Source of the DNA: a virus
Virus record (IMG/VR): IMGVR_UViG_3300025011_000160
Location: 1-28,348 of that record
DNA: 28,348 nt
Direction: 5' to 3' (one strand)
Each line of letters opens with the position of its first letter. The first letter of the stretch is position 1. Below are positions 1 to 28,348 of this stretch, one piece after another. Position numbers and translations under genes: made by a program. The notes beneath the pieces are model-generated. The model saw only the letters and a program-made list of their open reading frames with translations. It did not search any database and was not told the DNA's origin.

Positions 1-164
1 CTTTGGCAGTCTATAATCGTTCCATCTTCTAATCCTACTTCTACTACTTCTTTGAAATATTTAAGTTCTAAAAGTGAATCATAAGTTATGTTTTTATATG
101 TACGATCTGCTTTCCCCTTGTCTGTCAAGTTAACGTGAAATTTACTGTATTTTTTCTTTGCCAT
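1..164 (-). CDS. DUF1064-type phage nuclease, partial (N-terminal part)
   Basis: The reading frame begins with ATG at 164 and runs off the left edge of the window, so only the first 54 residues are present. The start MAKKKYSKF is followed by a segment with the pattern Y-D-S-L-L-E-L-K-Y-F, which resembles the 'F-D-S-x-x-E' helix that opens the small phage DUF1064 proteins, thought to be PD-(D/E)XK/VSR-like endonucleases. A GGAGAT ribosome binding site lies about 13 bases upstream. The gene follows the antirepressor and a hairpin at 201-230. The catalytic part lies outside the window, so function is inferred from a short N-terminal similarity only. Confidence 0.5.
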   Translation of the reverse strand, partial: MAKKKYSKFHVNLTDKGKADRTYKNITYDSLLELKYFKEVVEVGLEDGTIIDCQ

Positions 165-200
165 TTATTTTCTTTCATCTCCAATATCCTAATATCAAAA

Positions 201-230
201 CAAAGACATCACACTAAAGCAATGTCTTTG
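201..230 (-). terminator. hairpin terminator after antirepressor gene
   Basis: The arms CAAAGACAT and ATGTCTTTG form a perfect 9-bp stem around a 12-base loop. On the minus strand the stem is followed by a T-rich stretch. It separates the antirepressor from the DUF1064 gene. The AAGACAT-type arm recurs in other hairpins of this window. Confidence 0.6.
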
Positions 231-283
231 TTATTTAGTTTATTTATTAACTCATTAAATTTAATTCGTTTCTTAATAAACTA

Positions 284-1183
284 TTAACTCAACAACTTAA
301 TATCATCACTCACCACATAACCTTTTCTAAGTAAATATTTCCACAGCCACTCTAATCCCTTACCTGTGACTTTAGAAGTAAATTCTGTAATAACTCCACC
401 AAATCCATTACTATGTGTACTTGGTTTTAACTCAAAATACCCTGTATCAATATATCTTTGATAAGGAATATTCCATTCACCCTTACTGGATTGCAAAATT
501 TCTTCATTTCTAAGAATCTCAAATAGCTTCTTTTCGCCAATTGTTTTATTACTTTTAACTCTCTCATTAAATATCTTTGCAACTTTTCTAATTCCCATTA
601 ATGAATCTGTAATAGCAAATCTATCTGCCATTGCTACTTTTGGTGCTTGAATCTGTAATTGTTCATCTTTTTCAGCAATTTGTTGATTTTTATATTCAAC
701 TAATTCACTTACTGCAACCATTCTGCCTTCCTGAGAATTAGCTTTGATAATACTTAAACATAATTTATCTTCTTTAGTGATTTCTAGTTCTTTCAACTCA
801 AAATATTCATCAATCATTTGATCCTGAATATCATAAGCTAAATCATCTTCCATAATTCCAACTAATTTAAGATATCCTTTTCTACTAAATAAATAGATAT
901 TATTGGAGCGATTTAATGAATTTTGAGTAAATATTTCGTGGTGTAAAAATTCCACCTCGGATTCTGTTCCTTTTAAATCAATAATATCTATGTTTTCTCT
1001 AAATCTAGAAATATGGCGTTGAATTGTTCTGTTAAATTCTTTCACTTCAATTCCATGTACATTAGCAATTTCTTTAGCAAGCAAACATTTCTGATTATCA
1101 CCAAATTCCCCAAATATATTATGTATTTCCACTCCATTAATAATTACTACTCCGTCAATTGTTAAATTATTATTATTTTCCAT
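284..1183 (-). CDS. phage antirepressor (ORF6N + KilAC/ANT domains)
   Basis: The product is about 299 aa. Residues ~10-110 look like an ORF6N domain (INGVEIHNIFGEF..., then a region ending in YLFSRKGYLKLV). The C-terminal ~110 residues look like a KilAC (ANT) domain, with PKVAMADRF, a helix-turn-helix-like stretch GEKKLFEILRNEEIL and an ending in TGKGLEWLWKYL. Such proteins bind DNA and relieve phage repressor control. I chose the ATG at 1183 because GAGAGTGAT lies directly upstream at good spacing; the ATG 21 bases earlier has no ribosome binding site. It follows a 67-aa gene by a few bases and probably shares its promoter near 1427-1454. The domain calls are from recognition of family patterns. 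Confidence 0.85.
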   Translation of the reverse strand: MENNNNLTIDGVVIINGVEIHNIFGEFGDNQKCLLAKEIANVHGIEVKEFNRTIQRHISRFRENIDIIDLKGTESEVEFLHHEIFTQNSLNRSNNIYLFSRKGYLKLVGIMEDDLAYDIQDQMIDEYFELKELEITKEDKLCLSIIKANSQEGRMVAVSELVEYKNQQIAEKDEQLQIQAPKVAMADRFAITDSLMGIRKVAKIFNERVKSNKTIGEKKLFEILRNEEILQSSKGEWNIPYQRYIDTGYFELKPSTHSNGFGGVITEFTSKVTGKGLEWLWKYLLRKGYVVSDDIKLLS

Positions 1184-1205
1184 TATAAAATCACTCTCTT
1201 TCATT

Positions 1206-1409
1206 TTATATATTATTTTTAATATCTTTTTTCCCAGTTACCCATTCCACAAATACATCTGTTGTTTGATCCCAACCAAATTTACACCAAGACTTACGAC
1301 TGATTGGATGTACTCCTATTTCTCTAGGACATATCCCTTTTGAAAAGTAGAAATTAATTTGATCAAAATTATAAATATAAGTTACTTTTTCTTTTATAGA
1401 ATTATTCAT
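1206..1409 (-). CDS. small conserved protein, paralog A of a four-member family
   Basis: This 67-aa protein is preceded by a strong GGAGGTG ribosome binding site 6 bases before the ATG. It shares a ~50-residue core with the products at 24165-24365, 25024-25227 and 25253-25480: YIYN at the start, an aromatic Y/F stretch, a conserved G-x-H-P-like turn, an aromatic-K-F strand, and a closing (Y/F)-x-E-W. It lies directly upstream of the antirepressor and behind its own predicted promoter. The family resembles small DUF5659-type phage proteins as far as I recall, but that name is uncertain and I know of no function. No signal peptide or membrane segment is visible. Confidence 0.8.
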   Translation of the reverse strand: MNNSIKEKVTYIYNFDQINFYFSKGICPREIGVHPISRKSWCKFGWDQTTDVFVEWVTGKKDIKNNI

Positions 1410-1426
1410 TGTAACACCTCCTTTTT

Positions 1427-1454
1427 AATATAAATTTGCATCACAACTTTGTAA
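1427..1454 (-). promoter_or_regulatory. predicted sigma-A-type promoter for paralog A and antirepressor
   Basis: On the minus strand TTACAA is followed after 16 bases by TATATT, a moderate match to -35/-10 boxes. It lies between the hairpin at 1461-1492 and the start of the 67-aa gene at 1409. The placement directly after a terminator is what makes it plausible. Confidence 0.4.
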
Positions 1455-1460
1455 CACATC

Positions 1461-1492
1461 AAAAAGACACCTCAATAAAGAGATGCCTTTTA
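1461..1492 (-). terminator. hairpin terminator after 81-aa gene
   Basis: On the minus strand AAAAGGCATCTC pairs with GAGGTGTCTTTT through a 6-base loop, with G-U pairs, and is followed by T residues. It begins within two bases of the stop codon of the 1494-1739 gene, which supports that gene being real and its transcript ending here. The arms resemble those of the hairpins at 5753-5780 and 9763-9790. Confidence 0.7.
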
Positions 1493-1493
1493 A

Positions 1494-1739
1494 TCAATCA
1501 CAAAATATTAAATTACTTATCACACATAATGCCGTATCCTCGCTTGTGCAACATAACATCCTTAAAATATAATCTTTATACTTCTGACACTCACCAAAAT
1601 CATTACAATTCTTCTCACAATACTCACTGCTTCTTAATTTATTCTGTTTTATATTATTACTACCATTACCATTATCTTTACCATTAATTCCATTGCTTTT
1701 ATTGTCAGGATTGTTCTTGTTTTTCTTAGGACTTGCGAT
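1494..1739 (-). CDS. small Cys-rich hypothetical protein
   Basis: A reading frame of about 81 aa whose first canonical codon is a GTG at 1748. That GTG lies inside an AGTAGGTGAT ribosome-binding-site-like stretch, so I suspect initiation at the ATC at 1739, giving (M)ASPKKNK. The N-terminal ~28 residues are low complexity and rich in K, N and G. The C-terminal half has eight cysteines, including YCEKNC, GEC, LCC and a terminal FCD, which may bind a metal. A terminator-like hairpin follows immediately. I do not recognise the family. Its reality rests mainly on the terminator and the ribosome binding site. Confidence 0.45.
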   Translation of the reverse strand: MASPKKNKNNPDNKSNGINGKDNGNGSNNIKQNKLRSSEYCEKNCNDFGECQKYKDYILRMLCCTSEDTALCVISNLIFCD

Positions 1740-1952
1740 TTTAATCACCTACTTTTTGATTATTTTATTCTATAATTATAGTTTCACTCCCTTAATAATA
1801 AATCCACCCAAAAATTATTAGAGTTGTTATTTTATAAAATCCAAAATTTCCAAAACCCTTGCTACAAGCCACTTTCATGGTTCAATAAATAACATAAAAT
1901 CAGTGATTTATTTGGAGCTGGGTTGTGGATGGAATATGGGGATAGGAATAGT

Positions 1953-2005
1953 AAAAAATAAGGAGAAAAGAGAAGTTTTTATTTCTTCTGCTTCTCTCCT
2001 TATTT
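1953..2005 (-). terminator. long hairpin terminator after endonuclease gene
   Basis: AAAATAAGGAGA and TCTCCTTATTTT pair, and the stem can be extended inward by GAAG/CTTC; a T-run follows on the minus strand. It lies about 30 bases past the stop of the 373-aa endonuclease gene. The rest of the 296-base gap 1740-2035 shows no convincing gene; it holds one TATAAT-like hexamer (1775-1780, minus strand) without a recognisable -35 box. Confidence 0.7.
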
Positions 2006-2035
2006 TGATGTTAATAAAAACAATTATAGACTTAG

Positions 2036-3157
2036 CTATTGTTTATAATTGTTTAGTTCTTTATTTAATATTTCTTCTATATTGTCTATGTCCCAGTACC
2101 AAATCTCTAACAATTGAATATTATTTTCTTTTGCATACTCTCTTTTTCTTCTATCATGTTCTTGTTGATCTTTAAATGCTTGTTTGTTTTTATGAAATCC
2201 TTTTCTATATTCCATATGTTGAATTCCTTGAAACTCTATTAAAAGATTAAATTCTTTAATATAGAAATCATAAGAAAGATTTCCATTGTTAACTCCAACT
2301 AGTCCATGGTATTCTCTTTGTGCAATATAATCAATAAAATGTAATTCTAAATATCTTCTAATATATTGTTCACCTTTTGACTCTGCACAAATAGGACACC
2401 GTTGGCCATTAATAAAATTGTTAGCGTTCATGGGAAATATTTCACCACAAGTTTTATGCGTAAAAGATAAAAGTGATTTATTATTTATATATTCTCCATC
2501 AACAGTATATTCATCATTTACCAAATCATATACTTCTTTTTGAACTATTTCAATAGTTTTTCTTTCAAGGCCGGAACATATAATACATTTATTGCCACTT
2601 AAAATATCATTAGGAATAACCATATATTCTTGATTACAAACATTATGTTTCATTTTTATCTTAGTTGAACTTCTAATGTATTCACCTAAAACTTCATATT
2701 CATCACCATATTTTTCATATATTTTCTGTTTGAATTCTTCTGTATTACTCTGCTTACTTTCATTACAATTTGGACATCTACATTTACCATGTGTAAAATT
2801 AGCAGGAGTTACCTCGTATTCATATTCACAAGTATTATGTTTCATTTTAATATACTCATGTATACCTGTATGTTCACCCAGTACGGTATATTCATTTGCA
2901 ACTAAATCATAAATTTCTTTCTTAAATTGCTCTGTAGTTTTATTATATATTCTTTCTTTTACTGGAGTACATTTATCACATTGTTTTTTATCGAAGTCTC
3001 TAAACATTCTAAAAGACGTAGAAAATGGTTCTCCACATTTACATATTAAATCTAAATCTTTTCTAATACCTAAATATTCTTTGCTTTTTAATTTACAACT
3101 AGATTCACTTTCAACTTCTATGTAATTTTTTACATCAATATATAATAATTTTCTCAT
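2036..3157 (-). CDS. putative homing endonuclease, triple zinc-ribbon repeat plus VSR-like EDxHD nuclease
   Basis: The product is 373 aa. Residues ~74-262 hold three copies of a ~62-residue repeat, each beginning with (E/Q)FK-x-x-(I/V)Y-D-like helices and ending in CPxC, CxxC or CPIC, consistent with zinc ribbons. The C-terminal domain has the order expected for a VSR-like EDxHD nuclease as described for the phage homing enzyme I-Bth0305I: GEQYIRRYL (E263), SYDFYI (D297), IEFQGIQH (E309, H314) and QEHDRRK (D335). The gene overlaps the stop codon of the upstream endonuclease gene (TAATG) and has a strong GGAGGT site, suggesting coupled translation. It probably nicks or cuts DNA to spread itself. 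The catalytic assignment is by pattern only. Confidence 0.75.
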   Translation of the reverse strand: MRKLLYIDVKNYIEVESESSCKLKSKEYLGIRKDLDLICKCGEPFSTSFRMFRDFDKKQCDKCTPVKERIYNKTTEQFKKEIYDLVANEYTVLGEHTGIHEYIKMKHNTCEYEYEVTPANFTHGKCRCPNCNESKQSNTEEFKQKIYEKYGDEYEVLGEYIRSSTKIKMKHNVCNQEYMVIPNDILSGNKCIICSGLERKTIEIVQKEVYDLVNDEYTVDGEYINNKSLLSFTHKTCGEIFPMNANNFINGQRCPICAESKGEQYIRRYLELHFIDYIAQREYHGLVGVNNGNLSYDFYIKEFNLLIEFQGIQHMEYRKGFHKNKQAFKDQQEHDRRKREYAKENNIQLLEIWYWDIDNIEEILNKELNNYKQ

Positions 3158-4548
3158 TATTTATTACCTCCTGTAGAGGACAATGATGTTATTTTGTTAT
3201 TATCTTCTAAGTCTTTTTTAGAAATTCTCCTTAATTCTCCAAAATCATAATCAAATTGTCCTTGGGAGTTAATTATTTTTGAATTGTCAATGTCAAATTT
3301 TATCCATGAATGACCTGAATTAATATATTCTTTGGCATAAGTAATCATTTCTATTATTATTTTATCAGAAGGAATATAATCATTTATCGATATAATTCTA
3401 ATTAACATCCATCCTTTTAATCGGATAAATATTTCTCGTCTTTTTTCTTTATTATAAAATTCGTCAATTGATATTTGATTTAATTTTATACTATTTGTAT
3501 GACCTCCACCATCATACTCGATACAAATAAATTCTTTTGGAAATGCAATATCTAAACTACAAGTCGAAATAGGGTAATTTAATTCTCCATTCAATAAATT
3601 ACATAAATATTCTTGTTGTTTAGATGTTGGTGAAGTATTATTCAAATACATAGTTTTACGAGATTTTTCTATGATTTTTACATCTCTAAATGGATGACCA
3701 CCTACATATTTTATCCACGTTTTATTGCGTTTATCTTTTACTTCATCATTTAATAAACTACATGAAAATCCGTATCTATCTACACATGTGTTTTTTACTT
3801 TTTCTTTAATTTCTTCATTTTTGGATGGATTATCAAAACCATATTTTTCAATATTAGTATTAATAATTTTATTCTTAATATCTTTATTCTGTATAGGATA
3901 TAAAACATCATAATTATCCATCATAGTTTTTTTACTTTTATTTTGTACATCAATATTATTTAATGAACAAATTTCACCATATCGTTCAATATTAGTATCA
4001 ATTTGTTTTTGTCTAACTTCGTCATTTTGAGAAACCCATTCAACACCATATTTCCTTAAATTAGTTTTTATAACTTTTTCTTTCCACTCTTCTGTTTGAG
4101 CATAATTTTCTGCTCCATATTTATCTAAGCATGTATTTTTAATTTTATCTTTAATTTCTTCAGATTGAAAAGTATTTTCTACTCCGTATTTATCTAAACA
4201 TGTATTTTTGCGTTTATTACTGACTTCATTTAACGAATTTGTACTTTCAACACCATATTTTAATAAATTACTTTCCTTAACTTTTAATGATTGACATTTC
4301 TTACAGCAATCTTTATGTATAATTGCTTTTTCATTCTGCTTGATATAATCCTGATATTTTTTATTTGTAGTATTTATAAAACAATAATCACAAAGTACAT
4401 CTACATATATATCGCTATTACCTTTTGACACATCTTCCACTTTGACTTCAAATTCATCATTATATTGCGTAAAAACATATCCTTTGTTAATATAGTATTT
4501 TTTGTTTCTTTTATTCCAGTTAATTAATACAGTTTTAGTAAGCACCAT
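3157..4548 (-). CDS. putative homing endonuclease, nine 23-residue KYGV repeats plus VSR-like nuclease
   Basis: The product is 463 aa. After an N-terminal domain with two CxxC-type pairs (residues ~53-85), residues ~93-282 contain about nine copies of a ~23-residue repeat with the consensus (K/R)YG-V-E-N...(E/D)-E-I/V-K-x-K, known from phage-associated endonucleases as a DNA-binding repeat. The C-terminal domain has E313 (SKQQEYL), D333 (SLDIAF), E344 and H350 (CIEYDGGGH), again the E-D-x-H layout of VSR-like nucleases. Past it, residues ~415-463 are of unknown fold. A GGAGGTAATTAAA ribosome binding site precedes the ATG. A structured RNA (4584-4681) sits just upstream. Specific target and activity are inferred. 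Confidence 0.7.
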   Translation of the reverse strand: MVLTKTVLINWNKRNKKYYINKGYVFTQYNDEFEVKVEDVSKGNSDIYVDVLCDYCFINTTNKKYQDYIKQNEKAIIHKDCCKKCQSLKVKESNLLKYGVESTNSLNEVSNKRKNTCLDKYGVENTFQSEEIKDKIKNTCLDKYGAENYAQTEEWKEKVIKTNLRKYGVEWVSQNDEVRQKQIDTNIERYGEICSLNNIDVQNKSKKTMMDNYDVLYPIQNKDIKNKIINTNIEKYGFDNPSKNEEIKEKVKNTCVDRYGFSCSLLNDEVKDKRNKTWIKYVGGHPFRDVKIIEKSRKTMYLNNTSPTSKQQEYLCNLLNGELNYPISTCSLDIAFPKEFICIEYDGGGHTNSIKLNQISIDEFYNKEKRREIFIRLKGWMLIRIISINDYIPSDKIIIEMITYAKEYINSGHSWIKFDIDNSKIINSQGQFDYDFGELRRISKKDLEDNNKITSLSSTGGNK

Positions 4549-4583
4549 TTTAATTACCTCCGTTGTAATATTATTTCCCGACC

Positions 4584-4681
4584 AATATATAATAGGGAAG
4601 GTGGTATCGGAATTACCACTTTTCGAATAAGCATTAAGTTTCGAACCTCAATGATTACCTATCCCTAAATAATTATATATT
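4584..4681 (-). ncRNA. predicted three-way-junction RNA structure in the endonuclease leader
   Basis: On the minus strand a 15-bp closing stem is formed by 4673-4681 plus 4662-4667 pairing with 4584-4598, with a 5-base bulge (4668-4672). Inside lie a 7-bp hairpin (CAUUGAG/CUUAAUG, 4632-4653) with loop GUUCGAAA and a perfect 6-bp hairpin GUGGUA/UACCAC (4601-4619). The first hairpin keeps a G-U pair only on the transcribed strand, which supports RNA function. UUCGAA occurs both in the loop and in the junction and could pair with itself. It fills the gap between the 63-aa gene and the endonuclease gene. No U-tract follows, so it is not a standard terminator. It matches no riboswitch or ribozyme that I recognise. 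Confidence 0.6.
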
Positions 4682-4696
4682 ACTTATTGATTTTTG

Positions 4697-4888
4697 TCAA
4701 ACTAAAATAACTTCATCCAATGGAACAATAAACAGATTATCAATCTCAATTTCCTTACCAATTAAATCGGAAGTAATTTTTGCTTGTTTATTAATTGGAA
4801 TTTGGCAAATATCTTGATCAACTTTAATATATATAGTATCACAAGCATATTTACCAATATGAATGTTAGTAACTTCATATTGATTCAT
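4697..4888 (-). CDS. small hypothetical protein downstream of tail tube
   Basis: A 63-aa product with a strong GGAGGTATAACATAA spacer before its ATG, 21 bases after the tail tube stop codon. The sequence is a mix of short beta-like stretches (YEVTNIHIG, DTIYIKV, IDNLFIVPLDEVILV). There is no membrane segment or recognisable motif. Its position suggests co-expression with the tail tube, and it is the last gene before the endonuclease pair. Function unknown. Confidence 0.65.
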   Translation of the reverse strand: MNQYEVTNIHIGKYACDTIYIKVDQDICQIPINKQAKITSDLIGKEIEIDNLFIVPLDEVILV

Positions 4889-4909
4889 TTATGTTATACC
4901 TCCTTAATA

Positions 4910-5713
4910 TTAATAAGTATATTGAACCATTGTAACCATCTTATCATTGTCACTTTCGCGCAAAACGTCGATATTCATGTCGAAAGTTGACGGATCTCCG
5001 TCCGATTTAAAATCTAATTTAAAGTCGGCCTTGATTTTGGCCCGATTTATAACCATTTGGAAAGCTTCATCCTTCGAAGTTTCAGCATTTCGAATCACCG
5101 TGTCTCCAACAATGCGATAAGTTGAAGGAAACGCACTCGAAGTAATAGAATAAGTTGTTGCATTTACACCAGAATTATAAGAAAAATATGCAACAAGTTT
5201 CTTGTTAGCCCAAGCGACATTAGTTAAAACTTTACCAACCAATGCGCCTGCTGCAAGTGCAGTACCTCCATCATCGCTAAGTTCATAAACAAGAATATCT
5301 GCGGCGGCTTCAAGTGGAGTATAAGCTAATGTAATTGCTCCACCAGCAGTTGCAGTTAAAGGATACAAAGACCCTTGATTAATCATTTTAGTATTGTCAT
5401 CTGGATCGGCAATCCAAACTGTAGATTGACGCATATAGATTGTGGCTGCTCCCGTAACTGTTGCGTTGCCTGAAAGTATTTCAAATGATTTAGGGGATAG
5501 TAAGGCATCGGAAATTGTCATAGCCGATTCACGGTCATAATCCCAGATTAATAGCTTGGGGTTCCCTTTTCCCCCTCTCGCAAATGATTGGCTTGCTTTA
5601 TTATCAAGTGATGTGACTTTTAGAGTATCACAAAACAAAACTGGTTTACCTGTTACAGTATCATAGAATGTAACATCCATTACCTCTTTTACCCCAAATT
5701 TGTTATTAGCCAT
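4910..5713 (-). CDS. major tail tube-like structural protein
   Basis: The product is 267 aa starting MANNKFGVKEVMDVTFYD. I chose the ATG at 5713 because AGGAGG lies 9 bases upstream; an in-frame ATG 18 bases earlier overlaps that site. The stretch with WDYDRESAMTISDALLSPKSFEILSG, a Thr/Ala/Gly-rich middle and the closing KADFKLDFKSDGDPSTFDMNIDVL resemble tail tube or major tail proteins of large Gram-positive phages. An insertion-like Ala-rich segment lies near residues 125-165. The gene looks richer in G+C than its neighbours by eye, as do the other abundant virion proteins here. A terminator-like hairpin lies upstream at 5753-5780. Tail tube is the best guess; another abundant tail protein is possible. 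Confidence 0.65.
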   Translation of the reverse strand: MANNKFGVKEVMDVTFYDTVTGKPVLFCDTLKVTSLDNKASQSFARGGKGNPKLLIWDYDRESAMTISDALLSPKSFEILSGNATVTGAATIYMRQSTVWIADPDDNTKMINQGSLYPLTATAGGAITLAYTPLEAAADILVYELSDDGGTALAAGALVGKVLTNVAWANKKLVAYFSYNSGVNATTYSITSSAFPSTYRIVGDTVIRNAETSKDEAFQMVINRAKIKADFKLDFKSDGDPSTFDMNIDVLRESDNDKMVTMVQYTY

Positions 5714-5752
5714 TATTAAATTCCTCCTCATTATTTATTTATTTGTATATAT

Positions 5753-5780
5753 AAAAAAGACATCTCTTTTTGAGTGTCTT
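5753..5780 (-). terminator. hairpin terminator between assembly gene and tail tube gene
   Basis: On the minus strand AAGACACTC pairs with GAGATGTCTT around a short A-rich loop and is followed by a run of six T residues. Placed before the tail tube gene, it should reduce transcription from the upstream head genes, so the tail tube gene may have its own promoter. I found no clear -35/-10 pair in the short gap. Confidence 0.65.
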
Positions 5781-5813
5781 AATTATTTAAACTAATTGTT
5801 TTTTATTAAAAAA

Positions 5814-6563
5814 CTATTTTATTTTTCCCATCCAATGTTTTAAATCAATATCTTCTGACTTAGCTCCTGCCAACAAACTTCTAATATTTATATCGTATTC
5901 ATCAAGCATTTTCATTCTATTAAACTGATTATTAAACCAATAAAAATTCATATCCCAAACATTAAAAGGGGTGATCCCATTTCCATTGGATGCTAAAATA
6001 GAAACCAAATCTGCTAAAGTTAATGACTCGCCATCTCCAGAACCCTTTGCTTTTGCAAGTAATGCTCTAGCTTTTTTTTGTTTTTCTAGAATTTCTCTTG
6101 CTTTTTCATTTGCAGGATTTTCATCGTTTTCACTTTTTTTTATTAAACAATTTTGATATTTAATAACTTCTATAATATCGTCATAATTATCTTTTGTAAT
6201 AAAACTACACACTTCTTCATTTTCTGAATAAAAGAAAAATCCAATAGAATTAGCATACATTTTTATTTCTTCTCTTATAAAACAACTCATGCTATTTAGA
6301 AATAAATACCTAAAATCTTCTTCTCTAGTACAAATAGCAAAAACCAAGTCAAATAAAGGTATATTATCATCAGTAATTTGAAATGATTCTTTGCCTATGG
6401 TTAATATGCTTATGTATTGAAAGTATTTAGATTCTGTTAACTCTTCAATCTCACCCATTGTTAATGGTTTAATTAAAAAATCTCCTACTTTAACTCCTCT
6501 TCCCCTCATCAATTGTAATTCATCAACCACCACCTTAACCACATCCTTTGATAATCCATACAC
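5814..6563 (-). CDS. hypothetical virion-assembly protein (possible tail assembly chaperone)
   Basis: About 249 aa. The sequence KVGDFLIKPLTMGEIEEL near residues 25-42 and the helical region that follows recall proteins annotated near tail tube genes as tail assembly chaperones, but the match is weak. A K/A-rich helix lies at ~150-172 and the C-terminal third is rich in aromatic residues (WDMNFYWFNNQFNRM). The listed start is a GTG at 6563 that lies within AGTAGGTG, so the true start is probably a little downstream and is not settled. It follows the 165-aa gene closely, and a terminator lies between it and the tail tube gene. Function inferred from position only. Confidence 0.5.
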   Translation of the reverse strand: MYGLSKDVVKVVVDELQLMRGRGVKVGDFLIKPLTMGEIEELTESKYFQYISILTIGKESFQITDDNIPLFDLVFAICTREEDFRYLFLNSMSCFIREEIKMYANSIGFFFYSENEEVCSFITKDNYDDIIEVIKYQNCLIKKSENDENPANEKAREILEKQKKARALLAKAKGSGDGESLTLADLVSILASNGNGITPFNVWDMNFYWFNNQFNRMKMLDEYDINIRSLLAGAKSEDIDLKHWMGKIK

Positions 6564-6575
6564 CTACTAATCTAA

Positions 6576-7073
6576 TCAATTAAATTCCACAACATTATAA
6601 ATCAAACGATATCCCTGAAATTTTTCATTAGCAGCAATCCAATTTGACCTTTCGAATATTAACTTACCAATGCCAACAATTCTTTGTTCATTGAATAACT
6701 TATCAATTTCGCCCATTATGCCATAAGGTCTAAGTTTCCCTTCAGCAATAGGCCATAAACTAATATGTGAAATTACATTTATTAGTATTTTAGATGTTTT
6801 AAATTTTATATTTGTTTTACCTAAATTAAAATCATCTAAAACAACTGTGATAAAACTTTTTGCATCGTCAGTTACTAATGGAGTTATTGGAATGGGATAT
6901 AGTCTGTCAAAAAGTAGAGATGTTGTATTCTCAATATTTGCTTCTAATAAAGGTGTAGATGTATCATAATAAATTAACTTACATAAATTTTGACTACTCA
7001 TCATAGTCATTAAAATTGCCATAATATCGCTGTCTAATGTCTCAAATCTACCACTAATAATAATCACCTCCAC
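6576..7073 (-). CDS. probable tail terminator/completion-like protein
   Basis: Up to 165 aa, in the position where head-tail joining or tail terminator proteins occur, between the Ig-bearing connector and the tail tube. The pattern of beta strands in the second half (IKFKTSKILINVISHISLWP, then IGKLIFERS, then GYRLIYNVVEF) fits tail-terminator-type folds, but this is a weak argument. The GTG at 7073 is embedded in a GGAGGTG ribosome binding site, and no other ATG/GTG/TTG follows at usable distance. Initiation at one of the ATT codons at 7064, 7061 or 7058 looks more likely, giving (M)ISGRFETLDSDI. The coordinates given are the outer limit. Confidence 0.55.
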   Translation of the reverse strand: MEVIIISGRFETLDSDIMAILMTMMSSQNLCKLIYYDTSTPLLEANIENTTSLLFDRLYPIPITPLVTDDAKSFITVVLDDFNLGKTNIKFKTSKILINVISHISLWPIAEGKLRPYGIMGEIDKLFNEQRIVGIGKLIFERSNWIAANEKFQGYRLIYNVVEFN

Positions 7074-7076
7074 ACT

Positions 7077-8297
7077 CTACCATAAACTCTCAACCTTCAA
7101 TCTAACAAAACCACTACAATTCACACCACTAACATGAAGTCTCACATATCCAATACTTGTACCAGCTTTAATACTACAATTATTACCACTATAAGTAATA
7201 GTTACTAAATTTGTACTAGAGACAGCATCATCTGCTAATACCAACCAACTAGTAGCAATATCACTCGTCACAATCCCACTATCCATGAATTGTGCAATGG
7301 CAGTTATTGTTTGACCAACTTTTAAAATTCCAGATGGAACAATATTAACTGTATAATTATGAAATTCCACTGTACTAACTGAAATACTAATGGAATCATT
7401 TACACCTTGATATGTTGCTGTAATTGTACAATTTCCTTCTGAATTAATTGCAGTTACTAAACCACTAGAATTAACTATACATACTAATTCATCAGATGAA
7501 CTATAGGTAATTACAGGAGATAAAACTTCAACATTATTATCAGTTACAGAAACATTTAATTGCAATGTTTCACCTTGCGTAACACTTGCTGAAATTCCAT
7601 TCAAGATGTCAATTCCATAACTATGCGTAGGTACTACTTGTTCAACTTCGCTATACTTCATCTTGAAAATTAGTAATCCAGGAATGCTAATGTCGTTACC
7701 AACACTAGAAATCACATAATTGTATAAACCTAATTTATAAATATCATTTACTTTAATTTGTCTAGAAATTTCAGTATTTGGCAATGTTAGAGGAACCATA
7801 TTATCGACTGTTGTAATTGTTGTAGATTCATCTGTATTGATTGAGATATTACCAACAATACAAGGGATGGAAATTGGATCAATTAAAATTGAATTTTCAT
7901 CGTAAAAGAGAAGTGTGTTGTTTGATTGTTGAATTGTACAATCATGTATAAAATCAATTGTATTTGTACTGACCACAATCCAATCTTTATCATTGTATTT
8001 AACTAAATCACCAACATTAGCAATAAAAAATGTATCTTTAAATACAATTCTTTTAAAATCATCTAAAGATACTTTCTCATTTGCATTAGTAATACTTTTA
8101 AATTGAAGAAAATGTACGGGGATTGTAGTATATATTAAATCATTATTATGTTTGTACTGAATTTCTTTATAACTAACATTACTATCAAAACTGTCTAAAA
8201 AACTATCTTTAATAGAATTAATATATTCATCACGCATACTCAGTCCATCATTAGATAATCTTTTTTTATAAGTATTAACTAAATCACTAAATGCCAA
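7077..8297 (-). CDS. head-tail connector/head closure protein with two Ig-like (Big-type) domains
   Basis: About 406 aa. The N-terminal ~220 residues include FIANVGDLVKYNDKDWIVVSTN, the type of small beta-barrel with a 'D-W-I-V' strand found in head closure proteins. From ~residue 225 onward are two bacterial Ig-like domains: the first with Q-G-E-T-L-Q-L-N-V and SGLVTAINSEGNCTITATYQG, typical of Big_2, and a second from ~318 to the C-terminus. Such domains often decorate phage virions and can bind cell-surface sugars. I prefer the TTG at 8297, giving (M)AFSDLVNTYKKRL, because GGTGG lies 6 bases upstream; the TTG at 8303 overlaps the previous stop codon. Confidence 0.65.
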   Translation of the reverse strand: MAFSDLVNTYKKRLSNDGLSMRDEYINSIKDSFLDSFDSNVSYKEIQYKHNNDLIYTTIPVHFLQFKSITNANEKVSLDDFKRIVFKDTFFIANVGDLVKYNDKDWIVVSTNTIDFIHDCTIQQSNNTLLFYDENSILIDPISIPCIVGNISINTDESTTITTVDNMVPLTLPNTEISRQIKVNDIYKLGLYNYVISSVGNDISIPGLLIFKMKYSEVEQVVPTHSYGIDILNGISASVTQGETLQLNVSVTDNNVEVLSPVITYSSSDELVCIVNSSGLVTAINSEGNCTITATYQGVNDSISISVSTVEFHNYTVNIVPSGILKVGQTITAIAQFMDSGIVTSDIATSWLVLADDAVSSTNLVTITYSGNNCSIKAGTSIGYVRLHVSGVNCSGFVRLKVESLW

Positions 8298-8299
8298 AA

Positions 8300-8947
8300 T
8301 CAACCACCAGCCGATCCTGTTAAATTGTTAGGATCTTTATGGTAAGAATACATAATCATGTCTTGTATTAAACTATTTTTAGCATTATTTACTGTTTCTC
8401 TATTTTCTTTTATATGATTGGCTTGACTATGTACTTGATAATCTTTACCATACACTATTTGATTTAAATGCTTATTTTTCTGTAATTGAAATTCAAGATA
8501 AGGAATAGTCATTCCCCTAGAAACAAAAGTTATTTCTTGCATAGACAAACTATCTATAAATTCGCCAACTTTATAATTTCCAATATAAATGTCGCTATTT
8601 AATATAGGAGTGGGGGAGATAGTTATTTTATTTAATACAGAATCATATGTATAGTTTTCTGTCTCTGTATTATCAACTGAAATATAAAAATTACCATTAA
8701 TATAAGGAGTGATAGTCAACATGAAAACTCCAGATAATCCATCAGCAACAAAAACTTCACTTTGTTGTTGAGTTAGAGTATAATTATTTAAATCTGAGTA
8801 TAAATAATCTCCACATATTCCAATTGATCTATAAAGATATTTTGACAGTTCTATAGTAAGATTATCAACTGTATAATTATTAATAAATCTTGAATCATCA
8901 ATAGTTAATAAGAATTGTTCAAATGGAGAATCAAAACTTGTAGACAT
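8300..8947 (-). CDS. putative head-tail adaptor protein
   Basis: The product is 215 aa with a good AAAGGAGTGAT ribosome binding site. It lies between a coiled-coil protein and the Ig-bearing connector, in the usual place of a portal adaptor. The sequence is mainly beta-rich, with a middle segment (GNFYISVDNTETENYTYDSVLNKITISP) that looks like an inserted strand-rich domain, and a more helical C-terminal part. It ends in a Gly-rich tail and is tightly packed against the next gene, suggesting coupled translation. The adaptor role is inferred from order. Confidence 0.5.
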   Translation of the reverse strand: MSTSFDSPFEQFLLTIDDSRFINNYTVDNLTIELSKYLYRSIGICGDYLYSDLNNYTLTQQQSEVFVADGLSGVFMLTITPYINGNFYISVDNTETENYTYDSVLNKITISPTPILNSDIYIGNYKVGEFIDSLSMQEITFVSRGMTIPYLEFQLQKNKHLNQIVYGKDYQVHSQANHIKENRETVNNAKNSLIQDMIMYSYHKDPNNLTGSAGG

Positions 8948-8994
8948 TTTTCTATCACTCCTTTCTATCCTTTATTATTTTATATTTCATTTAT

Positions 8995-9708
8995 TTAATT
9001 GATATACTTGTTGGCAAATTCTTGAATATTAATACCAAATGCGTTATTGATAATTTCCCATTTATTTTTATCCATAAATTTAGGATTACCTTTTGATACA
9101 TTGGATACAATCAACGATAATGCTGATTCTTGCATTGCGTCAGATAATGATTTAATTTTTTCAACAATTTTTTGAGCATCTAATTCAATAATATTTTCAA
9201 GCTCTTCTTTTGAAATATCATATTTATTATAACTTTCTTTTAAATACAAAGCTTCCACAACATCATTATCATTAAGTATTCTAATTTCAAGTTTTTCAAA
9301 ATATTCACGATATTTAGATGCCAAACTTTCAACATCTTCAAAACGAGCATGTTGAATATGACCAAAATGATTAAATCTGATTGGTTTGTTACTATGTGTA
9401 GTAAAAGTACCTCCTGCGTGCATCATATTCATCAATAAAACTCTTTTTGCATGATCAATAGATACATATGCCTGAAATCCTTTATCCTTTTCTTGTTTTT
9501 GAGGTATATTTATTTGTTTTTCATATTCTTTAACTTCTGTTGTTTTTATTTGAGAAGTTAAAAATTGTTCCATCATAAGAGTGAGATTATTAATTTTATT
9601 TTCAAGATCTTGATTTTTTAACATTAATTCTGATTCTTTTGAATCTGGAGTAATAATTACAGTTTGATTGCTTGCTGTTGTTTCTGGAATATTATTTTGC
9701 TTTGCCAT
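8995..9708 (-). CDS. virion-region protein with N-terminal coiled coil
   Basis: The product is 237 aa. Residues ~25-50 (SELMLKNQDLENKINNLTLMMEQ) have the heptad pattern of a coiled coil. The central part has clustered His and Met residues (LLMNMMHAGGTFTTHSNK, NHFGHIQHARF), and the C-terminal half is helical. An AAAGGAG site lies about 16 bases before the ATG, which is long. It sits just after the major capsid gene and a hairpin, among head genes, so a role in the virion or its assembly is likely. I do not recognise the family. Confidence 0.5.
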   Translation of the reverse strand: MAKQNNIPETTASNQTVIITPDSKESELMLKNQDLENKINNLTLMMEQFLTSQIKTTEVKEYEKQINIPQKQEKDKGFQAYVSIDHAKRVLLMNMMHAGGTFTTHSNKPIRFNHFGHIQHARFEDVESLASKYREYFEKLEIRILNDNDVVEALYLKESYNKYDISKEELENIIELDAQKIVEKIKSLSDAMQESALSLIVSNVSKGNPKFMDKNKWEIINNAFGINIQEFANKYIN

Positions 9709-9762
9709 ATTTTACTTGTTGATTCTCCTTTGAGTAATATTTTTAGAAACATTAGAACTGGG

Positions 9763-9790
9763 AAGACACCTGTATTTTTACAGATGTCTT
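9763..9790 (-). terminator. 12-bp hairpin after the major capsid gene
   Basis: AAGACATCTGTA pairs with TACAGGTGTCTT around a 4-base loop. The single G-U pair is good only on the minus-strand RNA, the direction of transcription. No U-run follows on that strand, so it may be a weak terminator, or an RNA-processing or stability hairpin that sets capsid mRNA apart from downstream genes. It shares its arm sequence with other hairpins of this window. Confidence 0.5.
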
Positions 9791-9827
9791 TTAAATATAC
9801 TTATAACTTTTTATAAAAACTACAAAT

Positions 9828-10934
9828 TTAAGATACTTTGACTATCCCATAATAACTTTGTGCTGCCAATTTGATTTCCCATTTTTCAGTTAGCGTATAT
9901 GACATAGTATCATCTGCGTTTTCAAATTCACGGCTTGAACGTATTGTTGTACGTCCCTCCATCCCAAGTTTACATATTTTATCAACAGCAGAACTAACTA
10001 TAATTACATAGTCATTATCAATTGCAAAATCGTAAGCAGAATTTGGCTTAATACTCTGATCTAGTTTTATTGTTGGAATTCCAAAAGGAGATTGAATATA
10101 TCCAACATCAGTAAATTCTCTCCCTAACTCTAATTTCATGTAATCTGAAGTTGGCAAAATTTTATTTAATGCAACTTTTGTACCAATAGTTACCGCAGGA
10201 GAACCATTAGCAGCAGATACTCTTTCAGCTAATTTAATATATGTATCTTGTGCAAAAGTGGCTTCTTTAAAGTTAGTTCCAATAGTGGAATATCCGCCAT
10301 AAACAATGTCAATAACCTCTTGTTGTTGTTTTGTACGGAAAGATTTAACCACTTGATTAATTAACCAACCCCAATCATAACTTCCAGCAGCTACACGATA
10401 AATATCAATTTTTACTCCTGCTTTCTTGACTTTTGGAGTAAGAGTTACATCTTCTTCCCACAATGTTTGGAAGTGTACACTTCTTACACCATTTGCAACT
10501 GTAGATACAGACAGCAAATGATTTGAAGGGATATGGAACGTAAGTGAGTCTCCATCTGCCATAGATTTTACTTCACAAAAATTCAATGCTTGCTCGATTT
10601 CAGTCTTCGCATTAATTTTATTTAATGTTTCTTCCAAAACAGAGAAATACGCACGTTCAAAATTCTGGAAAGTAAAAGCTTCGATAATTGGAAAACGCTC
10701 TTTATCTAATCCAGAAATCTCATACGCCTCATCAGCCATCATATTACCAAACATAATATTCTTATCTTTTAATGGGATCACATAACCACTTACATCTTTG
10801 GTGTTTGCAAAAGTAGCATATCGAAGATTTCTACCTCCCATGTTCTCTTTTTCGTAAAGATGATGCTTATACAATTCAACTCCTAATTCAACTGCGGCAA
10901 CTTGTTTCTTAGAAAATCTAGCAATTCTATTCAT
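9828..10934 (-). CDS. major capsid protein
   Basis: The product is 368 aa, the size of HK97-fold capsid proteins. It contains the features expected of that fold at the level of pattern: an N-terminal helical arm, a long spine helix region (FERAYFSVLEETLNKINAKTE), and a C-terminal part with GREFTDVGYIQSPFGIPTIKL and a closing RSSREFENADDTMSYTLTEKW. It lies downstream of the protease/scaffold and decoration-like genes, as is usual for head modules. Its base composition is less AT-biased than that of neighbours, consistent with high expression. An AAAGGAATGAT site precedes the ATG. Confidence 0.8.
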   Translation of the reverse strand: MNRIARFSKKQVAAVELGVELYKHHLYEKENMGGRNLRYATFANTKDVSGYVIPLKDKNIMFGNMMADEAYEISGLDKERFPIIEAFTFQNFERAYFSVLEETLNKINAKTEIEQALNFCEVKSMADGDSLTFHIPSNHLLSVSTVANGVRSVHFQTLWEEDVTLTPKVKKAGVKIDIYRVAAGSYDWGWLINQVVKSFRTKQQQEVIDIVYGGYSTIGTNFKEATFAQDTYIKLAERVSAANGSPAVTIGTKVALNKILPTSDYMKLELGREFTDVGYIQSPFGIPTIKLDQSIKPNSAYDFAIDNDYVIIVSSAVDKICKLGMEGRTTIRSSREFENADDTMSYTLTEKWEIKLAAQSYYGIVKVS

Positions 10935-10957
10935 AATTATTTATCATTCCTTTCATT

Positions 10958-10987
10958 ATTATATTATTAATTATTATATTATTAATT
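10958..10987. repeat. two perfect tandem copies of a 15-bp AT repeat
   Basis: ATTATATTATTAATT occurs twice back to back in the gap between the decoration-like gene and the major capsid start. In so AT-rich a genome it may be slippage-born, but its position in the capsid leader means copy number could alter spacing or structure before the ribosome binding site. Confidence 0.6.
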
Positions 10988-10993
10988 ATTTTA

Positions 10994-11515
10994 TTAAACA
11001 CCTTTAACTACACGGATAATAGTTGCATCTACCATAGTTTTCCCTGTAAAGATATTGCAAGTTGCTGTACCAGTTTCTTCTACTTCAAAAGCAACTCTAG
11101 TATTACCCGTTAAATCTGCGGCAGCAGCATATTGAAATGTTCCATTGGCAGGAATTACATATTGTCCAACTACAGGAGATCCACTGATTCCAGCAGTATT
11201 AACTTTAAATCTCATACCAGTTCTGAGACGATATGCTCTCACAGGGCGAGTAGCAACATAAGTAAAGCTTGCTTTGTTATGAAGAGGAACCCTCATTCCA
11301 TTAGCATCAACATATACTTCTGCACCAACAACCATTACTACTTCATCAGTTGTTACTGCAGCAGGAACCGCAATAAGATACAAATCCCTCTCCCCACTTA
11401 CCAAACCAGTTAATTTCCCCAGATAACCATCATCAAGGGGTAGCGTAGCATTTTGTACACTCAACACATCTGCATCAAAAGATGCCTCATTCATAAATTC
11501 ACATATATTAGCCAT
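10994..11515 (-). CDS. capsid decoration/stabilisation-like protein
   Basis: The product is 173 aa, with an AGAAAGGATTGAT ribosome binding site before an ATG. It lies between the protease/scaffold gene and the major capsid gene, where head decoration proteins usually lie. The sequence is rich in Gly, Ala, Val and Thr, predominantly beta-like, with stretches such as RDLYLIAVPAAVTTDEVVMVVGAEVYVD and a G-x-P-V-V-G-Q-Y-V-I turn. No signal peptide is present. Codon and base use resemble the capsid gene. The function is inferred from position and composition. Confidence 0.6.
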   Translation of the reverse strand: MANICEFMNEASFDADVLSVQNATLPLDDGYLGKLTGLVSGERDLYLIAVPAAVTTDEVVMVVGAEVYVDANGMRVPLHNKASFTYVATRPVRAYRLRTGMRFKVNTAGISGSPVVGQYVIPANGTFQYAAAADLTGNTRVAFEVEETGTATCNIFTGKTMVDATIIRVVKGV

Positions 11516-11543
11516 TATTAATCAATCCTTTCTTTAATAAAAA

Positions 11544-13094
11544 TTATTTTTGTGGTGCATATTCTTTAATATAAGAAACCCAATGTTCATCATTGGTTTT
11601 TTCTTCTTCTGTGGTAGCAGGAGGCAAACCTAAACGTGAATATGTAGTTATATCCTTTCCTTTAACCTCTGATTCATATTTATCACACACAAAAGCTTTA
11701 ACTTCTTTCTCAAAATCTTCAACAGAAGAGAATGTTTCAAGTTTAGCAAAAAGTTCTGTTCTTTCATCTTCATTAATTTTCTTAGAATATTTTGCAAGAA
11801 TCACTTCTGCTTCAGTTTCTTTTTTCTCTTTTGCATATTTAGTAATATCAGATTTCAAAGTTTCTACCTCGGTTTCTTTAGATGTAAATCTTTCTTTAAT
11901 TTCATCTAACTCTTGACCCATTTTAAGAATGGATTCCTCTTTAAGAGACATTTTTTCTGTTAATTCATTCAACTCTGTTTGTTTTAAAGTAAATTCCTCT
12001 TCCATTTTTGCCTTATCACAGGCCATTGATTCTTCAGTTTTTGACTTTTCCAAGGCATATTCTTCTTCTATTTTAGCTTTTTCTGAAGCCATTTTATCTA
12101 TGACAGAAGATACCATTTGTTGAATCATATCTGTCTCCGGCATTTCGGCTTCATCACCATCTACAATCCATACTTGAGTAGACCTAGCCATTTTATACCC
12201 TGCAAAATCAAGTTTGAATGTATTATCTTCAACTGTATAAGGAATAGCTTTATGCATACTCATTTTATAATCATAGATAAAAACATATTTGTCAGACCAA
12301 TCAGAAATCCAACAATCTAATCCAGCACTTTTACATTGATCTTCAAAAATTCCTTCAATTTGATTTGATGTCATGCCATTTAATAATGCAAATTCTGTTT
12401 TATTAAATTTCATACTGTTATTTTCCTCCTCCTTCTTTTCTTCATTTGGATCGTTATTTATTGAAAACTCTGTAACCCCTATATCATTAGGAGGGAGAGT
12501 TAATTCAAACTCATTAGATTTATCTTTAGAAAAAGATTCTATTGTTTGAGATACAAATGAAGCATATTTTTCTCTGGTATTATTTAATACTTCAAGATGA
12601 GCATTTTGCATCCCTTCATGATATTTATCCCCAAGAATAGTAATACATTGGTATATCCATTCTTTAAATCGAAATTTTCCATCAGGTAATTTTTCTTTGT
12701 CAAGGACTTCAATTTCTATACTAATTTTTTTATTTCCACTTTTAAGAATATTTTCTGCTTCATCACTTAAATATTCCTTTTGAATTATCCCTTTAGCTAC
12801 GGCGTAATTATTATCTTTATAAGTTTCATATGAATATTCGCAATCAGCAAAACTAAGTAAACCACCAAGAGGATATTCTTTTGGATCATGTTCATCAAAA
12901 TCAGAATTTTTAAAATATCCACAAATCGGAGTATATCCTATTGTTCCTTTATTATTTTCATAATCTTCCTCTTCGAGAACACTTCCATTATAATTCTCTC
13001 CGATTAATCCAAAATAAAATTTACAAGTAATAAATCTCGGATCATCTTCAATAATAGAAAATTTATCACAATTGAATTTAATTATTTCACTCAC
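11544..13094 (-). CDS. prohead protease/scaffold fusion protein
   Basis: The product is 516 aa, starting at GTG with GGGGGTGA seven bases upstream. Residues ~1-200 resemble the N-terminal domain of XkdF-type or other prohead proteases (CGYF...DEHDP, GGLLSFADCEY, KKISIEIEVLD), but I cannot assign the catalytic residues with confidence. A K/E-rich linker at ~215-227 is followed by a middle domain (~228-320), and ~325-450 is a long Glu/Lys-rich coiled coil typical of scaffolding proteins. An in-frame ATG (M228, at 12413) is preceded by GGAGGAGG, so a separate 289-aa scaffold may also be made, as lambda does with C and Nu3. It lies between the fibre-like and decoration-like genes. Confidence 0.65.
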   Translation of the reverse strand: MSEIIKFNCDKFSIIEDDPRFITCKFYFGLIGENYNGSVLEEEDYENNKGTIGYTPICGYFKNSDFDEHDPKEYPLGGLLSFADCEYSYETYKDNNYAVAKGIIQKEYLSDEAENILKSGNKKISIEIEVLDKEKLPDGKFRFKEWIYQCITILGDKYHEGMQNAHLEVLNNTREKYASFVSQTIESFSKDKSNEFELTLPPNDIGVTEFSINNDPNEEKKEEENNSMKFNKTEFALLNGMTSNQIEGIFEDQCKSAGLDCWISDWSDKYVFIYDYKMSMHKAIPYTVEDNTFKLDFAGYKMARSTQVWIVDGDEAEMPETDMIQQMVSSVIDKMASEKAKIEEEYALEKSKTEESMACDKAKMEEEFTLKQTELNELTEKMSLKEESILKMGQELDEIKERFTSKETEVETLKSDITKYAKEKKETEAEVILAKYSKKINEDERTELFAKLETFSSVEDFEKEVKAFVCDKYESEVKGKDITTYSRLGLPPATTEEEKTNDEHWVSYIKEYAPQK

Positions 13095-13146
13095 ATATTC
13101 ACCCCCTCTCCTAATAAATTCTTATTTATTGTCTAAATTAGGAATA

Positions 13147-13590
13147 TTAAGTCCCAATAGCCACCCAAGAAATTGAAGCAAATGTAGATGTCGCAGCTAT
13201 AGGTGTTACATCTGCCACACCAGTTGGTTTCCACGACTTAATTCTTATCGAACCACTGGCAGGAGCCCCTGCCTGATCCCCAACCGTACATGTACTATAC
13301 ATATGAGTCAACGATGGATCTCCAACCATAGATACCACTACCGCTACAACAGTAGTTAATCCAGTTACAACATCAACACTTGCTGCTCCAATTGTAGCTA
13401 CTCCACGAGCTACCTTATATCCTGCTGCTACACCTTGAGTTAATAAATTGATTTGAGCTGCTGTTTTAGTTACTCCGTCTAAAATATTTAACTCTGTGCC
13501 TGTTGCCGTAATTGCTACACCATCTGCCAATTTTAAACTATCAATTTTTAATTCTGTTACACTATCACCATTATAATAATTTGAAGCCAT
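13147..13590 (-). CDS. head-fibre/decoration-like protein
   Basis: The product is 147 aa with a strong AGAGGAGG site before the ATG. The N-terminal part contains the short tandem motif ATGTELNILDGVTKTAAQINLL, widely seen in the shafts of phage head and tail fibres, where it forms a trimeric coiled coil. The rest is Ala/Val/Thr-rich and likely a beta-sandwich cap. In the head module between portal and protease it is more likely a head fibre or surface protein than a tail fibre. Base composition matches the other abundant virion proteins here. Confidence 0.65.
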   Translation of the reverse strand: MASNYYNGDSVTELKIDSLKLADGVAITATGTELNILDGVTKTAAQINLLTQGVAAGYKVARGVATIGAASVDVVTGLTTVVAVVVSMVGDPSLTHMYSTCTVGDQAGAPASGSIRIKSWKPTGVADVTPIAATSTFASISWVAIGT

Positions 13591-13650
13591 TATTAATTCC
13601 TCCTCTTATTTTTATTTTTTATTAAAAACTATTACTATTATTTAATAGTC

Positions 13651-13866
13651 TTAACCATAATTTTTTGGAATTTTCGTCCATTCTAATAAACATTCAGACA
13701 ATCGATTATTAATTAAAAACAACCAGCAAAGGTTTTCGTCATTTTCGTCAGTCTTTTTGCTAATATAGATAATTCCTTTATCACATAAGAAATCTTTTAA
13801 ATTTGGATCACAACAAGAAAACAAATCTTCCTTAGCAAAGATTTTTTCTGCATTTTTTACAAACAT
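13651..13866 (-). CDS. small hypothetical protein in head module
   Basis: The product is 71 aa. It has two vicinal cysteines (FSCCDPNLKDFLC) and a K/D/E-rich middle. It begins 25 bases after the portal stop codon, with only an AGAGAG-like site at a rather long distance. No recognisable domain. Its place after the portal suggests a minor head or assembly role, but this is a guess. Confidence 0.5.
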   Translation of the reverse strand: MFVKNAEKIFAKEDLFSCCDPNLKDFLCDKGIIYISKKTDENDENLCWLFLINNRLSECLLEWTKIPKNYG

Positions 13867-13890
13867 GTGTTATATCAACTCTCTTTTAAG

Positions 13891-15483
13891 TTAGTCTACA
13901 ACTTTATTTTCATTGCTATCATTATCTCTAGTAATTTCATTTGAATCAGAAATTCCTTTACCTAAATCTTCAGCAGTTGGTCTGCCACCTTTATTATCTT
14001 TACTACTCAGAGTATGACTACTCATCAATGGTTTAATTTTATCTCTTAAGCCAAAAATATCCATCATTCCATTCAAGCCATTTATCTCAAATGGCTCATA
14101 ATCCATCGAGGCCATCCATTTTATATAGTGACTGTCATCATATTGAATTGCTTTTGTAAGCTCTTCTCTTGTATCTTTTATGCTAAATTTGTCTCCAAAA
14201 AGACGTATCCCAAATTTATATTTACCTGTTTTTTGAGCTAACTGAGAATTTAAAAATCTCTCAAAAATAGGATATAAATGAGAAACGAACGCAACATCTG
14301 TCTCAAGACTAGCTTTTATAGCTGATGCACTTTTTGCATCACTAGAACCCATTATATTAGCATTTACTCCAGCATTTTCCCAAAACTTAGAGTTTGTTTG
14401 ACTTCCTAATATATTAATAAATTGATTATCTGCCACCTTAAGCTCTGATGCTTCTAAAGGACTTCCGAATGCAACCGCACCATAAGGGAGTGAAGACTGG
14501 GCAATAGCTATCCAATTTGCTATTAATTTTTGGTCAATAGTCATTTTTCCGTCCTTGTCTACAGGAGACTTCATATATATTAATTTCCACGTATCAAGAA
14601 GAGTTTTAGTTTTTAATAGTTTTTTATACTCTTGAACATCTAAAGCATCTTTAAATAATGACCTAAGTGGATTTAGTCTAGCAGCTTTTGTATCATCAAA
14701 TAAAAATACCGCACTTTTCTCTGGAGGCATTTGTTTATAATATTGAATTCCTTTATTTGTCTGGTAATCAATATAAAAATCATCAAACCAATTTAAAAAT
14801 TCAGGAGCATAATCAGCTAATGCTTGAGGTGCTTTTAAAAAGAATGACATATTAAAAGAATACGTATATCCTAAACTAGTTCTACCATCTATCACACACC
14901 ATTGAGGTGGCATTTCTTGTAAATCTATAAAGTCTGCCGATTCACGAACATAATAATATTTTCCACCTTCTCTAATTACTCCCAACATTACATTTTGAAA
15001 TTGCTCCTTAACTCTAAATTTTCTTAACCAAGTTAAGGCTTTATTATAAGACTTTTTGAATGAAATTAAATCTTTTTTATCTGTTGGGATTGGAGTAATA
15101 GGATATACATAATAATTAAATGTTAAGAGGGTACTAAAATGATAAATAGTTCTTTCATATTGCATCACTACGCCTTCAAGATATTGAGATAAACTACTTA
15201 ATTGCTGTTCAAACTGCTGAGGATATACCAACCAATTTTCGATATCTTTTGAAGAAGGTTTATAGGGAGCAATATTTATATCTTTCATTAAATTATTAGC
15301 ATATTGAGGAGTATAATAAGGATTATCACGTATTTGTTGCAATGAAGAATATAAGGTATTAGCATAATCACGCATGAATTGTTCTGGTGACATTTCAGGA
15401 GATGGAGTGGTCGTAATTATAGGTTGAGGAGAAGAATTTGATGATGGAAGAGATATATTTTGTCTTTGTTTTTTTCTTGCCAA
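13891..15483 (-). CDS. portal protein
   Basis: About 530 aa, the usual size of a portal subunit, directly downstream of the large terminase. It begins with a low-complexity Ser/Pro-rich segment, then a helical region; the middle contains VNANIMGSSDAKSASAIKASLETD and a segment around RFLNSQLAQKTGKYKFGIRLFGDKF that look like the clip/stem region. It would form the dodecameric ring through which DNA is packaged. I prefer the TTG at 15483 because GAGGTG lies 9 bases upstream; the GTG at 15495 is part of that site. The call rests on order, size and overall pattern. Confidence 0.75.
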   Translation of the reverse strand: MARKKQRQNISLPSSNSSPQPIITTTPSPEMSPEQFMRDYANTLYSSLQQIRDNPYYTPQYANNLMKDINIAPYKPSSKDIENWLVYPQQFEQQLSSLSQYLEGVVMQYERTIYHFSTLLTFNYYVYPITPIPTDKKDLISFKKSYNKALTWLRKFRVKEQFQNVMLGVIREGGKYYYVRESADFIDLQEMPPQWCVIDGRTSLGYTYSFNMSFFLKAPQALADYAPEFLNWFDDFYIDYQTNKGIQYYKQMPPEKSAVFLFDDTKAARLNPLRSLFKDALDVQEYKKLLKTKTLLDTWKLIYMKSPVDKDGKMTIDQKLIANWIAIAQSSLPYGAVAFGSPLEASELKVADNQFINILGSQTNSKFWENAGVNANIMGSSDAKSASAIKASLETDVAFVSHLYPIFERFLNSQLAQKTGKYKFGIRLFGDKFSIKDTREELTKAIQYDDSHYIKWMASMDYEPFEINGLNGMMDIFGLRDKIKPLMSSHTLSSKDNKGGRPTAEDLGKGISDSNEITRDNDSNENKVVD

Positions 15484-15553
15484 ATTTATTTTCACCTCAT
15501 TTCTGTGGGAGTATAGAGTTGGTTATTATTATATTTTATGTTACAATTATTTT

Positions 15554-17422
15554 TTAATTATCGAAGTCCTTCCAAGGGGTTGATGTTGGAGGTATGAAAC
15601 AATCTTCGTAATTATTGTTGTCTGATTCTTTCATTAAATCTTTTTCTAAAATTGAAGCGTAGAAGTTGGAATATGAGATCGCAGAATATCTATCCTTTCG
15701 TTGTCCAGACATTTCTTTTAATTTAATATATCCTGTACTTTGATTGATTTCTGACTCCAACAAGACCATTTCATTAACCAAAGCATCTGTATGAGCAAAA
15801 GGAGCTTCTAGTTTAGCAACCATTTCAGGAGACAATTTAGATAGGTTTTCAATTTTAGAAATGAAATCATATGAGTCATTTTTATTTACTAACAATTTAA
15901 TTTTATTTCTCTTGATATTATCTCTTAACGATACTGCTATTTCAGAATTGAATTCTGAGGTTGCAGATATTGTATAAATCTTTTGATCTGCATTTGGCAC
16001 TAAGCACCTTTCCTGCATTTTTTCTTCATTCATACTATTTAAAGCAGGATATTCAATTCCTCTATCTTTATCATATAGTCTTTTACATAGATTATCATAA
16101 ACTCCAATTCCATTTCCTTGTCTATCAATTACTATAAAATCACAATCTAAATCATCAAATAATTGTCTAATTCTTATTGCTTGTAATTCGGTATGAGCAC
16201 CTACCATAGTTTCCATATAGGGTATAATTCTTTCATAACCTTTAAAATTATTTCCATCTCTTTTAGACACCATTGGAAGTAATTGCATCAACATAAATAC
16301 TGAAGCATCGTTTTGTTTAGTCCCAATTGCAGCTAAATCACAACTTAATATTCTGACTTCTCCTTTTTCTTTTGGAGAATATTTAAATTTTTTATCTTTT
16401 ATGGTTTCATAAAATGGTTTTGGATATATAGGTTTATATATCTTTCTTATTTGAGTCAATTCATCTGTTTTAAAAAAAGCTTTTTCGCTCTCTCCAAAAA
16501 ATAAACAGTCCATTTCCATTGTCCAACTAACAATATCCATATCTTCTTCTGCTAGTTCATCAAGCAATTGATCTTTATTAGTTAAATTTTCTTTAATTGC
16601 AAATTGATACGGAAGTCCACAAATAAAATATTTTTTACCCCTTAACATTGCATTTAAAAATACTTTATATCTATCAAAAGACCAATTAAATTTATACCAA
16701 CAAGACGATAAAAATATTTCCTGATTTCGTTCTAGATATTCTTGCTTGTTTTTGTATTCTGGCTTCTCTAAAAAACCTGGTTGTCTAGAAGCAGCTAAAA
16801 ACCTTCTTAAAACTCCTCTATAAATTACAGGGTCAATCATCCGAAATTCGTCCAAGATCAAAATATTTGCGCGGGCTGATCTGGCTCCTTGTGTGGCTGC
16901 TGTAACTTTAATCCATGAACCATTTACGAACTCAACATTTGGGTCATCTGTATTCATTGATGTTCTAATGGAACCTTTAATTTCTCGTCTTAGCATACCT
17001 GTTTTAGATTTAGCTATTAATTCAGGAATTTTTTCAGTTACAATCTTCATTGCCTGAGATTTTTGCCCAGCAGCCACAACTATTTTTGTCTCAGGCCATA
17101 GAATGCATTTTATTACACAATATAAAGCTGTCAAATAGGTTTTGCCCAATCCTCTGCTAGCGAGAAACATTGTGTAATTATAATGAACCATACAATATAG
17201 TAATATTTTTTGAAAAGTTTTCAAAGATAGTCCTAAATACTCTTCTGCAAAAATATCTGGGCGAGAACGATAAAAAGAAGCCCAGTCTCCAACACCATTC
17301 ATTAGCTTTTCTGACCTAGTTAGTTTTTGATCTCCTTTATTATAATTTCTTGTTTTATCAAAAACACCAACTGTATTTGTTGCTTTATTTCTTTTTACTT
17401 CGAAGTTTTTATATCCAGCGAT
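15554..17422 (-). CDS. terL: terminase large subunit
   Basis: The packaging ATPase/nuclease. Counting from the ATG at 17302, the Walker A motif is SRGLGKT at 49-55 and Walker B is ILILDE at ~147-152. Acidic residues of the RNase-H-like nuclease appear in ILSCDLAAIG (~317), FIVIDRQGNGIGVYD (~395) and HTDALVNEM (~516). The frame stays open for 40 codons upstream of that ATG (residues including NYNKGDQKLTRSEKL) without any ATG, GTG or TTG, back to an AGGTGAT ribosome binding site. I therefore place the start at the ATC at 17422, 7 bases after AGGTG; the ATG at 17302 is the conservative alternative. It follows the small subunit by 19 bases and precedes the portal gene. Confidence 0.9.
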   Translation of the reverse strand: MAGYKNFEVKRNKATNTVGVFDKTRNYNKGDQKLTRSEKLMNGVGDWASFYRSRPDIFAEEYLGLSLKTFQKILLYCMVHYNYTMFLASRGLGKTYLTALYCVIKCILWPETKIVVAAGQKSQAMKIVTEKIPELIAKSKTGMLRREIKGSIRTSMNTDDPNVEFVNGSWIKVTAATQGARSARANILILDEFRMIDPVIYRGVLRRFLAASRQPGFLEKPEYKNKQEYLERNQEIFLSSCWYKFNWSFDRYKVFLNAMLRGKKYFICGLPYQFAIKENLTNKDQLLDELAEEDMDIVSWTMEMDCLFFGESEKAFFKTDELTQIRKIYKPIYPKPFYETIKDKKFKYSPKEKGEVRILSCDLAAIGTKQNDASVFMLMQLLPMVSKRDGNNFKGYERIIPYMETMVGAHTELQAIRIRQLFDDLDCDFIVIDRQGNGIGVYDNLCKRLYDKDRGIEYPALNSMNEEKMQERCLVPNADQKIYTISATSEFNSEIAVSLRDNIKRNKIKLLVNKNDSYDFISKIENLSKLSPEMVAKLEAPFAHTDALVNEMVLLESEINQSTGYIKLKEMSGQRKDRYSAISYSNFYASILEKDLMKESDNNNYEDCFIPPTSTPWKDFDN

Positions 17423-17441
17423 TATATATCACCTAATTTCT

Positions 17442-18434
17442 CTACTCCTCATCTTCATTTTGTATACTATCAAAATCAATAGTATACTCTTTTAAAGAAT
17501 CCTCGTATTTGTCTACTGTTTCATTATTTAAATTCATCATTTTTGCTAAATGACCAACCATGTAAACATCAATATATTTTTTCATTTCATCATCCAATGT
17601 TTCATGGACTGGTTTTTCATTTTCCCATTTTTTTATTAATGTACCAAAAGTAACTTGATCGTTTGCTTCTGCTCCTGTTGCCTGAACTGGTTTCATATTT
17701 GCATCATTCATAAGTTTACTTCTTGTTTCAATTAATTTATTAATTTCCCCTTTAGTATCTTTGCCTTCTTGTCTTATTTTTTCAATGTCAAGATTAATAA
17801 AAGAAATATCTTTCATGATCATTTCCATGCCATAATCTGGACACTCAAAACTTGACTTAATCTTAAATATTTCTTCTACAAGGAAATCATATTCCCAATT
17901 TTCTCTATTTTTCCCCCAATATTTTACTGTTTCTTCTGGAATTCCATCATAATCATATAATTCTTGATTTTTTGACATATCAGTATTCATATTTATACTT
18001 GTTGTTTCCATATTGTCTTTAATATAATTAAAATCACTATCTTTATATCTAAAAGTATCCATTTTTTCATTACTCTTATTTGTTGAAGAGAGTTTGCTTT
18101 TATAATATCCAAGAACCCGATCAGCTTTTTTCCCTTTAGTTAGTAAACTTTCTATATGTGATTGTGTTTGCTTTAAAGCTTCCGCACTAAACCTAATATC
18201 TAAATCTTGACAAGTTAATTGTAAAGCAACTTCTAAAATATTATGTATTGAGAAATAATCCTCATAAATTTGATTACAGCATTCACGGCATATGCTCATA
18301 AAACCATTTTTGTCAAGCATAGGATTCGTTGCTTCATAAAAATTAGTTTGAGACTTATGTTTCATACATACCCTACAATATATTTCTCCAACATTTTCTT
18401 TAGGTTCTCTTATTGTTTTAGTCGTCCTTGGAAT
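17442..18434 (-). CDS. probable terminase small subunit with zinc ribbon, apparent ATT start
   Basis: The first ATG is at 18365 and gives 307 aa, but upstream codons encode (M)PRTTKTIREPKENVGEIYCRV, so residues YCRVC lie before that ATG. Paired with ICRECC about 30 residues later they make a zinc ribbon that the ATG start would cut in half. The frame is open from an in-frame TGA at 18443; the ATT at 18434 lies 7 bases after GAGGTG. With that start the protein is 330 aa. The C-terminal half is helical and acidic. It lies immediately before the large terminase, the normal place of the DNA-recognition subunit. The family name is inferred from position. Confidence 0.6.
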   Translation of the reverse strand: MPRTTKTIREPKENVGEIYCRVCMKHKSQTNFYEATNPMLDKNGFMSICRECCNQIYEDYFSIHNILEVALQLTCQDLDIRFSAEALKQTQSHIESLLTKGKKADRVLGYYKSKLSSTNKSNEKMDTFRYKDSDFNYIKDNMETTSINMNTDMSKNQELYDYDGIPEETVKYWGKNRENWEYDFLVEEIFKIKSSFECPDYGMEMIMKDISFINLDIEKIRQEGKDTKGEINKLIETRSKLMNDANMKPVQATGAEANDQVTFGTLIKKWENEKPVHETLDDEMKKYIDVYMVGHLAKMMNLNNETVDKYEDSLKEYTIDFDSIQNEDEE

Positions 18435-18487
18435 GCGAATTCACCTCTTTTGTTACCAACATCTTCTAATTCCTTCTTTCCGTACAT
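18410..18487 (-). CDS. 25-aa leader ORF overlapping terminase small subunit start
   Basis: A short ORF, ATG at 18487, stop at 18412-18410, encoding MYGKKELEDVGNKRGEFAFQ and a few more residues. GGAG lies 9 bases upstream, inside the 3' arm of a predicted pseudoknot. It spans the ribosome binding site and ATT start of the next gene in another frame, so its translation could open or couple that start. Whether it encodes a real peptide or only acts as an upstream ORF cannot be told. Confidence 0.4.
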   Translation of the reverse strand: MYGKKELEDVGNKRGEFAFQGRLKQ

Positions 18488-18493
18488 TTTTAT

Positions 18494-18570
18494 TTCTCCG
18501 TACTAACCACATAAAAATAAATAGAAGAGAGGGTACGGAGAATAGGAGCAACCCTAAACTACCTCTCTTC
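18494..18570 (-). promoter_or_regulatory. predicted H-type pseudoknot in terminase leader RNA
   Basis: Two perfect, interleaved stems can form: a 9-bp stem (18562-18570 with 18524-18532) and a 10-bp stem (18533-18542 with 18494-18503). The stems abut with no intervening base, giving a coaxial H-type pseudoknot with loops of about 19 and 20 bases. The downstream arm GTACGGAGAA contains the GGAG ribosome binding site of the 25-aa ORF. The first stem with the U-rich stretch that follows could alternatively act as a weak terminator. Regulation of terminase translation is inferred; no ligand is known. Confidence 0.6.
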
Positions 18571-18593
18571 CAATGAACAAATTATGCTCACAT

Positions 18594-18620
18594 AAAAACA
18601 TCGCCAATTAAGACGATGTA
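18594..18620 (-). terminator. terminator after the T5orf172-type gene
   Basis: ACATCG pairs with CGATGT around a 10-base loop and is followed by TTTTT on the minus strand. It lies 23 bases past the stop of the frameshifted gene and marks the boundary before the terminase leader. Confidence 0.6.
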
Positions 18621-18642
18621 TAATCTAAACATAATTCAAACT

Positions 18643-18980
18643 CTAAAAATTTTTCATTCTCTTATAAATCCTAACCTTGCCACTATCATCATCCAACTCA
18701 ATCCAATTACTTTGAATCACATTATTGCTATTAATCCATTCAGCAATTTCATTTGAACAATTAAACCACTCTCCTGAATGTCTAATCCTTAATAAATCCC
18801 ATTGAGTATGTAGTGCTTTTTCCAAACTAACATTACCCAAAACATAGCCAAGCAAAGCTAATTTCCACTTACTCCAGTAGATAAACTTTTTTTTCTTTTC
18901 TCAATATTTTTAGTAAAACCAATTTTAATAGAATTATCATTTATATTAAGGAAGAAGTATACAAAACCTGAATCATTCAA
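18643..18980 (-). pseudogene. T5orf172/GIY-YIG-type DNA-binding protein, frameshifted
   Basis: Two frames join into one protein. From a TTG at 18980, 8 bases after AAGGATTGAT, comes (M)NDSGFVYFFLNIND then IKIGFTKNIEKRKKSLSTG, ending at a TAG at 18858-18860. The next frame carries KLALLGYVLGN, LEKALHTQWDLLRI and SGEWFNCSNEIAEWI and ends at 18643. Together these match the T5orf172 pattern (VYF...KIG.T.N...R...L, then E..LH..F, then GEWF). Adding one A in the AAA run near 18862-18864 would restore a ~112-aa protein. The 70-aa second half alone would start at TTG 18855. The break may be a true mutation, programmed frameshifting or a base-calling error. Confidence 0.75.
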
Positions 18981-19026
18981 ATTATCAATCCTTATACATT
19001 ATTATATTTTATTTTGCAAACAACAA

Positions 19027-19054
19027 AGAGTATATACATCTTTGCATATACTCT
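19027..19054 (-). terminator. terminator after 254-aa Cys-rich gene
   Basis: AGAGTATAT pairs with ATATACTCT (9 bp, 10-base loop), followed on the minus strand by a T-rich stretch. It lies about 58 bases past the stop of the 19112-19876 gene. The rest of the gap to the frameshifted gene start holds only its ribosome binding site. Confidence 0.65.
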
Positions 19055-19111
19055 CGACTTGACTACAAAATATTAATTTAAAACTTAGATTTTAATTTAT
19101 TATTTTACTAA

Positions 19112-19876
19112 CTAATCCTCTAAAAATTCATACATGTTATACTTAGCACTTTCTATTCCCAATTCCTTGCATTTAAAAGCTAATTTTACAACGCTTTCAA
19201 TAACACAATCAGGACAACCATTAAAAACATGCTCTAAGCACTCATTGATAAATTCTTTCATATAGTCTTCTGAACATTCTTCACAATAGCAATCTAATTC
19301 TTTAACTTCTTGTTCTGCTTGACAGATAGGGCATTCACATTGTTCTTCCAATTCATTATCCTCACATTCATATTCATCATCATGATTACCTCTACCACAA
19401 TGCTCATCACAACCAACGCAATTAGCACATTCAGGACTTACATCATATTGACTGTCATATCCTTCCATCGTATTACCATTCTCACAATCCTCATCCACCA
19501 ATTCACAAAATACTACTTTAGTATCTTTACCTCCTAAAAATTCCCTAACATCTCCAAAAGACATGTCTGTAAATACAAAATAATCTAGATTATCACCTTC
19601 GCTATATTTATATGTTTCATCTTGATCCCATTTTGCATACTCACAAAAGAAATCAATATCTCCATCTTTGTAAAAAGACATTGAAACATAATATTCATCA
19701 ATTTCTGAAGATAATTCGACTGAATTTGCTTCAACTCCATATTCATTTCCTAAATAATCATAAATATAGTGAGCCAATTCAAATCCACAGATAAATGTAA
19801 AATCTCTATCAGATTCAATATGAGAGTCAATAATATTTTCAACTTGAGATAAAGTATATTTTTGCTTATTAATCAT
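19112..19876 (-). CDS. acidic Cys-rich hypothetical protein
   Basis: The product is 254 aa with a good AGGAAATCACAAA spacer before the ATG. The first ~125 residues are acidic and without Cys clusters (IDEYYVSMSFYKDGDIDFFCEYAKW). Residues ~140-215 hold a dense series of cysteines: PECANCVGCDEHCG, CEDNELEEQCECPICQ, DCYCEECSED and NGCPDC, suggesting two or more metal sites. CECPICQAEQ resembles CDCPQCQELI in the neighbouring 159-aa protein. The C-terminal ~40 residues are helical. I do not recognise a family. It lies in the replication-to-packaging interval with the metallophosphoesterase. Confidence 0.65.
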   Translation of the reverse strand: MINKQKYTLSQVENIIDSHIESDRDFTFICGFELAHYIYDYLGNEYGVEANSVELSSEIDEYYVSMSFYKDGDIDFFCEYAKWDQDETYKYSEGDNLDYFVFTDMSFGDVREFLGGKDTKVVFCELVDEDCENGNTMEGYDSQYDVSPECANCVGCDEHCGRGNHDDEYECEDNELEEQCECPICQAEQEVKELDCYCEECSEDYMKEFINECLEHVFNGCPDCVIESVVKLAFKCKELGIESAKYNMYEFLED

Positions 19877-19904
19877 TTTGTGATTTCCTGCCTTTATTTT
19901 TATT

Positions 19905-20384
19905 TTATTCTTCTTCGATTACATCAAACTGACTCATAAAATTATCTAATTGTACATCCAACTGTGCAGAAACCTTAATCATACTATTTCCAAGTTGACT
20001 ATATATTTCAGTAGATGTTTCTAAACCAGTCTTTGTTTTTATTGCGTCTATGTAATTAGTTAATAACTCCTTTGCTTCATAGTCATCCATTTCTCTAATG
20101 GTATAAATTATGTCTATCAATTCTTGACATTGAGGGCAATCGCATTCTTCATCGTTTTCATCAGAATTATACTTGTTAATATTAGTGACATTACTAGGTT
20201 TGGTAGGTTTGCTATTTTCAGGACTTCCATTCATTTTAGGTAATGGAGGAAGAACAAATAGAGACTCATCTTGTTCCATTGAATCATATACTTCTTTTGT
20301 GACGAATTTGTCGTTTATTAAATATGAAGTTTGATTTGTAGTTTCATTTATAATCTCTTTGAACTTGATTTTTTCTAGTGACAT
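19905..20384 (-). CDS. hypothetical protein with CxCPxC motif
   Basis: The product is 159 aa, with GAGGATACTTAA before the ATG. The N-terminal part looks like a small beta domain (KFKEIINETTNQTSYLINDKFVTKEVYD), followed by a Pro/Asn/Ser-rich linker (~50-75), an acidic patch with ECDCPQCQEL, and a helical C-terminus. The Cys motif is shared with the downstream 254-aa protein, so the two may bind the same metal type or partner. It lies between the metallophosphoesterase and that gene. Function unknown. Confidence 0.65.
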   Translation of the reverse strand: MSLEKIKFKEIINETTNQTSYLINDKFVTKEVYDSMEQDESLFVLPPLPKMNGSPENSKPTKPSNVTNINKYNSDENDEECDCPQCQELIDIIYTIREMDDYEAKELLTNYIDAIKTKTGLETSTEIYSQLGNSMIKVSAQLDVQLDNFMSQFDVIEEE

Positions 20385-20417
20385 TTAAGTATCCTCATAT
20401 TCTTTCTTATTGTTATT

Positions 20418-21617
20418 TTATTTAAAAAATATATCATACATAACCTTTACACCTTTATTATTACATACACAAACTAATTGTTGAGGACTTCCTAGTATAC
20501 GTTTTTCTATCGTATAGTCATCCATTCCCATTAAAGATCCTGACATCATTAGTTTATAACCTTGAACATAAGTGTGTGAATTATGATGTAAATGACCACT
20601 AAATACTCCATATATTTCATGAGGTATCATTTCAATTAATTTGAGTGAACTGTTTATGCCATCATAATCACCATGGACTCCCAAATAATATAATCCTCTA
20701 ATATTTATCAAGGACATAGTATTATCAACTATATTATCAACAACAGAAATATTTGTTATATTTTGCAGTCTTGCTTTAATATAAAAAGGAATTAAATCAT
20801 CCAATCTCTCACCTTTTGGACTATCAAATTTAGTGGATAACCTACTGTGATTTCCTGAAACAACAGAAAAATATACATTGTTAAAATATCCACTTAGCTC
20901 ACTAAGAAACCATGATATTAATTCACTCGCTCCCATAACTTGTTCAACAACATTTTCTCTATTTGCTAATTGAATTCCGAGATGAGTGTTTCCTGAAATT
21001 ATGTCTCCGTTTGCACATACATAACAATTTTCTGAGTTATGTGTTCTCTTAATAGTAATTATTTCTTCTATGTAATGTTCAAGTCTTTCTTTTGCAATTT
21101 CAGGACTATATTTATTCCAATAATTATCAATCATAATTCCAAAGTGCATATCATTAAGTCCAATTAATAAATCATTATCAGATTGTATTACCTGTTTATA
21201 TAATTTATTTAAATAAGGTTTAATATTTTGAATTGCATTTGTTAAGATTTTTTGATTTTCTTCTTTTCTTGCTAATGTGCGTATATCTTTATTTATAGAT
21301 GTTCTTAAATCTTGAAGTTTTACTCTTTCTTTTTTGAGATTTATTTCTTGCATTTGTACATCAGATAATTTCTTCTCAATTACAATATCTTTAACCTCAA
21401 CATCCCTATTAATACCCAACTTCTTTAATGTCCCATCGCGATCCTGTCTTTTTTTGATAAATTGTCTATAATGTTCACCAGATTTGAATGGAAATCCTTG
21501 ATACTCATTTAAATCATTCCAAGAAGGATTTTTAGTATTAAGTATTTTCTTATATTTATCTCTATCATTTTTAAAATCTACACCGATAATATAAAGTTCA
21601 TCTTTTGATTTTGACAA
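20418..21617 (-). CDS. calcineurin-type metallophosphoesterase
   Basis: The product is 399 aa. The C-terminal ~250 residues carry the metal-binding motifs in order: LNDMHFG (~155), NGDIISGN (~203), VVSGNHSRL (~253), GVHGDYDG (~313) and FSGHLHH (~339). The fold is that of Mre11/SbcD-like nucleases and related phosphoesterases, so a DNA exonuclease or end-processing role is likely, but the substrate cannot be read from the sequence. The N-terminal ~140 residues are helical with a likely coiled coil (~85-135). The TTG start at 21617 follows TAGGTGGT at a long distance, so the exact start is uncertain. Confidence 0.8.
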   Translation of the reverse strand: MSKSKDELYIIGVDFKNDRDKYKKILNTKNPSWNDLNEYQGFPFKSGEHYRQFIKKRQDRDGTLKKLGINRDVEVKDIVIEKKLSDVQMQEINLKKERVKLQDLRTSINKDIRTLARKEENQKILTNAIQNIKPYLNKLYKQVIQSDNDLLIGLNDMHFGIMIDNYWNKYSPEIAKERLEHYIEEIITIKRTHNSENCYVCANGDIISGNTHLGIQLANRENVVEQVMGASELISWFLSELSGYFNNVYFSVVSGNHSRLSTKFDSPKGERLDDLIPFYIKARLQNITNISVVDNIVDNTMSLINIRGLYYLGVHGDYDGINSSLKLIEMIPHEIYGVFSGHLHHNSHTYVQGYKLMMSGSLMGMDDYTIEKRILGSPQQLVCVCNNKGVKVMYDIFFK

Positions 21618-21689
21618 TATTTATTAATACCACCTATTGTAATTTATTTTATTATTCCCATACAAAAAGAAAAATTAATTAAAAGAATA

Positions 21690-21850
21690 TATCCAGAATT
21701 TCGACGCGATAGCTAGAAATTATGCAAGCGTAAGGCGACAAAGCCTTACAAGACACCTGCTCCCCGTTTCGTTCCCTTGACATGTCACAAGATAATTGAT
21801 TTGATATTTGTCCTACGGAACATTTCGCAATTTTGTCGCAACAAAATTAC
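21690..21850. other. G+C-richer structured non-coding island
   Basis: This part of the 250-base gap 21618-21867 is close to half G+C by eye in its first ~100 bases, against a far lower background. It holds GTAAGGC/GCCTTAC (21730-21749, 6-base loop), the perfect palindrome GACATGTC (21779-21786) and ATTTTGT/ACAAAAT (21830-21847, 4-base loop). Only short ORFs are present. It lies just downstream of the GIY-YIG gene and before the metallophosphoesterase. It could be a remnant of a mobile element or intron end, or a structured RNA. The 3'-most part toward 21618 is AT-rich with possible promoter elements for the next gene. Confidence 0.5.
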
Positions 21851-21867
21851 TCATGGTTATATTATTA

Positions 21868-22443
21868 TTATAATCTTCTAATTCTCCAATATTTCTTTTC
21901 ATAGTTATCATTTAAAGAACCATCTTCTAAATATTTATCCCAATCATATTCACATTCAATATTATAATTTATTTCACAAGTTAAGAAAAATAAATTTAAT
22001 TCTACAATACTTTTAAGAAGTTTAGTACCTTCTTTTGCACGTAAATCTTTAACAAACCTTATTTGATCTTTTTTAAATAATATACAATCAACTATATTCT
22101 CAAAGTCAAAATCGAAATTATATTTGTAATTAAATATATTATTTTTAATTATACTTATTTCTTCCCATATTAAATTTGGTAATTGTATTGTTAATATGTC
22201 TTGTTTTTTCAACTCTGAGTTTAATTTTGGTTTATAAAGATTTATGTAATAAGGCTCGTAAACCACTAAATCACTTTCTGATTTTACTTTTGCATACTCT
22301 ACTCTTACAACTTCTGAATAATCTTCATTTGATAAATGCCCATTATTTCCAAAGTGTTGATTCAATCTTATTCTTATATTATTCTTTGTTTTTCCAACAT
22401 AAATTATCTCATCATTATTATTAATAAACTTATATAAATACAT
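21868..22443 (-). CDS. GIY-YIG endonuclease
   Basis: The product is 191 aa. The N-terminal ~75 residues match the GIY-YIG fold: YLYKF and IIYVGKT strands, RIRLNQH (candidate catalytic Arg), YEPYYINLYKPKLN with E63 and the trailing N75. The remaining ~115 residues, with several hydrophobic helices and IRFVKDLRAKEGTKLL, may bind DNA. A GGAGATGAT site precedes the ATG. It is free-standing between the helicase and metallophosphoesterase genes, with structured non-coding DNA on both sides, typical of a homing endonuclease invader. No group I intron core is visible around it. Confidence 0.8.
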   Translation of the reverse strand: MYLYKFINNNDEIIYVGKTKNNIRIRLNQHFGNNGHLSNEDYSEVVRVEYAKVKSESDLVVYEPYYINLYKPKLNSELKKQDILTIQLPNLIWEEISIIKNNIFNYKYNFDFDFENIVDCILFKKDQIRFVKDLRAKEGTKLLKSIVELNLFFLTCEINYNIECEYDWDKYLEDGSLNDNYEKKYWRIRRL

Positions 22444-22543
22444 AATTTATCATCTCCAATACTTTAATAATATTTGTATTAGTAAGTAATCATATACTTT
22501 ATAATCCATGAATTATATTATTTATTTTGTTTTATTTTTGTGT

Positions 22544-22601
22544 TTAGGGACAATTATGGTGCAAGCCTCTTAAAGAAGGGTTGCAACAATTTTGTCCCTA
22601 A
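22544..22601. other. 58-base long hairpin at the end of the helicase gene
   Basis: TTAGGGACAA and TTGTCCCTAA pair perfectly (10 bp). Inside, GGTGCAA pairs with TTGCAAC (one mismatch) and CCTCTT with AAGAAGG, closing on a small loop. The structure begins 3 bases past the helicase stop codon. It is stronger than most terminators here but has no U-run on either side, so a processing or protection role, or an element end, is possible. Confidence 0.55.
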
Positions 22602-22603
22602 TA

Positions 22604-24067
22604 TTATAAATCTATTTTTTCAACAATCCAATATCTCTTATTATTACTTTTCTTTGGTAAGATTATATAATTTAATTCAATCATTTTTAGTCCATCATTT
22701 AATTTATCATAACTTTTTTGCAACCTTCTGTTCACTTTTAAATCAATTTTCTCAATTAATTCTTTTTGTTCTTCTTTATACAACCTCTTACCAACAATGC
22801 TTTCTAAATATTTCTCTAACTCATCAATTGCACTTTGTTCTTCAATCATATTATAAAATTCAACTCCAAATATAGATTGAATATATTTACAATAACCATA
22901 TTTTCCATATCCTTTTATAGTTAATATTTCAGATAAATCTTCTTCGCATTTAAAAAACATTAACTCATTTATTTTCTTTGTTCCTTTATTGTTTTCCGAT
23001 ACAGCATTGTCATAAACCATATTAGAATAATCATATTGTCTTGGAAATTCTTCTATAAATTCTTTAACTGTATGTTCTTTGAGAAAATTAGCCATATGTA
23101 TCTTTTTCTTTAGTTGAGTCTCTTTTCCTCCTAAAGAATTATTGCTAATGACTTTGATATACAAATGAATTTTATCATTTTCATCTTGTATCCTTTTTCT
23201 GCCCATACATTGAATCAAAACTCCTGTGTCTTCAACTTCACATATTACATGTTTTATATCAGTATCAACTAAATTAACCCCTGCATCCATACAAGTCGTA
23301 GTAATAAGTATTAATTCTTCAAATCTTTCATTCTTTAGCATTTCTTTAATCTTTGTTTTGTCTACATATTTATAATAATCACTATTATGTTTGCTACAAT
23401 TGAATAAACAATAATCTTTAAATTTCTTATATAATTCATATGCTTTCTTTGCAGACTGAATAAAGAAAATTGCTTTCTCATTTCTTGCAATTATTTCATC
23501 CATAAACATATCAAAAGTCTCATCATTGTGAAAGAAAGATAAATCCTCAACAAAATCAAAATCAATAGGTAATTCATAGTCTATGGTTTCTATTCCTTTA
23601 TTATCATTGATAAATCTCTTCATTTGATCACCAGTGGCACTCATGAATATCTTTATTGCTGACGTTTGACTTAATATTAAATCAAATGACATATCTGTTG
23701 TTTTTGAGAAAGATGCGTCAGACATGAAATAATGAAACTCATCACAAACAATATATTTGTATTCGCTTAAATCATTGAAGTATGATTTTAATTCTTTATA
23801 CTCAAGTTTTTGATATGTCTTAATATCTATTACATCTGATTTATTATCTCTTGATATTTCATCAATAAATTGTTCTGTACAATTACTTCTATGTATAAGC
23901 ATTAATATTTTCTTGTTTTCACCTTTTGCAATATCATATAGTATATTTTTAATTAACCAACTCTTACCTACACCTGTACCTGCTTTTATTGTTATGATGT
24001 CTCCTAAATCCCATAATTTTATTTGTTCTCCTGTGACAACATCACTTACTCTTAATTTCTTTTTCAC
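22604..24067 (-). CDS. DExH superfamily 2 helicase
   Basis: About 487 aa. Walker A GTGVGKS lies at ~30-36, the DExH box DEFH at ~109-112, motif III SAT at ~143-145, and the C-terminal motif QCMGRKR at ~286-292 after TTTCMDAGVNLV. This is a two-domain RecA-like helicase likely acting in phage DNA replication or recombination. The C-terminal ~50 residues end in a motif (YIILPKK...RYWIVEKI) also found at the end of the HNH protein at 24384-24989. I prefer the GTG at 24067, giving (M)KKKLRVSDVV, because AGGTG lies 6 bases upstream; a GTG at 24076 is part of that site. It follows directly after a strong terminator. Confidence 0.85.
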   Translation of the reverse strand: MKKKLRVSDVVTGEQIKLWDLGDIITIKAGTGVGKSWLIKNILYDIAKGENKKILMLIHRSNCTEQFIDEISRDNKSDVIDIKTYQKLEYKELKSYFNDLSEYKYIVCDEFHYFMSDASFSKTTDMSFDLILSQTSAIKIFMSATGDQMKRFINDNKGIETIDYELPIDFDFVEDLSFFHNDETFDMFMDEIIARNEKAIFFIQSAKKAYELYKKFKDYCLFNCSKHNSDYYKYVDKTKIKEMLKNERFEELILITTTCMDAGVNLVDTDIKHVICEVEDTGVLIQCMGRKRIQDENDKIHLYIKVISNNSLGGKETQLKKKIHMANFLKEHTVKEFIEEFPRQYDYSNMVYDNAVSENNKGTKKINELMFFKCEEDLSEILTIKGYGKYGYCKYIQSIFGVEFYNMIEEQSAIDELEKYLESIVGKRLYKEEQKELIEKIDLKVNRRLQKSYDKLNDGLKMIELNYIILPKKSNNKRYWIVEKIDL

Positions 24068-24100
24068 ATTAAGCACCTCACCTTATTTTTACATAATAAA

Positions 24101-24129
24101 AACACCTAGAATTACTTAATCTAGGTGTT
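24101..24129 (-). terminator. strong terminator closing the HNH/paralog unit
   Basis: AACACCTAGA and TCTAGGTGTT form a perfect 10-bp stem with a 9-base loop, followed by TTTTATT on the minus strand. It lies 36 bases after the stop of paralog B and just before the helicase ribosome binding site, so the helicase needs read-through or a promoter of its own. Confidence 0.85.
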
Positions 24130-24164
24130 CGTTGGGATACTATTAAATTATATTTATAATTGTT

Positions 24165-24365
24165 TTATTTTACTAATTCACTTTTTCTTTTGCACCATTC
24201 GTCATATGCGTTATATGTATCGTAATAATCAAATTTATACCATGTCTTTTTTGTGGAAGGATGTACACCTGTTTCCAAAACTCTACACCCCTTGGTCAGA
24301 TAAAAATTACACTGAAAGACGTTATAAATATAGACTATATTACTTTCTTTTTTTGTAACGTTCAT
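24165..24365 (-). CDS. small conserved protein, paralog B
   Basis: The product is 66 aa with AAAGGAGTAAT before the ATG. It carries the family core: YIYN, FYLTKGCRVLETGVHP, KTWYKFDYYDT and AYDEWCK. It is closest to paralogs A and C in length. It lies between the HNH gene and the terminator. As in the other members there is no signal peptide; the core looks like a compact alpha/beta fold with conserved aromatic residues. Function unknown. Confidence 0.8.
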   Translation of the reverse strand: MNVTKKESNIVYIYNVFQCNFYLTKGCRVLETGVHPSTKKTWYKFDYYDTYNAYDEWCKRKSELVK

Positions 24366-24383
24366 ATTATTACTCCTTTCACC

Positions 24384-24989
24384 TTATATTTTTAAGATAG
24401 TCCAATAATACTTACCTCTAAATTCCGATTTTTTACTATTTTCTTTTTTTGATATTATATAATATGGTATACACAATTCTTCTAATTTACTGTTTATGAT
24501 TTTATACCCTAAACTATTATGATTTATTTTAAATTGAAAGGCTATAAGACTTTTTAAAAATAATTTAAATTCTTCTTTATTACCATTAAACAACTTCCCA
24601 CCTTTTAATTCTTTCAATTTATTATTAAGTAATATAATATCATTTTTATATAATTTTGCCTGATTTAATTTTTTCATAGTCTTGAATAAATTTTTTATTA
24701 TATGCTCATTATCGTGACACTCTTGACAGATGGTTATGCCTTTAATATCTAAATGTTTCCCTAATAATATTAATCTTATTTTTTCTAATTCTTCTACACT
24801 ATAATTATTAATATCCTCTTTGTATTTTAAATTTAATAATTTTAATACATCGTTTAATAGTTCAATGAATTGTATTTCGTGATGCACTTCTAAATTTTCT
24901 TTTGTTGAACAAACCTCACACATATCTTTTTTAATTAATGAAATCCATTTATTATTTATATCCATACGTAAAAATTGAATTAAATTCAT
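24384..24989 (-). CDS. HNH endonuclease-like protein
   Basis: The product is 201 aa with a GAGGAGATGAT ribosome binding site. CEVC at 24-27, LEVHHEI at 33-39, and CQECHDNEH at 88-96 give the CxxC...HH...CxxCHxxxH pattern of zinc-supported HNH nucleases. The ~50 residues between the two halves are a longer insertion than in compact HNH proteins. The C-terminal ~50 residues end in YYIISKK...KYYWTILKI, similar to the end of the helicase product. It lies within a unit of small paralogs having its own promoter and terminator. It is probably a homing-type or accessory endonuclease. Confidence 0.75.
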   Translation of the reverse strand: MNLIQFLRMDINNKWISLIKKDMCEVCSTKENLEVHHEIQFIELLNDVLKLLNLKYKEDINNYSVEELEKIRLILLGKHLDIKGITICQECHDNEHIIKNLFKTMKKLNQAKLYKNDIILLNNKLKELKGGKLFNGNKEEFKLFLKSLIAFQFKINHNSLGYKIINSKLEELCIPYYIISKKENSKKSEFRGKYYWTILKI

Positions 24990-25023
24990 ATTATCATCTC
25001 CTCACCTTAAATTATTGTAATAT

Positions 25024-25227
25024 TTATTTACAAATCTTTTGCTGTTTAAATTCCAGACATTTTTTACACCATTTTTCATAAGCAGTTTGGGTTTCATCAT
25101 GACCGAATATGAAAAATACATTTTTTGTTTGATTATGTCTACCAGTTCCTAGAACTCTACAACCTTCATTGATGTAGTAATTTGCTTGATCTACGTTATA
25201 AATATATTTCATATTTTCTTCAGGCAT
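25024..25227 (-). CDS. small conserved protein, paralog C
   Basis: I chose the ATG at 25227, giving MPEENMKYIYN and 67 aa, because AAAGGAGTG lies 9 bases upstream. The in-frame ATG at 25251 would put that site inside the gene. The length then agrees with paralogs A and B. The core has YIYNVDQANYYINEGCRVL, G-T-G-R-H, FFIFGHDET and AYEKWCKK. It follows paralog D by about 25 bases and precedes the HNH gene. Confidence 0.8.
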   Translation of the reverse strand: MPEENMKYIYNVDQANYYINEGCRVLGTGRHNQTKNVFFIFGHDETQTAYEKWCKKCLEFKQQKICK

Positions 25228-25252
25228 GTTATTATACACTCCTTTAATCATA

Positions 25253-25480
25253 TCATTGATTTCTCAATGTGTCACTTCTTTTTCGCCATTCTTCATATGC
25301 TTCTTTAGTTTCATAGAAATCAAATTTTACCCATACATTTCCTGTTTGTGGGTGTCTCCCAATGTCTAATACTTTGCAATTAAATTCATTAATATATGTA
25401 CTCGCTCTTTTTACATCGTATATGTATTTATATCTTTGGTTATCTGTATTGTTAGTCGTTTCTTGAATGATATTTTGCAT
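25253..25480 (-). CDS. small conserved protein, paralog D
   Basis: The ATG at 25480 gives 75 aa, with AAAGGAGTTGAT just upstream; the TTG at 25489 is part of that site. The core is YIYDVKRASTYINEFNCKVL, GRHPQTGNVWVKFDFYET and AYEEWRK, with a one-residue insertion relative to the other members. It is the first gene of the unit promoted from 25515-25543. Confidence 0.8.
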   Translation of the reverse strand: MQNIIQETTNNTDNQRYKYIYDVKRASTYINEFNCKVLDIGRHPQTGNVWVKFDFYETKEAYEEWRKRSDTLRNQ

Positions 25481-25514
25481 AATTATCAACTCCTTTAATC
25501 ATATTATTTACCTA

Positions 25515-25543
25515 ATGATATCATGTTTGTTATAATAATGCAA
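25515..25543 (-). promoter_or_regulatory. predicted promoter for the paralog D-C-HNH-paralog B unit
   Basis: TTGCAT, exactly 17 bases, then TATCAT on the minus strand: a good sigma-A-type match. It lies between the methyltransferase stop codon and the start of paralog D, about 30 bases before that gene. Together with the strong terminator at 24101-24129 it defines one transcription unit. Confidence 0.6.
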
Positions 25544-25563
25544 ATAATTATTTATTAATTTAG

Positions 25564-26334
25564 CTAAATTATAGTTTTATGTAATCCCTCTAATCTCTTC
25601 ATTCCCAATTCATAATATTTATCATCATTCTCAAACCCTATGTAATTCCTATTAAGATTTTCACATGCTACTGCTGTCGTAAAACTTCCCATGCAATTAT
25701 CCAATACTAAATCATTTTCATTAGTGTATGTTTTTATTAGATATTCAAATAGAGCGACTGGTTTTTGAGTTGGATGGATAGAATCTTTATTTGGATTTGA
25801 TATTTTTACGACACTTCTAGGATAATTACTGCCTTGTGTTACACGTTTCTCTTTATGTGATGGACGTTTACCTTTAAATGCGTATTCTCTTTCATCAGGA
25901 TTGTTTGTGGTTATACCACCTTCACCAACATCTTGAGGAAAATACTTCATTTTTCTTTTGCTACCATTAGCTGTAGTACCTTTGCTAAAAACACAAATAT
26001 CTTCATGAGCTTTTAATGGTTTATTCTTTGCATTAAATATATCTCCTGGTCTACTCTTTTCCCATACCCAACAATATTTAAACAATGGATAATTTGATGA
26101 TATTAAAGCTGTTGTAAAAGGTTGGCTCGCGGTAAGAATAATTGCACCATCATCTTTAATAATCCTTTCATACTGTTTCCAAAGTTTGTCGAAAGGTATG
26201 ATAGAATCCCATTTACAAACAGTAGTCCCATAAGGTAAGTCGCAGATGATCATATCAACACTCTTATCATCAATCAAACACATACCATTATCACCAATAC
26301 AATCAGCATTATATACTTGATTAATTTCTAGCAT
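25564..26334 (-). CDS. DNA N6-adenine/N4-cytosine methyltransferase (beta class)
   Basis: The product is about 256 aa. The catalytic motif DLPYG (32-36, a variant of DPPY) lies at the N-terminus. HPTQKPVALFEYLI and the SAM-binding LDNCMGSFTTAVACENLNR lie in the C-terminal part, the order of beta-class amino methyltransferases. I prefer the ATG at 26334 because GAGGAATCTA lies directly upstream; the ATG at 26346 overlaps it. It follows a zinc-ribbon gene and would modify phage DNA, often as protection against host restriction. No restriction partner is seen. A 14-bp palindrome (25557-25570) overlaps the stop codon. Confidence 0.85.
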   Translation of the reverse strand: MLEINQVYNADCIGDNGMCLIDDKSVDMIICDLPYGTTVCKWDSIIPFDKLWKQYERIIKDDGAIILTASQPFTTALISSNYPLFKYCWVWEKSRPGDIFNAKNKPLKAHEDICVFSKGTTANGSKRKMKYFPQDVGEGGITTNNPDEREYAFKGKRPSHKEKRVTQGSNYPRSVVKISNPNKDSIHPTQKPVALFEYLIKTYTNENDLVLDNCMGSFTTAVACENLNRNYIGFENDDKYYELGMKRLEGLHKTII

Positions 26335-26375
26335 TAGATTCCTCATCTCTTATCATATTTTTATAAATCAACTTA

Positions 26376-26531
26376 CTATTTCTTATCCTCTAAATCCATT
26401 AACCCTAACTCATCTTCACAAATAAAATAGTCAAAATATCCACATTTACCACATAATAATATTTCTTTAAAATTAACATATTTCCAATAATACTTATTTT
26501 CACCACACTTAGGACATATAGTATTTTCCAT
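26376..26531 (-). CDS. small zinc-ribbon protein
   Basis: A 51-aa product beginning MENTICPKCGENKYYW. CPKCG at 6-10 and CGKCG at 27-31 form a classic two-knuckle zinc ribbon, followed by an acidic tail. The ATG at 26531 follows AAAGGAGATGAT at somewhat long spacing. It precedes the methyltransferase by 41 bases and probably shares its transcript. Such ribbons can bind nucleic acid or serve as protein adaptors. Confidence 0.75.
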   Translation of the reverse strand: MENTICPKCGENKYYWKYVNFKEILLCGKCGYFDYFICEDELGLMDLEDKK

Positions 26532-27155
26532 TGATAAAAATCATCTCCTTTATAGAGAATATTAAATCCAATAAAAACTGTATTGATGTTTTGTTATTAT
26601 AAGTGCAAGTTTTTTATCTAGGCTATAACTTGCAAAACCTATTTAGTATGTTAAAATTTAAGAAAGGCACTCGTCCAATCTCTTTTTGAAAGTGTAAAAT
26701 ATACTAACCAAAAAGCAAGCAAAATAAGACTATTTTATGAATAATTATTAATATTTGTTATTTGTTCTTCTTGTTGTCTCTAAGAGACTAATTTTATATA
26801 TCAATTCTATATTTCTATAAAATTTTAAAATTTAATTCTAAATTTAATCAAAAATGTTGATTAGCGAACGATTATCGTATTTGCTTAATATTGAATAATG
26901 TCATATCGAATTTGTGAATAATGATTTTACGCTTAACGAAAATGATTAGCGACTTATTGTTCTATTGAAGCAAAAGTTTCTTGAATCATGTTGTATGTAA
27001 ATCTTACATAAACCTGCATTATTTGAGCTTTGAAATAAGATTTAACATCTAATTTTAGATGTGTATAAAATAGTCTATATCTTGCTTTGCTTTTGATTAG
27101 TTGTTTTTAATAAGGAGAAATGTGGTTAGACAATCCCCTTATTAATTGTCTTTGG
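26532..27155. other. gene-free repeat-bearing intergenic region (possible origin or control region)
   Basis: No convincing ORF in 624 bases. I see TGATTAGCGA twice (26858-26867, 26943-26952) with a further TGATTAG near 27094, TGAATAATG twice (26892-26900, 26915-26923), the perfect inverted repeat ACGAT-T-ATCGT (26868-26878), a hairpin GCAAGTT/AACTTGC (26605-26633), and ACATCTA/TAGATGT (27045-27062). A TATAAT box is present on the minus strand near 26595 without a clear -35. Clustered repeats in an AT-rich gap next to replication-type genes fit an origin or an operator region, but neither is shown. Confidence 0.45.
27109..27143 (-). terminator. hairpin after 226-aa gene
   Basis: AATAAGG-GGA pairs with TCTCCTTATT around a loop of about 15 bases, 13 bases past the stop codon of the 226-aa gene. 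The following bases on the minus strand are A-rich rather than T-rich, so it may be a weak terminator or stabilising hairpin. Confidence 0.4.
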
Positions 27156-27836
27156 TTAATTATTAGATAAATACTCTTCAACAATTTCTGATGTTGATGC
27201 CAAAATATCATAAATTGGTATAAATTCTACAATATCTTGCATCATTGCCTTTTCAATTTGAATTGACAATGTATTTGAACGATTCAACATAAATTTATAC
27301 AAAGTATTAATCTCGTTTCTGTCAAAATCTAAGGTTACTTTTTTCTCTATTGGAAATTTGTATTGTACTTGATTTCCTTCGATGTTGAAAATGAAATCCG
27401 AGCCGAATGACTTTGCTTCTGAAGGTTTTAAATCAAGTAAATATTTAAGATTATTAGATAATTCTCTACTCTTTTTTGCAAATAATATACCAGTATCTAG
27501 TGTTAAATTTTCACCATTTTCTTGCCAATCAAGAAATAAATCTTTCTTCGCATTTTCTATAGCTAGAGATAATTCTAGTTTCTGACTAATTAATTGAGAA
27601 ATTAGAAAAGAAATATTTGTTACAGAACATTTGTATTGACGTTCTGTGGTTTGATCAATTGTTTCATCTTGATTTTCTGTTACTTTTGATTTTAGGTGGA
27701 TTTCTTCTACTTTTAATGAATTTGATTTATTTGAGATATAAGATAAGAGAGATGATGTGTGTTGATCTAGAATGTTCAATATACGAAAGGACTCTTTTAG
27801 TGAAATTGCGGATTGTGGGTTTTGTGAATTAGACAT
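27156..27836 (-). CDS. hypothetical protein, helical
   Basis: The product is 226 aa with an AGAAGGAAATAAATAA leader. It is mainly helical with Ser-rich N-terminus, probable coiled-coil segments around SFLISQLISQKLELSLAIENAKKDLFL and a C-terminal helical region. A central strand pair (GSDFIFNIEGNQVQYKF) breaks the helices. No signal peptide or membrane segment. It lies alone before the gene-free region. I recognise no family. Confidence 0.6.
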   Translation of the reverse strand: MSNSQNPQSAISLKESFRILNILDQHTSSLLSYISNKSNSLKVEEIHLKSKVTENQDETIDQTTERQYKCSVTNISFLISQLISQKLELSLAIENAKKDLFLDWQENGENLTLDTGILFAKKSRELSNNLKYLLDLKPSEAKSFGSDFIFNIEGNQVQYKFPIEKKVTLDFDRNEINTLYKFMLNRSNTLSIQIEKAMMQDIVEFIPIYDILASTSEIVEEYLSNN

Positions 27837-27893
27837 ATTTATTTATTTCCTTCTTTCAAATATTATTTTCTTATTTGTTAGAGTCATCACAAC

Positions 27894-28082
27894 TCAATTC
27901 AATTTGTTGTGGCTGGACTTATGTTTTTCAACTGCCCTATCTACCCATTTTAATCCATGAGAGAGTGAATTATTAACATTTAAGTCTAACTCACTCTTTG
28001 CTCTCATGTCGCTAAGATGTACATTATTATATTTACATCTTATTAAGTCTTTATCATGAAGGAAACCGATACCCCTATACAA
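27894..28082 (-). CDS. small hypothetical protein
   Basis: Up to 62 aa from TTG at 28082, with AGAAGG only 3 bases upstream, so the start is doubtful. It is rich in basic and polar residues (HDKDLIRCKYNN, KWVDRAVEKHKSSHNK). It overlaps the end of the 52-aa frame at 28075-28077. I see no domain; it may be real only as part of a small operon with its neighbours. Confidence 0.35.
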   Translation of the reverse strand: MYRGIGFLHDKDLIRCKYNNVHLSDMRAKSELDLNVNNSLSHGLKWVDRAVEKHKSSHNKLN

Positions 28083-28233
28083 TTTCCTTCTCTCTTTTGA
28101 TATACTCTAATATCATCAATCTCACTGGAGTATGCCATTTGTCTCTATTACTAAGTTTGAATAAAACTGTGATTAACGCTATAGAGAACAAACAATGAGT
28201 GATGAGGGGGAATCTAATCGGCAATAAAGCCAT
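28075..28233 (-). CDS. possible 52-aa small membrane protein
   Basis: A frame from ATG 28233 to TAG 28077-28075. The N-terminal half MALLPIRFPLITHCLFSIAL continues as a hydrophobic stretch of about 20 residues, then a basic tail (RDKWHTPVRLMILEYIKRE). The layout resembles single-span phage membrane peptides. The ribosome binding site (AGAAGAG) is weak, and the region overlaps other short frames, so this is tentative. Nothing is seen in 28234-28348. Confidence 0.35.
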   Translation of the reverse strand: MALLPIRFPLITHCLFSIALITVLFKLSNRDKWHTPVRLMILEYIKREKEIV

Positions 28234-28348
28234 TTTGGACTTACTCTTCTCAAAATAAATTTAAATTGAGACTGCCAAATTACTATTTTATTAACTATAA
28301 TACTATAATCAAATCGTTATCAATATACTTAACTCCAATCCTAAAGTT

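Follow-up and report, generated by a model that had tools for sequence, protein, structure and literature searches.

In the Inc18 plasmid pAMbeta1, ori lies immediately downstream of the initiator gene and is followed by the primosome assembly site ssiA (PMC5703833). RSF1010 has a repeat-bearing origin, oriV, whose ssiA and ssiB stem-loops are exposed by unwinding and recognised by the plasmid's RepB' (PMC4234260). The same source describes, for the archaeal plasmid pRN1, one origin stem-loop of ~100 nt directly downstream of the rep gene in which structure is kept and sequence is not, and it mentions similar stem-loops in several bacteriophages (PMC4234260). Two proteins are also relevant: the herpesvirus UL9 is an origin-binding protein (PMC12543377), and Odn of phage ICP1 is a nuclease that cuts PLE origins, in an attack described there against a satellite, and whose DNA-binding domain resembles that of the PLE origin-binding proteins (PMC8263062).

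The locus reported here matches pAMbeta1 in the presumed order of initiator gene, ori, and assembly site; the likeness is one of layout, and the phage island differs in consisting of two two-hairpin modules that are common to unrelated replication genes. With RSF1010 it shares a repeat-bearing (here putative) origin with short stem-loops, but there the plasmid's own RepB' reads the stem-loops, whereas the step proposed for the island is host-side. As in pRN1, structure is conserved over sequence directly behind a replication gene, although pRN1 has a single stem-loop and the phage has a palindrome together with two distinct modules, A and B. Paper listings and the openings of abstracts, searched for the origins of SPbeta, for stem-loops conserved at phage origins, and for phage initiators of the SF2 type, gave no description of the element.

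The window, that is, the whole stretch of DNA analysed, is the IMG/VR virus record IMGVR_UViG_3300025011_000160 (28,348 nt), and its terminase is 50% identical to the terminases of SPbeta/phi3T phages. The island, at 21690-21850, lies between a GIY-YIG gene and a metallophosphoesterase gene, and the features of the region are as follows.

20418-21617, minus strand: metallophosphoesterase/exonuclease gene, the next gene downstream of the island (phrog_284 exonuclease, 8.4e-55; zero Pfam matches)
21693-21786, minus strand: module B, its first bases overlapping the palindrome at 21778-21787
21697-21721, minus strand: module B hairpin hp1', with loop TAGCTATCGCGTC
21730-21749, minus strand: module B hairpin hp2'
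21778-21787, no strand: palindrome TGACATGTCA where modules A and B meet (read by eye from the sequence and from alignments)
21799-21856, minus strand: module A (covariance model R1; 13 copies aligned; 25 contigs)
about 21810-21820, minus strand: module A hairpin hp2
21821-21823 paired with 21853-21855, minus strand: module A outer stem, CAT/ATG
21827-21850, minus strand: module A hairpin hp1
21868-22443, minus strand: GIY-YIG nuclease gene, between the putative origin palindrome and module A (Pfam GIY-YIG, 4.9e-11)
22544-22601, no strand: palindrome immediately after the helicase gene, the putative origin, with 25-nt arms that are 80% complementary
22604-24076, minus strand: SF2 helicase, putative replication initiator (Pfam/PHROG)
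24384-24989, minus strand: HNH-like nuclease (motif by eye; C-terminal profile E of 5.2e-8)

A first-pass annotation had put the island at about half G+C in an AT-rich genome. The contrast is real, with a window mean of 0.285, but the value is 0.41 over 21690-21850 and approaches one-half (0.488) in the core at 21705-21790; 684 of 28,187 segments of 161 nt equal or exceed the island. Its report of no ORF is borne out (zero ORFs of at least 60 aa overlap 21690-21850), as is that of a 7-bp hairpin, at 21730-21749. The palindrome that it gave as 8 bp is TGACATGTCA, 10 bp long, and what it listed as a further hairpin proved to be two, at 21697-21721 and 21827-21850. Overall, the island divides into module A (21799-21856) and module B (21693-21786), each a set of hairpins, with TGACATGTCA between them; by eye, this junction palindrome reads TGACAAGTCA in some relatives and is missing in others. 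The folding energy of the island is unremarkable (z = -1.22; 27 of 200 shuffles fold equally well), and it is the comparison among relatives, not folding energy alone, that raises the structure above chance.

Among the first seven copies of module A, 98 of 98 cells are paired and both sides have changed at 4 pairs. For 13 distinct copies, 99.4% of 179 cells are paired, and 4 of 14 pairs have changed on both sides, in an alignment that was fitted to the model and so favours pairing, 7 of the 13 copies being the training set of model R1. This level of pairing was reached by 0 of 500 shuffles and falls to 32 to 55% once the partner is slid. Model R1 found copies outside its training set as well, first L044/L081 at 60.9 bits and then others. 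Constant U-G pairs are present on the gene strand, in 10 of 13 copies at one pair and in 6 of 12 at another.

Module B behaves similarly in its hp1' hairpin, an exact 23-mer of which matches in 9 viral contigs. A loop resembling TCGCTATCGCTC is found in 23 of the 26 loci examined on stems that change, giving 12 distinct stem-loops; the other three module B copies (L083, L085, and L095) lack the loop motif and were left out of the stem count. Untrimmed, the stems are Watson-Crick at 100 of 109 positions. Two stem-loops differing only in extent were then merged, and hand trimming cut the resulting 11 back, for the most part to their paired bases. In these, pairing holds at 83 of 85 positions within a stem-loop's own copy, compared with 311 of 752 once arms are swapped between copies and 33 of 74 when they are slid by one. 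Wobble pairs comprise 4 G-T against 1 A-C. L018 is missing module B and has the hp1' loop, reversed, within its module A, a hint that the two modules may have similar roles on opposite strands. Because the stems of both modules covary while their letters change, the data support a folded, constrained strand, probably RNA or single-stranded DNA, rather than incidental hairpins, and the "constrained RNA" of the first-pass annotation stands when widened in this way.

With a cut-off of 35 bits, module A was found in 25 viral contigs, window included, at scores of 35.1 to 77.1. A search of IMG/VR with the phosphoesterase gave 11 loci and a scan with the module A pattern gave 19 viral contigs of up to 230 kb; some of the 25 were found by searching helicase or D5 primase genes themselves. 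All 24 copies for which upstream gene DNA is available lie on the same strand as, and downstream of, a gene for an SF2 helicase (12 copies), a D5 primase (7), a PHROG_36702 protein of unknown function (3), or a diverged SF2 helicase (2), with an identical helicase common to 6 of the 24, all within the 12 SF2 cases. The pattern-only scan gives the same picture in 18 of 18 contigs (15 D5 or SF2 and 3 PHROG_36702), the nineteenth, L020, having just 181 nt upstream. The distance from the end of the gene to module A is 81 to 139 nt in 14 copies, 195 nt in L017, and 283 to 313 nt in 7 D5 cases; in the window and in L015 it is 750 and 861 nt from the end of the helicase, with a nuclease gene between. 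Of 20 contigs scanned in full, 8 have a strong module A match, and each of these has just one. The gene downstream of the island varies among copies, while the class of the upstream gene recurs.

The modules are not indispensable, in that most helicase relatives lack module A. Of the 17 helicase-fetched loci with 450 nt or more downstream, a strong module A match is present in 3 and absent from 14, compared with a strong match in 5 of 7 D5 primase-fetched loci with enough downstream DNA. Both modules are absent from L093 and L094, which are relatives by their helicase (B by eye). Incomplete islands were also found: L014 and L083 are without A, L018 is without B, and L017 has little of B beyond hp1'. 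In L002, where the phosphoesterase is 85% identical, the island is present and the GIY-YIG gene is absent beside it; the same is true of L016, and L089/L092, with helicases 95% identical to that of the window, have part of A, all of B, and no GIY-YIG gene. The finding that the first-pass annotation expected to count against it, low-G+C and unconserved sequence at this place in homologous phages, is not what L002, L016, and L089/L092 have, but the island is missing from L093 and L094 and from phosphoesterase homologues with other upstream genes (L008, L010, and L012).

The search for copies in genomes and phages that the same annotation proposed succeeded in viral contigs; it gave none, or chance matches only, in genome contigs, none in plasmids, and nothing credible in named phages. 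The hp1' 23-mer has zero matches in genome contigs, and three genome-contig matches to the module A pattern are attributed to chance (17.5 to 21.6 bits, versus 35.1 to 77.1 for counted copies). Similarity searches with the island found none in plasmids and only short pieces in named phages (best E of 0.6), and module A scores nothing above 14.3 bits in the named or GenBank phage loci L076 to L080 or in the phosphoesterase relatives L003 to L007 and L011. When the L110 island was searched against named phages, 10 Listeria phages matched, and only over a short stretch at its AT-rich end (query 386-419 in the five matches listed).

The slot upstream of the phosphoesterase in the window, L002, L010, L012, and L015 holds unrelated replication-type genes at one locus, namely, those for an SF2 helicase, a D5 primase, an AEP-TOTE primase, and a weakly matched O-like protein. 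In L117, L118, and L119, PHROG_36702 proteins occupy the initiator place upstream of module A and are followed by palindromes (by eye); these proteins are possibly a new initiator family. L018 has two ORFs resembling an IS607-type pair, a MerR-like recombinase and TnpB, on the minus strand at island-relative positions -2778 to -978 (by eye).

The helicase upstream of the island in the window gave a predicted model with a pLDDT of 86.5 and an SF2 core match with a Z of 20.5 (rmsd of 3.9, 330 aligned), the fold-search rows covering residues 3 to 414. A PADLOC match to Cas3 (E of 2e-7) was put down to the SF2 core. The C-terminal ~95 aa may form a winged-helix origin-binding domain, judging from the predicted models, in which the helicase and the GIY-YIG protein have the same helix-helix-hairpin order at the C terminus. 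UL9 is an SF2 helicase that binds an origin, as is proposed for the window helicase. Origin binding by UL9 resides in its C-terminal part.

A long palindrome follows the helicase gene in 20 of 21 loci, Psychrobacillus phage Perkons included, at a level reached by no more than 4 of 100 shuffles; the single failure, L101, has a palindrome with an indel that begins before the tested segment (by eye). Over 17 loci, palindrome similarity follows the helicase C terminus (Mantel, 0.66; partial, 0.51 given the N terminus, P = 0.0002) and follows the N terminus much less once the C terminus is given (partial Mantel, 0.16). This set leaves out L096 and L105 (broken helicase frames), L091 (contig ends), and L089/L092 (almost the same as the window); the limits of the L101 and L110 palindromes were set by eye, and L100, L104, and L110 have no close palindrome partner in it. 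The helicases of L093 and L094 are 98% identical over the N-terminal 380 residues and 61% identical at the C terminus, and their palindromes differ: a natural swap of C terminus and palindrome together. The window and L090 helicases are likewise 93% identical at the N terminus and 42% at the C terminus. These comparisons support the proposal that the C-terminal domain would read the palindrome at 22544-22601.

Downstream of the D5 genes there are direct and inverted repeats instead, the unit of which differs between phages, with spacings of about 75 to 82 and 131 to 152 in L044, L016, and L018 and of 88 and 163 in L002. We infer that the iterons or the long palindrome between the gene and module A would be the putative origin. 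In 13 of the 16 helicase loci, the richest 80-nt stretch in the ~480 nt after the gene ranks in the 96th percentile or higher for its locus, which is only suggestive because it is a maximum over many such stretches. The G+C skew has no switch at the island in four contigs and does not decide whether replication starts there.

Overall, the island is probably an accessory of the origin, given its place behind replication-type genes, the putative origin between gene and island, and the covariation of helicase C terminus and palindrome. We assign a probability of roughly 0.5 to the reading in which it is the noncoding, structured part of an origin region comprising a helicase initiator, a palindrome, and priming or primosome-assembly hairpins. 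The SF2 helicase would act as the initiator, its C-terminal domain binding the palindrome at 22544-22601; as the origin opens, modules A and B would fold in the single strands or in an origin transcript, and the folded hairpins would then serve as priming or primosome-assembly (ssi-like) signals. The modules recur behind different types of replication gene, which suggests that they probably serve a common, host-side step. An ssi-like role is held to be the most likely because of the recurring position, the base pairing, and the precedents of pAMbeta1, RSF1010, and pRN1; the island resembles known ssi sites in lying close downstream of an initiator gene and putative origin and in having a conserved hairpin in one strand.

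The pairing evidence would also suit a regulatory RNA, in which minus-strand transcription of A and B would yield a leader, 3' untranslated region, or small RNA controlling either the initiator gene or the operon that follows. The U-G pairs of module A are on the gene strand, the wobble pairs of A and hp1' fit one strand, equally an RNA of the gene strand, all 24 copies share the strand of the upstream gene, and AT stretches like a -10 box precede several copies (by eye). Searches for expression signals and known families do not favour such an RNA: in 21600-22700 there are 9 promoter-like sites versus 10.3 expected and 0 intrinsic terminators, and Rfam 15 gives 0 matches in the window at the gathering score. 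A permissive Rfam scan of 21600-22700 returned five matches, all far below their gathering scores. The downstream gene also differs among copies where the upstream class recurs, and in L018 the hp1' loop is reversed within module A. We consider a regulatory RNA rather unlikely. The 18 related loci gave two tRNAs by Rfam, in L085 only, where two adjacent tRNA genes lie upstream of the primase gene (L085:1677-1825); ARAGORN found no tRNA in the window.

Retention of the TGACATGTCA palindrome in many copies (by eye) and the similarity of hp1' loop letters across copies might instead reflect an insulator or a site for a double-stranded-DNA-binding protein, such as an operator or partition site, placed between the replication gene and the operon that follows, with incidental hairpins. 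Stems that covary with changing letters point to a folded strand, however, and make this improbable. Rfam includes intron models, and no intron family was found in the gathering scan of the window or at an E of 10 or less over 21600-22700; nor is there a split gene restored in relatives, the island being intergenic and kept without the GIY-YIG gene in L002, L016, and L089. That the island is the end of a mobile element (intron, insertion sequence, or homing cassette) owning the GIY-YIG gene, as the first-pass annotation had suggested from their adjacency, and to which a partial repeat of the module A start beyond that gene, near 22520 (by eye), might also be ascribed, is very improbable, since in L002, L016, and L089/L092 the island stands without that gene, it matches no Rfam family, and it keeps a fixed place behind a replication-type gene.

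The GIY-YIG gene is best explained as an insertion separate from the island, the two being neighbours because both occupy the presumed origin locus. Part of the sequence that opens module A (AATAATATAA..CATG) recurs on either side of the gene, at ~22505-22530 and 21840-21865 (by eye), and this repeat may mark the insertion. A search of IMG/VR with the encoded protein found no relative, and its residues 114 to 191 resemble the helicase C-terminal domain (profile E of 4.1e-11). Its best helicase matches are L096 (36% over 78 aa, E of 2e-10), L097 (40% over 73 aa), L094, and L101, versus an E of 0.15 for its own helicase, with E-values computed on a small set. In the predicted model, residues 111 to 191 form a block with pLDDT of 92 to 98 and the nuclease part falls below 50, since the remaining sequences in the alignment extend over the C terminus alone; the best match of the model among solved structures is weak (Z of 2.8).

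The same C-terminal domain is found in two HNH-like nucleases, that of the window and that of L015 (L071:7496-8107, minus strand; profile E of 2.4e-14). The window protein, which has zero Pfam matches, is 36% identical over 113 aa to the L110 helicase and matches its own helicase at an E of 9.1. In the L015 protein, the domain shares 62% identity with the L017 helicase, against 29% with the helicase of L015 itself. Among 1,980 ORFs of the loci collected, the C-terminal profile at an E of 0.01 found helicases, helicase fragments, and only three nucleases besides, namely, these two and the window GIY-YIG protein. PADLOC returned nothing for the two nucleases of the window.

On the basis of these sequence relationships, the GIY-YIG protein is probably a candidate origin-directed nuclease, aimed at the origins of other phages, and the HNH-like protein of the window is a second candidate. 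The GIY-YIG protein is predicted to read arms like TTGCCAAG/TTGGCAAG (L096, L097, and L101) and not its own TTAGGGACAA. Like ICP1 Odn, both would join a nuclease to an initiator-type DNA-binding domain of a rival; unlike Odn, they appear to take this domain from SF2 helicases and to join it to GIY-YIG or HNH-like parts, and their putative targets are the palindromes of other phages. We propose tentatively that a two-module, host-facing hairpin element traded between unrelated phage replicons (D5 primase, SF2 helicase, and a further family) marks their origins, that phages compete there by means of GIY-YIG and HNH-like nucleases that capture the origin-reading domain of rival initiators, and that domain, palindrome, and nuclease specificity swap together. 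Origins are unmapped in many phages. If the proposal is true, a module that lies behind several initiator types would make origins easier to locate from sequence and would hint at a host step in common, and the joint swap of helicase C terminus and palindrome would let initiator specificity be read as a code. Judging from the chimeric nucleases, Odn-type origin attack may also take place between phages and with other nuclease and initiator families.

GIY-YIG genes without the helicase-type domain are also found right behind presumed origins in two other loci (L083:1630 onward and L094:4100 onward). At 2036-4548 of the window, two adjacent large ORFs match a treble-clef family (DUF4379, below the cut-off) and DUF7487, and these are possibly further nuclease genes.
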